DNA from: Sulfurimonas sp. HSL3-1
Lineage (GTDB): Bacteria; Campylobacterota; Campylobacteria; Campylobacterales; Sulfurimonadaceae
DNA: 64,000 nt
Direction of reading: 5' to 3'
Assembly: GCF_039645995.1 (NCBI RefSeq)
Contig: NZ_CP147920.1
Span: 806,001 to 870,000, forward strand
In this document: in pieces, positions 1-64,000 of the stretch
Layout: each line of letters starts with the position of its first letter
Numbering within the stretch: the stretch's first letter is position 1
The notes under the pieces: generated by a model
The model's input: only the letters and a program-made list of their open reading frames with translations
Database searches by the model: none
Told to the model about the DNA's origin: nothing
Position numbers and translations under genes: made by a program

Positions 1-257
1 GCGATCTTCTGTTCGTCGGAAATACCCGGTTTCATTGCCTGGGAACGCAGTTCGGTTACCTTCTCCAAGATCCCCCGCTCGTGCTGCATGTACTGCTGTA
101 CGGAGCTGACAAGGTTCGGGATGAGGTTGTAGCGTTTCTTCAGCACGGCATCGATCCCGGCAAAGATGTTGTCGACCTGGTTCTTTTTGGCAACAAGGCT
201 GTTGTACATCAATACGATGATGACGATGACGACGGCGAGGATGATGAGTGCAGTCAT
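1..257 (-). CDS. lemA: LemA family protein, N-terminal part (cut by window edge)
   Basis: First 85 residues of a LemA-family protein; the rest lies beyond the left edge. A single N-terminal membrane helix (about residues 2-18, almost all V/I/L) is followed by the family landmarks VDNIFAGIDA and KKRYNLIPNLV, then a helical stretch with VQQYMQHE. Family members are about 185-200 residues, so roughly half is missing. LemA proteins are inner-membrane anchored helical bundles whose role is not settled. GGAG sits 7 nt ahead of the ATG. On the minus strand TACAAT at 288-293 is a possible -10. The gene is divergent from acyP. Confidence 0.85.
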   Translation of the reverse strand, partial: MTALIILAVVIVIIVLMYNSLVAKKNQVDNIFAGIDAVLKKRYNLIPNLVSSVQQYMQHERGILEKVTELRSQAMKPGISDEQKI

Positions 258-380
258 GGCGGTACTCCGATGGAAATAATATCGTTTATTGTACTGAAAA
301 TCGGGCGGGAATCCGCCATAGCGTCGGGATAAGTAAAACACAACGCGTCTACCGCTACAATAAACAAAAAGGGGGTGCCT

Positions 381-650
381 ATGCAGAGCAGACTATACGC
401 GATCCGGGGCAGGGTGCAGGGCGTGTGGTACCGTGCAACCATCCAGCAGCTTGCCCAAGCGGCGGGAGTAAGCGGTTACATCCGCAATTGCAGCGACGGC
501 AGCGTCGAAGCGGCCGTCAGCTGCCCGAACGACGACTGTTTCGATCAGTTTGAACGGCTGCTCTGGGAGGGGTCGCCGCTCAGCGTGGTCGACAACGTCT
601 CTTATGACATCATCGAAGGGGTGTTCGAAGGGGGATTCGAACAGCGCTAG
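381..650 (+). CDS. acyP: Acylphosphatase
   Basis: 89-residue acylphosphatase, the usual length of this small alpha/beta enzyme, which hydrolyses carboxyl-phosphate bonds such as those of acetyl- or carbamoyl-phosphate. The phosphate-binding loop with catalytic Arg is visible (GRVQGVWYR, about residues 10-18), and so is the catalytic Asn segment (YIRNCSDGSVEA). I chose ATG 381 over the in-frame GTG at 375 because the G-rich Shine-Dalgarno at 371-375 is then 5 nt upstream. TACAAT at 356-361 is a candidate -10. The stop codon shares a CTAG palindrome with the stop of the convergent flavoprotein gene. Confidence 0.93.
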   Translation: MQSRLYAIRGRVQGVWYRATIQQLAQAAGVSGYIRNCSDGSVEAAVSCPNDDCFDQFERLLWEGSPLSVVDNVSYDIIEGVFEGGFEQR

Positions 651-1879
651 GCGCGGGATGTTCTGGCGGCATGCAGGCCTGCCAGGTAGCCGCTTCCCCA
701 GGCAAAGTGGAAGTTGAATCCTCCGCGATGTCCGGTAATGTCGATGACTTCCCCGGCAAAATAGAGTCCCTCCGCCTTGCGCGATGCCATCGTCCCCGGG
801 TCGATCTCCTCCGTGGCGACCCCGCCGCCGGCGACTTCGGCATGCTGGTAGCCGTGGGTGCCGCTCACCGTAAACGGCCACTGTTTGATGATATAGGCGA
901 TCTTCTTGGCCGTTTTGGCGTTGAGCTCGCCGCAGCGCTGCTCCGCAGAGAGCTTCTGGGCCAGGAGCAGCGGGCGGATCAGTTTGCGCGGCAGCAGCCC
1001 ACCCAGCAGGTCGGCGAGGGTGTCGTCGGGGATCAACTTCGCCATCTGTTCGAGCTGCGCCGCCAGTGACTGCGCGGTAAAACGGGGGAGCAGGTCTACT
1101 TTCAGCGTGACGTATTCAAAATCGCGTAGGGCCCTGGAGACGGCGTGGGAGAGGTCGAGGACGGCAAAGCCGGAGACGCCGTAGCGGGTAAACAGCAAGT
1201 CGCCTTCCTCCTCCTGGAGGGGCTGGTTGTCAACGAACAGCGTCACCCGCGCCGTCGTCTTGGTTCCGGCCATCTTCTCCAGCCCCGAAGCTTCCAGATG
1301 CAGCCCCACCAGAGAGGGGAAGGGGGGGACGATACGGTGGCCGAAATGTTCGGCCATGGTCATCCCGCTTTCGTTGCCGCCCAATTGCGGCGCTGCGGGA
1401 GAGCCTGTCGCGATGATCAGGCGTTCATAACGTCGTGTCTCCTCCCGAACCGACAGGGTAAACATATTTCCTTCTTTTTCGATGCGGGTGACGGTGGCAT
1501 TGTTTTCAAACCGCACCCCCCGGTGCTGTGCCGCCCGGATCAGTGCGGACTGCACGGAACGGGCTTCCTGGCTCATGGGGTAGCACTTCCCGTCCTCTTT
1601 GACTTCCAGCAGCAGCCCGATGCGTTTGCAGAAACGTTCGAACGCGGTGAAGTTCATCGCCTCCAGCGCCGTTGCCGCGAAGGCGGGGGCTTCCCCTTCA
1701 TAATCTTCGATACCGGTCGCGCGGTTGATGATGTTGCAGCGGCCGTTGCCCGAGGCGAGGATTTTCTTGCCGGGTTCGCCGTTCTGCTCGTAAACCGTGA
1801 CCTCTGCACCCGCTTCCGCCGCCGTGATGGCCGCCATCAGTCCCGCGGCGCCGCCGCCGATAATTGCGATCGTACTCAT
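647..1879 (-). CDS. BaiN/YhiN-type NAD(P)/FAD-dependent oxidoreductase
   Basis: 410-residue flavoprotein of the HI0933/YhiN/BaiN family. The N-terminal Rossmann motif IIGGGAAGLMAA (about residues 6-17) binds FAD. The conserved block GKKILASGNGRCNI (about 37-50) and the C-terminal AGGGVATEEIDP and GEVIDITGHRGGFN blocks are typical of the family. BaiN of gut clostridia reduces bile-acid intermediates, but for most members, including this one, the substrate is unknown. There is no Shine-Dalgarno before the ATG, whereas TACAAT lies exactly 7 nt upstream, suggesting a leaderless message. It ends convergently with acyP, both stops using the same CTAG. Confidence 0.9.
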   Translation of the reverse strand: MSTIAIIGGGAAGLMAAITAAEAGAEVTVYEQNGEPGKKILASGNGRCNIINRATGIEDYEGEAPAFAATALEAMNFTAFERFCKRIGLLLEVKEDGKCYPMSQEARSVQSALIRAAQHRGVRFENNATVTRIEKEGNMFTLSVREETRRYERLIIATGSPAAPQLGGNESGMTMAEHFGHRIVPPFPSLVGLHLEASGLEKMAGTKTTARVTLFVDNQPLQEEEGDLLFTRYGVSGFAVLDLSHAVSRALRDFEYVTLKVDLLPRFTAQSLAAQLEQMAKLIPDDTLADLLGGLLPRKLIRPLLLAQKLSAEQRCGELNAKTAKKIAYIIKQWPFTVSGTHGYQHAEVAGGGVATEEIDPGTMASRKAEGLYFAGEVIDITGHRGGFNFHFAWGSGYLAGLHAARTSRA

Positions 1880-1885
1880 AAAGGG

Positions 1886-1891
1886 ATTGTA
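1886..1891 (-). promoter_or_regulatory. Candidate -10 box of the flavoprotein gene
   Basis: TACAAT on the minus strand ends 7 nt before the A of the start ATG at 1879, and no ribosome-binding site lies between. Transcription would then begin at or next to the start codon. No convincing -35 element is seen. Confidence 0.4.
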
Positions 1892-1940
1892 GTGGCTGTC
1901 GGGTTAGTTTCGGATTAGTCTTGGAAAAGAATAAGGGGAG

Positions 1941-1968
1941 AAAAAAAGAAAAGGCACCCGAGGGTGCC
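1941..1968 (-). terminator. Rho-independent terminator of the seven-haem cytochrome gene
   Basis: Read on the minus strand, a perfect GGCACCC/GGGTGCC stem with a 2-nt loop (1953-1968) is followed by TTTTCTTTTTTT. It starts 14 nt after the cytochrome stop codon. This is the clearest intrinsic terminator in the window. Confidence 0.9.
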
Positions 1969-1982
1969 CGAAGGCGGCGGAA

Positions 1983-4373
1983 TTAATTCCAGCCGTCTTT
2001 GACGATCTGAGTCGATTTGTTGTACGGATACTTCTCGACCAGTTCTTTGACAGAGAGTTTCTGATCGCCGCTTCTCATGAAGTGAGCGAGGGTGACAGAA
2101 GCCCAGTAGTCGTCAGCATACGCGGTGCCTTCGAGCTGAACCGGTACACCTTTCTTGTTAACCGTGTGACATGCGGAACATGTAACCGGGCCTGCATATT
2201 CGCCGTCCGGGCTGTACTGCAGCGCCTGCTCATGCGTCGTGATGTCAACGGTACGGTTCGGTCCGTCGTAGCGTGTAGAGTAGAGGCCGTGTGTGGACTC
2301 GTGACACGTTTGACAAGCCAGGTCGCCGTGCGCTTTAGAGTAGCGGAACAGAGACAGTTTGTTGTTCTGGTCGATCGGGAAGTACTGACCGCCTTCACTT
2401 TCAACAAACGGAGCGATGTGACAGTCTGCACAGTGCGGTTCGCCCGCTGCCAGCCACCAGTCGTTACCGCCGGATGCCGCTGCATACGGTACCGCACCGC
2501 CAGTCGGGTGATTCCACGGTTTCAGGTCAAGACCGTCTTTTGCGACGTTTTTGACGAGGACAGCAGATTCATGATCTGTATAGTACTTCATAACTTCGTT
2601 GTCGCCGGTTGTTTTCGGGTCTGCGATCGCTACGAATCTCTTCATGTCGCCGCCTGCAACTGCACTGACGATCTCTTTGAGAGATTTGTTACGGATAGAT
2701 TTACCTTCAAGGGTCTGAACCGTTTTGAGGTCATCCAGTGCCTGCATTTTCTGCGCAACTTTCGTGTGACAGTTCGTACAGTACAGACCGCGCATTTTGG
2801 AAACACGCTCACCGTTCTCATCTTTGTGTGCGACTTCGTTGAGCTGGAACTTACCGTATTCGTTCAGGAAGAACGGCGGTTTGGCATCCGGGTTGGAGTG
2901 CGCGTCACGGCGGACATAACAACCACCACCACTCGTACGGACATCACCTTCGCTGAAGCGGCCTTCACCGTAGCGGTCAGCAACACGGTACGGGTTCGTA
3001 TCGTCGTTCATGCTCGGGTTCTGGAAGTGTGTCGGGTGACAGGACTGACATGCTTGTGAACGGCCAGCAGCATCCGGCATCGGAACCATAGAGAGGTGGA
3101 AACCGTGGATTGCTTCTGTGAGCGTTTTCGCATGGACAGTCTTGTAGCCTGTTGCACCCGGCCGCGGTTCTTCGAGGTTACCGGAAACGTTGTCACCGTG
3201 ACAGTCGGCACAGTTGACCTCACCGGTCTGACCCAGACGGTTGGAAGACGCTTTGTCGTTGTAGTACTTCAGGAATGAGGTACCGTGGTGGGCGTCGTGC
3301 AGCGAGAGAATGTTGATGGATGCTTCACTGAGGCGAGCCATGTATTCACTCTCATCCGGGTAGGTTTTCCAGTAAGCGTATTCGCGGTCGCTGGCATTGA
3401 GCCCTTCGTCGCGTGCCATCTGGGCAGCTTTACCCTGGCGGGAGTGACATGCATAACAGTTCGGGATATCAACCGGGTTGGTACCGAAATACTCGATAAT
3501 CTGACCGTTTTCATCCATCAGCGGGCGACCGTTCTGGTCATGCACCTGTACTGCGGACTTCTGGAACGGCTGGAAATCTTTTTCGGTAACGGAACGGATC
3601 GTCCCTCTACGTGTAGAGTCGTTAAATGCCGTCAGCGGCAGACCCAGCGCATCCCACAGGTGTGATGCCGTCAGAACGAGCGGGATGTTCTGGACCGGCG
3701 GAACCAGTGTGTTCGTGAAGACGACGTTGCTACCGTCTTTACCGGAATACTCGAGGTAACCGCCGGCGATGTGCTTGCCGGACGGACCGGAATCGATAGG
3801 TACTTTAATGTCTTTACCGACAAAGAGGCGATCTTTCGCCGTTGCACCTTTAGGAATCGTACCTTCAAGATCTTTATAGATAAAGAGGTGTTTCCAAACA
3901 TAGTTGGCCACGTTATCGCCCGGGTCGTCCATACGGCCGTTGCCGTCGACGTCTTTGGCGACAGACCAGTACTTCATCTTGTTGCCTTCACTATAAGAGT
4001 TATCTTTCGTATAGTAATAGAGCTTGACTTTGTCATCCGGTGTCAGCAGTTTCGGCAGTGCGCCGTTGGTACCGGATTTTACAGCCTGGGACTGGATAGA
4101 GTTATACGGCGGAATGACACAGCAGTAGCTCATCTCAAAACCGACACAGTGCATACCCAACTCATAGTTGACGAACGCATTGATATCGTTTTTCGGGTTG
4201 TAAGCTTTTACTTTCTTTCCACCGATTTTCATTTCAGTCGGCTTGAGCAAGGTCATGCTAAACGGCGGATTCTTGTCATAGTCTTTGACAGAAGCCGATG
4301 TCGTACTTGACAGTGCAGCCAGGGTGAGCGCCGCCGTCGTTAAAACAGAAACGCCACGAAGTTTTCGATTCAT
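1983..4373 (-). CDS. Secreted seven-haem c-type cytochrome
   Basis: 796-residue exported multihaem cytochrome. After an N-terminal signal peptide (Arg/Lys start, hydrophobic core, cleavage probably near TTSAS, residue about 28) comes a region without haem sites up to about residue 300. Seven CXXCH haem-binding motifs then follow at about residues 306, 388, 442, 532, 648, 687 and 732. Four further Cys (three near residues 76-85 and one near 485) are not in haem motifs. I chose the second of two adjacent ATGs because AGGAG is then 6 nt upstream. The gene stands alone between its own terminator and a 250-bp AT-rich upstream region. The haem spacing suggests a periplasmic or surface electron carrier or oxidoreductase. 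I do not recognise the exact family or substrate. Its codons are less GC-rich than its neighbours', which may reflect strong expression. Confidence 0.9.
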   Translation of the reverse strand: MNRKLRGVSVLTTAALTLAALSSTTSASVKDYDKNPPFSMTLLKPTEMKIGGKKVKAYNPKNDINAFVNYELGMHCVGFEMSYCCVIPPYNSIQSQAVKSGTNGALPKLLTPDDKVKLYYYTKDNSYSEGNKMKYWSVAKDVDGNGRMDDPGDNVANYVWKHLFIYKDLEGTIPKGATAKDRLFVGKDIKVPIDSGPSGKHIAGGYLEYSGKDGSNVVFTNTLVPPVQNIPLVLTASHLWDALGLPLTAFNDSTRRGTIRSVTEKDFQPFQKSAVQVHDQNGRPLMDENGQIIEYFGTNPVDIPNCYACHSRQGKAAQMARDEGLNASDREYAYWKTYPDESEYMARLSEASINILSLHDAHHGTSFLKYYNDKASSNRLGQTGEVNCADCHGDNVSGNLEEPRPGATGYKTVHAKTLTEAIHGFHLSMVPMPDAAGRSQACQSCHPTHFQNPSMNDDTNPYRVADRYGEGRFSEGDVRTSGGGCYVRRDAHSNPDAKPPFFLNEYGKFQLNEVAHKDENGERVSKMRGLYCTNCHTKVAQKMQALDDLKTVQTLEGKSIRNKSLKEIVSAVAGGDMKRFVAIADPKTTGDNEVMKYYTDHESAVLVKNVAKDGLDLKPWNHPTGGAVPYAAASGGNDWWLAAGEPHCADCHIAPFVESEGGQYFPIDQNNKLSLFRYSKAHGDLACQTCHESTHGLYSTRYDGPNRTVDITTHEQALQYSPDGEYAGPVTCSACHTVNKKGVPVQLEGTAYADDYWASVTLAHFMRSGDQKLSVKELVEKYPYNKSTQIVKDGWN

Positions 4374-4624
4374 CATGTACTCCTCAGTGATAGAAATCCC
4401 GTTAGTTTTGCATTTGTTTTTTTAATCTATCTTTAAAGGCAAAAAACTTAAAAGGCACTGTGATGAACGTGTGATAAAAATAAGAAAATACTATATTAAC
4501 TGCTTATGGTTCCGTTACGAAAAAATAATACGTGATGATAAGGTGATAATTATTGCCTATTTTTAAATGCGTATTTTCAAAAGATATTGAGGAGTATTGT
4601 TAAAAAAAAGTAAAGGTTGGCGCT
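4374..4624 (-). promoter_or_regulatory. AT-rich upstream region of the seven-haem cytochrome
   Basis: No gene is seen here. The stretch is much more AT-rich than its surroundings and holds several TTATCAC/ATCAC elements on the minus strand (4459-4464, 4469-4479, 4531-4552) in the same orientation as the cytochrome gene. Similar elements precede the five-haem cytochrome at 16540-16560. A regulator-binding region is plausible but unproven. Confidence 0.4.
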
Positions 4625-5302
4625 TTAGCGCCCTGGGAAGAGGAGGGAACCGAGGCGGACCATCGTGGATCCGCAGGCGATCGCCAGTTCGAAATCGCCG
4701 CTCATACCCATGGAGCAGATCTCGGCCCCTTTGAGCCCGTCAAAGATCTTGCGGGTCGTCTCGAAGCTCTGCTTGATATGGTCGTTGTTCTCGGTATGGG
4801 CCCCGATGCTCATGACGCCGCGCAGGTCGATGCGCGGACAGCTCTCCGCGATCTGCGCGTAGATGTCTGACGCCGCTTCGGGCATGACACCGGACTTCGT
4901 CTCCTCTTTGGCGCTGTTGATCTGCAGGAGGCATTCCATCGTTTTGCCTTTGGCCTCGAGGCGCTTGTCGAGGGCCTGGGCCAGCTCGAGAGAGTGGAGC
5001 GACTGCATCAAGAAAGGGTCGAGGTCGATCAGCTGGTTGATCTTGTTCTTCTGAAGGCTTCCGATAAAGTGCCACTCCAGCGGCAGGTCCTCAAGCGTTT
5101 CCATCTTTGTCTTCATGTCCTGGACCTTGTTCTCGCCGAAGGCGCGCTGCCCGATGGCGTAAAGGGCTTTGACCGCCTCGGTGTCCACGTACTTGCTGAC
5201 GGCGACTACTTTGACGATGTGGTGCTCGCTCACCAGAATGCGCGCCCGTTCGATCCGTTCGACGATCTTGTCGATGTAGATTTTATACTCTGTCTGTGTC
5301 AT
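4625..5302 (-). CDS. yggS: YggS-family PLP homeostasis protein
   Basis: 225-residue PLP-binding protein of the YggS/PROSC (PLPHP) family, a single TIM-barrel without known catalytic activity that buffers pyridoxal phosphate. The PLP lysine lies in VVAVSKYV (about residue 37). Other family landmarks are GENKVQD, WHFIGSLQKNK, the SAKEETKSG segment and the C-terminal GMSGDFELAIACGSTMVRLG phosphate-binding block. It is last in the minus-strand run that starts at pyrD and overlaps rseP by 4 nt (ATGA). A housekeeping role is near certain. Confidence 0.95.
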   Translation of the reverse strand: MTQTEYKIYIDKIVERIERARILVSEHHIVKVVAVSKYVDTEAVKALYAIGQRAFGENKVQDMKTKMETLEDLPLEWHFIGSLQKNKINQLIDLDPFLMQSLHSLELAQALDKRLEAKGKTMECLLQINSAKEETKSGVMPEAASDIYAQIAESCPRIDLRGVMSIGAHTENNDHIKQSFETTRKIFDGLKGAEICSMGMSGDFELAIACGSTMVRLGSLLFPGR

Positions 5303-6351
5303 TGCATCAACCTGTTGATATCGTTATAGAGTCCGAGGCTCATCAGCCCGAGCAGTATGCCCCAGCCCGCGATGGTGAGCTTGAAGAGGATCGCTTCGCT
5401 CGGGGCGCGCCGCATGACCATCTCGTAGAGATTGAACATGATATGGCCGCCGTCGAGGGCGGGAATAGGCAGCAGGTTCAGCACCCCGAGGTTGACCGAG
5501 ATGAGCGCTGCAAAGAACAGCACGGCCATCCAGCCGCTCTCACTGGCATCGGCGGTGATCTTGACGATGGTGACGACGCCGCCGAGCTCGGAGGTCGGCA
5601 CGGCCCCGGTAATGAGCTTCTCGAGACTGATGAAGATCAGTTTGGAGGCCTGCCAGGTCTCTGCCGCGGCATAACCGAGCGCCCCGGCGAGTCCCAGCTC
5701 AAGGGCATGGGTCTCTCCGGCGGAACCGATGCCGACCATGGGGCGGTAGACGGTCTCGCGGAACATGTTCTGCGTTTCGGTCATCTTTGGCGTTACGGCA
5801 ACCTCTTCGACCATGCCGTCGCGTTCGATCTGCAGGTAAAGCGTCCGTTCGGCCTGCTTGACGGTGTCGGACATCTCATCCCACGTCGTGACGGCTTTGC
5901 CGTCGATGGCGAGGATTCGGTCCCCCGATTTGAGGCCCGCCACCGCCGCCGGGGAGTCCTCGACGATACTGCCGATGACCGGGGAGAGGACCTGAGGTCC
6001 GCCGAGGGCGATCAGGAAGTAGAGCACGTAGGCCAGCACGAAGTTGGCCGCCGGGCCGGCAAGCAGGATCGCGATGCGCTGCAGCGGGGATTTGCTGTTG
6101 TAGCTGTCGGGGTCGGGACTCGTCTTGGTCGGGTCGCTGTCGTCCTGACCCTTCATGCGGACATAGCCGCCCAGGGGAATGGCCGCGATGCGCCATTCGG
6201 TGCTGAAGGCACGGAAACTGGCCAGTTTACGGCCGAAGCCGATGCTGAAGACCTCGACATAGACCCCCAGAAGGCGGGCCACGGTAAAGTGTCCGAGCTC
6301 ATGGAAGAAGATCAGCGCCGAGAGGACGAGAAGGGAGACAAGCCAGCTCAT
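5299..6351 (-). CDS. rseP: RIP zinc metalloprotease RseP (site-2 protease)
   Basis: 350-residue membrane-embedded site-2 protease. The zinc motif HELGH sits in the first membrane helix (about residues 17-21). A PDZ domain occupies about 115-195 (SPAAVAGLKSGDRILAIDG). The third zinc ligand region, NLLPIPALDGGH, is at about residues 285-300, and a last helix lies at the C-terminus. RseP enzymes cut membrane-spanning anti-sigma factors or remnant signal peptides within the inner membrane. It overlaps pgsA and yggS by 4 nt at either end, so it is translated from a shared message. Confidence 0.95.
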   Translation of the reverse strand: MSWLVSLLVLSALIFFHELGHFTVARLLGVYVEVFSIGFGRKLASFRAFSTEWRIAAIPLGGYVRMKGQDDSDPTKTSPDPDSYNSKSPLQRIAILLAGPAANFVLAYVLYFLIALGGPQVLSPVIGSIVEDSPAAVAGLKSGDRILAIDGKAVTTWDEMSDTVKQAERTLYLQIERDGMVEEVAVTPKMTETQNMFRETVYRPMVGIGSAGETHALELGLAGALGYAAAETWQASKLIFISLEKLITGAVPTSELGGVVTIVKITADASESGWMAVLFFAALISVNLGVLNLLPIPALDGGHIMFNLYEMVMRRAPSEAILFKLTIAGWGILLGLMSLGLYNDINRLMQ

Positions 6352-6902
6352 GCCGCGTGGTGCCTTGCGTAGGTGCGGGCGAAGCCGACAACGTATTCCG
6401 CCCCGGAGTAGAGGGTGAGCACGACGGCGATCCAGAGCAGGATGTTACCGCCGGGCCAGTGCATGAGCAGGAAACCGACGGCGAACATCTGCGCGACCGT
6501 TTTGACCTTGCCCGCCCAGGAGGCGGCAATGTCGATCCCCTCTGACATGGAGACCGTCCGCAGGCCCGTAATGAAAAGCTCGCGTACGATAATGATATAG
6601 ATGGCCCACGGCGAGGCGGCGTCGGTCATCATCAGTCCCAGAAAGGCGGCGAGAATGAGCATCTTGTCCGCCAGGGGGTCAAGGATCTTTCCCGTCATCG
6701 TGATCTGGTCGAGTTCGCGTGCAATGTAGCCGTCAAAGAAGTCGGTGGCGCTGGCGAGCACGAAGAGCAGGGCGGCGAAGTAGTAGTTCCAGCTGATGTC
6801 GATCCCCTGAGCGGTGAAAAACTGCGGGTTCAGGATGATCCAGAACATCAGCGGCGCAATGATGATGCGCGACAGTGCCAGCGTATTGGGCAGATTGAAC
6901 AT
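6348..6902 (-). CDS. pgsA: CDP-diacylglycerol-glycerol-3-phosphate 3-phosphatidyltransferase
   Basis: 184-residue integral membrane enzyme making phosphatidylglycerol phosphate from CDP-diacylglycerol and glycerol 3-phosphate, the first committed step to phosphatidylglycerol. The CDP-alcohol phosphotransferase motif is present: DFFDGYIAR followed by GKILDPLADK (about residues 55-82), with four conserved Asp. Four or more membrane helices fit the family. Its start overlaps the SDR stop by one base (TAATG), and it overlaps rseP by 4 nt. Confidence 0.95.
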   Translation of the reverse strand: MFNLPNTLALSRIIIAPLMFWIILNPQFFTAQGIDISWNYYFAALLFVLASATDFFDGYIARELDQITMTGKILDPLADKMLILAAFLGLMMTDAASPWAIYIIIVRELFITGLRTVSMSEGIDIAASWAGKVKTVAQMFAVGFLLMHWPGGNILLWIAVVLTLYSGAEYVVGFARTYARHHAA

Positions 6903-7678
6903 TACTTAAAGGTCGTCCCACCGTCGACGACGATCGTTTGGCCGGTGATCCAGCTCGCCTCTTCCGTACAGAGGAAGTAGACGGCGCCGGCGATATCTTC
7001 GGGCTGCCCCATGCGGCCGATCGCAGAGCGTCTGACCGTTTCGGCCTTGACTTCTTCGTAGTTGGTGAAGGCTTTGAGGGCGTCGGTGTCAATCGGACCG
7101 CCGGAGACGGCGTTGACGCGGATGTTCATCTCGCCCAGTTCCACGGCGGCGTAGCGGCTCATCGCTTCGACGGCGGCTTTGTTCGTGCCGTGGCCGGCAT
7201 AGTTCTCGATATAGACGAGGTTTCCGGTGCTGGACATCGTGACGACGGCACCGCCGCCGACCTTTTCCATCCGCTTTGCCGCTTCCTGGGTCCCCATGAC
7301 GAAGGCGTTGACCGTTGCGGTGTAGATGTTGTTCAGGCCGCGGGGCTTGAGGCGCATGAACTTGCCGTAGCCGCCGACGACGGGGCGGCCGTAGATCATC
7401 GCGTTGGAGACGAAGAAGTCGATCCGGTCGAAATCTTCATCGATCTTGGCGAAGAGGGGTTTGAACTCGTCGGGTTCGAGAATGTTCAGGGCGTAGGCGC
7501 GTGCTTTAATGCCGTAGGCAGCTTCCCAGGAGGCCGCAAGCTCGTTGGCGACGGTCTCGTTGCTGTTATACGTAAAGGCGATATCGACACCGTTGGCGGC
7601 GAACTTTTCGGCGATCGCTTTGCCGATCCCCTTGGTTGCTCCGGTGATGACCAGTGTTTTGCCCTTCATTTCTGACAT
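6902..7678 (-). CDS. Short-chain dehydrogenase/reductase, enoyl-ACP reductase-like
   Basis: 258-residue classical-length SDR. The NAD(P)-binding motif [15 protein letters not shown] is at about residues 12-26. The catalytic region has Ser-Ser (VTMSSTGN), Tyr in [14 protein letters not shown] (YxxxxxxK spacing, FabI-like) and [14 protein letters not shown] near the C-terminus. The YX6K spacing and the PID loop resemble enoyl-ACP reductases more than FabG, but the substrate is not certain. The C. jejuni equivalent next to dapA (Cj0807) is likewise an unassigned SDR, as I recall. The ATG follows the dapA stop directly. Confidence 0.85.
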
Positions 7679-8575
7679 TTAGTTGACTCCTACAATAGTA
7701 TAGTTTTTCATGACGGCTTCGATGCGCTTCATGTTCTCCGCGGACGGCGGGACAAGCGGCAGGCGGTATTCGAGGGTGTCGATAAGGCCCGCAATATACA
7801 TGGCCGCCTTGATCGGGATGGGGTTGGCCTCGCAGAAGAGGACCTTGTTGATCGGCAGCAGCTGCTCGTTAAGCGCGCGTGCCGTGGCGAAGTCGCCTTC
7901 GAGCGCGCTTTTGACCAGGGCGCTCTTCATATCGGGAAGCAGGTTCGCCGTGACCGAAGTGATCCCCGCGCCGCCGGCGGCAAGGATGGGATAGTCGATG
8001 GCGTCGTCGCCGCTGAAGACTTTGAGCTCCGGGCAGCGCGAAAGCAGCTCGACGGTGCGCTCCAGGCTGCCTGTCGCCTCTTTGATGCCGAAGATGTTCG
8101 GCAGGTCGTTGAAGAGACGTACCACCGTGTCGGCGGAGATGTCGGACATCGTGCGACCCGGGACGTTATAGAGCATGAACGGCAGTTCCGGCACGGCTTC
8201 GGCGATCGCCTTGTAGTGCTGGTACAGCCCCTCCTGGGAGGGTTTGTTGTAGTAAGGCGCGACGGAGAAGATCGCGTCGACGCCGCAGTCGCGGGCACGG
8301 ATGGCCGTCGTGATGGCTTCGGCCGTCGCGTTGCTGCCGGCACCGGCGAGGACTTTGGTCTGTGTGCCCTTGCACACTTCGACGGCGATCTCCATGCAGC
8401 GGATATCTTCATCCGCCGTCAGGGTCGCGCTTTCGCCGGTCGTACCGACCGGGCAGACCGCATCGATCCCGTTGTCGATCTGGCGCTGGATCAGCGCCGC
8501 GTAGGTCTGTTCGTCGAGTGTGCCGTTTTTGAACGGGGTGATCAGCGCGGTGGAGGAACCGGTGATAATGTTCAT
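7679..8575 (-). CDS. dapA: 4-hydroxy-tetrahydrodipicolinate synthase
   Basis: 298-residue aldolase-fold enzyme condensing pyruvate with aspartate semialdehyde, the entry to diaminopimelate and lysine. The Schiff-base lysine is K165 in GIKEATG. Tyr136 and Arg141 lie in YNVPGRT, and the catalytic-triad Thr pair lies in CPVGTTGES (about 45-46). Length is standard. It overlaps the M16 protease gene by 4 nt and abuts the SDR. The window also carries a DapC-like aminotransferase at 32.1 kb, so two diaminopimelate steps are encoded here. Confidence 0.97.
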   Translation of the reverse strand: MNIITGSSTALITPFKNGTLDEQTYAALIQRQIDNGIDAVCPVGTTGESATLTADEDIRCMEIAVEVCKGTQTKVLAGAGSNATAEAITTAIRARDCGVDAIFSVAPYYNKPSQEGLYQHYKAIAEAVPELPFMLYNVPGRTMSDISADTVVRLFNDLPNIFGIKEATGSLERTVELLSRCPELKVFSGDDAIDYPILAAGGAGITSVTANLLPDMKSALVKSALEGDFATARALNEQLLPINKVLFCEANPIPIKAAMYIAGLIDTLEYRLPLVPPSAENMKRIEAVMKNYTIVGVN

Positions 8576-9876
8576 TGCTCTGCCTTTCTCAAAATAATAG
8601 TCGTAGAGTGTTTGTCGTCAAAATAGGTCTGCGCCGTCTTCTGGATCTGTTCAGCCGTCAGTGCCGCGATATTCTCCTCGTAGGTCTCCAGCGGTTTCAG
8701 ATCGCCGCGGGCGAGGTAGCCGCCGAAGAGGTCGGCGACGGAGCTCGCGCTCTCCAGGGAGAAGATGAAGTCGGCCCGGGTGTTGATCTTGACCTTTTCG
8801 AGCTCCGCCTTGGAGACGGGGTGGGCCTTGATCTGTTCGATCTGCTCGTGCAGCGCCGCTTCAACGCTCTCGGCTTTGACGCCCGGGTTGCAGGCCGCCA
8901 TGAAGATAAAGACACCCGGGTCGATGTTCTCCATGTTGTAGGCGTAGATCTGGTTGACCAGGCGTTTTTTGTCGACAAGCTCGCTGTAGAGGCGGCTGCT
9001 CTTGCCGGAGCTGAGCATCTCGGAGATGGCCGAGAGGGCCGGCTGGTCAGGGTGGCGGAAGTCGGGGATGTGGTAGACGATCGCGATCATCTCCACTTCG
9101 CTCTCTTTTTCGATGAAGACGCGCTTGGCGCCGTCCTGCACCGGTTCTTTCGCCAATACCTTGGGGATCTCGCGGCTGTTCTTGACGGGACCGAAGTGGC
9201 TTTTCGCAAGGCTGAAGACGGTCTCGGGCTCAATATCGCCGGTAACGATGAGAATCGCGTTCTGCGGCTGGTAATAGGTCGCATGGAAGTTGCGGATATC
9301 GTCGATCGTCCAGGTCTGGATGTCGTTCATGAAGCCGATCGGCGTCCAGTGGTAGGGATGGTAGAGATAGGCGTTGTTGAAGAGCCGGAAATAGAGGTAG
9401 CCCAGGGGGTTGTTGTCGGTACGCCAGCGGCGTTCTTCGGCAACGACGTCGCGTTCGGGCTGGAACTCCTCGTCTTTGAGGCTGAGATGGGCCATCAGTT
9501 CCGCGAAGAGGGAAATGGATTTTTCCGCATTCCCCGCGGAGCTTTTGATGAAGTAGTGGGTGTAGTCGAATCCGGTGGAGGCGTTGTTGACGCCGCCGAC
9601 ACTCTTGACCTCTTCGTCGAACTGCCCCGCTTTGAGGTGTTCGGAGGATTTGAAGTTCATGTGTTCGAGCATATGCGCGATGCCGCTCTTGCCCATTACT
9701 TCGTTGCGGCTTCCCACTTTGTAGAAGACATCGGTCGAGATGACACCGGTGCCGTTGTGCATCGGGATGACGACGACCTGCATCCCGTTTTTCAGTGTCT
9801 GTGTTTCATAAGGCGGCAGCGAATTTGCCATAAGCGTTCCTAAGGTGAAAAATAGTGCGATAACCGTTCTGATCAT
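8572..9876 (-). CDS. Secreted M16 family zinc peptidase
   Basis: 434-residue M16 (insulinase/pitrilysin-like) peptidase with an N-terminal signal peptide (about residues 1-17, cleaved near LMANS). The inverted zinc motif HMLEH (about residues 68-72) and the downstream Glu region (VVAEERRWR, about 143-151) are both intact, so it should be active rather than one of the inactive M16 partners. It probably acts in the periplasm on small peptides or protein fragments. It sits between pyrD and dapA with 4-nt overlaps, the order also known from C. jejuni. AT-poor sequence and codon use match its neighbours. Confidence 0.92.
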   Translation of the reverse strand: MIRTVIALFFTLGTLMANSLPPYETQTLKNGMQVVVIPMHNGTGVISTDVFYKVGSRNEVMGKSGIAHMLEHMNFKSSEHLKAGQFDEEVKSVGGVNNASTGFDYTHYFIKSSAGNAEKSISLFAELMAHLSLKDEEFQPERDVVAEERRWRTDNNPLGYLYFRLFNNAYLYHPYHWTPIGFMNDIQTWTIDDIRNFHATYYQPQNAILIVTGDIEPETVFSLAKSHFGPVKNSREIPKVLAKEPVQDGAKRVFIEKESEVEMIAIVYHIPDFRHPDQPALSAISEMLSSGKSSRLYSELVDKKRLVNQIYAYNMENIDPGVFIFMAACNPGVKAESVEAALHEQIEQIKAHPVSKAELEKVKINTRADFIFSLESASSVADLFGGYLARGDLKPLETYEENIAALTAEQIQKTAQTYFDDKHSTTIILRKAEQ

Positions 9877-10931
9877 CGTCTGTCGGCTCCAATGGCCTCG
9901 GTGATGCTGCTGTAGCCGTCGCGCTTCAGCAGGTCGGCGAGCCCACGGTTGATGTCCCCGATGAGCTCCGGCCCCTTGAAGATCAGCGCCGAATAGACCT
10001 GCACCAGTGAAGCCCCTGCCTTGATACGGCGGTAGGCTTCCTCGGCGCTGTCGATCCCTCCGACGGAAATGAGCACCGTTTTACCGAAGAGTTCCTTCGC
10101 CACGGCTTCGAAAATGGCGAAACTCTTCTCCTTTAAGACTTTGCCCGAGAGGCCGCCGATGCTTTTGGGCTGGGCCACAAGGGAGTAGTCGACGGTCGTA
10201 TTGGTCGCGATGATCCCGTCGGCCCCCTTCTCGACAGCCAGGGTCGTCAGGGCCACGGCCTGTTCGGGGGTCATGTCTGGGGCGATCTTGAGCAGGATCG
10301 GCTTGTCAGTGATCGCCTTTGCCTCGGCGAAGAGCTCGGCGATGAACGTCTCGTTCTGCAGGTCGCGCAGGCCGGGGGTGTTGGGCGACGAGATATTGAT
10401 GACGAGGTAATCGCCCAGATCGTGCAGGCCGCGGATAAGCTGCGTGTAGTCGCTGATGGCGTTCTGCTCCTCCGTCGTTTTGTTCTTGCCGATATTGACG
10501 CCGATGGGGGTCGTGAAGGGGTAGCGCGCTTTCAGGCGCTGCTGCACTTTGTACATTCCGTCGTTGTTGAACCCCATAGCGTTTTGGATCGTCTCTTCCT
10601 CGACGTGGCGGAACATCCGCGGTTTCGGGTTGCCCGGCTGCGGCTGGGGCGTGACGGTGCCGATCTCGGTGTAGCCGAAGCCGAGCGCCTGGATGCCGCG
10701 GATCATCGTCGCATTCTTGTCAAAGCCCGCTCCCAGGCCGACGGGGTTGGGGAAGGTACGCCCGAAGAGCTCCTGGTTCAGGATCGGGTCGGCGACAAAG
10801 TGCTTTTCCTGCCAGGGGTTGAAGAGCGACGGACAGACGTTGGCCATGCGCAGCAGGGTCGCCACGACGTGGTGGGCCGTCTCCGGCTGGAGTTTGAAAA
10901 GCCACGGTTTGAGGGATTCGTATGCGATCAT
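9873..10931 (-). CDS. pyrD: Dihydroorotate dehydrogenase (quinone), class 2
   Basis: 352-residue class 2 enzyme oxidising dihydroorotate to orotate with FMN and passing electrons to quinone at the inner membrane. The N-terminal amphipathic membrane-association helices (about residues 1-40) mark it as class 2. The FMN loop GLGAGFDKNA, the PQPGNPKPRMFR block, the catalytic Ser in INISSPNTPGLRDLQ and the C-terminal SVGGIDSAEEA phosphate site follow. I preferred the second codon of GTG-ATG as start because AGG is then 6 nt upstream. It heads the overlapping run down to yggS, 49 nt after mgtE. Confidence 0.95.
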   Translation of the reverse strand: MIAYESLKPWLFKLQPETAHHVVATLLRMANVCPSLFNPWQEKHFVADPILNQELFGRTFPNPVGLGAGFDKNATMIRGIQALGFGYTEIGTVTPQPQPGNPKPRMFRHVEEETIQNAMGFNNDGMYKVQQRLKARYPFTTPIGVNIGKNKTTEEQNAISDYTQLIRGLHDLGDYLVINISSPNTPGLRDLQNETFIAELFAEAKAITDKPILLKIAPDMTPEQAVALTTLAVEKGADGIIATNTTVDYSLVAQPKSIGGLSGKVLKEKSFAIFEAVAKELFGKTVLISVGGIDSAEEAYRRIKAGASLVQVYSALIFKGPELIGDINRGLADLLKRDGYSSITEAIGADRR

Positions 10932-10980
10932 CACGTACCTGTTTTTGGCAGGATTATACTTAATAATGATTTACGGTCAG

Positions 10981-12330
10981 TTAAAGCAGGAAGGTTTGCG
11001 CCAGGAACAAGAAGATGAAAAAGCCGAAAACATCGGTCGTCGTCGTCAGGAAAATGGAGGAGGCGACGGCTGGATCGATCCCCAGCCGGTGCAGGCCCAG
11101 GGGGATAAGGGTGCCGGCCGTCCCGGCGACGAGCAGGTTCAGAAGCAGCGCGCCGGCGACGATGGCCCCCAGGCGGATATCGCCGAACCAGAGCGAGACG
11201 ATCAGGGCCGCGACGACGGCGATGGAGAGGCCGTTGGCCAGCACGATCAGCGCTTCGCGTTTTACCGCGGCGGAGACGCCGTCGTATTCAATCTCCCCCA
11301 GGGCGATCTTGCGGATCGTGACGGTGAGCGCCTGCATCCCGGCATTGCCGCCGAGGGCGGCGATGATGGGCAGCAGGGCCGCGAGGGCGATGTAGGAGGC
11401 GATCGTCGCGTCAAAGAGGTTGATGACGGCGGAGGCCGCCATGATGGCGACGAGGTTGAAGAGCAGCCAGATCAGCCGCTGGTGCGCCGCGCGGGAGACC
11501 GAGCTCTCTTCGGCTTCGTCGTCGACCCCGGCCAGACCGTAGGCCTGGTCCGTTTCGATCTGGCGGATCATGTCGTAGATGTCGTCGTACACGATCCGGC
11601 CGATCAGTTTGCCTTCGCTGTTGACGACGGCGATGATATTGAGGTCATACTCCTCGAAAAGGCGGACGACATCCGCAATCGGCGAGGCGGGACGGATCGA
11701 GAGAGGGGCTTTGCGGTCGCCGCGCTGCAGGATCTCTTCGATGGTCGTTGCGTCGTCGAAAAGGATCAGGTCGGTGAAGTGGAGCGTGCCGAGCAGCAGT
11801 CCCTCGTCATTGGTGACAAAAAGTTTGATGATCGGCGCAGCGGGTTCGTTTTGGCGGAAAAGCCGGATCAGAGTCTTCACGTCGCCGACCGTGTCATCGG
11901 GGTGGGCGGCCAGGAACTCGCGCTCCATATAGGCCCCGGCCTGGTCCTCTTCGAATTTGGAGAGCTCCAGGACCTCCCGCCGCTCCTCGTGGGCCATCAG
12001 CGAGAGGATCTTCTCCGCCAGAGTGGCATCGGCCTGTCGGATATCCTGAATGAGGTCAGTCGCCTCGTCACTCTCGATCGCCTCGGCGGCCCGGGCCAAC
12101 CGGTGCGGGGGGAGGCGTTCCGCGGCGGCGGCGAATGCGTCGGCAGGGAGCTCGAGGAGCACCTCGCCCAGGTGCTGATGGGTGAGTTTGCTCAGGTTTG
12201 AAAAGAAAAGCCCGACATCGTAGCCGCGCAGTTTGACGAGGCTTTTGGCGGTATCGGTGGGGTTGAACCGTTCGTGCCCTCCGGCAATGGCGTGGATGCG
12301 GTCGACATGCTTTTTGATCTTCGGCTTCAT
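10981..12330 (-). CDS. mgtE: Magnesium transporter MgtE
   Basis: 449-residue magnesium channel. A soluble helical N domain (about residues 1-120) and two CBS modules (about 125-250) act as the cytosolic Mg sensor. Five membrane helices (about 285-449) follow, with the family signature IIAALGGNAGMQALT and the pore Asp near TTTTDVFGFF. No Shine-Dalgarno precedes the ATG. TACGAT lies 7 nt upstream, so the message may be leaderless. It lies upstream of pyrD on the same strand, but the 49-nt gap leaves co-transcription open. Confidence 0.95.
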   Translation of the reverse strand: MKPKIKKHVDRIHAIAGGHERFNPTDTAKSLVKLRGYDVGLFFSNLSKLTHQHLGEVLLELPADAFAAAAERLPPHRLARAAEAIESDEATDLIQDIRQADATLAEKILSLMAHEERREVLELSKFEEDQAGAYMEREFLAAHPDDTVGDVKTLIRLFRQNEPAAPIIKLFVTNDEGLLLGTLHFTDLILFDDATTIEEILQRGDRKAPLSIRPASPIADVVRLFEEYDLNIIAVVNSEGKLIGRIVYDDIYDMIRQIETDQAYGLAGVDDEAEESSVSRAAHQRLIWLLFNLVAIMAASAVINLFDATIASYIALAALLPIIAALGGNAGMQALTVTIRKIALGEIEYDGVSAAVKREALIVLANGLSIAVVAALIVSLWFGDIRLGAIVAGALLLNLLVAGTAGTLIPLGLHRLGIDPAVASSIFLTTTTDVFGFFIFLFLAQTFLL

Positions 12331-12473
12331 AAGTTATATCGTAGCAACCCATCCTGAAAAAACGGTGATATGTCCGGGTGTCAGGAAGATGTTCTGTCAT
12401 GAGGGATTAGAGGGGTGGTGCCTTCGCAGCAGCGCGGCGTCTTTGGAGGCGCTGGTCTGTGCGGGTGTTTCGG

Positions 12474-13031
12474 TTATCCGAAAAGTTTTTTCATGGTCGC
12501 AAAAAAGATTTTGAAGAGGCCTTTGTTCCCGACCAGGTCGTTAATGAATTCGTCGTAGCTTTTCCCTTTCTCTTCGAGGAAACCGCGCAGGTATTTTTCC
12601 GAGCCTTCCACACCGCTCTCGTTCTCGATCTCGACCAGTTTTTTGTAGATCGGCTCAATGGTTTTGATGACGTTGTCGGGTGCCGCTTTACGGTAGGCGG
12701 TGTAATTGACGATCTCATTGGTGATCTTGTCCGTTTTCGGCTCAAAATCCGTGATGACCCAGTAGTGGCGTCCGTCTTTGGCACGGTTTTTAACAACGGC
12801 CAAAATGTTATGCTTGTTTTTGATACGCTCCCACATCATTTTGAAGATGACTTTCGGCATATCCGGATGACGAATCATATTGTGCGGATGGCCGATGAGC
12901 TCGCTCTCTTTGTAACCGGAGATTTCGACGAAGTAGTCGTTCCCGTACTCGATGATCCCTTTGGGATCCGTCTTGCTCACAATATATTTTTTCGGGTCGA
13001 GATCAATACGATCTTTAACAGAACCTGACAT
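12474..13031 (-). CDS. PAS-domain protein, Aer/CetB-like sensor without output domain
   Basis: 185-residue soluble protein. Residues about 18-125 form a PAS domain close to the aerotaxis type: KGIIEYGNDYFVEISGY, then LIGHPHNMIRHPDMP, then KNRAKDGRHYWV. This PAS class binds FAD in Aer and haem in some relatives. The remaining about 60 residues are helical, with no kinase, methyl-accepting or GGDEF domain. In Campylobacterota such stand-alone PAS proteins (CetB type) partner separate signalling proteins in energy taxis. A similar role is my inference. I chose the ATG with AAAGG 7 nt upstream rather than the TTG just before it. It is divergent from the coiled-coil gene at 13165. Confidence 0.8.
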   Translation of the reverse strand: MSGSVKDRIDLDPKKYIVSKTDPKGIIEYGNDYFVEISGYKESELIGHPHNMIRHPDMPKVIFKMMWERIKNKHNILAVVKNRAKDGRHYWVITDFEPKTDKITNEIVNYTAYRKAAPDNVIKTIEPIYKKLVEIENESGVEGSEKYLRGFLEEKGKSYDEFINDLVGNKGLFKIFFATMKKLFG

Positions 13032-13164
13032 CAAATAACCTTTTTGATAATTTGTACCGTTATTTACGGTTACTGAACTAGTTTAACAATCGTTAAATAA
13101 ATTCAACGTTAAGCTACTATAATTGTTTCTAATCTGAGACACTAGGTAAAAGTGAGATGTTAAT

Positions 13165-13596
13165 ATGAAAAAAAATGATGCATTGCAGATCGTTGCCCAG
13201 GCGAAAAAACTCCAAAACGGCGAAATGCAAAAAGTGATGTTAATGGTCAAGAAGATCCCGCTGGACGGGGATGCGGTAGCGACGAGCTACCTGGAGTGCG
13301 GGGTCGACAAAACCCTGCGCGAGGACGAAGAGGGGCTCAAAAAGCTGCTGGGGGCGTCGCTGGTCGAAGAGATCGAAACATTGCATAAACAGTGGCACGA
13401 TGAGTACTATAAGATCTATGAGCTCTACCAGAAAGAGAAGGGGCTGGTCTCAAAGCTTTTCGGCGGCCAGCCGAAGCTCAGCGAACTGGACCAGGAGAAG
13501 GCGAACAGTTACAGCAGCGATCTTAAAGAGCTGACGCGGAAGATCATCCACAAACTGGAAGCGGCGGAAGGGCGGCTTAAGCTGCTGCGCGGCTGA
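13165..13596 (+). CDS. Hypothetical helical coiled-coil protein
   Basis: 143-residue charged soluble protein that I do not recognise. It is Lys/Glu-rich and predicted almost wholly helical, with coiled-coil character at about residues 75-143 (heptad-like Leu/Ile in LSELDQEKAN and LKELTRKIIHKLEAAEG). There is no signal peptide or membrane helix. GAG lies 8 nt upstream of ATG. It faces the PAS gene divergently over a 133-bp AT-rich gap, which suggests shared regulation and perhaps a partnership. It ends 27 nt before the convergent cysS stop. Confidence 0.7.
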   Translation: MKKNDALQIVAQAKKLQNGEMQKVMLMVKKIPLDGDAVATSYLECGVDKTLREDEEGLKKLLGASLVEEIETLHKQWHDEYYKIYELYQKEKGLVSKLFGGQPKLSELDQEKANSYSSDLKELTRKIIHKLEAAEGRLKLLRG

Positions 13597-13623
13597 GGAC
13601 GGCGGCATCCGCGGGGAGAGGGG

Positions 13624-15024
13624 TTACTCCGCCTTTTCCCAGAAGGTTCCCTGGGGGGTGTCCATCAGCTGGATTCCCAGGGCGCTGATCTCGTCGCGGA
13701 TCGCGTCGGAACGCTCGAAGTCCTTCGCCTGTTTTGCCGCATTGCGCGCCGCGATCAGATTCTCGATTTTCGATTTCGTCTCTTCGTCGATCCCGTGCTG
13801 GAAATATTCATAGGGGTTCATCGTCCCGAAACCGAGGAGCGCCTCGACGTAGGCGAGGTCGGCGAGGATACGGCGTTTGAGCCCCTTGTCCTTGGGGTTG
13901 GCGTCGAGCCCCTCGTTGGCCGCGGCCACCATCTCATCGAGCAGTGCCAGGGCCTTGGAGATATTGAGATCGTCCCCCAGCGCTTCGAGCAGCGCAGCCT
14001 GGAAGGGCGTTTTTTCCTCGACGACTTTCATGCCGAAAAGACGCTTTTTCAGCCGGTAGAGGCGGTCGAGCCGCTTTTTCGAAGCGAGCAGATCCTCTTC
14101 GTTGAAGTTGAAGTCGCTGCGGTAGTGGGTGCCGAGGAGGAAGAAGCGCAGCACTTCACCCGGGTAGGCCTGCAGCGCATCTTTGATAAAGAAGCTGTTG
14201 CCGAGGCTCTTGCTCATCTTCTCCCCGTCGATCGTCACAAAGCCGTTGTGCATCCAGTAACGTGCCAGTTCATGCCCGGTGGCGCAGCGGGTCTGTGCCG
14301 CCTCGTTCTCGTGATGGGGGAAGAGCAGGTCGGCCCCGCCGCCGTGGATGTCGATGGCATACTCCAGGTGGGTACTGAGGTGTTTCTCGATCATTGCCGA
14401 ACACTCCGTGTGCCACCCCGGGCGCCCCTTGCCGAAGGGCGAATCAAAGGCGACGGAGTCGTCCTGCACCCCTTTCCACAACGCAAAGTCCGCGGCATGG
14501 CGCTTCTCGCCGAAGCTTTCGACACGCTGCTGGGTATCGGCCTCGTCCTGGCGGCGGTTGGAGATGCTGAGATACCCGCTGTCGCTTCCCGTATCGAAAT
14601 AGACGTCGCCGTTGCTCGTCCGGTAGGCGTGGCCGGTGTCAAGCAGTTTCCCGATAAGTTCGAACATCGCCTCGAGGGATTCGGTCGCTTTGGGTTCCAG
14701 GGTGGGGCGCTGCACCCCCAGCGCGCTCATATCGCGGTGGTAGGCCTCGGTATAGGTGTCGGTCAGGTCCGTGATGGAGATGCCGGCCTCGCGGGACTTG
14801 TTGATGATCTTGTCGTCGATGTCGGTGATGTTGCGGGCATAGGTGACACTGTAGCCTTCGGCCTCAAGCACGCGGCGCAGCAGGTCGAAGACGAGGGCGC
14901 TCTTGGCGTGGCCCAGGTGGGCGTCGTCGTAGACGGTCGGGCCGCAGACATAAAGCGACACCTTGCCCGGGATCAGCGGTTCGAAGAGGCGTTTGGTCTT
15001 GGTGACACTGTCAAATATATGCAT
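13624..15024 (-). CDS. cysS: Cysteinyl-tRNA synthetase
   Basis: 466-residue class I synthetase charging tRNA-Cys. The zinc/substrate Cys lies in YVCGPTVYDD (about residue 28). The HIGH motif appears as HLGHA (about 37-41) and the KMSKS motif as GEKMSKSLGNS (about 268-278). Further zinc ligands lie in GWHTECSAM and LFPHHENE. Length matches the family. AAGGAG lies 7 nt upstream of ATG. The start overlaps the end of murJ by 14 nt, so it is probably translated from the murJ message, as in C. jejuni where the two are neighbours. Confidence 0.97.
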   Translation of the reverse strand: MHIFDSVTKTKRLFEPLIPGKVSLYVCGPTVYDDAHLGHAKSALVFDLLRRVLEAEGYSVTYARNITDIDDKIINKSREAGISITDLTDTYTEAYHRDMSALGVQRPTLEPKATESLEAMFELIGKLLDTGHAYRTSNGDVYFDTGSDSGYLSISNRRQDEADTQQRVESFGEKRHAADFALWKGVQDDSVAFDSPFGKGRPGWHTECSAMIEKHLSTHLEYAIDIHGGGADLLFPHHENEAAQTRCATGHELARYWMHNGFVTIDGEKMSKSLGNSFFIKDALQAYPGEVLRFFLLGTHYRSDFNFNEEDLLASKKRLDRLYRLKKRLFGMKVVEEKTPFQAALLEALGDDLNISKALALLDEMVAAANEGLDANPKDKGLKRRILADLAYVEALLGFGTMNPYEYFQHGIDEETKSKIENLIAARNAAKQAKDFERSDAIRDEISALGIQLMDTPQGTFWEKAE

Positions 15025-16417
15025 GCAGCAGCTCCTTGAATGCGAGGACGGCCGCGGTGAAGAGTGTCACGGAAAGCACCCACCACAGCCCTTTTTTTGG
15101 GCGAATTATAGCAGATACGTGCGCCCGTCCCACGGCCCGCAGCGTGGCGGCGAGGGCGACGCTGCCGCCGAGCGACGACGCCAGTGCCAGTCCGGCGCCG
15201 CCGAGGGGGGCGATCAAGGCCAGGGAGAGCACGACGTTCGTCCCCAGGCTCCAGGTCGCGATTCTCGCCGCTTCGCCCTGCCGGCGCTGGGCATAGAGCC
15301 AGAGGGAAAAGAGCTTGCCCAGACCGAAGGGGATGAGGCCGATGAGGTACATCTGCAGGATCAGGGCCGTCGCGGCGGTATCGCCGGCGGTGAACGCCCC
15401 TCGTTCGAAGAGCAGCTGTGTGATCTCGGGGGCCAGTACGATGCCGCCGACGGCCGCGAAACCGAGCAGGTAAAGCAGGAACCAGAACGCCCGCGCAAGC
15501 ATCGCGTGGGCCTGGGCCTCGTTGTCGTGCTTGAGGTGGCGGGAGATCTTGGGAAAGAGGGCGATCGTGGTGGCGATGGCAAAGAGCGCCAGCGGCAGCT
15601 GGAAGACGCGGTTGGCGTAGTAGAGGTAGCTGATAACCCCGGCACTGAGAAAACTGGCCAGCCAGGTATCGAGGAAGGCGGCGACCTGCGCGGTGGAGTT
15701 CCCCCATACGGCGGGGAAGAACTCCCGGGTGAAACGGCGCGTCTCCTCCCTGATCCGCGCGGCTTTGCGGCCGTAGTAGCGGACGCCCCCGGTTAGGAGC
15801 CGGTGGAGGCCCAGGCCGCGGATGGCGAGCAGGTGGACGAAGAGCTGGGCGAAGCCGCCCAGGACGACTCCGTAGCTGAGGTAGAGCACGACGGTCTCAC
15901 TGCTGCCGTCGCGGGCCAGCAGCAGGGCGATGATCAGGGCGATATTGAGCAGGCCGGTCGCAAAGGCCGTCGTCGCAAAGTGGTTTTTGTACTGCAAAAA
16001 AGTGCTCAGGAAGGTGACGGCAAAGATCAGCGGCAGGTAGAAGAAGTTGATGGCGACGTAGGGGGCGGCCATCTGCACCGTCTGCGCGTCGAAGCCCAGG
16101 GCGATCACCTTGGCCGCAAGGGCGGGAAAGAGGTTGACCGCGAGGGTCATCAGCAGAATGATCCCCAGGAAGACGAGAAAGATGTGGACCGAAAAGACGG
16201 CTTTGTGTTTCGAACGGGTGAAGGCGGGGAGGAAAGACTGCGTGAAGGCCCCCTCCGCAAAGACGCGCCGGAAGAGGTTGGGGAGTTTGAAGGCGATAAA
16301 GAAGATGTCGCTGTAGATGTTCGCCCCCAGCACCGACGCGGTCAGCAGGTCGCGGGCAAATCCGAGGATGCGCGAAAAGAGGATGCCGAAGCTGTTGGTG
16401 AATATGGCTTTAAACAT
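15011..16417 (-). CDS. murJ: Lipid II flippase MurJ
   Basis: 468-residue polytopic membrane protein of the MVF/MurJ family, moving lipid II across the inner membrane for peptidoglycan synthesis. About 13-14 hydrophobic helices are visible. The N-terminal SFGILFSRILGFARDLL and the following IFFIAFKLPNLFRRVFAEGAF are the strongest family signatures. I chose the ATG giving MFKAIF rather than the upstream in-frame codon, which would add nine non-conserved residues. The Shine-Dalgarno is weak. The upstream gap to the divergent five-haem cytochrome holds a CCTTATTAAGG palindrome at 16475-16485. Confidence 0.95.
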   Translation of the reverse strand: MFKAIFTNSFGILFSRILGFARDLLTASVLGANIYSDIFFIAFKLPNLFRRVFAEGAFTQSFLPAFTRSKHKAVFSVHIFLVFLGIILLMTLAVNLFPALAAKVIALGFDAQTVQMAAPYVAINFFYLPLIFAVTFLSTFLQYKNHFATTAFATGLLNIALIIALLLARDGSSETVVLYLSYGVVLGGFAQLFVHLLAIRGLGLHRLLTGGVRYYGRKAARIREETRRFTREFFPAVWGNSTAQVAAFLDTWLASFLSAGVISYLYYANRVFQLPLALFAIATTIALFPKISRHLKHDNEAQAHAMLARAFWFLLYLLGFAAVGGIVLAPEITQLLFERGAFTAGDTAATALILQMYLIGLIPFGLGKLFSLWLYAQRRQGEAARIATWSLGTNVVLSLALIAPLGGAGLALASSLGGSVALAATLRAVGRAHVSAIIRPKKGLWWVLSVTLFTAAVLAFKELLHAYI

Positions 16418-16628
16418 CGGCTTTCCCGTTGCCGGTCGTAGCATTTCTCGTTGCGTTGGTCATCGGTAAAACTCCCTTATTAAGGAGGGATTCTAGCACA
16501 GGGGAACTCAAATTCATCACCATGTAAACGGGTTGGGAGCATCACTATCTTATCACATTAAACAAATTAACACAGAAGTAACACTTTTTTCTTACGATGC
16601 ACTTCTATTTTCATATTAGGAGATGTTT
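16418..16628. promoter_or_regulatory. Divergent promoter region between murJ and the five-haem cytochrome
   Basis: 211-bp gap, AT-rich toward the cytochrome side. It holds the 11-nt palindrome CCTTATTAAGG (16475-16485), repeated ATCAC elements (around 16515, 16540) and CTTATCACATTA (16549-16560) that resemble elements upstream of the seven-haem cytochrome. No clear -35/-10 pair could be assigned. Confidence 0.4.
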
Positions 16629-18494
16629 GTGAATGTTATTTTAAGAAAGGCTCTACTGCTGCTGGGGATTCTGATCACCCTGGCGCAGGCGGAAGAGACC
16701 TATTTTACGTCCTATCACTTTATGGGTTCGGGCAACTGTATGCGCTGCCATAACGGCATGACGGACAGTTACGGAAATGATATGTCGATCGAGACGGCAT
16801 GGTCCTCCACGATGATGGCCAATTCCTCCAAGGACCCGATGTGGCGGGCGAAAGTCCGCAGCGAGATTAACCGCAACCCGCACCTGGAAGGGGTGATCAA
16901 CGACAAGTGTACGCGCTGCCACGCCCCGATGGCGAATGTCGAGGCGCATACGTCCGGTGATGCCGTCGAAATTTTCGGCAGCGGCTTTCTTAACCCCGAC
17001 AACGCGCACCATGACGAGGCTCTGAACGGAGTGAGCTGCACGCTCTGCCACCAGATCAAGGATAGCGGCACCCTCGGAACGCTCTCAGGCATGTCCGGCG
17101 GATACGAGGTAGACGACAGCCGCAGCATCTACGGGCAGTACGGTGACGTCTTTGCCGGTCCGATGATGAACAATCTCAACTATACGATCCGTCAGAGCGA
17201 TCACATCAGCGCTTCGAAGATGTGCGCAAGCTGCCACAATCTGAAAACCCCCTATGTCGACGAGAACGGCAATGTGCTGAGCACGACCCCTGAGAGCGGG
17301 TTCCCCGAGCAGATGCCCTACAGCGAATGGGAACACAGCGGCTATGCCCAGAGCAAAAGCTGCCAGGATTGCCACATGAAGCGGGTCGACGGGGTGCGTA
17401 TCTCGATGCGCCCGAACTGGGCGAATACACCGCGCGACGGCTTTGCACAGCACATGTTCGTCGGCGGCAACGTGCTGCTCCTGGACATCCTGAAAAACAA
17501 CAAAAGTGCCTTGGAGGTGACGGCGAACAACTTCGACAACACGATCGCCAAGGCGGGGGAAATGCTTCAAAGCGCCGCATCCATCGAGGTCGCCCAGTCG
17601 TCACTGCAGCAAGGAACGCTGGAGGTCGCACTCAAGATCACCAGCACGACGGGGCACAAGCTCCCGACCAGCTTCCCCTCCCGCCGGGCGTTTGTGCACT
17701 TCAAAGTGACCGATGCCGCCGGCAGCGTCGTCTTCGAATCGGGACGTGTCAACGCCGACGGCAGCATTGAGGGCGCGGACGCCGACGGCGACGCCGCGGC
17801 TTACGAGCCGCATTACGACGTCATCACCTCGGCCGACCAGGTACAGATTTACGAGACGATCATGGCGAATAATCTCGGTGACGTGACCTATACACTGCTG
17901 CGCGGCATGGCGTACAAAAAAGACAACCGCATCCTGCCTGCGGGCTTTGACAAGGCGACGGCGTCTGATGATATCCGCGTACACGGCGGTGCAGAAAGCG
18001 ACAGCAATTTCATCGGCGGGAGCGACACGCTTTCCTACCGCGTCAGCGGGCTGCCGGAGGGCAGCTACCATGTAGAGGCGGAGCTGCTTTACCAGCCGGT
18101 CTCCTACGCCTTTGCCCAGGATATGTTCAGCGACAGCTCCGCAGAAGCGTCGGCATTCCGGTCGATGTATGATGCATCGGCGATGAAAACGGCGCAGATC
18201 GCGGCGGCAGCGTTTGCGGTAGAGGGAAGCGGCGGCGCGCCGCTTCCGGCCTGCAGCGACGGTGCCGACAATGACGGCGACGGCCTGGCGGACCTGGCCG
18301 ACCCGGGATGTGCCGACAGCGCGGACGATGACGAGACCGACACGGTCACACCGGCGACACCCGAACCGCTCCCGGAGTGCAGCGACGGCATCGACAACGA
18401 CGGTGACGGCAAAACCGATCTTCAGGACCCCAGCTGTTCGGACGCTTCGGATAACGACGAGACCTATCCGCTCAGACGCCGCGGCGGAAAATAA
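16629..18494 (+). CDS. Secreted five-haem cytochrome with Asp-rich C-terminal repeats
   Basis: 621-residue exported protein. A signal peptide (about residues 1-21, ending TLAQA) precedes five CXXCH motifs at about residues 37, 94, 137, 199 and 245, all in the N-terminal 250 residues. The middle part (about 290-530) is beta-rich without haem sites (for example TTGHKLPTSFPSRRAFVHFK), as in other multihaem proteins with a C-terminal immunoglobulin-like half. The tail carries two 29-residue repeats starting CSDG.DNDGDG, which resemble calcium-binding DxDxDG repeats, and ends in RRRGGK. I chose GTG 16629: AGGAG is 6 nt upstream, whereas it abuts the in-frame ATG at 16623. Probably a periplasmic or surface electron-transfer protein with unknown substrate. 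Confidence 0.88.
   Translation: MNVILRKALLLLGILITLAQAEETYFTSYHFMGSGNCMRCHNGMTDSYGNDMSIETAWSSTMMANSSKDPMWRAKVRSEINRNPHLEGVINDKCTRCHAPMANVEAHTSGDAVEIFGSGFLNPDNAHHDEALNGVSCTLCHQIKDSGTLGTLSGMSGGYEVDDSRSIYGQYGDVFAGPMMNNLNYTIRQSDHISASKMCASCHNLKTPYVDENGNVLSTTPESGFPEQMPYSEWEHSGYAQSKSCQDCHMKRVDGVRISMRPNWANTPRDGFAQHMFVGGNVLLLDILKNNKSALEVTANNFDNTIAKAGEMLQSAASIEVAQSSLQQGTLEVALKITSTTGHKLPTSFPSRRAFVHFKVTDAAGSVVFESGRVNADGSIEGADADGDAAAYEPHYDVITSADQVQIYETIMANNLGDVTYTLLRGMAYKKDNRILPAGFDKATASDDIRVHGGAESDSNFIGGSDTLSYRVSGLPEGSYHVEAELLYQPVSYAFAQDMFSDSSAEASAFRSMYDASAMKTAQIAAAAFAVEGSGGAPLPACSDGADNDGDGLADLADPGCADSADDDETDTVTPATPEPLPECSDGIDNDGDGKTDLQDPSCSDASDNDETYPLRRRGGK
18252..18464 (+). repeat. Two 29-residue Cys/Asp repeats in the cytochrome tail
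   Basis: Two in-frame copies, each 29 residues, at 18252-18338 and 18378-18464, joined by a Thr/Pro linker. Shared pattern: CSDG-x-DNDGDG, then D-L-x-DP, Cys, Asp-rich, ending D-x-DET. The DNDGDG core looks like calcium-binding loops, and two conserved Cys per copy could form disulfides. Confidence 0.8.
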
Positions 18495-18624
18495 ACGCAC
18501 CGGGGGTGTTCGCATCATCGCACGTTCTGTGCGGCCGTTCGCCCCTTCTCCGTCCCTCTACCTTTTACACAACTTTAACCCCCTTTGCATTACAATAACA
18601 ACCAAATTGGCTGCAGGAGCGGGG

Positions 18625-19188
18625 ATGATCGTCGGGATTGAAGGCGCGGTAGAACACAAAGAACCAACACTGGTGCATCTGAACGTGTCAGGGCTGATCT
18701 ACGAGGTTTTTATTTCGCTTCAGACCTACGGCGCCATCCGCGAACCGCGGGTCAAACTCCACACCTCCCACATTATCCGCGAAGACGCCCAGCTGCTGTT
18801 CGGTTTTTTTGAGAAGAGCGAAAAAGTGCTTTTCGAACGGCTCATCAAGATCAACGGCGTCGGCCCCAAGGTCGCGCAGGCGATCTGTTCGACCTTCACG
18901 CCTGCGCAGTTCGGGCAGGTGATCGCGGCCAGCGACATCGCCCAGCTCAAGCGCGTGCCCGGTATCGGCCCCAAGAGTGCAGGGCGGATCCTCGTCGAGC
19001 TGGCCGGCTTCGACATCGAACTGACCGCCGGACACGCGGCCGTCCCGGCTGCCTCCGGCGAAGCGGCACAGGCCCTGGAATCCCTGGGCTTCAAGAAAGA
19101 GGAAGTGGCCAAGGCCCTGGCCAAATGCGAAAGCACCGAGACCTCCGCCCTCGTCAAAGAGGCGCTCAAACTACTTCAGAAACTGTAA
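18625..19188 (+). CDS. ruvA: Holliday junction branch migration protein RuvA
   Basis: 187-residue junction-binding subunit that loads the RuvB motor. The N-terminal OB-fold starts MIVGIEGAVEHKEP. Two helix-hairpin-helix motifs follow in the middle domain (LIKINGVGPKVAQAI and LKRVPGIGPKSAGRIL, about residues 73-125). A C-terminal RuvB-contacting UBA-like domain occupies about 140-187 (ALESLGFKKEEVAKAL). The ATG has AGGAG 5 nt upstream. TACAAT at 18591-18596 is a possible -10. It is first in the run ruvA-ddl-hydrolase-murF. Confidence 0.96.
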   Translation: MIVGIEGAVEHKEPTLVHLNVSGLIYEVFISLQTYGAIREPRVKLHTSHIIREDAQLLFGFFEKSEKVLFERLIKINGVGPKVAQAICSTFTPAQFGQVIAASDIAQLKRVPGIGPKSAGRILVELAGFDIELTAGHAAVPAASGEAAQALESLGFKKEEVAKALAKCESTETSALVKEALKLLQKL

Positions 19189-19196
19189 GGATCACC

Positions 19197-20234
19197 TTGA
19201 AATTAGCGATTGTATTCGGCGGCGCGAGTTACGAGCACGAGATCAGCATCGTCAGCGCCATCACCGTGATGGAAAAACTTTCCGGCTATGAGCTGACGTT
19301 CGTGTTTTGCGACCAGGACCACACTTTCTACCTGATCGACCGCGGCAACATGAAGGCGAAGTATTTTGCTTCCGGCGACTATAAAAAGGCCCCCGTGCTG
19401 ACCCTGACCAAAGGGGCGTTCGTCCAGAAGCGCCGCCTGGGTTCCACCGAGCATGCGATGCCGGTGCTGAACCTGATTCACGGCGCGGACGGCGAGGACG
19501 GGACGGTCGCGTCGCTGCTGTCGTTCTTCGATATTCCCTTCATCGGTCCGCGCACGGATGCGTCGGTACTGAGCTTCGACAAGCGCATGACCAAGTGGTT
19601 CGCCGCGGGCCGCGGCGTCAAAACGGTGGCATACGAAGAGCTGCACGCCGCGGCGGAGCATAAGGTGTCGACGTCCATGCCCTGCATCGTCAAGCCTTCA
19701 CGCCTGGGCAGCTCCATCGGGGTCAGCGTCGTCAAAAGCGCCGCGGAGCTCGATTATGCCCTCGACGTTGCCTTCGAGTTCGATGACAGCGTTATCGTCG
19801 AACCCTTCATCGCCGGGGTCAAAGAGTACAACCTGGCCGGCTACCGAGGGGCGGAGGGGATCGTCTACTCCATCATCGAAGAGCCGCAGAAAAACGAGTT
19901 CCTTGATTTCGACAAGAAGTACCTGGACTTCGCCCGCAGCGGGGAAGTCGGCAGCGCCGCGATCGATGACGTACTGGCGGTGAAGCTCAAAATGGCATTC
20001 GCCTCCATCTACGAAGGGCTGTTCGAAGGGGCCTTGATCCGCTGCGACTTCTTCGTCATCGACGGCGAGGTCTATCTCAACGAGATCAACCCCATCCCGG
20101 GGTCGATGGCGAACTATCTTTTCGCGGATTTCCCCGCAGCCGTCGCTGACCTGCTCTCGAACCTGCCGCGTGCGCGCCGCCCGCAGGTTGACTACAAATA
20201 TATCCACTCCATCAATGCAGCCAAAGGAAAATAG
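19197..20234 (+). CDS. ddl: D-alanine-D-alanine ligase
   Basis: 345-residue ATP-grasp ligase making D-Ala-D-Ala for peptidoglycan. The N-terminal substrate domain begins IVFGGASYEHEISIVS. The central HGADGEDGTV block, the ATP-binding PCIVKPSRLGSSIGVSV (about residues 160-176) and the metal-binding RCDFFVIDGEVYLNEINPIPG near the C-terminus (NEINPIPG) are diagnostic. I set the start at TTG 19197, which has AAGG 6 nt upstream, lies 8 nt after the ruvA stop and gives the usual MKLAIVFGG start. Its product is used by murF two genes on. Confidence 0.95.
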   Translation: MKLAIVFGGASYEHEISIVSAITVMEKLSGYELTFVFCDQDHTFYLIDRGNMKAKYFASGDYKKAPVLTLTKGAFVQKRRLGSTEHAMPVLNLIHGADGEDGTVASLLSFFDIPFIGPRTDASVLSFDKRMTKWFAAGRGVKTVAYEELHAAAEHKVSTSMPCIVKPSRLGSSIGVSVVKSAAELDYALDVAFEFDDSVIVEPFIAGVKEYNLAGYRGAEGIVYSIIEEPQKNEFLDFDKKYLDFARSGEVGSAAIDDVLAVKLKMAFASIYEGLFEGALIRCDFFVIDGEVYLNEINPIPGSMANYLFADFPAAVADLLSNLPRARRPQVDYKYIHSINAAKGK

Positions 20235-20968
20235 TGGCCATCAAGACCCTTCAATACGCCCAGCAGACTTTCTCGGTCAGTTATGAGATCGTCAATCCCG
20301 GGGCGAAGCACACCATCGTTTTCCTGCACGGCTGGGGATCGAACAAGGAGCTGATGAAGCAGGCGTTCGGCCGGACACTCGACACTTTCCGGCACGTCTA
20401 CATCGACCTGCCGGGCTTCGGCAACTCGACGGCGCCGATTTCACTGGACAGCGAAGGCTACGCCGACATCATGGAACTTTTCCTGGCGCAGATCAATGCC
20501 AACGACAAGGAGATTATCGTCGGACACTCCTTCGGCGGCAAGGTGGCGACCCTGCTGCGCCCCCGGCTGCTGGTGCTGCTCTCCTCCGCGGGGATCGTCT
20601 GGCCCAAGCCGCTGAAAGTACGGGCGAAGATCGCCGCGTTCAAGCTGCTCAAGAACCTGGGGCTGGCCCAGCTGCGCGCACGTTTCGTCGCCGAGGACGC
20701 CAAGTCGCTGAACCGGGTGATGTACGAGACCTTCAAGCGCGTCGTCAATGAAGACTTTTCGGGCACCTTCCGCCATTTCGGCGGGCGGGCGCTGCTGTGC
20801 TGGGGACGCGACGATACGGCGACGCCGATGAAGAGCGCGGAGAAGATCGACACCCTCATTGAAAACAGCCGTCTGGTCGCGATGGAGGGAGACCACTACT
20901 TCTTCCTGAAACAGCCCGAAGCGGTGGCGGCGGAGATCGCCGCCGAATTCACCCGGAGCGTGAAGTGA
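20234..20968 (+). CDS. Alpha/beta hydrolase, MurF-associated
   Basis: 244-residue alpha/beta-hydrolase. The oxyanion region is FLHGWGSNKE (about residues 31-40) and the nucleophile elbow is VGHSFGGKVA (Ser about residue 97). A C-terminal Asp (CWGRDDTATP) and His (MEGDHYFF) complete the triad. Substrate unknown. The conserved position between ddl and murF in Campylobacterota suggests a link with cell-wall metabolism, which is inference. The GTG start overlaps the ddl stop by one base, and the end overlaps the murF start by 4 nt. Confidence 0.88.
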   Translation: MAIKTLQYAQQTFSVSYEIVNPGAKHTIVFLHGWGSNKELMKQAFGRTLDTFRHVYIDLPGFGNSTAPISLDSEGYADIMELFLAQINANDKEIIVGHSFGGKVATLLRPRLLVLLSSAGIVWPKPLKVRAKIAAFKLLKNLGLAQLRARFVAEDAKSLNRVMYETFKRVVNEDFSGTFRHFGGRALLCWGRDDTATPMKSAEKIDTLIENSRLVAMEGDHYFFLKQPEAVAAEIAAEFTRSVK

Positions 20969-22407
20969 ACCCGGCGCTGGCGCAGACCGTGGCGTTCGCG
21001 ACCAACGTTGCGCTGGTCCTGACGCTCGGGTGGTATCTCATCCTTAACCTGCAGTGGTACAGCTACAAGCTCGAGCGCGTCGTGCTCAACCACCACAAAC
21101 GCAGCTGGCACCTTCTCTACTTCGTCGTGCCGTTCCTAGCCTATTTCATCCTCGGCGAATTTTTCCCGCTCTTTTTCCTGCTCTATTTCGGCGCTTTCGT
21201 CTGGTGGTACGTGCGCCTGGACAAGAAACTGGTGCTGACCTGGCGGGTCAAGCGTTTCCTCATCCTGCTCAGTGCGCTGGCGCTGTTCGGCGATTTCCTC
21301 TGTCTTATCAAGAGCTGCGGCACCCTGCCGCTTTTCCTCCCGCTGCTGCTGGCGTGGCTGCTCTCCACGGGCATCGAGAAATTCCTCTTCCTCGCCTACA
21401 AAAAAGAGGCGAAGCGCAAACTGGCCCGCCTGGAGGGGCTGACCGTCGTTGCCGTGACGGGGAGCTACGGCAAAACGAGCATGAAGAACTTCATCGCCCA
21501 GCTGCTCGGAACGCAGTTCGAGGTCTACATGACGCCGCGCAGTGTCAATACCCTGGGCGGCATCATCAAAGATATCAACGAAGCGCTTCCCGAAACGGCC
21601 CGGGTTTACGTCTGTGAGGCGGGGGCGCGCCGTCCCGGCGACATTCTGGAGATCGCCCAGCTCGTGGCGCCGCACTACGCCGTCGTCGGCAAGGTCGGGC
21701 CGCAGCACCTGGAGTATTTCGGCGATCTGGAGACGATCGTGCGCACCAAGCTGGAGCTGATCCAGTCACCCCGCCTGAAACAGGCCTTCGTACACTTTGA
21801 AGCAACGGATGAGCCCCATGAAAAGGTGCGCTTCTTCGGCAGGGAGATCGAAAACATCGCCGCCGACCTGGAGGGGACGTCGTTCGACCTCGCCCTTGAT
21901 GAGGCACCCCTGCAGCTGCATGCTCCGGTCCTCGGCGGCTTCAACGCCGTGAACATCGAGGCGGCCGTGTTGATCGCGCGGGCGATGGGGATGACAGACG
22001 ACGCCATCATGAAAGGGGTCGATGCCCTCCAGCCCGTCGAACACCGTCTGCAACGCATCGACGCCGGCGGCAAGGTCATTCTCGATGACGGCTATAACGG
22101 CAATATCGACGGGATGAAGGAGGGGATCCGCCTCTGTTCCATGCACCCGGGACGCAAAGTGATTGTCACCCCGGGGCTGGTGGAGAGCACGGAAGCCCTC
22201 AACCGCGAACTGATTGAGGCGATCAACGGGGTGTTCGACCTTGTCATCGTCACCGGAAAACTCAATGCCGCGCAGTTCAAAGCACAGCTGAACGTTTCGG
22301 ACGTCCTCTACCTCGAAGAGAAGAGCACCCTGACCTCCGTGCTGGCCGAGAAAACGCGCCCAGGCGACATCATCTATTTCGCCAACGACGCCCCGAACTT
22401 TATCTAG
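20965..22407 (+). CDS. murF: UDP-N-acetylmuramoyl-tripeptide-D-Ala-D-Ala ligase with membrane N-terminus
   Basis: 480-residue Mur ligase adding D-Ala-D-Ala to the UDP-MurNAc tripeptide. The ATPase and C-terminal domains are normal: the P-loop VTGSYGKTSMK at about residue 162, the NTLGGI segment, and LDDGYNGNIDG near residue 374. The usual soluble N-terminal UDP-binding domain is replaced by about 150 residues with four or five membrane helices (around 8-28, 48-64, 66-82, 97-113, 118-136). This would put the last cytoplasmic Mur step at the membrane. The GTG start overlaps the hydrolase stop (GTGAAGTGA). Confidence 0.93.
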   Translation: MNPALAQTVAFATNVALVLTLGWYLILNLQWYSYKLERVVLNHHKRSWHLLYFVVPFLAYFILGEFFPLFFLLYFGAFVWWYVRLDKKLVLTWRVKRFLILLSALALFGDFLCLIKSCGTLPLFLPLLLAWLLSTGIEKFLFLAYKKEAKRKLARLEGLTVVAVTGSYGKTSMKNFIAQLLGTQFEVYMTPRSVNTLGGIIKDINEALPETARVYVCEAGARRPGDILEIAQLVAPHYAVVGKVGPQHLEYFGDLETIVRTKLELIQSPRLKQAFVHFEATDEPHEKVRFFGREIENIAADLEGTSFDLALDEAPLQLHAPVLGGFNAVNIEAAVLIARAMGMTDDAIMKGVDALQPVEHRLQRIDAGGKVILDDGYNGNIDGMKEGIRLCSMHPGRKVIVTPGLVESTEALNRELIEAINGVFDLVIVTGKLNAAQFKAQLNVSDVLYLEEKSTLTSVLAEKTRPGDIIYFANDAPNFI

Positions 22408-22447
22408 GGGCGTCCGTAAGCGTAACCGACGGCAAATTATTTTGTAA

Positions 22448-22453
22448 TATAAT
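22448..22453 (+). promoter_or_regulatory. Candidate -10 box
   Basis: TATAAT 40 nt before the next gene start, in an 85-bp gap after murF; no matching -35. AAAGGAG follows 5 nt before the ATG at 22493. Confidence 0.45.
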
Positions 22454-22492
22454 ACGGGCACTACCACAAGTCCCGTAGCCAAAGGAGCCCCC

Positions 22493-24724
22493 ATGCAATT
22501 TCTTCTCAAGCTTTTCAAAGCTCTGAACTCCGCCCAGAGCCCCTGGCAGGTGACGCTGGCAATCACCCTCGGGATGATCGCCGGGCTGACGCCCATCAGC
22601 GGCCTGCAGAATGCCGTGATCCTTCTGCTCGCCTTCTTGCTCAACATTCACCTGGGGCTCTTCTTCGTTTCGGCGGCACTGTTTGCGGGAATGGGTTACC
22701 TCTTTGACCCCTGGTTCGAACAGCTTGGTTACACCATCCTCAGCAGCGAAGGGCTTCAGGGGCTCTGGACGGGCTTTTATAACAACGGTTTCGTCCGCCT
22801 GACGCACTTTAACAATACCCTTGTCATGGGGGCGACGGTCGTCTCACTGCTGCTGGCCGTACCGCTGTATCTGCTGCTGGGATGGCTGATCGGACGTTAC
22901 CGCACGGTGCTGGCGTCTTTCCTGGAACGGCGCCCCGTTCTGGGGACCTTCGGTTTCCTCAAAGCAACGACGCACCTGGACCCGACGGTGCGCTGGTGGG
23001 GTGCGGGTCTCTACGTTGCCGGGGGCGGGATCGTCACTGCCGTCGCACTGCTGGTCATCGACCCGCTGCTGAAATGGACGGTGGAAACGGGCGGCAGCCT
23101 CGCGCTTCAGCGCGATGTCCGCGTCGGCGCGGTCGATACCGACTTCAGCAAGGGGGCCGTCACGCTCCACCGCCTGGAAGTCGCGGGGAAACAAGAGGGC
23201 GTGGACGCCGTTTCGGCGGAGCTGATCAGTTTTGACGCCGACCTCTCGGCACTGCTGATGGACAGGGTACATATCGAGAAGATGATTGTCAGCGGCGTTG
23301 GCTTCGACACCCCGGCGACACTGAAAAAATCGCCTGCAACGGCCGAGGAGGCAGCGGCAGCGAAAACGGAAGGGGAGGGATTCGCACTCCCGACATTCGA
23401 ATTTCCCGATCCCAAGACCCTCATCGCCAAAGCGGACCTGCAGTCAGTCAAGGTCTATAACGATGCGCAAAAAGAGATCGGCGAGATCAAGGCACGCTGG
23501 GAGAAGACCTCCAAAGAGGAGCTCAGCGGCGACAGCCTTACCGAGCTCCAGGGGGACCTGGAGAACCTCAAGACGATGAGCAAGTCAAAAGATCCGCAGT
23601 CGATGCTCAAGCTGGCCCAGGAGGTCAAGGCGTTCAAGGCGAAGATCGATGCGCGCAAGAAAGCGCTTGAGAAGATCAAAGCAGACTTCGACAGCGACCG
23701 CAAGCGCATCGCTGTGTTGATGCAGCAGGTCAAAGAGGCCCCGATGGCGGATTACAACCGCCTCAAATCAACCTATACCCTCGACGGCAACGGGGCCCTG
23801 AACGTCATCGGCGGGCTCTTCGGCGAGAAGATCAAGGGGTACCTGGCCATGGCGCGCAAATACTACGCGATGGTCTCTCCCTACCTCGGCAGCGCCGGGA
23901 ATGAGAATCCGCCGGAGGAAGCGGTGCCGCCGCGGGGCGAGGGGCGCTGGATGCGCTACCCGCAGACGGTCCCCAGCCCGGATCTGCTGATCGCACTGAC
24001 ACAGATCGACGGCCTCTTCAAGACCCAGGCGTTCTCGGGCACCGTCCGTGACATCTCCGACAACCAGAAGGCATTGGGGCGGCCGCTGAGCTTCAAGGCG
24101 GCCAGCGACGGCCCGACGGTCAAAGGGCTCGTGCTTGAGGGCGAAGACAACCGCCTGGGCGATACCGTTCTCGACAGTGTGAACTTCAAAGCGCTGCGGA
24201 TACCCTTGAATGCACTTGACATGAAACCGGTGCTGCTGGACAAGAGCAACCTTGCCATGACGGGGACGCTCAGTCTCAGCGACGCCACGGCGCTCGCCGG
24301 GGAGGGAAGTTTCGCGTTCAGCGACGCGGCCATCACGGCCGAAGGGCTCAGCGGCAAAACGGGTGAGATCGTCTCGGGTATCCTGAGCGGGATCTCCGCG
24401 TTCAAGCTGGACACGACCTTGGGCGGAACACTGACGGCGCCGACCATCGGCGTCAAATCCGACCTGGACCGCCAGATCTCCCGGGGGCTCGGCAAAGCGA
24501 TGGGCAAGGAGCTTGAAAAGTATCAGGGTGAGCTCAAATCGCTGCTGGGCGGGGACACCGCGGCACAGCTTGCCGACCTGAAATCGTCCCAGGCGGGGAT
24601 CGCCGACGTCGACAAACTCGCCGGCGATCAGAATACGATGCTCGGCAAACTGGCCGAGGAGGCGACAAAACTTGCCGGAGGCGGCGCGGTCGGCGACAAG
24701 CTCAAAGGCGTGCTTCCCTTCTAG
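22493..24724 (+). CDS. TIGR03546/TIGR03545-like membrane-periplasmic fusion protein
   Basis: 743-residue protein in two parts. Residues 1-200 hold four or five membrane helices and begin with a DUF2062-like motif (GMIAGLTPISGLQNAVIL). Residues about 200-743 are a long exported part with an AsmA-like start (VDTDFSKGAVTLHRLEV) and a charged coiled-coil section at about 320-410. A repeat-like beta/helical region rich in LSG/LAG follows. From memory, the two halves match TIGR03546 and TIGR03545, normally adjacent separate genes in diderm bacteria. Here they are one frame. Function unknown; an envelope role (AsmA-like lipid handling or outer-membrane maintenance) is inference. AAAGGAG is 5 nt from the ATG. 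Confidence 0.75.
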   Translation: MQFLLKLFKALNSAQSPWQVTLAITLGMIAGLTPISGLQNAVILLLAFLLNIHLGLFFVSAALFAGMGYLFDPWFEQLGYTILSSEGLQGLWTGFYNNGFVRLTHFNNTLVMGATVVSLLLAVPLYLLLGWLIGRYRTVLASFLERRPVLGTFGFLKATTHLDPTVRWWGAGLYVAGGGIVTAVALLVIDPLLKWTVETGGSLALQRDVRVGAVDTDFSKGAVTLHRLEVAGKQEGVDAVSAELISFDADLSALLMDRVHIEKMIVSGVGFDTPATLKKSPATAEEAAAAKTEGEGFALPTFEFPDPKTLIAKADLQSVKVYNDAQKEIGEIKARWEKTSKEELSGDSLTELQGDLENLKTMSKSKDPQSMLKLAQEVKAFKAKIDARKKALEKIKADFDSDRKRIAVLMQQVKEAPMADYNRLKSTYTLDGNGALNVIGGLFGEKIKGYLAMARKYYAMVSPYLGSAGNENPPEEAVPPRGEGRWMRYPQTVPSPDLLIALTQIDGLFKTQAFSGTVRDISDNQKALGRPLSFKAASDGPTVKGLVLEGEDNRLGDTVLDSVNFKALRIPLNALDMKPVLLDKSNLAMTGTLSLSDATALAGEGSFAFSDAAITAEGLSGKTGEIVSGILSGISAFKLDTTLGGTLTAPTIGVKSDLDRQISRGLGKAMGKELEKYQGELKSLLGGDTAAQLADLKSSQAGIADVDKLAGDQNTMLGKLAEEATKLAGGGAVGDKLKGVLPF

Positions 24725-24771
24725 GAACAGCGCCTGCGATCAGACAAATTCATAGGAAAAATGGGAGTAAG

Positions 24772-25284
24772 ATGAAAAGAATAATCATGATGATGGCGGC
24801 ACTGCTGCTGACGATGAGCTCGGCGGGTGCGGTGGAGATGTTTACGCTCAAGGCGGCCGGCGAGAAGACGATCGCTGCGACGGAGATGCCTAACGGCATG
24901 CGCTTTAGAGGGTATGACGGCAAACCGGTACTGGTGAACTTTTTCGGCAAACAGTGCCGCTACTGCAAGAAGGAGATCCCGCACCTGGAGGAGCTCAAAA
25001 AACGCTACGGGGGGCGCATCGGCATCATCGGTATCCATATGCAGGGACGCATGATGCCGCAGGAACGCGCGCAGATCGCCGGGAAAGCGGGCTTCAACTA
25101 CCCTGTTTTCGAATATGAAGACAACATGGCGATCGTCCAGCACATCGGTTCGCGCGCCCGTTTCAACGGGAGCATCCCCTTTAATATCGTCTTCAACGGC
25201 AAGGGCGAGGTTTCCGAGATCATCCCGGGGTACCTGAGCGACAAAGACCTGGAAATGATCTTCAGCGAACTGCTCAAGAAGTGA
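24772..25284 (+). CDS. Periplasmic TlpA-like thioredoxin-fold protein
   Basis: 170-residue exported thioredoxin-fold protein. A signal peptide (about residues 1-20) is followed by the active-site motif CRYC at residues 62-65 (FFGKQCRYCKKE) and the cis-Pro loop GSIPFNIVF near residue 137. Typical roles are reduction of apocytochrome cysteines (ResA/CcmG type) or redox protection. Two multihaem cytochromes in the window make a maturation role plausible but unproven. It ends 10 nt before the TRAP small subunit gene and is probably co-transcribed with it. Confidence 0.85.
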   Translation: MKRIIMMMAALLLTMSSAGAVEMFTLKAAGEKTIAATEMPNGMRFRGYDGKPVLVNFFGKQCRYCKKEIPHLEELKKRYGGRIGIIGIHMQGRMMPQERAQIAGKAGFNYPVFEYEDNMAIVQHIGSRARFNGSIPFNIVFNGKGEVSEIIPGYLSDKDLEMIFSELLKK

Positions 25285-25294
25285 CGCTCAAGGC

Positions 25295-25801
25295 ATGACT
25301 GAAAGCAGGAAGTTCGGCCTTATCCGGCAGCTGATCAGCATCGTCGGCGCCTTGAGCGCCGCCGTACTGGGCGCGCTGGTCCTGCTGATCGTCTTTGACG
25401 CCACCCGCCGCTACCTTTTTCATGAAGGCTCCGTTGCGCTGCAGGAGCTGGAGTGGCACCTTTTCGACGTCGTCATTATGCTCGGCGTCGCCTACGCCAT
25501 GCACCGCGGGGCGCATGTGCGTGTCGACATCTTCTACGACCGCTTCTCCGAACGGACGAAACAGGTCGTGAACGTCGTGACGATGCTCTTTTTCGTGCTG
25601 CCCGTCTCCGCGCTGATCCTCTACGTCAGTTTCGATTTCGTCCTGATGAGTTTTGCGCAGATGGAAGCCTCCTCCGACCCGGGCGGACTCCCTTACCGTT
25701 TCGTCGTCAAGGCGCTTATCCCCCTGGCGTTTGCCCTGCTGATCCTGCAGGCGATTCGTGAACTGGCTGAGGCGTGGCATGCGCTGAAGGAGAGCATGTG
25801 A
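25295..25801 (+). CDS. TRAP transporter small permease (DctQ type)
   Basis: 168-residue membrane protein with four helices (about residues 15-37, 52-70, 90-112, 132-152). The family marks ATRRYLFHEG, LEWHLFDVVIMLGVAYAM and HVRVDIFYDR are present. DctQ anchors the large permease of a tripartite transporter that takes up organic acids or similar small anions with a sodium gradient. The stop overlaps the DctM start by 4 nt. No DctP-type binding protein gene adjoins. Possible partners may be encoded elsewhere. Confidence 0.9.
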   Translation: MTESRKFGLIRQLISIVGALSAAVLGALVLLIVFDATRRYLFHEGSVALQELEWHLFDVVIMLGVAYAMHRGAHVRVDIFYDRFSERTKQVVNVVTMLFFVLPVSALILYVSFDFVLMSFAQMEASSDPGGLPYRFVVKALIPLAFALLILQAIRELAEAWHALKESM

Positions 25802-27081
25802 TCGCGCTGGCCATGTTCGTCATCGCGCTGGCGCTGCTGCTCTCGGGCATCCCCGTCGCCTTCGTTTTCGGCGGTGTCGCGCTGCTCTTTGCGCTGCTCA
25901 TCCCCGAGCTCGGGCTGCAGGTCTTCAGTCTGCTGCCGTTCCGCATCTACGGCATCATGGGCAATACGACCCTGATGGCGGTCCCGCTCTTCATCGCCAT
26001 GGGGCTAATACTGGAAAAATCAAAAATGGCCGAGAAGCTTCTCGAGACGATGAGCGGCCTCTTCGGAGGGCTGCGCGGCGGCTTGGCCGTCAGCGTCGTG
26101 CTCGTCGGTACGATCCTCGCCGCCTCGACGGGGATTGTCAGCGCTTCGGTCGTGATGATGAGCATCATCGCCCTGCCGCTGATGCTGGGCGCGGGGTATG
26201 ACAAAGGGCTGGCGTCGGGCACGGTCGCGGCCAGCGGGACGCTCGGGCAGATCATCCCGCCGTCGATCATCCTGATCATTCTTGGCGACGTTATGAACGT
26301 CAGCGTCGGCGAGCTTTTCATGGGGGCGGTGCTGCCGGGCCTGGTGTTGGTCGGTCTTTATATCGTCTATATTCTGCTTTATGCGGCGCTGAAGCCAAAA
26401 GCCGCCCCGGCGGCGGCCCGGGGAGAACACGTCGGCATCATTAAGGCGCTGACGGCCATCGCCCCGCCGCTGCTGCTGATGGTCGCGGTCCTCGGTTCCA
26501 TCTTCGCCGGAATAGCGTCGCCGACGGAGTCGGCGGCCTTCGGCGTCGTCGGCGCCCTTGCGCTCAGCGCCTTCAACCGCACCCTGAGCTACGCAATGGT
26601 GAGCTACGCCCTGCTGGAGACCGTTAAACTTAGCGGGATGATCTTTATGATTCTGATCGGGGCGACGGCCTTCAGCCTTGTCTTCAACGAACTCGGCGGC
26701 AGCGACCTCGTGCTGGAGTTCTTCAGTCATGATATCGGGAACGTGTGGGTCTTTATCGGGGTGGCGATGCTGGCGATCTTCATCCTCGGCTTCTTTATCG
26801 ATTTCATCGAGATCTCCTTCATCGTCGTGCCGATCCTCGTGCCCGTCATGCACGCCTTCGGCATCGATCCCGTCTGGTTCGCCATCCTCATCGCCCTTAA
26901 CCTTCAGGCCTCCTTCCTGACCCCGCCCTTCGGCCTGGCGCTCTTTTTCCTTAAAGGGGCGGCCGGGTCGATGGTGACGACCCTGCAGATCTACCGGGGG
27001 ATCATCCCCTTCATTCTGCTGCAGCTCCTGGCGATCGGCATCGTCATCCTTTTCCCCGACCTCGTCTTCGCCTTAATATAA
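25798..27081 (+). CDS. TRAP transporter large permease (DctM type)
   Basis: 427-residue polytopic permease with 11-12 helices. Family blocks: VPLFIAMGLILEKSKMAEKLL, GTILAASTGIVSASVVMM, GTLGQIIPPSIILIILGD and, near the C-terminus, FLTPPFGLALFFLKG. It forms the ion-coupled transport path together with DctQ. Start is GTG 25798 within ATGTGA, overlapping the DctQ stop. Substrate cannot be told from the permease. The binding protein that would set specificity is not in this cluster. Confidence 0.93.
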   Translation: MIALAMFVIALALLLSGIPVAFVFGGVALLFALLIPELGLQVFSLLPFRIYGIMGNTTLMAVPLFIAMGLILEKSKMAEKLLETMSGLFGGLRGGLAVSVVLVGTILAASTGIVSASVVMMSIIALPLMLGAGYDKGLASGTVAASGTLGQIIPPSIILIILGDVMNVSVGELFMGAVLPGLVLVGLYIVYILLYAALKPKAAPAAARGEHVGIIKALTAIAPPLLLMVAVLGSIFAGIASPTESAAFGVVGALALSAFNRTLSYAMVSYALLETVKLSGMIFMILIGATAFSLVFNELGGSDLVLEFFSHDIGNVWVFIGVAMLAIFILGFFIDFIEISFIVVPILVPVMHAFGIDPVWFAILIALNLQASFLTPPFGLALFFLKGAAGSMVTTLQIYRGIIPFILLQLLAIGIVILFPDLVFALI

Positions 27082-27097
27082 TCCAGAGTGCTTAAAC

Positions 27098-27106
27098 TGG
27101 TATACT
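27098..27106 (+). promoter_or_regulatory. Extended -10 promoter before the 64-residue peptide gene
   Basis: TGGTATACT, an extended -10 (TGn plus TATACT), 19 nt before the ATG at 27126. It separates the small secreted-protein genes from the TRAP operon. No -35 seen. Confidence 0.5.
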
Positions 27107-27125
27107 GTGGAATGGGAGGTGAGCG

Positions 27126-27320
27126 ATGCATAAAAAATGGATGATACTCATGCTGCTGGCGGGTACGGCAGTGGCTTTCGGTACGGTGATCGCGACGCCG
27201 CCGATCCAGATGAGCGGCAAGGTGCAGGCGGCACCCGAATATGTTGAAGTCGACCGGACAGGCTACACGACGCCCGTGATAACGACACCGACCGTCGAGA
27301 TGCACGGCCGGACGCAGTAG
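27126..27320 (+). CDS. Small exported hypothetical protein
   Basis: 64 residues. A Lys-rich start and hydrophobic stretch (about residues 4-24) form a signal peptide or membrane anchor. The remaining about 40 residues are Thr/Pro/Val-rich and low in complexity (TTPVITTPTVEMHG). The strong Shine-Dalgarno GGGAGGTG and a promoter-like element support a real gene. I do not recognise it. The next gene starts 11 nt later, so the two are probably co-expressed exported proteins. Confidence 0.6.
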   Translation: MHKKWMILMLLAGTAVAFGTVIATPPIQMSGKVQAAPEYVEVDRTGYTTPVITTPTVEMHGRTQ

Positions 27321-27331
27321 GGGTGAGGATC

Positions 27332-27814
27332 ATGAAACATCTGCTTTTGATAGCCCTCATCGCCACTGTTTCCGCCTGGGGCGCTCCGGTGGATTTTACG
27401 TTCAAAGTCCCCGTCAAACTGGTCAAGGTCCGTTCGTCGGATGCGCAGGTGATGTGTACGGTCTACAACGCCCAGCACCAGTCCATTGCCGGGAAGTTTT
27501 TCCGTTTCGACCTCAACGGTGACGGCCAGTACACCTACAGCTATAACGGCACCGTCACGATTGAGATGTCCGTGCATTCGGGCAAAGACCCCCGCGACGG
27601 TGAGACCTATGAATGCCAGCTCTCTTTGCTGCTTCCGTGGGCGTCGCCCCCGTGGCAGAAGCCGATATCGCAGGGCTCGGACATCTATTTGACACCGCAA
27701 CCCGGCACGCCCTTTGCGCCCCTTGTTTCAGGAAGTATCCCCAAGCCGAAAACCATTCAACAAAGAGTGCTGCCGGACAAGTACCGATCCCTGCACCCCA
27801 TGAAACTGAAATGA
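27332..27814 (+). CDS. Exported hypothetical protein
   Basis: 160-residue exported protein without recognised domain. A signal peptide (about residues 1-18, ending SAWGA) precedes a beta-rich part with FTFKVPVKLVKV and NGTVTIEMSVHSGKDP, then a Pro-rich tail. A single Cys pair (about 41 and 93) could form a disulfide. The ATG at 27332 was preferred to the GTG at 27323, which would overlap the only G-rich ribosome site. Probably co-transcribed with the preceding 64-residue gene. Confidence 0.65.
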   Translation: MKHLLLIALIATVSAWGAPVDFTFKVPVKLVKVRSSDAQVMCTVYNAQHQSIAGKFFRFDLNGDGQYTYSYNGTVTIEMSVHSGKDPRDGETYECQLSLLLPWASPPWQKPISQGSDIYLTPQPGTPFAPLVSGSIPKPKTIQQRVLPDKYRSLHPMKLK

Positions 27815-27851
27815 GTTTGCCGGGGCCGCGGCCCGGCGCCGGAGTACCTTT

Positions 27852-28781
27852 ATGCCCCGCATGCCAAAATTTATTCACGACGGAAAACCGATGTCACAGT
27901 ACTATACGAAATCATTCCGGGTCGACTGGTCCGACGCCAACGCGAACGGCCGGGTACACCTTCCCACCTATTTCCGCTATCTGATCGAGACGGCCTGGGA
28001 CTGGGGTGCCGCAGTCGGTCTGGGCATAGAAGACAGCCGAAAGCTCGGCCTGGCCTGGGTGGTCCGCGAAACGCAGATCCATCTGCTTCGGCCCCTTATC
28101 CCCGACGATACCTTCGAATTGACGATCTGGCTGGCCCACTGGCGCCGTGTCCACGGCACACGCTACTTCGAACTTGTCCACAAGACGAGCGGGGCGGTCA
28201 TCGCCCAGGGGGCGCAGGAGGTGGTGACGCTGGACATGGAGAGTATGCGCCCCAAAGCGGTCCCCAAGGCGATCGTTGAACGCATGACGATCGAAACGCC
28301 CCGCACGGTACCGCACCGCCCCTTCCCGGCATTCAGCGACACGTTTGGGCGTGCCGTCCGACGGCAGAGGACCGTCACCTGGCAGGACCTCGATACGCTG
28401 GAGCACGTCAACAATACGAAGTATGTCGCTTTTGCCGAGGACGCCGCCGTCGCAGCATTGGCGGAGTTCGGATGGGCGCCGAAGGATTTCAAAGCGCATG
28501 GGCTGGCGGTGAAGAGCGACGGTGTCCAGATTCAGTACCTGACGCCCGCCGTCTGGGGGGAGACGCTGGAGCTTGAGACGCTTTTGTCGGAACTGGGCCC
28601 GGAAAGCGGCGTATGGCACGTTGCGATCGCGCGGGCTGAGGACCGCGAACCGGTCGCTCGGTGTGTCATGGCCTGGAGCGCTGTCGATGCGTCCGACGGC
28701 ACGCTGCGGAAGATCCCGGAGGAGCTGCACCGTCGGCTCCTTGCACATTTTACCCCTCCCAAAACGGCACCGCAGGGGTGA
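27852..28781 (+). CDS. Double-hotdog acyl thioesterase family protein
   Basis: 309 residues with two hotdog (4HBT/acyl-ACP thioesterase-like) units. The first, about 15-140, begins FRVDWSDANANGRVHLPTY. The second, about 165-300, has WQDLDTLEHVNNTKYVAFAE, the pattern of a conserved Asn-His region in FatA-type enzymes. Such proteins release fatty acids from acyl carriers. The duplicated layout matches acyl-ACP thioesterases, though the substrate here is not determined. GGAG lies 8 nt before the ATG. It follows the exported-protein gene by 37 nt but is functionally unlike it. Confidence 0.8.
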   Translation: MPRMPKFIHDGKPMSQYYTKSFRVDWSDANANGRVHLPTYFRYLIETAWDWGAAVGLGIEDSRKLGLAWVVRETQIHLLRPLIPDDTFELTIWLAHWRRVHGTRYFELVHKTSGAVIAQGAQEVVTLDMESMRPKAVPKAIVERMTIETPRTVPHRPFPAFSDTFGRAVRRQRTVTWQDLDTLEHVNNTKYVAFAEDAAVAALAEFGWAPKDFKAHGLAVKSDGVQIQYLTPAVWGETLELETLLSELGPESGVWHVAIARAEDREPVARCVMAWSAVDASDGTLRKIPEELHRRLLAHFTPPKTAPQG

Positions 28782-28838
28782 CGGCGATTTGACGGCCGTC
28801 CCCCGTTTCTTCATTTCCTTATACGTATTATTATGCGC

Positions 28839-28844
28839 TATACT
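28839..28844 (+). promoter_or_regulatory. Candidate -10 box of the HIT gene
   Basis: TATACT ends 7 nt before the ATG at 28851. With no Shine-Dalgarno in between, transcription may start at the ATG, giving a leaderless message. Confidence 0.4.
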
Positions 28845-28850
28845 CCCTAC

Positions 28851-29345
28851 ATGAAAGAGATTCTTTACGCGCCGTGGCGCACGGACTACATCAGCGGGCA
28901 GCCGATCGAGGGGTGTGTTTTCTGCCATATCAGCGAACATACCGAAGCGGACGAGGAGCTCCATGTCCTCTACCGCGACGAACACTGCTTTGCCGTGATG
29001 AACCGTTACCCCTACACCCCGGGGCACTTCATGATCATCCCTCATCTGCATACGGAAGCGCTCGAAACGCTTGATCCGGAGGCGTGGCTCCGCATCAGCG
29101 CATTGGCGCAGCAGGGGGTCAGGATGCTCAAAGAGGGATTCGGCGCACAAGGGGTCAACATCGGTATGAACCTCGGGAAGGCCGGGGGTGCAGGGATCGC
29201 CGAACATATCCATCTGCACCTTGTCCCCCGCTGGGAGCGCGATACGAACTTTATGACGGCGGTGTCGGGAACGCGGGTCTATTCGACGGATTTCGAAAAG
29301 ATCTACCGCCGTCTGAAGGAACTGGCCCCCCGCTATTTTGTCTAA
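28851..29345 (+). CDS. HIT family nucleotide hydrolase/transferase
   Basis: 164-residue histidine-triad protein. It begins MKEILYAPWR, the usual start in Campylobacterota. A CxxC pair (CVFC, about residues 22-25) may bind zinc, with a partner His further on. The triad is AEHIHLHLVPRW (about residues 116-127). HIT proteins hydrolyse or transfer nucleoside monophosphates, for example AP4A-type or ADP-linked substrates. An in-frame ATG at 28833 is rejected because it lies upstream of the -10 and adds non-conserved residues. Confidence 0.9.
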   Translation: MKEILYAPWRTDYISGQPIEGCVFCHISEHTEADEELHVLYRDEHCFAVMNRYPYTPGHFMIIPHLHTEALETLDPEAWLRISALAQQGVRMLKEGFGAQGVNIGMNLGKAGGAGIAEHIHLHLVPRWERDTNFMTAVSGTRVYSTDFEKIYRRLKELAPRYFV

Positions 29346-29458
29346 AAGAGGCGGATATCACTTTTTGTATCAAAAAAAATATTCATTTCTTGTTTAATTT
29401 TATGTTCAATAGATATCAGATAGCATATGGGAATCTATAAGTGAAAGTGGGTAGAACC

Positions 29459-29965
29459 ATGAAAGCAGTAATGACGGCCTTGGTACTTCTGTTCTGTACG
29501 GCGCTCTTCGCGACCGAAGCGGAGGCGGTGAACAAGGCAAGCACGGTGAGCTGGTACAAGAAGTCCGCTTCGGAGGGGAATCCGGAAGCGCAGTTCTATC
29601 TCGGTGTGATGTACAGCAAGGGTGCGGGTGTAACCAAGAACGATGATCTCGCCGTTTACTGGTTTAAAAAAGCCGCGGCGCAGAACCATGCGCAGGCGCA
29701 GCTGAACCTGGGCTATATGTACGAGTCGGGCAAAGGGGTGAAGAAGAACTACGGCGAAGCGGTACAGTGGTACGAGCGTGCCGCCGAGAACGGCAGTTCG
29801 GTCGCCATGAACAACCTCGGGATCATGCACATGATGGGCATGGGGGTCAAAAAAGACAGCTACAAGGCATACAAGTACTGGCGCATGGCGGCCCAGCACG
29901 GCAACAACAACGCCTGGGACAACATTGAAAAACTGCGTCGTCTAGATCCCCAGGCAGTCCGCTGA
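29459..29965 (+). CDS. Exported Sel1-like repeat protein
   Basis: 168 residues. A signal peptide (about 1-23, ending ATEAEA) is followed by three to four Sel1/TPR-like repeats: SASEGNPEAQFYLGVMYSKG, AAQNHAQAQLNLGYMYESG, AAENGSSVAMNNLGIMHMMG and a final AAQHGNNNAW. Each spans about 36 residues. Sel1 proteins are periplasmic helical scaffolds for protein contacts. In Helicobacter the related Hcp proteins bind cell-wall material or beta-lactams. The partner is unknown here. The Shine-Dalgarno is weak. The preceding 113 bp is AT-rich and probably holds the promoter. Confidence 0.85.
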   Translation: MKAVMTALVLLFCTALFATEAEAVNKASTVSWYKKSASEGNPEAQFYLGVMYSKGAGVTKNDDLAVYWFKKAAAQNHAQAQLNLGYMYESGKGVKKNYGEAVQWYERAAENGSSVAMNNLGIMHMMGMGVKKDSYKAYKYWRMAAQHGNNNAWDNIEKLRRLDPQAVR

Positions 29966-29985
29966 TAGGGCGAAGGGAGAAGCGC

Positions 29986-30315
29986 GTGACTTCCGTCCTG
30001 CTTGAATTTTCCATGTTCCCGACCAGCGGCGACTGCCGGGACGGCGCTTCCGTCTCCGCCTATGTCAGCCGGATCGTCGATATGATCGACCGCAGCGGTC
30101 TGCCGTACCAGCTCACCCCGATGGGGACGATCGTTGAGACGGGGAGCGTCAAAGAGGCGCTCGCGGTCGTCGAGAAGGCCTACGAGGTGCTGGGCGAGGA
30201 TTGCGAACGGGTCTATTCGGCGCTGAAGCTTGATATCCGCAAAGGAAAGGCGGGGCGGTTGAAAGGGAAGATCGACTCGGTAGAGCGGGAGCTTGGCCGC
30301 GACGTCAGCCATTGA
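29986..30315 (+). CDS. MTH1187/YkoF-type thiamine-binding domain protein
   Basis: 109-residue small ferredoxin-like-fold protein of the UPF0045/MTH1187 family. Family marks are LLEFSMFPT at the start, SRIVDMIDRSGLPYQLTPMGTIVE in the middle and a basic C-terminal helix. Relatives bind thiamine (YkoF) or sulfate in crystal structures, but the cellular role is unclear. GTG start with GGGAG about 8 nt upstream. It follows the Sel1 gene by 20 nt, so co-transcription is likely without obvious functional link. Confidence 0.85.
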   Translation: MTSVLLEFSMFPTSGDCRDGASVSAYVSRIVDMIDRSGLPYQLTPMGTIVETGSVKEALAVVEKAYEVLGEDCERVYSALKLDIRKGKAGRLKGKIDSVERELGRDVSH

Positions 30316-30437
30316 TGGCTGGCAGAACCTTACTCTATTTCAATGGGGGCGGAATATTTTGGCGCAGCTTGCCTGCGCGCTCCCTGTAAAGTGTAGATAT
30401 CCGTGTTTTTGTCCGTATACCGCAGCGTTAAAGATAA

Positions 30438-30647
30438 TCAGCCGTTGCCGTCATGGTCGTGTTCGGCGTGGTGCGCGTGAAGTTCCATCGTCACGCCTGA
30501 ATGGATAAAGAGCGCGAAAGCGATCACCGTATAGAGCAGTTTCCCGCTCGTATCCCCCATCAGTGTCCAGACAATCCCGAAAACAAAAGCGACTGAAAAG
30601 ATGACGAACCAGTTTCGGTCGCGTTGAAACTGCGTTAATTCCTGCAT
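30438..30647 (-). CDS. Small membrane protein with His-rich C-terminus
   Basis: 69 residues. Two membrane helices (about 13-30 and 36-53) with a short loop, then a C-terminal tail with six His and three acidic residues (HAHHAEHDHD) that could bind metal. It does not match a known small cytochrome-oxidase subunit that I recognise. Shine-Dalgarno GGAGG precedes the ATG. It lies downstream of the cytochrome c and 30-residue genes on the same strand, 41 nt after the latter, and may share their message. Confidence 0.7.
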   Translation of the reverse strand: MQELTQFQRDRNWFVIFSVAFVFGIVWTLMGDTSGKLLYTVIAFALFIHSGVTMELHAHHAEHDHDGNG

Positions 30648-30688
30648 AATAAACCCCTCCTCACTGTTGAAAGAAAAATAAGTATAAC

Positions 30689-30781
30689 CTATTTTTTCTT
30701 TCGCGTCAGCACGTAGAGGAAGATCGCGCCTATGACGAGAAAAATGACGATCTTGATCTGGGTCTCTTCCAGCGTCTGCAT
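30689..30781 (-). CDS. Tiny 30-residue single-helix membrane protein
   Basis: 30 residues: an acidic N-terminus MQTLEETQ, one membrane helix (about residues 9-25) and a C-terminal RKKK. The layout is that of small subunits of respiratory complexes (CcoQ/CydX-like in size only). It starts 9 nt after the stop of the lipoprotein cytochrome c gene on the same strand. The Shine-Dalgarno is weak. It could be chance, but the positive-inside charge pattern and position favour a real gene. Confidence 0.5.
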   Translation of the reverse strand: MQTLEETQIKIVIFLVIGAIFLYVLTRKKK

Positions 30782-30790
30782 CGGCGTGCT

Positions 30791-31279
30791 TTAGTGGGTT
30801 TTCACGTAAAGATTGGCGATGTAGTCGGAAAGGGCCTCGACCTGAACGGGGGTCAGATCCTTGACCTGGTTCTGCATCAGGGTTTTCATGGCGCCGCCGT
30901 AGGTGCCTTTTTGGTAGCCGATGATGGCGTCGGCGATACGCTTGCTTTCCCATTCGCCGATGGCGGCGGACTGGTTCAGTGCCATTTTCTCGCCCTGGTT
31001 GCCGTGGCAGGCGGCGCACTTCTGGAAGAGTACGGCCGGAGAGGCTTCGGCGACAGAAGCGCTTTGCGCAACAGGTGCCTTTTCGGCGGCGGAGACCGGT
31101 GCTGCGACCGAACTGTTGTCCGCGGCTTCCTTGACCGGTGTCGGTGCAGGCTCAACTGCCGGCTCAGGCGTTTCCACCGGGGCTGCCGCCTTCGGCGCGG
31201 CCTCAGGCGATGTCTTCCTTGAATCGTTACAGCCGGCGAGCAGGAGGAGGGCGGCCGAAAATGCAAGAGTTCTTATCAA
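30791..31279 (-). CDS. Lipoprotein class I cytochrome c
   Basis: 162 residues. A lipoprotein signal peptide ends in LLLAGC (Cys about residue 17). A roughly 60-residue Ala/Pro/Glu-rich linker follows. The C-terminal cytochrome c domain (about 80-162) has CAACHG at about residue 88 and likely distal Met in GGAMKTLM. The long linker would let the haem domain swing out from the membrane, as in cytochromes that shuttle electrons to terminal oxidases. Start is TTG with AGG 6 nt upstream. A well-formed promoter lies 30 nt upstream, and the Crp/Fnr-type gene precedes it on the same strand. Confidence 0.88.
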   Translation of the reverse strand: MIRTLAFSAALLLLAGCNDSRKTSPEAAPKAAAPVETPEPAVEPAPTPVKEAADNSSVAAPVSAAEKAPVAQSASVAEASPAVLFQKCAACHGNQGEKMALNQSAAIGEWESKRIADAIIGYQKGTYGGAMKTLMQNQVKDLTPVQVEALSDYIANLYVKTH

Positions 31280-31308
31280 AGGGAGCCTTTTTAAAAAAAG
31301 ATGCCGCC

Positions 31309-31337
31309 ATTGTACACTGTTAGAGCATTTGGGTCAA
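31309..31337 (-). promoter_or_regulatory. Sigma-70-type promoter of the lipoprotein cytochrome c
   Basis: Minus strand: TTGACC (31332-31337), a 17-nt spacer, then TACAAT (31309-31314), about 30 nt before the start codon. This is the best -35/-10 pair found in the window. Confidence 0.75.
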
Positions 31338-31402
31338 AGGTGCGCTTGAAATTTGTTTTTTGCTATAAAGTCAGCTTAAGCAATATGCCGGTTTTGGGGG
31401 GA

Positions 31403-32008
31403 TCAAAGCAGTTCGATCATTCCCCGGTGGAGTGTCACGACACCGTGGTGCTCAAGCTCTTTGAGCAGGCGGCTGATCACTTCCCGCGACGACCCGAGGT
31501 GGGCGGCAAGTTTTTCGTGGGTGATGGGGATTCTGGGGGTGTTCTGCGCATGCAGCCACTCCCGGAGACGATCGTCCAGTTTCTTGAAACGGACGTCTTC
31601 GACCAGCCCCGCCATGCATTCGAGCCGTTTGGCGAAGAGGGCGAAAATGTAGTGCTGGTAGTCGCGCTCGGCCGTGTAGATCTGCTTGACGATCTCGGCG
31701 GGGAAGAGGTAGCCGCTGATCGGCCCGTCGGCGACGGCGCTCCCGATGGCGGGGGTCCCGGTAAAAGCGCTGTTGAGGTTGACGTTGCACTGCTCGCCGG
31801 GACCGAGGAAGTAGAGAGTGATCTCCTGGCCCGATTCGTGGAGCCGGAAGACGCGGACACTCCCTTCGCCGAGAAAGAGGACCTGCGCGCAGCGGTCACC
31901 CTGGCCGAAGAGCTCCGCACCGCTTTGGAGCCGGACCGCTTCCGCGTGGGTATCGACGAGGCGTCGGGATTCAGGCGCGAGGCGGCTGTAGCAAGGGAAA
32001 GGTTCCAT
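31403..32008 (-). CDS. Crp/Fnr-family transcription regulator
   Basis: 201-residue regulator. A cyclic-nucleotide-binding-fold sensor domain (about 1-125, AELFGQGDRCAQVLFLGEGSVRVFR) is joined by a long helix to a winged helix-turn-helix (about 150-201, ITHEKLAAHLGSSREVISRLL). The four-Cys FeS motif of classical Fnr is absent; only Cys at about residues 6, 39, 73 and 109 are scattered, so the ligand is unknown. The start was set at the ATG with AAAGGAG 4 nt upstream; a longer frame would run through its promoter. The neighbouring cytochrome c and membrane peptides suggest a respiratory or nitrosative response. Confidence 0.85.
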   Translation of the reverse strand: MEPFPCYSRLAPESRRLVDTHAEAVRLQSGAELFGQGDRCAQVLFLGEGSVRVFRLHESGQEITLYFLGPGEQCNVNLNSAFTGTPAIGSAVADGPISGYLFPAEIVKQIYTAERDYQHYIFALFAKRLECMAGLVEDVRFKKLDDRLREWLHAQNTPRIPITHEKLAAHLGSSREVISRLLKELEHHGVVTLHRGMIELL

Positions 32009-32078
32009 CGGGCTCCTTTCGGGGGTTTGAAGGCCCCCGGTGCTGCAAAAGTATAGCAGATTATAATGGGTCACAAAG

Positions 32079-32084
32079 TATAAT
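32079..32084 (+). promoter_or_regulatory. -10 box of the aminotransferase-murC-mutS2 run
   Basis: TATAAT 24 nt before the ATG at 32109. The same gap carries minus-strand TATAAT (32060-32065) and TATACT (32050-32055) for the divergent regulator gene, and a TGTGA half-site between them that the Crp/Fnr protein might use. Confidence 0.5.
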
Positions 32085-32108
32085 AGAGCCAAAAAAATCA
32101 GGACGAGA

Positions 32109-33248
32109 ATGCAGTTTGAATCCTACCCGTTCGAAAAACTAAGTGCTCTGCTTGATCCCATCGAGCCCAACAGCGCCTACGCCCCGCTGACGCTGACCAT
32201 CGGGGAGCCGCAGTTCGAGACCCCCGCCTTTATCCGCAACGCGCTGTGCGGCAGTGCCGACACCCTGCGCCGCTACCCGAAAACGGCGGGGGAGGAGATG
32301 CTTAACGGCGCCATGCGCGATTTCGTCGCACGCCGTTTCGGCGTGACCCTGAAGCAAGACCAGCTTGTCTCCTGCTTCGGGACCCGCGAGGTGCTTTTCA
32401 ATTTCCCCCAGTACCTCCTTTTTGACAAGCCCGACCCGGTCATGACCTTCACCAATCCCTTCTACCAGATCTACGAAGGGGCGGCAATCGCCAGCCGCGC
32501 GAAGGTGAACTATCTCAACCTCGACGCTGCCAACGGCTTCAAACCGCAGGTCGATCCGGCGGTACTGCAGTCGAGCGATCTGGTGATCCTCAACTTCCCG
32601 AACAATCCGACCAGCAGCTGCCTCTCCCTCGAGGAGCTGGGTGAATGGGTCAAGCTGGCACTCGAGTACGATTTCGTACTGCTTAACGACGAATGCTACA
32701 GCGAGATCTACCCGAACGAAGCCCCGGCGGGTATCCTGGAGGCGAGCGCGGCCGTCGGCAACACAGCGTTCAAGAACGTCCTGGCACTCAACTCCATCTC
32801 CAAGCGCTCCAGCGCCCCGGGGCTGCGCAGCGGGTTTATCGCCGGCGATGCGGCCATCTTAGAGGGGTACCGCCAGTACCGCACCTACATCGGCTGCGCG
32901 TCGCCCCTGCCGCTGCAGACCGCCGCGGCGGCGGCTTGGGCGGATGAGGCACATGTGGCCGAGGCCCGGTCCGTCTACCGCGAGAACTTCGAGATCGCGA
33001 CTGAGATCCTCGGCACGGCGGTCCCGGAGGCGACCTTCTACCTCTGGCTGGAGGTGGACGATGCGATCGCCTTCACCGAAAAGCTCTACCGCGACTACAA
33101 CCTGAAGGTCCTGCCGGGCGAATACCTGGCGCGCACCGATATCAACGGTAACAACCCGGGCAAAGGGCGCATCCGCATTGCGCTCGTCGAGCGCCCGGAA
33201 CGCACGCGCATGGCGCTCGAACGTATCAAGGAGGCGATGAATGGATAA
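32109..33248 (+). CDS. dapC: Class I aminotransferase, probable succinyldiaminopimelate transaminase
   Basis: 379-residue fold-type I PLP enzyme. The PLP lysine is in LNSISKRSSAPGLRSGF (about residue 232). NFPNNPTSS and LNDECYSEIY supply the ring-stacking and Asp/Tyr residues, and the substrate Arg lies in GRIRIAL near the C-terminus. The H. pylori equivalent (HP0624) also precedes murC and lies near dapD, which supports a diaminopimelate role, but other amino acids are possible. The stop overlaps the next start by 8 nt. Confidence 0.8.
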   Translation: MQFESYPFEKLSALLDPIEPNSAYAPLTLTIGEPQFETPAFIRNALCGSADTLRRYPKTAGEEMLNGAMRDFVARRFGVTLKQDQLVSCFGTREVLFNFPQYLLFDKPDPVMTFTNPFYQIYEGAAIASRAKVNYLNLDAANGFKPQVDPAVLQSSDLVILNFPNNPTSSCLSLEELGEWVKLALEYDFVLLNDECYSEIYPNEAPAGILEASAAVGNTAFKNVLALNSISKRSSAPGLRSGFIAGDAAILEGYRQYRTYIGCASPLPLQTAAAAAWADEAHVAEARSVYRENFEIATEILGTAVPEATFYLWLEVDDAIAFTEKLYRDYNLKVLPGEYLARTDINGNNPGKGRIRIALVERPERTRMALERIKEAMNG

Positions 33249-33726
33249 GACCGAAGCGCTGAAAGCGAAGATTCTCAAGGCGCAGGAGGCGGCGGATATC
33301 GCCGGGCTTTACGTGCTGGAGCAGGAGGCGAACGAATGTTTTGACGAAAAGACGCTGATCGCCTATTACGCCAATATCCTGGACCTGGCGCTGGAAAACC
33401 TCACGGACGCCCTGGGGGCCGCGCGCCGCATGCAGATGACGGATGTGAAAGATTTCGCCACGCTGCGGGCCCTGTACGAGTATGCCGTGGAGCATTACAG
33501 TGCCGGCAAGGCTGCCGATGCGGCGGCGCTTTTCGAGATCCTGGCGGGGCTCAGCGACGACGCCCGTTTTTCCGAAGCGATGACGCGGCACAAGGCGTAT
33601 GCCGAGCGGATTCCCGATTTCGGCCAGTTCCTCGACGACGCGGCGGACCTGGACGCGACCCAGCGCAACGGGACCTTCTATATCAGCGCGTTCCGCATTG
33701 ACGACAACGGGACGGGCGAATCGTGA
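33241..33726 (+). CDS. Hypothetical helical protein between dapC-like and murC
   Basis: 161-residue soluble protein, almost all helical, with TPR-like spacing (YVLEQEANECFDEKTLIAYY, YAVEHYSAGKAADAAALFE). No signal peptide or membrane helix. I do not recognise a named family. Its overlaps with the aminotransferase upstream (ATGAATGGATAA) and murC downstream (GTGA) show it is translated with both and probably assists cell-wall precursor synthesis, though this is inferred from position only. Confidence 0.75.
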   Translation: MDKTEALKAKILKAQEAADIAGLYVLEQEANECFDEKTLIAYYANILDLALENLTDALGAARRMQMTDVKDFATLRALYEYAVEHYSAGKAADAAALFEILAGLSDDARFSEAMTRHKAYAERIPDFGQFLDDAADLDATQRNGTFYISAFRIDDNGTGES

Positions 33727-35030
33727 AGATCCATTTCATCGGCATCGGGGGGATCGGCATCTCCGGACTGGCGCAGTACATGGACCATAAAGGCAATAAG
33801 GTCAGCGGCAGCGACATCGCGGAGAACCGCATCGTACGGCAGCTGAAAGCGAAGGGGATCGCCATCACCATTCCCCACGACGCGAGCGCGATCACGGACC
33901 AGGATCTCGTCGTGCATTCGGCGATTATCAAACCGACCAATGTCGAAGTCGCGGCGGCGAAAGCGAAAGGGATCGAGGTGCTCCCGCGCCGCGAAGCGCT
34001 GCTGCGTATCCTGCAGGACAAAGAGGTCTACGCCGTGGCGGGGGCTCACGGCAAAAGCACGACGTCGGCGATCCTGGCGGCCATCATGGAAGGATCCGCC
34101 ATTATCGGGGCCGAGTCCAAGGCGTTCGGCTCGAACGTCCGCTACAACGATACGAACGACCGGCTCATCTTCGAAGCGGACGAGAGCGACGGCAGTTTCC
34201 TGAACGCCAACCCCTACTGTGCCATCGTTACCAACGCCGAACCCGAGCACATGGAGTACTACGAGTACGATTACGACCGTTTCTACGACGCGTACCGCCG
34301 CTTTATCGCTTCGGCCGCGATCCGGGTCATCAACGCGGAGGATGCGTTTCTCTCGACCATTGAAGGCGATGCGATCCGGCTCTACCCGAGCCGGGACATC
34401 TCGGAGGTGGAATACGTGTTGCACGACGGCGAACCGCATACGCGCTTCCGCCTGAAAGAGCTTGGGAGCTTCGACGTCTGGGGCTTCGGCGAGCATATCG
34501 CCCTCGATGCGGCGCTGGCGATCCTCGCCGCGGTCCAGACGATGCCGGTCGAGACGGTCCGCGAGAAGATCCTCGGCTACCGCGGGATCAAGAAGCGCTT
34601 CGACATTATCGACAGCGGGGAGAAATGCGTTCTGATCGACGATTACGGCCACCACCCCACCGAGATCGCCGCGACGATGGCCTCGGCGCGCACCTATGCC
34701 CGCCTGCTGGGTCTGGAGACGATCACGGCCGTCTGGCAGCCCCACAAGTATTCGCGTACCATCGACAACCTCGAGGCGTTTTCGCACTGTTTCGAGGGGG
34801 TGGACCGTCTGATCATCCTGCCGGTCTGGGCGGCGGGGGAAGAGCCCCGCATCATCGATTTCGAAGGGGTCTTCAGCGCCTACAGCCCGCTGCTGGCCGA
34901 CCGCGTCAAACGCAGCGGCTGCGGTCTTGAAGTGCTGAAAGAGGGTACAATTGTCGAAACGCCGGCATCGGGCCTGATCATCGGCTTCGGCGCCGGGGAC
35001 ATCACCTATCAGCTCCGGGGAGAAAAATGA
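33723..35030 (+). CDS. murC: UDP-N-acetylmuramate-L-alanine ligase
   Basis: 435-residue Mur ligase adding L-Ala to UDP-MurNAc. The Rossmann start IHFIGIGGIGISGLAQ, the P-loop VAGAHGKSTTSA (about residues 106-117), EADESDGSF and LIDDYGHHPTEIAATM are all typical of MurC. Length is standard. GTG start overlaps the preceding gene by 4 nt, and the end overlaps the following membrane protein by 4 nt. Confidence 0.96.
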   Translation: MKIHFIGIGGIGISGLAQYMDHKGNKVSGSDIAENRIVRQLKAKGIAITIPHDASAITDQDLVVHSAIIKPTNVEVAAAKAKGIEVLPRREALLRILQDKEVYAVAGAHGKSTTSAILAAIMEGSAIIGAESKAFGSNVRYNDTNDRLIFEADESDGSFLNANPYCAIVTNAEPEHMEYYEYDYDRFYDAYRRFIASAAIRVINAEDAFLSTIEGDAIRLYPSRDISEVEYVLHDGEPHTRFRLKELGSFDVWGFGEHIALDAALAILAAVQTMPVETVREKILGYRGIKKRFDIIDSGEKCVLIDDYGHHPTEIAATMASARTYARLLGLETITAVWQPHKYSRTIDNLEAFSHCFEGVDRLIILPVWAAGEEPRIIDFEGVFSAYSPLLADRVKRSGCGLEVLKEGTIVETPASGLIIGFGAGDITYQLRGEK

Positions 35031-35356
35031 GTTACGTCTATATCGTCGCCGTCATTGCACTGCTCTATGCGGGGATGCACTTCTTTACCGAACTGACCCA
35101 CCGCCAGAAGCTCTCCATGGCTGGCGTCGTGCTGCTCATCATCATGGGGGCCGTGGCCTGGAACCGCTCCGTCGACACAGAGCAGGAGCATGTCCGCGCC
35201 GTCATTTTGAAGTTCAACCAGCACCAGACGCTTGAGTGCCGGGGGGTGGAGGTCAATGACCGCACCTTTACGCTCAGCGTCGGGACCCAGAGCTTCATCG
35301 CCAACGCGGGCACGCCCCACGCCGGGCAGATCTTCGACGCCGCAGGGTGCCGATGA
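35027..35356 (+). CDS. Small membrane-anchored hypothetical protein (murC-mutS2 intergenic family)
   Basis: 109 residues. Two N-terminal helices (about 3-20 and 30-46) with a short basic loop are followed by about 60 soluble residues holding two Cys (CRGVEVNDRTFTLSVG and the last residues GCR). A gene of this size also sits between murC and mutS2 in H. pylori (HP0622), so it is conserved but unassigned. It overlaps murC and mutS2 by 4 nt each, a fully coupled arrangement. Confidence 0.75.
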   Translation: MSYVYIVAVIALLYAGMHFFTELTHRQKLSMAGVVLLIIMGAVAWNRSVDTEQEHVRAVILKFNQHQTLECRGVEVNDRTFTLSVGTQSFIANAGTPHAGQIFDAAGCR

Positions 35357-37560
35357 GCGCTTTCGGCCATCTGCTCGATCAGCTCGATCTCCAGGCCCAC
35401 GTCGCCGAGATCGAAAGCTTCCTCAGCCGTAAAAAGCCCCTCTATATCGAAGGGGACCAGGGACGCCACTATCAGTACATCCGTGCCCTTGACGCCCTCG
35501 AATTTCCCGCCCCGCCGAAAACGACCGCCTTCGATACGATCCTGATCCACCTCAAAAAGCAGGGGGTGCTCAGCTTCGAACAGATTTTCGAGCTCATCAA
35601 GGTCGTACGCTACTTCCGCACCCTGCGCAACAAAGGCTTCGAAGGAATCATCGGGGAGTGGATGGCCTCCGTCATCGTCCCCGACGCCTTCAGAGAGGTC
35701 GAGCGCCACTTTGATGAGAAGGGGCACTTCAAAGAGGAGCTCGACGAGGAACTCTTCGCCATCGCCGAACGGATCAAGGCGCAGAAGGGCGATGTCGCGG
35801 CGCAGATGAAACGGCTGCTCTATGCCGACAGGCTGCGCAGCTACCTCGTCGATACCCAGGTGCACTACATCAACGACGAGGAGTGTCTGCTGGTGCGCGG
35901 CGGTTTCAGCGCCGTGCTCAAAGGCAGCGTCGTGGGCCGGACGGGGGCGGGCTTCTTCTACGTCACCCCCGACACCCTGCTCAAATCCAAAGAGCAGATC
36001 CGCGCCCTGACCCAGGAGCGCGATGCGCGCTACTACGAGTACGCCAAGGGCTTCTCGGCGCAGCTGCGCGAATTGCAGCCCTTTATCGGCTTTATCGACA
36101 AAGAGTTCGACCGCCTCGACCACTACCAGGCCCGGGTGCTTTTCGCCCGTGCCAAAGGGTTGCATATCGTCGCGGCGCAGCCGGGCGAGGCGATCGTGCT
36201 TGAGGCCTTCGAGCACCCGGCCCTCTCCAACCCCAAACCCGTCAGCCTCGATTTCAGCGCTTCGGTGCTGATGATCACGGGGGTCAACGCGGGGGGAAAG
36301 ACGATGCTGCTCAAATCGATCCTCTCCGCGGCGCTGATGGCCAAGTACCTGCTGCCGATGAAGCTCAATCCCCACCGTTCGCGCATCGGGTCGTTCAAAC
36401 AGATCGAAGCGGTCATCGACGACCCCCAGAATGTCCGCAACGACATCTCCACCTTTGCCGGGCGGATGCAGCAGTTCTCCCGTCTTTTCGAGCGTAAATC
36501 GGCCCTGGTCGGGGTTGACGAGATCGAACTGGGGACGGACAGCGACGAAGCGGCGGCGCTTTTCAAGGTGATCCTCGACGACCTGATCCGCCGGGGGCAG
36601 AAGATCGTCGTCACGACCCACCACAAACGGCTCGCCTCCCTGATGGCGGACCGCGACGACGTCGAACTGGTCGCCGCCGTCTACGACGAGGAGCGACGGG
36701 TCCCCACCTACGACTTTTTGCAGGGGATCATCGGCAAAAGCTACGCCTTCGAGACAGCCCTGCGCTACGGAATCACCCAGGGGATCGTCGTGCGCGCCAA
36801 GGAGGTCTACGGCGAGCAGCACGAGAAGCTCAACCTCCTTATCGAGCGGGGGAGCGAACTGGAGCGGGAGCTGCGGCGCAAACACGCCGATGCGGACGAA
36901 CGTCTGGAACGGCTGGAGGAGCGTGAGCGCGTGCTGAAGGATGAACGCGAGAGCCTGCGCCGGGAGTACGAGGAGCTTGAACGGCGCCTGCGCGGCGAGT
37001 TCCGGCAGGCAATCGACAGCGCCAAAGCGGCGGCAAAAGCGGGGGATACGGCGGCGATCCACCGGGCGATGAACGAGGCGAACAAACAGCTGCCCGAAAA
37101 GCGCGAAGCGAAGCAGAAAACGGCCCCTGTCGCCCTCAACGTCGGGGATGAGGTCAAGTACCGCAAGCAGCGCGGCGTCATCGTCGCGCTCAAGGAGAAG
37201 GAAGCGACGATCGAAGTCGAGGGGATGCGGCTGCGCGTGAGGCGCAACGAGCTCAAACCCGCCGGGAAAGCGGCTGCGCCGAAACCGAAGGTACAGGTGA
37301 GCAACAAAGTCGAAAAGCGCAGCGGACTCAAGCTCGATCTGCACGGCATGCGGGCCGAACAGGCCCGGGAGAAGATGGACGTCTTCATCTCCGACGCCCT
37401 GATCCAGGGGTGGGACGAGGTGATCATCTACCACGGCATCGGCACGGGCAAACTCGCCTACGCCGTCAAGGAGTTCCTCAAAGAACACCCCAGCGTTAAA
37501 AGTTTCGAAGACGCCCCCCCGCAGCTGGGCGGTTTCGGGGCAAAAATCGTTCACCTCTGA
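35353..37560 (+). CDS. mutS2: Endonuclease MutS2
   Basis: 735-residue MutS2, a MutS relative lacking mismatch-recognition domains. The core/clamp region occupies about 1-300. The ATPase has Walker A ITGVNAGGKTM (about 310-320) and Walker B LVGVDEIELGTDSDEA. A long charged coiled coil follows (about 490-560), then a KOW-like segment (VGDEVKYRKQRGVIV), and the C-terminal Smr nuclease domain begins LKLDLHGMRAEQA (about 655-735) with HGxGTG as YHGIGTGKL. In H. pylori MutS2 suppresses recombination; in others it acts on stalled ribosomes. ATG chosen within the ATGA overlap. Confidence 0.95.
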   Translation: MSAFGHLLDQLDLQAHVAEIESFLSRKKPLYIEGDQGRHYQYIRALDALEFPAPPKTTAFDTILIHLKKQGVLSFEQIFELIKVVRYFRTLRNKGFEGIIGEWMASVIVPDAFREVERHFDEKGHFKEELDEELFAIAERIKAQKGDVAAQMKRLLYADRLRSYLVDTQVHYINDEECLLVRGGFSAVLKGSVVGRTGAGFFYVTPDTLLKSKEQIRALTQERDARYYEYAKGFSAQLRELQPFIGFIDKEFDRLDHYQARVLFARAKGLHIVAAQPGEAIVLEAFEHPALSNPKPVSLDFSASVLMITGVNAGGKTMLLKSILSAALMAKYLLPMKLNPHRSRIGSFKQIEAVIDDPQNVRNDISTFAGRMQQFSRLFERKSALVGVDEIELGTDSDEAAALFKVILDDLIRRGQKIVVTTHHKRLASLMADRDDVELVAAVYDEERRVPTYDFLQGIIGKSYAFETALRYGITQGIVVRAKEVYGEQHEKLNLLIERGSELERELRRKHADADERLERLEERERVLKDERESLRREYEELERRLRGEFRQAIDSAKAAAKAGDTAAIHRAMNEANKQLPEKREAKQKTAPVALNVGDEVKYRKQRGVIVALKEKEATIEVEGMRLRVRRNELKPAGKAAAPKPKVQVSNKVEKRSGLKLDLHGMRAEQAREKMDVFISDALIQGWDEVIIYHGIGTGKLAYAVKEFLKEHPSVKSFEDAPPQLGGFGAKIVHL

Positions 37561-37566
37561 TATAAT
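37558..37566 (+). promoter_or_regulatory. Extended -10 promoter of the outer-membrane protein/MMPL pair
   Basis: TGATATAAT, an extended -10, overlaps the mutS2 stop codon. Transcription from about 37573 would leave a leader of about 60 nt to the GTG at 37632, and makes the in-frame ATG at 37575 an unlikely start. Confidence 0.6.
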
Positions 37567-37631
37567 ATCCACTAATGTACTTGGCTCGGGAGCGCCTTGC
37601 TTCCGGGCCGGATGGAGAGGTGACGTCTACC

Positions 37632-38996
37632 GTGAACCGTCTTGTTGCCGTGACGCTGGCCTTGGGAGTGATAGGGGGGTGCACGCAACTGGACGGAAAA
37701 GAGATATCCTCCGCGGCGACCGGCCTGCCCGGAAGCCTTACCCTCAAGCAATCTTTTGTAGTGCGGCAACTCGACAACGGTGCTACCTATCCGCAGACCC
37801 CCTATATCCTGACGTTGAACGAAGGGAACTACGAGCAGGGACAGTACCGCATCGACGGCGGGCTCCTGCTCTACAAGGGGCATGACGGTAGCGGTGTGAG
37901 CCTCAACCAGATGGCCCTGGTCTACTGGGGGGATGATTTCGACGTCAGGATAGGAAAATTCGTTTCCAAAACGGGGGTGCTTGACTATCTGAGCGGCATG
38001 GACCTTCTCAACCCGGTCCGGGTGGATTTTTTTGACGATGCGAATATCAACCTCCGAAGGCTCCCGCAGTGGATGGCGGAGCTCTCCTGCTTTGTCGGGG
38101 AGAGTTCCCTGCTCAGAGTAACCGTACAGCCTTACGACGGGCGGACGCAGAGCTACATCTCGACGTATGTGGGATTTCTGCTCGACAGTTACCTTCCGGC
38201 CTATTTTGAACAGCTCATTCAAAACAGTGCGGAGGGGGCGGCGATCTACCGGAACGTGTTCCTCCCGCTGTACCGCGACGGCATCAGCCCGGCGCTCAAA
38301 AGCGATATCGACGCGCAGTACAATGAACGCGGGCTGGCCGTGGAAAAAAGCACGATCCAGGTGCTTGCCGAGAGCAGCGGTGCGGGGGCCACGTTCGGCG
38401 CAGTGTGGACGAACCGCTACTCGGAGGTGCCCTATATAGAGGTCGATCAGCAGCTGCTTGACATGATCGGTGCGCTGCCGGATGGACAAAACAGCGGGGA
38501 AGCGTTCCGGGAATACCTGGATCAGCCGGACCTCAACCCTATCAAGGGCGTCAGAGGGTTCCGCTACAACCAGTACTCCCTCTATGCCGAGGGCACGGTC
38601 GACACGTACGGCGTTCGCGCCGAAGTGGGCGTGCGCGACAGGGTGCCGACACTCAACACCTTCAGTCCCCTCGCCATGGTCGGTGTCGGGGTGGACCGGC
38701 AGGCGGGGAGCGCCTATTTCGACCTGGAAGTGCAGTGGGGCTATCTCAAACAGTACCGCCAGAGCGTGCTGGCGACCGTGCTGCTGAACAAGTTTGACCT
38801 GACGGTCTACAGGGGGGTGGCCGTGCGTTTCGACCACTACCTGATCACCGGGTGGTATGCGGGCAACGCCACCGCCGTGATGCTCCCTAACCTCGTGTTC
38901 ACCCGCGGCGCCTTTGAAGTCGATCTGCATGCCCTCTACCACTCCGACGACAAAGCGTACAACACCGTCGGGTTCACGCTGAGGGCAGCGTTTTGA
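37632..38996 (+). CDS. Outer-membrane beta-barrel-like protein (possible lipoprotein) of the MMPL module
   Basis: 454 residues. The N-terminus MNRLVAVTLALGVIGGC looks like a lipoprotein signal (Cys 17), with a plain signal peptide as alternative. The rest alternates short beta strands with polar turns throughout (for example DVRIGKFVSK, SAYFDLEVQWGYL, VAVRFDHYLITGWY) and ends in Phe (FTLRAAF), the classic last residue of outer-membrane barrels. No named family is certain. Barrel proteins of this length are typical partners of MMPL permeases. GTG 37632 was chosen for the signal peptide; GAGAGG is 11 nt upstream, a weak fit. It overlaps the permease start by 4 nt. Confidence 0.7.
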   Translation: MNRLVAVTLALGVIGGCTQLDGKEISSAATGLPGSLTLKQSFVVRQLDNGATYPQTPYILTLNEGNYEQGQYRIDGGLLLYKGHDGSGVSLNQMALVYWGDDFDVRIGKFVSKTGVLDYLSGMDLLNPVRVDFFDDANINLRRLPQWMAELSCFVGESSLLRVTVQPYDGRTQSYISTYVGFLLDSYLPAYFEQLIQNSAEGAAIYRNVFLPLYRDGISPALKSDIDAQYNERGLAVEKSTIQVLAESSGAGATFGAVWTNRYSEVPYIEVDQQLLDMIGALPDGQNSGEAFREYLDQPDLNPIKGVRGFRYNQYSLYAEGTVDTYGVRAEVGVRDRVPTLNTFSPLAMVGVGVDRQAGSAYFDLEVQWGYLKQYRQSVLATVLLNKFDLTVYRGVAVRFDHYLITGWYAGNATAVMLPNLVFTRGAFEVDLHALYHSDDKAYNTVGFTLRAAF

Positions 38997-40837
38997 AGCT
39001 CGGGATGAAAACGGGGGCGCTGCTGTTGCTGCTGCTGTTCGGCGCGGCTTTGATGCGACAGGTTGAGGTGCGCACGGTGGACTGGAGCCGTTTCTTTCCC
39101 GGCACGCCTGCTTCGGCGATGCCGCAGCAGTGGTTTACGGCGGAGCGGCAGTATCTTTTTAGCGCGCTACCGGATGAGGCTCCTCTGCATATGTGGCGTT
39201 CGGAGGGGCTGATCGCGGACTATTACCGCATCGACCGGCAGGGCCTTTACCTGATGACGTTCAACCGTCAAAACCAGAACGCCGTCCTCGCACGGGTCGG
39301 GGGGTATCCGCACAGCGGCACCGCCGTCGTCGGTGCCCTGCTGCTGCAGGGGTTTTTCGGCGACATGGTCTTTTACCTGTATGCGATCGTGCCTTTTCTG
39401 CTCCTGCTGCTTTGGCTGCTGACATCGCTGGAGTACCTGCTGAACATTCTCATCGAGATCGGGGCGTTTACGGTGTCGCTGCTCGCCGTGCTGGTGACCG
39501 GCGGTGTCGCCGTCGACCCCGCCGCGCTGCTGGCGGTCGTTTTTCTCGTCATTTACGCTTTGACCCTTTTCAACTATCTCCATTCCGGGGAGATCGGCAA
39601 ACACCAGCTGGCGTTCGGCATCACCCTCTCGGTCGCCACGACCGCTTTGAGCTCTCTTTTCCTCTATGCGTCGGATTTCGGGCTGGTCAGTACGTTCGGA
39701 AAGATGATGCTGATCGGGCTGGGGGTGCTCTACGGCTATCTCATCGGGCGGATCTACCTCTTCAGACCGCTGCGTCTCGTGTTCGGCTGGCGCCGCCGAT
39801 GGCATGCGGACGATGCCCGGCTGAAAAAGGGGCTGCTGTTTCTCGGGGGCGCCGCCGTTGCCTGCGGCTTCGTCTGCGCGAAGGCCCCCTCTGTCGATCT
39901 GAACCCCATGAACCTCATGCAGCCGACGATGGCGGCGTACAAACGCATTGCGGCGTTCGAGTCCGACCATTTGCCGACGCTGCCTTTTGTCGTCCGCTTA
40001 CGCGCGCAGAAGGGCGATCTCTCCGATGTAGGTAAGGCTCGGGAGCTCGCCGGGCTGACGGCGCGTATCGCTGGCGCAGTGCCCGGGGTGCTGCTGGGGA
40101 GCCTTCCGATGGGGTATGAGCGTTTCGCGGGATCGCCGCTTCGCGATGCGACGCCCGATGCCTACGCCCAGTATCTTCTTGCCCTGGAGTGGCTCGACGG
40201 CGGCCTGCCGCTGCTGAGTGCGGATCAGCGCGAGACCTATATGACGCTGAGTATCCCGATCACGACGCCGTCATATACGATTGCCGCCATGCTCAGGCGG
40301 CTGCAGGCGATCGGGGAGGCTTCGGGCGATTTCTCGGTCGGCATCCTGGGCAAGATCGCCGATTTCGAACATTTCCTGAGACGTTTTGTTGGGGAGTTCC
40401 TGATGGGCGTCGGTATCTCGCTCGGGTTCGTCGTGCTCTTTTTCCTGCTTTACTGCCGGACATGGAAGAGCATCATCGTCGTTGTGCCGCCGCTGCTTTC
40501 GCTGCTGCTGCTGGCAAGTGTTCACCGCCTGCTGGGGATGGATTTTACCATGATCACGCTGCTGGGCACGATTCTGTTCATCGGGCTGGTGACGGATTCG
40601 ATCATCCATCTTTTCATCTGCATGAAACAGGAGGGGCCTGCCTGCATCGGCAGCGTGCTGCGTCCGATCATCGTCTCGAACACGACGATGCTGATCGGGC
40701 TGGGCGGGATGCTGTTCGGCGGAACGATGATCCAGCGCTTCGGCATGGAACTGGGGATCCTGCTGGCGGCGAACCTCGCCGTTGTGGTCTACCTGCTGCC
40801 GCTGCTGCTGAAGCGCTACTTCTTCCGCTGCGGGTGA
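38993..40837 (+). CDS. Compact MMPL/RND-superfamily permease
   Basis: 614 residues. Layout: helix 1 (about 6-21), a periplasmic loop of about 105 residues, a first helix bundle (about 127-290), a second periplasmic loop of about 165 residues (300-465) and a final bundle (466-607). The RND proton-relay motif appears once, as GLVTDSIIHLF (Asp 535); the matching place in the first half (IYALTLFNYLHSGE) lacks the Asp. It is shorter than usual MMPL proteins (700-1000). MMPL permeases move lipids, hopanoids or hydrophobic compounds out of the inner membrane. TTG start with GAGGG 7 nt upstream. It ends 2 nt from the convergent LolA-like gene. Confidence 0.85.
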   Translation: MKLGMKTGALLLLLLFGAALMRQVEVRTVDWSRFFPGTPASAMPQQWFTAERQYLFSALPDEAPLHMWRSEGLIADYYRIDRQGLYLMTFNRQNQNAVLARVGGYPHSGTAVVGALLLQGFFGDMVFYLYAIVPFLLLLLWLLTSLEYLLNILIEIGAFTVSLLAVLVTGGVAVDPAALLAVVFLVIYALTLFNYLHSGEIGKHQLAFGITLSVATTALSSLFLYASDFGLVSTFGKMMLIGLGVLYGYLIGRIYLFRPLRLVFGWRRRWHADDARLKKGLLFLGGAAVACGFVCAKAPSVDLNPMNLMQPTMAAYKRIAAFESDHLPTLPFVVRLRAQKGDLSDVGKARELAGLTARIAGAVPGVLLGSLPMGYERFAGSPLRDATPDAYAQYLLALEWLDGGLPLLSADQRETYMTLSIPITTPSYTIAAMLRRLQAIGEASGDFSVGILGKIADFEHFLRRFVGEFLMGVGISLGFVVLFFLLYCRTWKSIIVVVPPLLSLLLLASVHRLLGMDFTMITLLGTILFIGLVTDSIIHLFICMKQEGPACIGSVLRPIIVSNTTMLIGLGGMLFGGTMIQRFGMELGILLAANLAVVVYLLPLLLKRYFFRCG

Positions 40838-40839
40838 GC

Positions 40840-41571
40840 TTAGAAGGTGCAGCGGTGCAGACGGTTGTGATGAAATAGCCCCCGTTTGATATCGCGAGAG
40901 ACGCTCTCGGTGTCAACCATGTAGGTCAGCTTCCGCGACTTGATGAGGTCGTTGACCTGCCAGCGGGTGATGAGCATCTGTTCATCAATGCGGTTGACCG
41001 CGTCGATGGAGACGACCCGCTGCAGCTGGCCCCCTTTGAAGATTTCGACTTTTCTGATCACGGAGGTGGCGGCGTCGATGTAGTAGACCGAGCGGTTTCC
41101 CTTTCGCCTCAGTGTCACCTTGTAACAGGCAGCGCCGTCGAACTGTGTCTCCTCCAGCGGATCGAATGTCCCTGTTTTCGCGTCCAGTTCGGCGTAGGAG
41201 ATCCCCATGCCGACGGCTTCGCTCTCCTCTTCTTGTTCGGGGATGATCCGTACGCGTTTCAGGGCGGGGAAGTAGATGGCATTGCTGCTGCTCTCCTGCT
41301 CCCGCTCGATCAGGATGGCGGTGCATTTGATGTTTTGCGGGGAGCGGAAACGGATCAGGAGGGATGAAGCGTCTCCCGTCTGCCGTTCGGCGACCATAAA
41401 AGAGCGTTCCTGCCGGTTGCCGCTGTTTTCTACGGTCATCGTGACGTCGAAACGCAGGTTGCCGAACGAGAAGAGTTTCGCGCTTTTTGCATAGATGGCC
41501 TCGGCACTCTCCGAAGCGCACAGGCTGAGTCCGGCCCAGGTCAGCAGGGTGGCTATACGGTGCCACTGCAT
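40840..41571 (-). CDS. LolA-like periplasmic 'outer membrane lipoprotein-sorting' protein
   Basis: 243 residues. A signal peptide (about 1-24, ending ASESAEA) leads into a LolA/LppX-like fold: NLRFDVTMTVENSG, SSLLIRFRSPQNIKCTAILI, NAIYFPALKRVRII and SVYYIDAATSVIRKVEIF are the alternating strands of the half-barrel. In MMPL-linked systems such proteins carry hydrophobic cargo between permease and outer membrane. It is second in a minus-strand pair behind the repeat lipoprotein (the start overlaps nothing but lies 1 nt after its TGA) and convergent with the permease. I chose the ATG that begins the signal peptide. Confidence 0.8.
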   Translation of the reverse strand: MQWHRIATLLTWAGLSLCASESAEAIYAKSAKLFSFGNLRFDVTMTVENSGNRQERSFMVAERQTGDASSLLIRFRSPQNIKCTAILIEREQESSSNAIYFPALKRVRIIPEQEEESEAVGMGISYAELDAKTGTFDPLEETQFDGAACYKVTLRRKGNRSVYYIDAATSVIRKVEIFKGGQLQRVVSIDAVNRIDEQMLITRWQVNDLIKSRKLTYMVDTESVSRDIKRGLFHHNRLHRCTF

Positions 41572-41572
41572 G

Positions 41573-43672
41573 TCACACCGTCGCATTGGCATCGGATGCC
41601 TGCGCGGTATGCGTCGCGACCCACTCCAGCGCGCTCAGGGTGATCTCGCGCAGGAGGCTCTGATTGTCCAGCACCGCCAGGGCATACTCCTGCATGTTCG
41701 CCATCATCTGCTCCATCGTGCCCGCGACGACGGTGACGATCTGGTCCTCCGCCGCCGGCGTATACCATTCGCGGTCGAGAATAAGCGCCATCCCCGTCAG
41801 CATGAGGTTGGTGATCGTCTTCATCCCGTCATAGATCAGCAGCCCGAAATCGAGGATCAGCATCTCCGTATAGACGATCAGCTGTTCGGTGTAGACGATC
41901 CGGTCCGCCATCTCGCCGATCCTGTCGGCCATCTGGCCGATCTGCACGGCCATCCAGAGGATCCGGTCGGCCATGATGCCGACCTCCTCGCCGCGGGAGG
42001 CGAAGAGGTAGCCGAACTCCATCCCCTTCATCGCGAACTGGTAGGCATCCTCCTCGATATCCATCGTAAAGCTGTAGGCGAGGTCGGCCATATGGGTGGC
42101 AAAGTCGTAGGCGTCGCTTGCCGTCTGGGCGGTAAAGCTGTAGGCAAGGTCCGCCAGATGCGATGCAAAGGCGAACGCGTCGGTCTCCGTTTGGGAAGCA
42201 AAATCGGAAGCCTGGGTCGAAAAGGTGACGGACATCGTGGCGATCAGGTCGAAGAGGTCGCGCCAGGAGGCACCGTTGTCCAGAAGGTCGCGGAGCTGAT
42301 CGAAATAGCTGGCGCTCTCCGTCGTGTAGACGGTGCCGCTTTTCAACACCCCCTGCATCTCCCGGGTATAGGTCGTAAAGGCATCCGTCTGCGGCAGGGC
42401 GCCGGCACCGAACAGCGTGACGAAGGTCTCGGCATCGCTCCCCTCGGCAAATCCCTCCTGCACGACCCCCTCCGTCGTGACCGCATGCGCGCTGAGCATC
42501 GTGAAGAGCTGGCGTACGACGACGGAGATGACGGCGAGGGAGACGGAGCGTTTTTTGAGGGTATCGAGCGAGGCCTGCTGCTCCGCGCTCAGCGTGTAGT
42601 GCTCGGTGGCCGGGTCATAGCCGTCCTGGAGCGACGCCAGCAGCGCTTCGGAATGCGTCTTTGCCGTGCCGATGACCGTGCTGACCGCGCCGCCGACGAC
42701 CTTGAACATCAGCGCGACCAGGGCGCTTTGCACGGAAACCGATCCGAGGAAGGTTTCCATCTGCAGGGTCTCATCGGATGTCATTGTGCCGGCGGACGCC
42801 GGGGAGACCGCCGCCGTACCGGCCGCAGCGAGTTTTTCGAGGGAGAAGAGCCCCATGAGCGCCACCGCGGCGATCGCCATCTTCGCAAAACTCAGCAGGG
42901 TGTCGCTGTTGCTCTCAAAGCTCAGATCGGCCGCCGTCTTATCCGCAATGATCTTGAGCAGCTTGTCGACGGCGAAGTAGGTGAGGGTGGCGTAGAGAAG
43001 GGCCCGGGCGTCGCCGTTGTCAAAGAGGCTTTTGAGGTAGTTGAAAAAGCCGTTCATGGCGATCCTGATGGCATCGAAGATGTATTGGAGCGCGTCCCCG
43101 GCCGCCGCTTTGAGTTTGGCAAGGAGATTGTCGAAATCGCTGAACTCCGATGGGGTCTCCGCCGCCGTACGGTAGTGCGCCGATGCCGCGGCGACATCCG
43201 GCGCACTCTGTGCCGTCTCCTGCGGACGATTCTGGTAGTCGAAAAGGCGCATGGTCGCCAGCAGTTTCACATACTGGTGGCCGAACTGCTGATGGGCGAG
43301 GCTGCCGTAGGTTTCGTATTTGCGCCACATCGACTCCGTCTCGTCGCTCTGGAAAAACAGCGCATTGAGCGGGGAATCGGCCGGCAGGGTCGGGGTCGTC
43401 GCGGCGAAAAAGCTGCTGATGTCGTCCGGGGTAGGCTGTGCCGTTGTCCGCAGCGGGGAGGCATAGGTTCCGGTGAGGCCGCCGAGAAGGTTTTCGATCT
43501 CGGCGACGGTGCTGTCGTTTTGCGTTTTGGCCGCTTGCAGCAGTGCGACACGCCGGTCGATGGGAGAGAGGGCCGTACCGCCGCCGGAGCCGCCGCAGCC
43601 CGATAAGAGATTGATCGCAGGGAGTGAATAGAGCGCAATCGCGCTTGTTGAGAGAAACTTCCGTCTGTTCAT
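41573..43672 (-). CDS. Tat-type lipoprotein with 22-residue and heptad repeats, unknown family
   Basis: 699 residues, no family recognised. The start MNRRKFLSTS has the twin-arginine pattern and ends in a lipobox LLSGC (Cys 26) followed by Gly/Ser, so it should be a Tat-exported lipoprotein. Residues 60-480 are mostly helical with hydrophobic helices at about 228-245, 263-285 and 316-335. Residues 498-563 are three 22-residue repeats, and 567-629 is a heptad array (MADRILW, MAVQIGQ, MADRIGE and so on). Both are amphipathic helix patterns reminiscent of apolipoprotein-like lipid binding. It lies upstream of the LolA-like gene in the same operon. AAAGG is 6 nt from the ATG. Confidence 0.75.
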   Translation of the reverse strand: MNRRKFLSTSAIALYSLPAINLLSGCGGSGGGTALSPIDRRVALLQAAKTQNDSTVAEIENLLGGLTGTYASPLRTTAQPTPDDISSFFAATTPTLPADSPLNALFFQSDETESMWRKYETYGSLAHQQFGHQYVKLLATMRLFDYQNRPQETAQSAPDVAAASAHYRTAAETPSEFSDFDNLLAKLKAAAGDALQYIFDAIRIAMNGFFNYLKSLFDNGDARALLYATLTYFAVDKLLKIIADKTAADLSFESNSDTLLSFAKMAIAAVALMGLFSLEKLAAAGTAAVSPASAGTMTSDETLQMETFLGSVSVQSALVALMFKVVGGAVSTVIGTAKTHSEALLASLQDGYDPATEHYTLSAEQQASLDTLKKRSVSLAVISVVVRQLFTMLSAHAVTTEGVVQEGFAEGSDAETFVTLFGAGALPQTDAFTTYTREMQGVLKSGTVYTTESASYFDQLRDLLDNGASWRDLFDLIATMSVTFSTQASDFASQTETDAFAFASHLADLAYSFTAQTASDAYDFATHMADLAYSFTMDIEEDAYQFAMKGMEFGYLFASRGEEVGIMADRILWMAVQIGQMADRIGEMADRIVYTEQLIVYTEMLILDFGLLIYDGMKTITNLMLTGMALILDREWYTPAAEDQIVTVVAGTMEQMMANMQEYALAVLDNQSLLREITLSALEWVATHTAQASDANATV
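41807..42181 (-). repeat. Protein-level amphipathic repeats (3 x 22 residues, then 7-residue units)
   Basis: 41984-42181 encodes three consecutive 22-residue units beginning DAF, DAY, DAY (shared core FA..hADLAYSF, third copy diverged). 41807-41974 encodes eight consecutive 7-residue units, four of them starting MA (three of these MADRI), two starting TE. The coding DNA is diverged enough that this is an old protein repeat rather than a recent DNA duplication. Confidence 0.8.
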
Positions 43673-44036
43673 GAGTCACCTTTCAATTCCGGTAGGCCGC
43701 AGATCCGTGCAATGCGTTTGCGGAGCTGCGACACGCAATAACACTCTTCATCCGAGGAGATAAGTCAAGGGGGGAGCCAAACCGCCCCGTGCCATGGACG
43801 CGAAGAGAACTAGGATGCCGAGCACGGGAACAGCATAAGAGAAGATTACTTAATTTTCATGGCTAAAATCATAAAAAATAATTATATTTAATGGCAGTAA
43901 TGTGGCGTTGCAGCGTAGGGTGTCGGAAGGGTGCATAGCATCATGTCGATGAAAGAGAGGGGGGATTGGCGAGGCGTCAAAGAGGGCGGCTGCGAACGCA
44001 CCCCGGATGGTATCGGAGTGCGGGGAGCCGCAGGAC
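43673..44036. other. Gene-free 364-bp gap
   Basis: No coding region is convincing on either strand. It holds the upstream region of the repeat lipoprotein, an AT-rich patch at about 43845-43895 unlike the surrounding GC-rich DNA, and a short TGCGG/CCGCA hairpin (44019-44032) 4 nt after the haemerythrin stop that could weakly terminate it (no U-run). A minus-strand TTGACT (43763-43768) is the only -35-like sequence upstream of the lipoprotein, without a matching -10. Confidence 0.6.
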
Positions 44037-44417
44037 TCAGCCGGCTTCGTTGCCGGAGAGGAATTTCGCCAGGTCGAGGTCGTAGAACATCGTGTGGCGG
44101 CGGAATTTGTCGTAGGCGTAGCTCTCGATGAAGGAGCGGGCCATCGGCGGCATCGACGTGATCATGGTAAAGAAGGACTCCATCTCGTCGACGAGCTGTT
44201 CGTGGTCGCCGGTATGCGTCTCCCGTTCGGAGTAGAGGTGCTTCATCATCAGCTTCTCCTCTTCGGCAAAGTGGCGTTTCGTTTCGGTGATCCATTCGCG
44301 GAAGAGGGCGGTGTCGATGGCGCCTCCCTCCATTTTCTGAAGCTGTTCAAGCATCTGCAGGAACGTCTCGTGCGCCGCATCCATCACTTCGATATTCAGG
44401 CGAAGATCATGTGTCAT
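44037..44417 (-). CDS. Bacteriohaemerythrin
   Basis: 126-residue four-helix bundle binding a di-iron oxygen site. All ligands are visible: His16 (DAAHE), His49 and Glu53 (RHFAEEE), His68 and His72 (THTGDHE), His108 and Asp113 (RRHTMFYD). Roles in related bacteria include oxygen storage, sensing or delivery under low oxygen. AGGAGG precedes the ATG, and TATAAT on the minus strand (44454-44459) is a likely -10. It is transcribed away from ligA. Confidence 0.95.
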   Translation of the reverse strand: MTHDLRLNIEVMDAAHETFLQMLEQLQKMEGGAIDTALFREWITETKRHFAEEEKLMMKHLYSERETHTGDHEQLVDEMESFFTMITSMPPMARSFIESYAYDKFRRHTMFYDLDLAKFLSGNEAG

Positions 44418-44419
44418 AA

Positions 44420-46489
<2,070 letters not shown>

Positions 46490-46493
46490 ACCG

Positions 46494-48332
46494 ATGAAAA
46501 CACCCGAAGAAAATATTGTCGCCAGCGACTACCAGGAGATCTTTGAGCTTCAAAACGCCATCTTGGAGAAGGTGGCCGAAGACGCCAGCAAGGAGGCCGT
46601 GCTCGAAGAGCTCTGCTTATTGCAGGAGAAAATGGTCCCGGGCAGCATCGCATCCGTCATTCTCGTGAACCCGAAAGACGGGAAACTCTACGTCGAAGCG
46701 GCGCCCTCGCTCCCCGACGAGGCCGTCAGCGTCTTCGACGGGTTGCTGCCGGAGCCCCACAACGGCTCCTGCGCCAACGTCGTGCTGCGGAACGAACCGC
46801 AGTTCGTCTGCGATATCAGCTGCGACGAACGCTGGCAGAACATGATGGATGTCGCGCAAAAAGCGGGCCTGAACGCCTGCTGGTCCATGCCCGTCGTTTT
46901 GGAAGGGAAGACGGTCGGCACCTTCGCGCTGACCTCTTTCCAGGAACGCGTGCCGACCCCGTTCCACAAGATGCTGCTCACCGTTGCCGCACGGATCGTG
47001 AGTATCGTGCTGAAGCGGGAACAGAACCGCGAAAAGCTGAGTTTCCTCGCCTTTCACGACCCGTTGACGGGACTGGTGAACCGGGCGATGTTCGAGGAGC
47101 GGCTGAAGCATCTTATCGCCCGTTCGGAGCGGAACGAAAGCAAAGCCGCCCTCTTTTTCATCGATTTGGACCGGTTCAAATACCTTAACGACACCTACGG
47201 GCACGCCACCGGCGACCGTCTCCTGGTGGAAGTGGCAAAACGCCTCGGCGAAAACGTGCGTAACGGCGATACGGTGGCGCGTTTCGGGGGGGATGAGTTC
47301 GTCCTCCTTTTCGAGGAAGCCGAGGATAGGGATAAGGTGATGGAAGAGGCGCGGCGGATGATCGAAGCCTTCGGCGAGGCGTTCCCGATCGGCGAGCAGC
47401 GTTTTCACATCTACGGCAGCATCGGCATCGCGATGTTCCCCGAGGACGGGGAGGATGCTCAGACCCTGCTGAAGCACGCCGATACGGCGATGTATCAGGC
47501 CAAACAGGCGCAGGACCATATCCGTTTCTACACCCCGCAGATGAGCGAACAGACCTTCAAGAGCCTCGTGCTGGAGAAGGAGCTGCGTGAGGCGATCCAC
47601 AACAACGAGTTCGTCGTGTATTACCAACCCGTTTTCGAAGGGAGCGGGACGAGCATCCGGGGGGCGGAGGCGCTGGTGCGCTGGCAGCACCCCGAACGCG
47701 GTCTCCTGCTTCCGGGCGAATTCATCCCCTTTGCCGAAGAGACGGGGCTCATTTCGCGGATCGACAAGATGGTCCTGACCCAGGTCATCGGGGACCTGCG
47801 GCGCTGGCATGCAATGTCGATCAACCGGATCATCCCGCTCTCGGTCAACATCTCCGGGCGCCATATCAACGAAAAAGACGTGACCCGGCTGACGGAGATC
47901 CTCAACCGCAGCGCATTGGCCCGGGACTACATCGGGCTGGAACTGACGGAAACCTATCTGATGCAGTTCGCCGAAGAGACGGTGGTGCAGCTCGAACGGC
48001 TCAAACACGCCGGCGTCAGACTGGCGATGGACGATTTCGGCAGCGGCTATTCGTCGCTGGGATACCTCAAGCGTTTCAAGATCGATACGCTCAAGATCGA
48101 TCAGCTTCTGGTCCGCGACATCGTTGAAAACCCCGAAGACCGTTCCATCGCCGAGGCGATCATCAAGATGGGCCACAGTCTGGGCCTGCAGATCGTCGCC
48201 GAAGGGGTCGAGACCCTGGAACAGCTGGAGCTGCTCAAAGCGCTGGAGTGCGACGCCCTGCAGGGGTTCTATTTCGACCGGGCCCTCCCGCCGGACATTT
48301 TCGAAGCGAAATACCTCCGGAGAAACCGGTGA
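46494..48332 (+). CDS. GAF-GGDEF-EAL cyclic-di-GMP signalling protein
   Basis: 612 residues, soluble. A GAF-like sensor domain (about 20-175) with several Cys is followed by GGDEF (about 183-345) with an intact RFGGDEF (265-269) and the inhibitory RxxD site RNGD (256-259). EAL (about 360-605) has EAL at 392-394, NISGRHI, LTETYLM, DDFGSGYSSL and AEGVET all intact. Both synthesis and hydrolysis of c-di-GMP are thus possible, with product inhibition of the cyclase. No membrane helix, so the signal is cytosolic. Located between ligA and a small outer-membrane protein gene, overlapping the latter by 4 nt. Confidence 0.93.
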   Translation: MKTPEENIVASDYQEIFELQNAILEKVAEDASKEAVLEELCLLQEKMVPGSIASVILVNPKDGKLYVEAAPSLPDEAVSVFDGLLPEPHNGSCANVVLRNEPQFVCDISCDERWQNMMDVAQKAGLNACWSMPVVLEGKTVGTFALTSFQERVPTPFHKMLLTVAARIVSIVLKREQNREKLSFLAFHDPLTGLVNRAMFEERLKHLIARSERNESKAALFFIDLDRFKYLNDTYGHATGDRLLVEVAKRLGENVRNGDTVARFGGDEFVLLFEEAEDRDKVMEEARRMIEAFGEAFPIGEQRFHIYGSIGIAMFPEDGEDAQTLLKHADTAMYQAKQAQDHIRFYTPQMSEQTFKSLVLEKELREAIHNNEFVVYYQPVFEGSGTSIRGAEALVRWQHPERGLLLPGEFIPFAEETGLISRIDKMVLTQVIGDLRRWHAMSINRIIPLSVNISGRHINEKDVTRLTEILNRSALARDYIGLELTETYLMQFAEETVVQLERLKHAGVRLAMDDFGSGYSSLGYLKRFKIDTLKIDQLLVRDIVENPEDRSIAEAIIKMGHSLGLQIVAEGVETLEQLELLKALECDALQGFYFDRALPPDIFEAKYLRRNR

Positions 48333-48877
48333 GGGGTGCGGCTATTCTGCTGGCGGCGACGCTGCTCTGCGCCGCCGATCGCAGCGGACCCTACCTGGAG
48401 GCCGGTGCGGGGCTGGGCAGTTACAACGACGACGGCCGGCGGGCGACGATCTCGACGGAAACCGTACCGCAGTACCGTTTCGGGGCGGGGGCGTTTATCA
48501 ACCGTCACCTCTCCGTCTCTTTGCAGTATGCCCAGTTCGGTGATTTCGAGGGGAAAACGGGTGCAGGGGAGACCTCCCGGGAAGCTTTCAAGGTCTTGTC
48601 GGCGGACGTGACCGGGCACTATCCCATTTTCAATGAGACGGTGGATATCTTTGCCCGTTTTGGCGCGGGGGAGCTCTACTGGGACCAGAGCCGCCCCGAG
48701 CGCAAAAGCAGTTCGGCCGGGACGCTGGTCTACGGTATCGGCGTCGGCATTCGGGCGCTGAGCTGGCTGACGGTGAACGCCGGGTACGACTTCTACCAGT
48801 TCGGCATGGATGAAAACGGTACCTCTTATGAGATGAACCTCGGCAGTGCCTACATCGGGTTGCAGGTGCAGTTTTAG
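48329..48877 (+). CDS. Small OmpA-type outer-membrane barrel protein
   Basis: 182 residues. Signal peptide MRGAAILLAATLLCAA (about 1-17) followed by a likely eight-strand barrel: YLEAGAGLGSYND, QYRFGAGAFINRHLSVSLQY, TLVYGIGVGIRALSWLTVNAGY and a last strand ending LQVQF with terminal Phe. It resembles OmpA/OmpW-like surface barrels; ligand unknown. GTG start overlaps the GGDEF/EAL stop (GTGA) with GGAG 6 nt upstream. The stop shares one base with the tlyA start, so the genes are coupled. Confidence 0.8.
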   Translation: MRGAAILLAATLLCAADRSGPYLEAGAGLGSYNDDGRRATISTETVPQYRFGAGAFINRHLSVSLQYAQFGDFEGKTGAGETSREAFKVLSADVTGHYPIFNETVDIFARFGAGELYWDQSRPERKSSSAGTLVYGIGVGIRALSWLTVNAGYDFYQFGMDENGTSYEMNLGSAYIGLQVQF

Positions 48878-49584
48878 TGCGACTTGACCACTATCTCGTC
48901 GAAGCGGGGCTGGCGCCGACACGCTCGAAAGCGCAGCAGCTGGTCAAATCCGGGAGCGTCACCGTCGACGGCAGCGTGGTGACCAAGCCGGCATTCGCCG
49001 TCGAGTCCCAGCAGGTGGAGGTGACCGAGGCGATGCCCTACGTCAGCCGCGCGGCGCTGAAGCTCAAAGGGTTCCTGCCGTCGCTGCCCTTTGACATCAC
49101 GGGAATGAGCGCCCTCGATATCGGCGCCTCGACGGGGGGCTTCACCCAGGTGCTGCTCGAAGCGGGCGCGGCAGCGGTCGATGCCGTCGACGTCGGCCGG
49201 GATCAGCTCCATCCCGATATCAAGGCGGATCCGAGGGTGCGGAGCTTCGAACAGACTGATATCCGCCGTTTCATGCCGGACCGGACGTATGATGTCGTCA
49301 CCAGCGACGTCTCCTTTATCTCCCTGCACCATATCCTCGATGACGTGGAGCGTCTGGCGGGGCGCTGGATCGTGCTGCTGTTCAAACCGCAGTTCGAGGT
49401 CGGACGCGAAGCGGCCCGGGACAGGAAGGGGGTTGTGACGGACCCGGCGGCCGTGGCGAAGGCGATGGCTGATTTCGAAGCGGCCTGTGCGGCGCGGGGC
49501 TGGCAGCAGCGCGCGAAAGCGCCTGCCGCGATTACGGGCAAGGAGGGGAACAGTGAAACATGCTACTGCTTTGAAAAAGGTTGA
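48877..49584 (+). CDS. tlyA: TlyA family rRNA methyltransferase
   Basis: 235 residues. An N-terminal S4 RNA-binding domain (about 1-60, MRLDHYLVEAGLAPTRSKA) precedes an FtsJ-like methyltransferase domain (about 78-235) with the SAM motif ALDIGASTGGFTQ and catalytic SDVSFISL and LFKPQFEVG. TlyA enzymes 2'-O-methylate 16S (and sometimes 23S) rRNA, affecting capreomycin sensitivity; 'haemolysin' labels are historical. GTG start. The last 32 bp overlap the start of ribF in another frame; tlyA-ribF adjacency is as in C. jejuni. Confidence 0.94.
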   Translation: MRLDHYLVEAGLAPTRSKAQQLVKSGSVTVDGSVVTKPAFAVESQQVEVTEAMPYVSRAALKLKGFLPSLPFDITGMSALDIGASTGGFTQVLLEAGAAAVDAVDVGRDQLHPDIKADPRVRSFEQTDIRRFMPDRTYDVVTSDVSFISLHHILDDVERLAGRWIVLLFKPQFEVGREAARDRKGVVTDPAAVAKAMADFEAACAARGWQQRAKAPAAITGKEGNSETCYCFEKG

Positions 49585-50392
49585 TGCCGTCGCCATCGGA
49601 GGTTTCGACGGGATGCATGAGGGCCATCAGCACCTTTTCAATGCCCTGGGGGAGCGCGGAGCGATCGTCGTCGTCGAGACGGGGTACGCGAACCTGACCC
49701 CAGGGCGGGAGCGGGAGCATTTTACGACGCACCCCATCGTCTACCTCCCCCTCGACGAAATCCGCATGCTCGACGACCGGGGGTTCGTCGACTACCTTCG
49801 CGAACGCTTTCCCGTACTCTCCCGGATCGTCGTCGGGTATGACTTCCGGTTCGGGCTGGACCGGAAGTTCTCTCACGCAGACCTCTCAAAGGCGTTCGGA
49901 GGCGCGGTGCAGGTGATTGACGAAGTGACCGTCGGCGGCGAGTCGGTGCATTCGCACAAGATCCGGGCGAAGCTGATCATCGGAGACGTCGCGGGGGCGA
50001 ACCGTTTCCTCGGCCACAACTACACCGTGCGCGGCGATGTGGTACGGGGGCAGGGGATCGGCAAAAAGGAGCTCGTGCCGACGGTCAATATGCTGACCAA
50101 CGGTTTTCTCCTTCCCAAAGAGGGGGTCTACGCGAGCCTGGCCCGCCTGGACGGCGAAGAGCACTACCATCCCGCCGTCAGTTTCGTCGGCCACCGGGTC
50201 ACGACCGACGGCAGCTTCGCTGTCGAGACGCACGTACTTGACGGTGAGATCGTCTGCAAGGAGCGTATCGACGTCAGCTTCGTCCAGCGGCTGCGGGGCA
50301 ACGAGAAGTTCGCCTCCCTCGATGCGCTGAAAGAACAGATCGGGCGGGATATCGCCGCGGCGCGCAAGGCGGTGGGGCGGCTGGAGCTCTGA
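49553..50392 (+). CDS. ribF: Bifunctional riboflavin kinase/FAD synthetase
   Basis: 279 residues converting riboflavin to FMN and FAD. The N-terminal adenylyltransferase domain has AIGGFDGMHEGHQHLF (HxGH-type motif as HEGH) and VGYDFRFGLDRK. The C-terminal kinase domain has GQGIGKKELVPTVNM (PTxN as PTVN) and VYASLARL. It is somewhat shorter than the typical 305-315. GTG start with AGGAGGGG about 5 nt upstream decides the start, which lies inside tlyA. Confidence 0.93.
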   Translation: MKHATALKKVDAVAIGGFDGMHEGHQHLFNALGERGAIVVVETGYANLTPGREREHFTTHPIVYLPLDEIRMLDDRGFVDYLRERFPVLSRIVVGYDFRFGLDRKFSHADLSKAFGGAVQVIDEVTVGGESVHSHKIRAKLIIGDVAGANRFLGHNYTVRGDVVRGQGIGKKELVPTVNMLTNGFLLPKEGVYASLARLDGEEHYHPAVSFVGHRVTTDGSFAVETHVLDGEIVCKERIDVSFVQRLRGNEKFASLDALKEQIGRDIAAARKAVGRLEL

Positions 50393-50464
50393 TCGCTTTT
50401 TATGCATCGGCAGTGCGGCCGTGGCGCATTTGTACCCATTTTCAGCGCGTTTTCCGGGCAATGT

Positions 50465-50480
50465 CCCGCCCTGTGGCGGG
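50465..50480 (+). terminator. Hairpin downstream of ribF, possible terminator
   Basis: CCCGCC-CTGT-GGCGGG, a perfect 6-bp stem with 4-nt loop, 73 nt after the ribF stop and 32 nt before the atpB -10. No U-run follows, so termination is uncertain. Confidence 0.4.
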
Positions 50481-50511
50481 TTGGCTTAGGCTCCTTTAAT
50501 GGAGAGAGGGC

Positions 50512-50517
50512 TATAAT
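50512..50517 (+). promoter_or_regulatory. -10 box of the atpB run
   Basis: TATAAT 30 nt before the GTG start. Just upstream, CTCC-TTTAAT-GGAG (50491-50504) is an inverted repeat that might be an operator. No -35 motif. Confidence 0.55.
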
Positions 50518-50547
50518 CGCACAACTATTTTGATCGAAGGAATTCTC

Positions 50548-51228
50548 GTGGGTGAACTCTTTACTTTCTTCGGTGTGATCAGTGAAAATCACACCTACCT
50601 CTTTATGTCGCATATGCTCCTGACGGCGCTGATCGTCATCATGCTGGCCAAAATGGCGACCAAAAGCCTCAAAGTCGTCCCGGGGGGCACACAGAACCTG
50701 ATGGAAGCGTACCTTCAGGGTGTCGTTGCAATGGGTTCGGACGTTATGGGCCGCGAAAAAGCGATGCGCTACCTGCCGCTCGTCGCGACGCTGGGTCTGT
50801 TTATCGGTATCGCCAACCTGATCGGGGTTATCCCGGGCTTTGAAGCACCGTCCGCGTTCCTGGACTTTACCCTGGCGCTGGCGCTGATCGTCTTTATCTA
50901 CTATAACTTTGAAGGGATCCGCCGCAACGGTGTCGTCGAGTACTTCAAACACTTTATGGGGCCGGTCTGGTGGCTGGCATGGCTGATGTTCCCGATCGAG
51001 ATCGTGTCACACATCTCCCGCATCGTTTCGCTCAGCTTCCGTCTTTTCGGTAACGTCAAAGGGGACGACATGTTCCTGATGGTCATGCTGATGCTCGCAC
51101 CGTGGCTGCTGCCGATGATCCCGTTCGCGCTGCTCTCTTTCATGGCACTGCTGCAGGCGTTCATCTTCATGATGCTGACCTACGTTTACCTTGGCGGAGC
51201 CGTCACCCTTCACGAAGAATCCCTCTAA
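50548..51228 (+). CDS. atpB: ATP synthase F0 subunit a
   Basis: 226-residue membrane subunit providing the proton half-channels of F1F0 ATP synthase. Five to six helices, with the essential Arg in [12 protein letters not shown] (about residue 158) and the family end [13 protein letters not shown]. Stand-alone atpB, apart from the other atp genes, is usual in Campylobacterota. The GTG at 50548 is preferred to the in-frame TTG at 50530 because AAGGA lies 7 nt upstream. Confidence 0.96.
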
Positions 51229-51246
51229 CCTTTTCTGGGACGCCGG

Positions 51247-51516
51247 ATGAAACGCAGCACGTTTGACACGCTTCTGAGTTTCCTGCTCGGCTTTGCCTGG
51301 GCCCTGCTGCTGCTGGGCTCATGGCTTCTTTTCCACATCACCGCTATTTTCGGTTTCTCCATCGCGCTGCTTACCACCATCGTCTTTATCTTTTTGATGT
51401 TCTGTGTCATCCTGATGCTTGAGGGACTCAATCTCTACAAAGAACGTGTCGAAAACCAGCGTGAACAGACGCGGCTGCTGCAGCGCATTGCGGAGCTGCT
51501 CGAAAGCGAGGCATGA
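51247..51516 (+). CDS. Small two-helix membrane protein after atpB
   Basis: 89 residues. Two strongly hydrophobic helices (about 8-30 and 34-58) followed by a charged helical tail (LYKERVENQREQTRLLQRIAELL) likely to form a coiled coil in the cytoplasm. No named family recognised. It lies between atpB and the ThiE-like gene, 18 nt and 4 nt away, and is probably part of the same transcript. An AtpI-like assembly role is conceivable but unsupported. Confidence 0.7.
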   Translation: MKRSTFDTLLSFLLGFAWALLLLGSWLLFHITAIFGFSIALLTTIVFIFLMFCVILMLEGLNLYKERVENQREQTRLLQRIAELLESEA

Positions 51517-51520
51517 GGCC

Positions 51521-52105
51521 ATGGCTTTTTTCGCCTACCTGATCACCGACGGAAGCTACGCCTGCACTACGCCGGGGGCTTTTGCCAAACACCTGGGGGA
51601 GCTCTTCGCCGCGCAGAAGATTGATTATGCTCTTTACAGGGATAAGTCGAACCCGGATTATGAACGCTTCGCGTCGGTCTTCGTCGATGAATGCCATATG
51701 CACGGCATCAAAGCAATGCTGCACCGCGATGCGGCGCTGGCGGTTGCCCTGGGGGCGGACGGGGTCCACCTGACGTCGACGCAGTTCGACGCGGTCGCCG
51801 GGGCGAAAGCACAGGGCCTCTTTACGGTTGTCTCGACACACAGCGCCGTCGAAGCGATGCACGCGGCGGCCGAAGGGGCCGATGCCATCACCTACAGCCC
51901 GATCTTCGAGAGCCCGGGCAAAGGTGCGCCCAAAGGTTTAGAGGATTTAAATGAAACAGCGGGTAAAATTGACCTACCTGTTATCGCGCTGGGCGGCATC
52001 GTCAGCCCTGCCCAGATTAGCGCGGTCCACGCCGCCGGCGCCGCCGGTTTCGCATCGATTAGATACTTTATAAATTCAGCCAAGGAATCCTTTTGTTCGA
52101 AGTGA
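51521..52105 (+). CDS. ThiE/TenI-like thiamine phosphate synthase family protein
   Basis: 194-residue TIM-barrel of the ThiE/TenI family. Recognisable are YRDKSNP (pyrophosphate-binding lysine), [11 protein letters not shown] (normally GVHLGQ), [18 protein letters not shown] (typical TFxSxxK) and IALGGI. The HLTS change and the absence of clear HMP-binding residues lean toward TenI (thiazole tautomerase) or a divergent ThiE; I cannot decide. It overlaps gatB by 13 nt, so expression follows the atpB-gatB message. Confidence 0.8.
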
Positions 52106-53517
52106 TTATCGGACTCGAAGTCCACGTCCAGCTCAATACGAAAACCAAACTTTTTTGTTCGTGTCCCACCAGTTTCAACGACCGCCCCAACGTCAACACC
52201 TGCCCGACCTGCCTGGCGCTGCCGGGAGCGCTTCCCGTCTTTAACGAGGCCGCGCTCCACAAGGCGGTGATGTTCGGAACTGCCGTCGATGCGACGATCA
52301 ACCGCACCAGTTTCTTTGACCGCAAAAGCTACTTCTACCCCGACAGCCCGAGTGCCTACCAGATCACCCAGCTCTATACCCCTGTCGTCGAGCACGGCAA
52401 GCTCGAGATCGATTTCGAGGACGGTTCGCATAAGACGATCCGCGTCAACCGCGCGCACATCGAGGCGGATGCGGGCAAGAACATCCATGACGGCGCCGTT
52501 TCCAAAGTCGACCTCAACCGCGCGGGCACCCCGCTGATCGAGATCGTTTCCGAACCGGACATGCGTTCGGCGGACGAGGCGATCCTCTACCTGAAAAAAC
52601 TGCATTCCATCGTCCGCTACCTCGACATCAGCGACGCGAACATGCAAGAGGGCTCCTTTCGGGTCGACGTCAACGTCTCCATCCGTCCCAAAGGGGATGA
52701 GAAGCTCTACACCCGCGTCGAGATCAAGAACATCAACAGCTTCCGTTTCATCCAGAAGGCGATCGAGATGGAAGTGGCGCGCCAGATCGACGCCTGGGAA
52801 GACGGTATCTACGACGAGGAGATCGTCCAGGAGACCCGTCTCTTCGACCAGACCAAGCAGGAGACCCGCTCCATGCGCGGCAAGGAAGAGGCGGCGGATT
52901 ACCGCTACTTCCCGGAGCCGGACCTGATGAAAGTTGTCGTTGACGACGCGATGTACGCGGAGGCCACACAGATCCCGGAACTGCCGGACGAAAAACGCGA
53001 GCGCCTCGTCAAAGAGCACGGCCTGCGCGAGTATGACGCAAGCGTCATTACCGCCGAGCTGGAGATGGCGCACTTCTTCGAGAAGATGCTCTCTCAGGGG
53101 ATCAGCGCGAAAAACGCCGTCACCTGGCTCACCGTCGAACTCCAGGGACGCCTCAAGGGCGGCATGACCGTCGCCACCTCCCCGGTGGATGCGGAGAAAC
53201 TGGGCTTGATCGTCAAGCGCATCGAGGACAATACCATCAGCGGCAAGGCGGCCAAAGAGGTCCTGGACTACCTGATGGAGAACGACGAGGGCGTCGATGC
53301 GACGATCGAGAAGCTCGGCCTCAAGCAGGTCAGCGATACGGGGGCCATCGAAGCGATGGTCGACGAGATCCTCGCGGCAAACCCGGCCAAGGTCGAGGAG
53401 TACCGCGGCGGCAAGGACAAACTCTTCGGTTTCTTCGTCGGGCAGGTGATGAAAGCGAGCAAAGGCAGCGCGAACCCGCAGGCGGTCAACGAAATCCTCA
53501 AGCAGAAGCTGGGATAA
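52093..53517 (+). CDS. gatB: Asp/Glu-tRNA amidotransferase subunit B
   Basis: 474-residue GatB, transamidating Glu-tRNA-Gln and Asp-tRNA-Asn. N-terminal [19 protein letters not shown] and the zinc cysteines CSCPTSF and CPTCLALPG are present, as are the [14 protein letters not shown] block, DVNVSIRP and the C-terminal YqeY-like domain (about 325-474). TTG start with AAGGA 6 nt upstream. The pairing with gpsA downstream is as in C. jejuni, but here two potassium-channel-type genes are inserted between them. Confidence 0.96.
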
Positions 53518-53521
53518 ACAC

Positions 53522-55087
53522 GTGAATCTCTTCTCCAGGGCGCTCGTCGACAGTGCCTACGCTCTGGAGTCCTCCCAAAAACTGCGCCGGACGCGCCACA
53601 GCGTCGACAACCTGATGAACAATGTCGGGTACAGGTACAAGCGCTACTTCGACCTCTTTATGATGGTGCTCATCTTCTCGAGCGTCTTTATCCTGATCCG
53701 CGACGTCAAGTTTCCCCAGCAAGATTTTCTGGCCGTTTTCAACGACTACATCATCTCGCTGATCTTCCTTGTCGAATACCTGATGCGCTTCTGGGTCAGC
53801 AGCGACAGCGCGCGCATTATTATCGATCAGTACGAGAAAGATGAACTGCTGCAGCGGGAGTTCCGGGCGGGCAGGGCGCTGATGAAGGTGCTGATCGCGA
53901 AATGGCGCTATGTCAGTTCCCTCTCGGCCATCATCGACTTCCTGGCGATCATGCCCTTCTTCCACGAACTGCGGCTGCTGCGCCTCTTCATTATTTTCAG
54001 GGTCTTCAAGCTCTTCCGCTACGCCCAGAACATGCACCACTTCGCGGCCATCCTTGCCAGCAAAAAGTTCGAGCTGCTGACGCTCTTTACCTTTGTCGGC
54101 CTGATCATCTTCGTTGCGTCGGTGATGATCTACGTCATGGAGGCGCTCAATCCCGATTCGAAGGTGAACACGCTCTTTGACGCGCTCTACTGGTCGGTGG
54201 TCACGATCTCGACGGTGGGGTACGGCGACGTCGTCCCCGTCAGCGGAGAAGGGAAGCTCGTTGCGTTGGTCGTGATCGTCTCCGGGGTGGCCGTGCTGGC
54301 CTTTGCGACCTCCATTGTGGTGGCGGCGTTCACGGAGAAACTGGACGACATCCGCGACGGGAAACTGATCCAGGACGTCCAGAAACTCAAAGGCATCTAC
54401 CTGATCTGCGGGTACGGCACGGTGGCGCAGCAGACCGCTTCCAAACTCCGCCGGATGGGACGGAGCGTGGTGATCCTTGACGCCGACGCGGCGAAGATCG
54501 CCGAAGCGCGGCGCCATCACGACCTGGCCCTGGCAATCGACCCCTCCAGCCTGGAGGCGCTCGGGCAGCTGGGCATCGATCCCGGCCGGCAGGTGCGGGC
54601 CGTGATCCTGTTGGGGGATACCGACGTGGAGAACGTCTACACGGCGTTGACGTTGCGCTCGATGAACAAGGATCTGAGGATCCTCTCCCTGCTGCATGAC
54701 AAGAAGCACCGGCGTAAGTTGGAGAGTGCGGGGGTCGACGACGTCGTCTATGCCCAGGAGCTGATCGGCCAGCTTTCGCGCGAATACAGCGACCAGCCCA
54801 TCGCCTTCGAGGCGCTGCACGCTTTGCGCGCCGAACATTCGGGGGTCGTGATCGACGAGATCCTGATCGACGAGCGGATGGCACGATTCGTACAGACGGT
54901 GCAGGACCTCAAAATCAGGGGGCGCCGGCTGATCCTGCTCGGGGTGGAGTCACGCCGCGAAGCGCGCTTCGTCTTTAACCCCCCGGTTGATTTCGCGGTC
55001 GAAGAGAACGATCTGCTCGTCGTCATAGGGGAGAATGCGATGCTGCACGAATACCGGATAGATTTGCATCAGGCGGTGCATTCATGA
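53522..55087 (+). CDS. Six-helix potassium channel with voltage-sensor-like S4 and RCK domain
   Basis: 521 residues. Helices S1 (about 43-60), S2 (75-92), S3 (131-147, Asp139) and S4 (149-167) with basic residues R151, R154, R160, K163 and R166 in near-three spacing. S5 (184-207), pore with filter TVGYGD (231-236) and S6 (247-270) follow. A cytosolic RCK/TrkA-N domain starts at about 291 (YLICGYGTVAQQT), with a second, TrkA-C-like part at about 430-521. This is the Kv/BK-type plan. GTG start, 4 nt after gatB, and a 4-nt overlap with the next RCK gene. Confidence 0.92.
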   Translation: MNLFSRALVDSAYALESSQKLRRTRHSVDNLMNNVGYRYKRYFDLFMMVLIFSSVFILIRDVKFPQQDFLAVFNDYIISLIFLVEYLMRFWVSSDSARIIIDQYEKDELLQREFRAGRALMKVLIAKWRYVSSLSAIIDFLAIMPFFHELRLLRLFIIFRVFKLFRYAQNMHHFAAILASKKFELLTLFTFVGLIIFVASVMIYVMEALNPDSKVNTLFDALYWSVVTISTVGYGDVVPVSGEGKLVALVVIVSGVAVLAFATSIVVAAFTEKLDDIRDGKLIQDVQKLKGIYLICGYGTVAQQTASKLRRMGRSVVILDADAAKIAEARRHHDLALAIDPSSLEALGQLGIDPGRQVRAVILLGDTDVENVYTALTLRSMNKDLRILSLLHDKKHRRKLESAGVDDVVYAQELIGQLSREYSDQPIAFEALHALRAEHSGVVIDEILIDERMARFVQTVQDLKIRGRRLILLGVESRREARFVFNPPVDFAVEENDLLVVIGENAMLHEYRIDLHQAVHS

Positions 55088-55809
55088 ATGTCGACGCTAT
55101 CATTCTTTTCGGCTACAACGAATTCGCGCGAGAGATCGCGCAGCAGCTCCGGTACAGCTGCAGTCGCATCGTCATTTACGCGCTTAATAACGGCGATGTG
55201 GAACAGGCGCAGGCGGAGGGGTTCGAGGCGCATCTGGCGGACCTGGAGGACAACTGGGATGATCTGCTCTCCTTTGACCTCTCCGTGACGCGGATCATCT
55301 GCGCGCTGGAGAGCGAAGCGGAGAACGTTTTTCTGACCCTCTCCCTGCGCGACCGTTTTCACGAAGCGGTGATCGTGGCCCTTGCCACGACCCAAGAAAA
55401 CGCGTCAAAGCTCCGGCTGGCCGGTGCGAACAAGGTGATCGCCGAACTGCAGACGACGGCGAACCTGGTCATCGAGCGGCTGGAAAAACCGGTGATCACC
55501 CGTTTGCTCGACGCACTGATGGATACGCAGATGGAGCTCAAAGTCGCCCAGATCACCCTGACGGAGCTCTCCCCGGCGGTCGGAAAGCATATCAACGAAC
55601 TGCTCGAAACGACGCAGCGCGATATCATCGTCCTGGCCGTCGTCGACCAGCGGATGAGCGAGTCGTTCATCTTTACGGCCAAGGGGTATAACCACCTGCT
55701 CGACCCGGGGGATGTTTTAGTCGTGATAGGTTACGATAAGGAGATAAAGGCATTTGAAGAGGAAGTTGGAGGGGTACGTGAAACGGATCGCAGTCATCGG
55801 GGCGGGTAA
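55084..55809 (+). CDS. TrkA-like RCK protein, partner of the channel
   Basis: 241 residues, cytosolic, with a TrkA-N domain (about 3-130; FGYNEFAREIAQQL nucleotide loop, one Gly short of the usual GxGxxG) and a TrkA-C domain (about 150-225; LTELSPAVGKHINELL). It has no membrane part. Its ATGA overlap with the channel gene implies equal synthesis, so it may co-assemble in the gating ring. The end overlaps gpsA by 32 nt in another frame. Confidence 0.88.
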   Translation: MNVDAIILFGYNEFAREIAQQLRYSCSRIVIYALNNGDVEQAQAEGFEAHLADLEDNWDDLLSFDLSVTRIICALESEAENVFLTLSLRDRFHEAVIVALATTQENASKLRLAGANKVIAELQTTANLVIERLEKPVITRLLDALMDTQMELKVAQITLTELSPAVGKHINELLETTQRDIIVLAVVDQRMSESFIFTAKGYNHLLDPGDVLVVIGYDKEIKAFEEEVGGVRETDRSHRGG

Positions 55810-56674
55810 GTGGGGTTCGGCCCTGGCATTTGCATTGGGGCAGAACCCGGAGAACGAGGTCGTTATCACGTCGCGCCATCCCAGGGACGTTCCCAATTTC
55901 GTCGACCTGGAGACGGCGCTGCAGCGCGAATACCTTGTCATGGCGATCCCCGCCCAGCAGGTCGGCGCGTGGCTGAAAGAGCACTTCCGCTACCGCGACC
56001 AGAAGGTGCTCGTCGCGGCCAAGGGGATCGAAGCGTCAACGGGCCGCTTTCTCAACGAAATCTTCGCCCCCTACGTGCCCGATCAGAACATCGCGTTTCT
56101 CTCAGGCCCCTCTTTCGCGGCGGAGGTGATCCAGGGACTGCCGACGGCCCTCGTCGTCAGCAGCGCGGACGCGCAGACGGCGATGGGCTTTGCCGAGGCC
56201 TTTCCCGAATTTATCCGCACCTATAGCGACGATGATATCGCCGGGGCGGAAGTGTGCGGCAGCTATAAAAACGTCATTGCCATCGCCGCGGGGATCTGCG
56301 CGGGGTTGAAGCTCGGCAATAATGCGGCGGCGGCGCTCATCTCCCGCGGCCTGATCGAGATGCGGCGCTTCGGCCTTGCCTACGGTGCACGGGACGAGAC
56401 CTTTCTCGGTCTCAGCGGAGCGGGGGACCTCTTCCTGACGGCCAGCTCGGTATTGTCGCGGAACTACCGTGTCGGTCTCGGACTGGCCGAAGGCAAGGCG
56501 AAAGAGCAGATCGTCGAGGAGCTGGGCGAAGTGGCCGAGGGGATCGGGACGGCCTACGCGCTGCACGGCATCGCGCAGCGCAGCGGGGTCTACTTGCCGA
56601 TCGCGACGGAGGTGTATGAAATCCTGGAGGGCAAAGCGCCCCGGGAGAGCCTCAACGACCTGCTGACGAGGTAG
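55778..56674 (+). CDS. gpsA: Glycerol-3-phosphate dehydrogenase [NAD(P)+]
   Basis: 298 residues making glycerol 3-phosphate for phospholipids. Rossmann start KRIAVIGAGKWGSALA, then LVMAIPAQQV, KGIEASTGRF, SGPSFAAEV, catalytic Lys in CGSYKNVIAIAAGI, and LSGAGDLFLT. Shorter than the usual 330, mostly in loops. The GTG start with GGAGGGG 3 nt upstream gives the canonical N-terminus. A longer in-frame TTG is rejected. Confidence 0.94.
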   Translation: MKRIAVIGAGKWGSALAFALGQNPENEVVITSRHPRDVPNFVDLETALQREYLVMAIPAQQVGAWLKEHFRYRDQKVLVAAKGIEASTGRFLNEIFAPYVPDQNIAFLSGPSFAAEVIQGLPTALVVSSADAQTAMGFAEAFPEFIRTYSDDDIAGAEVCGSYKNVIAIAAGICAGLKLGNNAAAALISRGLIEMRRFGLAYGARDETFLGLSGAGDLFLTASSVLSRNYRVGLGLAEGKAKEQIVEELGEVAEGIGTAYALHGIAQRSGVYLPIATEVYEILEGKAPRESLNDLLTR

Positions 56675-56680
56675 AAGGGC

Positions 56681-58030
56681 ATGGGCGGATCAACGGTCAA
56701 GATCCTCTGGGCCGTCGGGACGGCGCTGCTCCTTTACGCCCTGGTATTGCCGATACTTTCCCCGGTGCAGGCGGCCCTGGCCGGGGTCGTGACGCTGCTG
56801 GTCGTGCTCTGGACCAACGAGGGGCTGCCGCTGGGCGTCGTTTCGCTCCTGCCCATCGTACTCTTCCCGGCGCTGCACATTCTGCCGACCAAGATGACCA
56901 CGGTCAATTACGCCCATCCTATCATCTACCTTTTTCTCGGCGGATTCATGCTGGCCATCGCCGTGGAGAAGAGCGGGCTGCACATCTGGATCGCACGGAA
57001 GATGCTGGGGATCTTCCCGGCGACGGGGCGGGGGATCATCATCTCGCTGGCGGTGACGTCGGGGGTGATGAGCTCGATCCTCTCGAACACGACGACGGCC
57101 CTGCTGCTGATGACCATTGCGCTTTTCCTCTCCGACGACCCGCGGCTGAAGATGCGGTTTACGCTGGCCATCGCCTACGGTGCCAGCATCGGGGGGATCC
57201 TGACCCCCATCGGCACCCCGCCGAACCTGATCCTGCTGGGGGTCATGGAGGAGCACGGGATGGCCATGATCCCCTTTGTGCAGTGGATGTGGATGGTTGC
57301 CCCGCTGGCCCTCGTCATGATTGTCGTCATCTCCGTGGTGCTCGCCGTGGGGATCAAAGACGTCCGCCTGGCGCTTCCGGAGGAGGAGAAACCGCTGAGT
57401 GGGGATCAGAAGAAGCTCCTGGCCCTGCTGGGAGGCTTGGTGGTGCTGTTGCTCGTCAATGCCCCCATCCGTCCCTGGTGGGAGGGGCTCGGTATGAGCG
57501 AACCGGTGATTCTGCTCAGCGCCGGTCTGCTGCTCTTCGCGCCCCCGTTCAATCTTTTGATCTGGCAGGAGGACAAGGCGAAGATTCCCTACCGCATCAT
57601 GTTCCTGTTCGGGGCGGGGTTCGCGATCGCCAAGGCCTTTTCCGAAACGGGACTGGCGGGTCGGGTTGCCGAATTCCTCGTCGATTACAGCTATTTGACG
57701 CCGCTTTACCTGATGCTGATCGTCGCGGCGCTGATCACCTTCACGACGGAGATCACCTCCAATACGGCGCTTATCTCCATTATGCTGCCGGTGATCTACG
57801 CGGTGGCGCAGCAGACGGGGCTGGATGCGACGCTGTTTATGATGGTGGCAACGATCTGTTCGAGCTACGCCTTTATGCTACCCATCGCGACCCCTCCCAA
57901 CGCCATCGCGATGTCCAGCGGGGTCATCCCGATACGGACGATGGCGCTTTACGGACTTCTGTTCAATCTTGTCGGCATCATTCTGATCGTGTTGATCGCC
58001 TACCTCTTCTGGCGCCCTGTCCTGGGCTGA
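56681..58030 (+). CDS. SLC13/DASS-family anion:sodium symporter
   Basis: 449-residue transporter with 11-13 helices. The two sodium/substrate motifs are SILSNTTTA (about residue 126) and EITSNTALISIMLP (about 355), and the C-terminal signature LPIATPPNAIAMSSG is intact. Family members carry dicarboxylates, citrate, sulfate or phosphate; the substrate cannot be fixed from sequence here. It starts 6 nt after gpsA and ends 3 nt from the convergent EEP gene. Confidence 0.9.
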   Translation: MGGSTVKILWAVGTALLLYALVLPILSPVQAALAGVVTLLVVLWTNEGLPLGVVSLLPIVLFPALHILPTKMTTVNYAHPIIYLFLGGFMLAIAVEKSGLHIWIARKMLGIFPATGRGIIISLAVTSGVMSSILSNTTTALLLMTIALFLSDDPRLKMRFTLAIAYGASIGGILTPIGTPPNLILLGVMEEHGMAMIPFVQWMWMVAPLALVMIVVISVVLAVGIKDVRLALPEEEKPLSGDQKKLLALLGGLVVLLLVNAPIRPWWEGLGMSEPVILLSAGLLLFAPPFNLLIWQEDKAKIPYRIMFLFGAGFAIAKAFSETGLAGRVAEFLVDYSYLTPLYLMLIVAALITFTTEITSNTALISIMLPVIYAVAQQTGLDATLFMMVATICSSYAFMLPIATPPNAIAMSSGVIPIRTMALYGLLFNLVGIILIVLIAYLFWRPVLG

Positions 58031-58033
58031 GGC

Positions 58034-58750
58034 TCAGCGTTTGAAGGTGGCGAGTATGGGGTTGTGGTCCGAGACCCGGCCCGTGTTGACGGCTTCGGCG
58101 GTAAGCAGGGTGAGGCCGCGGAAGTAGAGGTGGTCGAGGGGCTTGGAAAAGCGCTGCTTGATATGGTGCCCGTTGGCACAGGTGGCGGGGAGGAGGTCGA
58201 TCGAGCGGGCAAAGCCTTCGAGGTACTCCATCCGTTTCCGGCTCCAGGTATTGAAATCCCCCGTGACGATCATCGGCCCTTTGCGCTGTTGCAGGGCGAT
58301 GCGGAGCCGGTCGATCTCTTCGATGAAGACGGCGGCGGAGACGAAGTTGATGGCGTGGAGGTTGACGGCGACGAGTTCGCTGCCGTTTTCGAAGGGGTGG
58401 GTCGTGATCAGCAGGCTTTTACGGGTGGCGATGTGCATCTCCCGCCGGTTGGTCTTCAGGCTGACCGTATCGTGGATGGGGCTTTTGGCCGCCGTCAGAA
58501 CACCGTACTGGCGGTGGCGGAGATTGATGTTGATGGCGGCGGAGACGTTATACCCCGGAAAGTGTTCTGCCGTATGGGTATCAAGAACCGCTTCCTGGAA
58601 CAAAATCAGTTCGGGCGTCCCGGTCGCCAACAGCGATTGCAGCGTTTTGTCGAAGGGGGGACGCCCCATCTCTTTGTGGACGTTCCAGGTCAGCAGCGAA
58701 AAGGTGTCAGGCAGGGGAATCCCCGCCTCGTCCGATCGGTAGTGTCGCAT
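58034..58750 (-). CDS. Endonuclease/exonuclease/phosphatase-fold protein
   Basis: 238 residues with all EEP catalytic motifs: TWNVHK (Asn), ILFQEAVL (metal Glu), AVNLHAINF, VTGDFNTWS (Asp/Asn), LDHLYFRG and VSDHNPILATF (Asp-His). No signal peptide is clear. Substrate may be DNA, phosphoinositide-like or sphingolipid; small EEP proteins of this kind (YafD-like) are uncharacterised. Divergent from the Dabb gene across a gap containing a 16-nt palindrome. Confidence 0.85.
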   Translation of the reverse strand: MRHYRSDEAGIPLPDTFSLLTWNVHKEMGRPPFDKTLQSLLATGTPELILFQEAVLDTHTAEHFPGYNVSAAININLRHRQYGVLTAAKSPIHDTVSLKTNRREMHIATRKSLLITTHPFENGSELVAVNLHAINFVSAAVFIEEIDRLRIALQQRKGPMIVTGDFNTWSRKRMEYLEGFARSIDLLPATCANGHHIKQRFSKPLDHLYFRGLTLLTAEAVNTGRVSDHNPILATFKR

Positions 58751-58760
58751 AATTCAATCA

Positions 58761-58776
58761 TAACCTACATAGGTTA
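58761..58776. promoter_or_regulatory. Perfect 7-bp inverted repeat between divergent genes
   Basis: TAACCTA-CA-TAGGTTA, 10 nt before the EEP start on one side and 52 nt before the Dabb start on the other, beside the -10-like TAAAAT (58775-58780). The position and symmetry suit an operator for a dimeric regulator. Confidence 0.5.
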
Positions 58777-58827
58777 AAATGGCATCAAAAAAAGAGCCCC
58801 TTCTGGGGGAAATCAAAGGAGAAAATC

Positions 58828-59118
58828 ATGGTTGTCCATATCGTAATGTTTACATTCAAAGAGGAGAACAAAGCGGCGAACGTCGCCAAGGCAAAGGCGA
58901 TGCTCGAGGCGCTCACGGAGAAGATCGATCCGCTGCTCAGCATGGAAGTCGGCGTGGATTTCAACGGGAGCGAACGGGCGATGGACCTGGTACTGACGAC
59001 GACCTTTGAAACGGAAGAGGGACTCGCAACCTATGCAACGCACCCGGCGCATCTGGAAGTCGTGGCATTCATCAAGGACGTGACCGAGATGTCAAAGGTG
59101 GTTGATTACGTACGTTAA
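58828..59118 (+). CDS. Dabb (stress-responsive A/B barrel) domain protein
   Basis: 96 residues, a single dimeric ferredoxin-like Dabb domain. It begins MVVHIVMFTFKEE, and has LTEKIDPLLSMEVGVDF and TYATHPAHLEVVAFIK (the conserved HPxH segment). Some Dabb proteins are cyclases or decarboxylases of small aromatic compounds, many are unassigned. AAAGGAG is 7 nt before the ATG. The CCCC-TTCT-GGGG hairpin (58797-58808) directly precedes the ribosome site. Confidence 0.9.
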   Translation: MVVHIVMFTFKEENKAANVAKAKAMLEALTEKIDPLLSMEVGVDFNGSERAMDLVLTTTFETEEGLATYATHPAHLEVVAFIKDVTEMSKVVDYVR

Positions 59119-59134
59119 AGGCAAGGGGTGGGTT

Positions 59135-59156
59135 GCGGGGCCGGTGCCCGGCCCGC
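59135..59156. terminator. GC-rich hairpin between convergent genes
   Basis: A nine-pair GC stem with one bulged G and a TGC loop lies in the 41-bp gap between the Dabb and lipoprotein stops. There is no U-run on either side, so it may act as a weak bidirectional terminator or 3'-end stabiliser. Confidence 0.5.
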
Positions 59157-59159
59157 GTC

Positions 59160-59645
59160 TCAGTTACATTCGTTGAGAGAAGGGTTCTGGAAGAGCTGGT
59201 TGATATTCTCTTCGATGAAGCGGTAGTCGACACCGTCGATGTGCAGCCCCGCTTTCCTGATCTCGATACAGTTGACCTTCGTTTTGGTCCATTGGCCGCC
59301 CAGGACCCCTTTTTGGCTGCTTTTGCCCGGGGGAACGCGCTCATAGTCGTCGGCCCAGAGCGTGACGGTCTGGCCGTCTTCGGTGACGCCTTCCAAGAAG
59401 AAGGTGGCCATGTCAACCGGTTTGGCTGACGTGTTGACGAAATAGACGATCGGGTGGCTGTTCCCCTTCTCATCGGTTTCGACATCAACATCGTAGATGA
59501 CGACCGGCATCTTCATCTTTTTCGCGCTTTCCATATCCACATGGCTCGGTACCAGTACATTTGTCAGCGTATTCAGCTTCGCACAGCCGGTCATTAGACC
59601 TGCGGCTGCGACTGACGACATAAGAAACGCAAATCCTCTTCGCAT
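59160..59645 (-). CDS. Lipoprotein of YcfL/DUF1425-like size, hypothetical
   Basis: 161 residues. Lipoprotein signal peptide with lipobox GLMTGC (Cys about 21). The mature part is beta-rich: MPVVIYDVDVETDEKG, PIVYFVNTSAKPVDMATFF, TVTLWADDYERVPPGKSSQKG, and two Cys near 135 and 160 that may pair. The single immunoglobulin-like domain recalls DUF1425/YcfL proteins, weakly. AGGAGG is 8 nt upstream. TATAAT on the minus strand (59676-59681) is the likely -10, about 30 nt upstream. Confidence 0.72.
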   Translation of the reverse strand: MRRGFAFLMSSVAAAGLMTGCAKLNTLTNVLVPSHVDMESAKKMKMPVVIYDVDVETDEKGNSHPIVYFVNTSAKPVDMATFFLEGVTEDGQTVTLWADDYERVPPGKSSQKGVLGGQWTKTKVNCIEIRKAGLHIDGVDYRFIEENINQLFQNPSLNECN

Positions 59646-59715
59646 AAAGCTATCCTCCTAAAAATATTAAAAATGATTATATCGGATGCGAGGCTTAAAG
59701 GACCATGAAGATATA

Positions 59716-59732
59716 ACAATTTGTAAAATTGT
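59716..59732. promoter_or_regulatory. AT-rich inverted repeat upstream of the lipoprotein gene
   Basis: ACAATTT-GTA-AAATTGT, perfect 7-bp arms, flanked further out by GAAGA (59708-59712) and TCTTC (59732-59736). It lies between the methyltransferase stop and the lipoprotein -10, so it could be an operator or a 3'-end hairpin; no U-run follows. Confidence 0.45.
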
Positions 59733-59763
59733 CTTCAGGATGTGATAGATTTATGATGCCCGT

Positions 59764-60411
59764 CTATAGGGCTTTTGAGAGAAGAACGATCTTTTTTCCA
59801 TCGTGACAAATGCGCTTCATCTGCAGCCGTTCTGCCGCGATTTCAAAGCTTCTCGGCGTGAAAAAAACGAGGTGTGTCGGGTCGCGGCGGTACCACCAGT
59901 TCTGGTAGAACGCCTCGCTGTTTTGGTGAAACTGCGTCATCAGTGCCAGGGTGCCTCCCGGGACGAGACGCGCGTTCAGTTCGGCAAGGGTCCCCATCGG
60001 GTCGGCGATGTGCTCGATCACCTCGGTGGAGGTGATCAGGTCAAAACGTGCATCCTCCGCCGGGGGCTCCGGCGCGAAATATTTGTCGTAGATCGTGACC
60101 TCGAAACCGCGGCGGCGCAGCAGTTCGGCCAGTACCGGCGCGGGACCGGAGCCGAAATCGAGGACCCGCTTGACGGGACGGTCGACGGCCGCGAGCGTAT
60201 AATCGATGAAGGCTTCGAACATGGCGACGTACCCTTCGTTCTCGATCGAGTTGTTATGTTCGTCGTACTTTTTCCGTTCCTGCGCCTCCGAAGGGTGGGC
60301 GTTTTCCTCTTTAAAGAGCAGTTCGCAGTGGGGGCAGTGGTAGGTGAGGCAGTCTAGCTGCCGGTCTCGGAAGGAGGGGGAGGGGGTCTGGCAGAGCGGG
60401 CACTTTTTCAT
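59764..60411 (-). CDS. Class I SAM methyltransferase with N-terminal zinc ribbon
   Basis: 215 residues. An N-terminal zinc-ribbon-like segment (CPLCQ near residue 4 and CPHC near residue 26) is followed by a methyltransferase domain with SAM motif VLDFGSGPAPVLAELL (about 83-98), FDLITSTEVIEHIADP and a C-terminal HLVFFTPRSFE. The Zn-ribbon plus methyltransferase layout is common in small unassigned enzymes, including RlmA-like and UbiG-like ones. ATG lies in an ATGA overlap with the ABC-F gene. Substrate unknown. Confidence 0.85.
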   Translation of the reverse strand: MKKCPLCQTPSPSFRDRQLDCLTYHCPHCELLFKEENAHPSEAQERKKYDEHNNSIENEGYVAMFEAFIDYTLAAVDRPVKRVLDFGSGPAPVLAELLRRRGFEVTIYDKYFAPEPPAEDARFDLITSTEVIEHIADPMGTLAELNARLVPGGTLALMTQFHQNSEAFYQNWWYRRDPTHLVFFTPRSFEIAAERLQMKRICHDGKKIVLLSKAL

Positions 60412-62360
60412 TGCCCCTCGATCTGCTCCGCTTTCTCCTCGATGGTGAGGAGCTCGTCGACTTTCGCTTCGTACTCCGCCTCGAGGGCTTCGAGCTCCTT
60501 GGCCAGCACCGAGATCCCCTTTTCGGCATAGCATGCCGGGTCGGCAAGGCAGGCGTTCAGGTCTTCGATCTTCTGCTCCAGGGCTTCGATCTCACCCGGC
60601 AGCGATTCGAGGGCCATCTTCTCTTTGTAGGTAAGGCGCAGCGGCTTCTCTTTTTTCGGTTTCTCCTGCACGGCGGGTTTGGCGCTCACCGTTTCTGCCT
60701 CGCGCTCCATCGCCTCCATCTCCCGGAACTCCTTCTCGGTTTCAAGGTATTCGCTGTAGAGCTGGTAGCGCTCCTCGACTTCGCCGTCGCCTTTGAAAAC
60801 GAAGAGCTTCTTGGCGATCTTGTCAACGAAGTAGCGGTCGTGGCTGACGAGGATGACCGCCCCGGGGAAGGCCTGGAGCTTCTCTTCGAGGATGTTGATG
60901 GTGGGGATGTCGAGGTCGTTGGTCGGTTCGTCGAGGATGAGGCAGTCGACCTGCTTCGTAAAGAGCAGGGCGAGGGCCACGCGGTTCTTCTCCCCGCCGC
61001 TGAGGATGCCGATCTTCTTGTCGAGGAATTCGCGGGGGAAGAGGAAGTTTTTGAGGTAGCCGTAGACGTGCATGTTCTTGCCCTGCACCTCGACCCGGTC
61101 GCCGCCGTGGGGGCAGAAGGTCTCGATGAGGTTCTTGTCGTCATCGAGCATTTCGCGGTGCTGGTCGAAGTAGCCGATGGAGAACTCCCCCTGCTTGATC
61201 TTGCCCGCCGTCGGTTTGAGGCGCCCCAGCAGCGCTTTGAGGAGGGTCGACTTGCCGCTGCCGTTGGGGCCGACAACGGCGATGACGTCCTTTTGGAGGA
61301 TACGCGTCGAGAAATCCCTGATCAGCATTTTAGTGCCCAGGGTAATGTCGAGGTGCTCGATCTCGAAGAGCATCTTCTGTTTGTTGACGCTTTTGTCCCG
61401 GTTGAAGTGCTTCGCCTCGCGGTCGAGCTCGACGCGCATCTTACGGATCTGCGCCGGGTTCGTTTTCGCCTGCTCCCGCAGGTTCATCAGCCGCTCCTTG
61501 CGCCCCTCGTTGCGCTTGAGGCGGGCGCGTACCCCGCGCGAATACCACTCGTTCTCGGAGCGCAGCAGGCGCAGCAGGTTGTCGTGCTGCTTCTGCATGG
61601 TGCGCAGCAGCTCCTCTTTCTGGGTCAGGTAGCTGCTGTAGCCCCCTTTGAACTCCCGCAGGCCGGCATCCTCCACTTCGACGGTCTTCGTCGCGATCTG
61701 GTCGATGAAGTAACGGTCGTGGGAGATGAAGACGAGGGTGAACTTCTCCTTGAGAATGAGTTCCTCGAGGAACTCGACCATGTAGACGTCGAGGTGGTTG
61801 GTGGGTTCGTCCAGCAGCAGGACGTCGGGTTTCTGCAGCAGCAGCGACGCCAGCGCGACCCGGCGCTGTTCGCCCCCGCTGAGCAGATTGACGTTCTTGC
61901 TTTCGTACATTTTTAGCTGGAAGTGCTGCAAGACCCGCTCGATCTTGTCGTCGAGGTTCCAGGCGCTGTGGTGGTCGAGGTAGGCGGAGAGCTCCGTGTG
62001 TTCCTTGATCAGCTGCGGGTCGTCGAACTTCTCGGCCATCTCCACCGAGAGGGTGTCGAAACGGGCCAGGGCCTCTTTGAGTTCGACGAGGCCGTGCTCG
62101 ATCGCCTCGCGCACGCTGTGCCCCTGCTCGAAATGCGGCACCTGGGCGAGCATCTTCACCTGCAGGTTCTGGCGGATGATGCGCTCCCCTTCGTCGTATT
62201 CCAGCGTCCCGGCAACGATCTTCATCAGCGTCGATTTGCCGCTCCCGTTCTTGCCGACGACAACGACGCGCTCCCCCTCATCGATATGGAAATCGACGTT
62301 CTCAAGGATTTTTTGCGCTTCGTAGTTTTTATAGATGCCGTGCAGATCAATGAGGGCCAT
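60408..62360 (-). CDS. ABC-F family ATPase (Uup-like)
   Basis: 650 residues, two ABC ATPase domains without membrane helices. Walker A motifs are GKNGSGKST (36-44) and GPNGSGKST (about 366-374). Signatures are LLSGGEQRR and ILSGGEKNR, Walker B LLLDEPTNHLD and LILDEPTNDLD. A basic linker (about 255-330) joins them, and a C-terminal coiled coil (about 575-650) is of the Uup type. ABC-F proteins act on ribosomes (E-site) or, for Uup, in translation and DNA-related stress. Followed, overlapping, by the methyltransferase gene. Confidence 0.92.
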   Translation of the reverse strand: MALIDLHGIYKNYEAQKILENVDFHIDEGERVVVVGKNGSGKSTLMKIVAGTLEYDEGERIIRQNLQVKMLAQVPHFEQGHSVREAIEHGLVELKEALARFDTLSVEMAEKFDDPQLIKEHTELSAYLDHHSAWNLDDKIERVLQHFQLKMYESKNVNLLSGGEQRRVALASLLLQKPDVLLLDEPTNHLDVYMVEFLEELILKEKFTLVFISHDRYFIDQIATKTVEVEDAGLREFKGGYSSYLTQKEELLRTMQKQHDNLLRLLRSENEWYSRGVRARLKRNEGRKERLMNLREQAKTNPAQIRKMRVELDREAKHFNRDKSVNKQKMLFEIEHLDITLGTKMLIRDFSTRILQKDVIAVVGPNGSGKSTLLKALLGRLKPTAGKIKQGEFSIGYFDQHREMLDDDKNLIETFCPHGGDRVEVQGKNMHVYGYLKNFLFPREFLDKKIGILSGGEKNRVALALLFTKQVDCLILDEPTNDLDIPTINILEEKLQAFPGAVILVSHDRYFVDKIAKKLFVFKGDGEVEERYQLYSEYLETEKEFREMEAMEREAETVSAKPAVQEKPKKEKPLRLTYKEKMALESLPGEIEALEQKIEDLNACLADPACYAEKGISVLAKELEALEAEYEAKVDELLTIEEKAEQIEGQ

Positions 62361-62452
62361 GGTGCTCTTTTTTTCTGCGTATTTTACTATAACGGGTTGA
62401 AAGTCAGTTGTTGTATCCGCGTATCCCTCTGCCGTAAGTGGCGGGCAGGAAG

Positions 62453-62926
62453 CTACTGCTCGAAGGCGTAATTGACGTGTCCCGCTTCGAACATCGCGTC
62501 GACGAGGGTCCGGTCTCCGCTTTTAACCGCGTTCATAAACGCCGTCTCCGTCTTTGGATCGTCGTTTTCGAACCAGAGGTACTTTTCCGTGATCAGCTCA
62601 GAGACCGTTTTGGGGGTGTTGTGTTTCATGGAAAGTTCGATGATGTAGCGGCAGGTGTAGCGGCGGAGGTTGCTGACCTCGCCCAGGGCGTGCTCGAGGT
62701 CGCCGTCGGGGGCGCCGTGCACGATGAGCATGGCGGCCATCCGTTTGAAGGTATCTTCCCGGTCAAACTCCCCGGCTTCGAAGGCGCGCTCTATCAGCGT
62801 GCCGACAAGCGTCAGCGGATGCACGCCCGCTTCGTTTTCCGTGATGGGGGAGGTGCCGGCCTCAAGAATCTGTTCAAGGGCGGCTGCATCGCCGGCTTCG
62901 ATCGCATTGAAAATAGGTTTCGGCAT
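62453..62926 (-). CDS. Ankyrin-like helical protein, hypothetical
   Basis: 157-residue soluble protein. Both ends resemble degenerate ankyrin units: PIFNAIEAGDAAALEQILEAG (about 4-24) and TAFMNAVKSGDRTLVDAMFEAG (about 128-149), with a helical middle. No signal peptide. GGAAGGAG is 5 nt before ATG. TATAAT on the minus strand (around 62965) probably promotes it. Likely a protein-binding scaffold; partner unknown. Confidence 0.7.
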   Translation of the reverse strand: MPKPIFNAIEAGDAAALEQILEAGTSPITENEAGVHPLTLVGTLIERAFEAGEFDREDTFKRMAAMLIVHGAPDGDLEHALGEVSNLRRYTCRYIIELSMKHNTPKTVSELITEKYLWFENDDPKTETAFMNAVKSGDRTLVDAMFEAGHVNYAFEQ

Positions 62927-63016
62927 GGTGACTCCTTCCGGGAGGAAATGGTCGTTAAATTATTATAGCCAATGCCGTAGCCGTTTGGTGACTGAAATGG
63001 TGAAAGTTGTGCCTGA

Positions 63017-63032
63017 AGCACCGAGCGGTGCT
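63017..63032 (-). terminator. Hairpin directly after the OmpA-like gene
   Basis: AGCACCG-AG-CGGTGCT, a perfect 7-bp stem 3 nt after the OmpA-like stop on the minus strand. It lacks a following U-run, so it may end or protect the transcript rather than act as a strong intrinsic terminator. Confidence 0.4.
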
Positions 63033-63035
63033 ATG

Positions 63036-63752
63036 CTAGAGGCACTGGTCGACGACGTTCTCCTGTGTCTGGTACAAGAAGATCTCGACGCGGCGGTTTT
63101 GGGCCATATTGGCTTCGCTGTTGTTGGGAACGAGCGGTTTGTCGAAGGAACAGCCGCGGGCATAGACGGCGTTGGGCAGTCCCTGGTTTACCATGGCCGT
63201 GGCGACGGTGCGCGCCCGGCGCTCGGAGAGCTGCAGGTTGTAGTCATAGGAACCGCGCGGGTCGGTGTGGCCGACGACCTGGACGATGGAACTGGGATAT
63301 TTTTTCAGTGCCGTCGTCAGCTGGTCGATCTTTGTCAGCGCCGTTGACGTCGGCGTATCGGAGTTCGTCGGGAACATCATGGCGCTTTTAAAGGTGACTT
63401 TGACAAAGGTCTCATGCTGGGTGACGATGATGTTGTCCGCGCCGACATCGCTCTGGCTGACGGTCGTATTGAGAGATTTGGCGACGTCTTTGGCCTGCTG
63501 GTCCATCGCATAACCGATCCCGCCGCCGGCTGCTGCGCCGACCGCCGCGCCGATCAGCGCGCCCTGGCCTTTGTTCTTGCCGCCGAGCAGCAGTCCGCCG
63601 ATGGCACCGACGGCCGCACCGATGAGGGCGCCTTTTTTGGTCTTGTCGTACTCGTCCTGCTGCGTGCCGTCGGCATTGGGCTGGGTGCTGGCACACCCGC
63701 CGATCAGTGCGGCGGCAAGGATGAGTGAAAGTGATTTGGTTGGAAATGTCAT
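63036..63752 (-). CDS. OmpA-domain lipoprotein with glycine zipper
   Basis: 238 residues. Lipobox LIGGC (Cys about 20) anchors it. A Gly/Ala-zipper segment (about 41-85; GALIGAAVGAIGGLLLGG and a second similar copy) could insert into or lie on membrane. The C-terminal OmpA/peptidoglycan-binding domain (about 115-232) has VVGHTDPRGSYDYN and LSERRARTVATAMV. Similar YiaD/Pal-like proteins tie the outer membrane to peptidoglycan. AGGAG is 7 nt before ATG. It lies 60 nt after the partial SH3 gene on the same strand. Confidence 0.9.
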   Translation of the reverse strand: MTFPTKSLSLILAAALIGGCASTQPNADGTQQDEYDKTKKGALIGAAVGAIGGLLLGGKNKGQGALIGAAVGAAAGGGIGYAMDQQAKDVAKSLNTTVSQSDVGADNIIVTQHETFVKVTFKSAMMFPTNSDTPTSTALTKIDQLTTALKKYPSSIVQVVGHTDPRGSYDYNLQLSERRARTVATAMVNQGLPNAVYARGCSFDKPLVPNNSEANMAQNRRVEIFLYQTQENVVDQCL

Positions 63753-63812
63753 TGTTTTTGCTCCTAAACTAGATCGCTTATTGTAACAGGAAAATGTCTC
63801 TTTTTCGTGATA

Positions 63813-64000
63813 TCAGCCGACGGGCGTCTCTGTCTGCAGGTAGTCGCTGTGCACCCACCCCTCTCTGCAGATACGGACCTTCTGCCACACGCCGCTGCGC
63901 TCGACCAGCTCCACCCGGGTCCCTTTCTCAATCGGATCGCCTGCCAAAGAGGCGCTTCCCGAGGGCTGGGACCTGACGTTAAGGAGGCTGGCGGTGACCG
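63813..64000 (-). CDS. C-terminal part of an SH3-domain (SH3b) protein, cut by window edge
   Basis: Last 61 residues of a gene entering from the right edge. The part seen is a bacterial SH3 domain: SLLNVRSQPSGSASL at its start, GTRVELVERSGVWQKVRI in the middle and EGWVHSDYL at the end, a pattern that binds peptidoglycan or metal in exported proteins. The N-terminal part, including any signal peptide, is outside. The downstream OmpA-domain gene fits an envelope theme. Confidence 0.8.
   Translation of the reverse strand, partial: VTASLLNVRSQPSGSASLAGDPIEKGTRVELVERSGVWQKVRICREGWVHSDYLQTETPVG

Follow-up and report, generated by a model that had tools for sequence, protein, structure and literature searches.

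Gene organisation of the locus

Do the four envelope-protein genes that lie between mutS2 and a haemerythrin gene of Sulfurimonas sp. HSL3-1 form one unit, and what would such a unit do? We investigated this question in a 64,000-nucleotide stretch of the genome (NZ_CP147920.1, positions 806,001 to 870,000; hereafter the window). A sequence-only reading of the window had proposed a four-gene envelope module, consisting of an outer-membrane barrel-like protein, an MMPL/RND permease, a LolA-like protein and an unrecognised Tat-type lipoprotein (here called P4), the last with amphipathic 22-mer and 7-mer repeats that could serve as a tethered lipid-binding surface. All four reading frames were recovered as it had called them (Table 1), and the 2-nt gap that it described between the two converging gene pairs was confirmed at 40838–40839, between the stops of the permease and LolA-like genes.

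The barrel and permease reading frames overlap by 4 nt on the + strand. Since ATG 37575 is not conserved, the true barrel start is probably GTG 37620 or 37632. Similarly, M8 of the LolA-like protein is invariant, so this protein probably starts at ATG 41571, in which case the LolA-like and P4 genes would abut without overlap.

Table 1 Coordinates of the module, its genes and the sequence features of P4 (positions in the window).
Feature	Position	Strand	Remarks
Outer-membrane barrel-like protein, DUF1302 kind	37575–38996	+	473 aa as called; DUF1302 via homologues
Permease, compact RND/MMPL fold	38993–40837	+	614 aa, periplasmic loops reduced; predicted fold
LolA-like periplasmic protein	40840–41592	-	250 aa as called; PF17131
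P4, Tat-exported lipoprotein	41573–43672	-	699 aa, no known family
P4 residues 1–26, signal RRKFL and lipobox LLSGC	43595–43672	-	From sequence; kept in relatives
P4 residues 489–565, seven 11-residue repeats	41978–42208	-	[YF]-x-F-[AT]-x(6)-[AG]
P4 residues 577–620, heptads	41813–41944	-	IGQMADR-IGEMADR-IVYTEQL..., Ile at a, Met/Thr at d
P4 residues 542–633, family signature core	41774–42049	-	77–99% identity to the window across module lipoproteins
Whole module, present/absent segment	37559–44034		~6.47 kb, mutS2 stop to haemerythrin stop

Conservation of the four-gene unit

The complete four-gene set was found in identical order and convergent orientation in ten genomes from two phyla, with several different flanks. 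The window's genome and its congeners G004, G006 and G007 carry the module at one shared site, and a genome of another Campylobacterota family (G039) has all four genes with order and orientation kept between different flanks. Further complete copies occur in two Sulfuricurvum genomes and one uncultured Campylobacterales bacterium (G422, G477 and G436) and, among Gammaproteobacteria, in Thiomicrorhabdus sp. 6S3-12 and a Thiotrichales bacterium (L087, L093); the more distant P4 relatives were found by a contig search using the core alignment. Contig ends interrupt the loci of G474, G534 and G431, that of G431 within the permease gene. Thiomicrorhabdus NP51 (L090) has a split P4 frame, and an integrase-like reading frame comes after its LolA-like gene.

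A profile search detected the compact permease in 10 of 228 genomes of the family, namely the nine that carry P4 and G431; this co-occurrence of permease and P4 corresponds to a Fisher P value of 2.6e-15, uncorrected for relatedness. The four protein trees recover the same main groups (the two gammaproteobacteria, the window's genus, G039 and the Sulfuricurvum group), and their disagreement is confined to weak branches. The sequence-only reading had also suggested comparing the flanks in related genomes for an insertion between mutS2 and ligA, and such a comparison revealed a clean empty site in the congener G003 (mutS2 93% identical to the window's), where the mutS2 and haemerythrin genes lie 8 bp apart. 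Alignment of the junctions with G003 placed the additional segment at about 37559–44034 of the window. The occupied/empty comparison fits gain and loss alike, and visual inspection of the segment ends revealed neither terminal repeats nor a target duplication.

The strict co-occurrence, the order shared in two phyla, the agreeing trees and the occupied/empty site together indicate that the four genes are one real unit, which bears out the proposed module. We also applied the refuting condition set by the sequence-only reading, lipoprotein homologues occurring mostly without the permease and LolA-like genes; the co-occurrence held, and the module was not refuted.

Three Campylobacterota copies have, in the barrel operon, an additional barrel-like ORF of ~260 aa with a weak PF03797 match (L057:6423-8282, L083:5737-7629, L084:2624-4513), and a divergent exported ORF of ~330 aa as well; in Thiomicrorhabdus, a DUF481 protein stands in place of the additional barrel-like ORF. 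No conserved metabolic neighbour that would indicate a substrate was found at the module loci.

Permease, LolA-like protein and barrel

The AlphaFold2 model of the permease (pLDDT 81, pTM 0.81) matched MmpL4/5, HpnN, MmpL3, NPC1 and SecDF in a Foldseek comparison with the PDB, with MmpL4 as the best match (E = 1.4e-14), while a profile search returned weak matches to an RND pump (8gjj, E = 7e-4) and HpnN (6wu0, E = 0.014–0.021). The hydrophobic segments and large loops of the sequence are arranged in RND order, and the model has two halves of six transmembrane (TM) segments each, with periplasmic loops after TM1 and TM7. Going by this model, the permease is of the predicted RND/MMPL fold, as the sequence-only reading had supposed, though it matches no Pfam family, falls below the cut-off of the MMPL family (PF03176) and is not one of the 15 matches to PF03176 found in its genome. 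An acidic TM4 residue is usual in the RND family. Of the acidic proton-relay residues expected in TM4 and TM10, inspection of residues 172–232 and 505–560 revealed only the one in TM10, Asp535 (invariant in 10 of 10 sequences), and none where TM4 should carry it, so the proton drive of this permease may be altered.

The LolA-like protein matched PF17131 with E = 1.5e-19 and 70.8 bits, well above the cut-off of 30. The window barrel itself had no direct match in Pfam, PF06980 included; its homologue in G422 (32.5% identity, E = 4e-84), however, matched DUF1302 (PF06980, E = 7.7e-10, 38.8 bits, cut-off 23.2), and the barrel profile matched the DUF1302-like barrel of a second locus described below (probability 91.7, E = 7.8e-7). 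These results suggest that the barrel is DUF1302-like. Both assignments of the sequence-only reading thus stand, that of the barrel through homologues rather than by the window protein itself, and permease, LolA-like protein and DUF1302 barrel make up a known kind of envelope-spanning transport system. Elsewhere in the same genome (G000:C1:248985-253060), an ordinary MMPL gene adjoins a PF17131 gene, apparently without P4.

The lipoprotein P4 and its C-terminal region

P4 had no significant match among Pfam, NCBIfam or PDB sequences, in agreement with its description as unrecognised. Its classification as a Tat-type lipoprotein proved equally sound: P4 carries the signal RRKFL...LLSGC, which is conserved across the module lipoproteins with a complete start, and the twin-arginine motif (RR-x-F) and lipobox are kept in G039, G422, G474, G436, L087, L090 and L093. 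Three hydrophobic stretches (residues 258–285, 308–337 and 376–395) lie N-terminal to the repeats. Between the window's genus and G039, P4 identity is 20–46% over residues 1–500 and 74–96% over residues 501–600.

A plasmid search with P4 returned only a short MADRI stretch in haloarchaeal plasmids, without metabolic context; one such protein (L110, NZ_CP095398.1 112850-113335) has a 40-residue MADRI stretch at 70–72% to P4. MADRI paralogues in the window's own genome (L031) were considered as P4 homologues and rejected, as only about 37–66 residues of repeat are in common. They belong to a tandem of Sec-exported proteins with MADRIGEMADRI repeats (L030/L031, G000:C1:1544520-1548065), directly downstream of an MFP-RND-OMF operon; this type of tandem pair occurs in the window's genome and its congeners, and similar pairs stand next to other genes elsewhere in the family.

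The C-terminal region of P4 also occurs in a signal-less protein of ~410 residues, encoded in seven genomes (G015 and six of the genus Sulfurimonas). As far as contig ends allow, all seven of these proteins adjoin a second transport locus, which encodes a large MMPL protein (PF03176, 1.2e-34), a DUF1302-like barrel and an ABC-2 transporter, the visible neighbours varying with contig ends. A PF17131-type protein was seen there in G015 and G538, that of G538 being assigned by its likeness to the G015 protein. Four other proteobacterial records contain the region alone, with no transport locus in the stretch seen. These occurrences suggest that the region is tied to MMPL/DUF1302-like/LolA-like transport in two settings, though it would not be an intrinsically periplasmic adaptor, because it is found in cytosolic proteins, in four records with no transport locus nearby. 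Small conserved unnamed proteins (about 83–227 aa) accompany the cytosolic P4-type protein (L033:8642-13787, L075:7312-10873), and one small protein beside it gave a sub-threshold Perilipin match (E = 0.058).

We evaluated the repeats of P4 by comparison with shuffled sequences. Residues 456–565 gave 26 identities at each of the lags 11 and 22, and none of 10,000 shuffles reached either value. The repeat lies far above chance and is followed by a heptad (3.5-residue periodicity, shuffle P = 0.006), as the sequence-only reading had it, whereas its "22-mer" is better read as a repeat of 11 residues. One explanation, which we regard as unlikely, is that P4 is a perilipin-like binder whose 11-residue helices lie flat on lipid or on a substrate delivered by the other parts. 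The repeats share their length and an 11/3 periodicity (shuffle P = 0.0125) with those of perilipins (PMC4807253), and the sub-threshold Perilipin match of the small protein next to the cytosolic form points in the same direction. P4 itself, however, has no Pfam Perilipin match and no sequence homology to perilipins at threshold, the helical moment of the repeats is equalled by 136 of 2000 shuffles, a weak result, and the strongest conservation lies around the heptads, which follow the hendecads here, and not in the hendecads themselves. Furthermore, the register is bifaceted: position 1 (Tyr or Phe) and position 3, where Phe is invariant, fall on opposite faces of the helix, so that a rod or bundle is no less likely than a helix resting on lipid.

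The repeats were thus upheld, while the simple one-faced amphipathic helix read into them is doubtful. The tethered lipid-binding surface, to which the perilipin-like reading corresponds, was not borne out, given repeats that are at least as rod- or coiled-coil-like and a region that recurs in cytosolic proteins. The predicted model of P4 is all-helical, with helices at residues 470–560 and 565–632, and is a hint at most at a pLDDT of 39. It is possible, if tentative, that P4 represents a new family of helical adaptors, in which a Tat-exported, lipid-anchored rod replaces the periplasmic partner of known systems and couples the compact permease to the DUF1302 barrel, and a cytosolic sister serves the second locus (MMPL, DUF1302-like, LolA-like and ABC) from within the cell; if true, transporters would be served on either side of the inner membrane by a single conserved helical module.

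Comparison with known transport systems

The closest known kind of system is AmeABCD of Castellaniella defragrans, together with the DUF1302/DUF1329/YCF48/MMPL cassettes, a kind that the sequence-only reading had left unnamed. AmeABCD, a tetrapartite exporter, consists of a DUF1302 outer-membrane protein, a LolA-superfamily protein, a YCF48-like protein and an HAE3-RND permease, and its deletion lowers monoterpene tolerance and increases Nile Red accumulation (PMC6394551). Growth of P. putida on Tween20 needs a DUF1302/DUF1329 pair and PP_2018/2019, two more envelope proteins (PMC10866462). The module shares with AmeABCD a cassette of conserved composition, with DUF1302 (here through the homology of relatives), LolA-superfamily and RND/MMPL permease genes and a fourth envelope protein. 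It differs in its smaller permease (614 versus 787 aa, below Pfam MMPL detection), in a LolA-like protein of PF17131 and not DUF1329, and in the arrangement of its genes in two convergent pairs. The fourth part is likewise different, a Tat lipoprotein with helical repeats and not a YCF48/COG4447 protein like AmeC; P4 had no significant Pfam or NCBIfam match, and its low-confidence prediction is all-helical.

In mycobacteria, MmpL/MmpS and LppX/LprG serve lipid export. The module resembles these systems in the predicted permease fold (TM-score about 0.68 to MmpL4/5) and in the logic of a permease with a lipid carrier, but P4 has no recognised LppX/LprG match, sequence identity is ~14%, and the module belongs to a proteobacterial-type envelope with an outer-membrane barrel. 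HpnN, the HAE3 hopanoid transporter, is similar to the permease in fold and weakly in profile; unlike the module, it functions with no periplasmic or outer-membrane partners encoded alongside it (PMC6394551). The open-access literature that we searched contained no description of this module, and one elsewhere is possible. The cassette is of a known type; what differs here is its lipoprotein family, its compact permease and its convergent layout.

Proposed mechanism

Based on the AmeABCD and P. putida precedents, we read the module as a transporter for an apolar or amphipathic compound, with four parts as in AmeABCD and P4 in the place of AmeC. We lean moderately towards this reading as a whole, which includes that the module is horizontally mobile and self-contained. 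At the inner membrane, the compact permease would use protons to move the compound, for which the LolA-like protein would act as periplasmic carrier or chaperone and the DUF1302-like barrel as outer-membrane port. P4 would be the fourth component, a helical adaptor or carrier, whose C-terminal hendecad-to-heptad region most likely would bridge or load the other parts as a lipid-anchored rod or bundle. We infer the joint complex, the role of P4, the class of substrate and the direction of export.

Alternative functions of the module

P4 might instead be the cargo of a dedicated lipoprotein route, with the LolA-like protein as its private chaperone, the permease releasing it from the inner membrane and the barrel displaying or anchoring it at the surface. 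The P4 and LolA-like genes adjoin on one strand wherever both were seen, and PF17131 is named for lipoprotein sorting, both of which fit this route. We nevertheless judge it unlikely, given that AmeABCD-type systems have the same barrel, LolA-fold and RND parts without such a lipoprotein (PMC6394551). The second locus, moreover, has like transport genes, yet its signal-less P4-type protein cannot be cargo.

The transporter could also work inwards rather than as the exporter that we favour, the barrel admitting a hydrophobic source of energy or carbon (elemental sulfur or hydrocarbons) that the periplasmic parts solubilise. Elemental sulfur was considered because of the hosts, as the named hosts of the complete module all fall in groups known for sulfur oxidation. 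The P. putida DUF1302/DUF1329 requirement on Tween20 and the induction of an MMPL/LolA-like protein on the n-C28 alkane (PMC6304351) are also consistent with import. RND permeases normally export, however, and P4, present in 9 of 228 genomes of the family, is far patchier than a core sulfur trait would be. Owing to this patchiness, and to cyclooctasulfur transcriptomes of Sulfurovum that point to OprD-type porins and leave RND, MMPL and LolA unmentioned (PMC10045233), the sulfur substrate was downgraded, and we consider import as a whole quite improbable.

We rejected the reading that unrelated genes came together by chance at a permissive mutS2–ligA site, with which the occupied/empty polymorphism would agree, as the same ordered set recurs at different sites, in other families and in another phylum with agreeing protein trees.

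Implications

LolA-like/DUF1302/MMPL sets are poorly understood, and how RND/MMPL proteins hand greasy molecules over to the outer membrane is an open question, for which a small self-contained module that is occupied or empty in close relatives offers a clean system. Furthermore, the C-terminal region of P4 is a strongly conserved, unnamed domain, exported as well as cytosolic and recurrent beside transport loci, and naming it would aid the annotation of many genomes.
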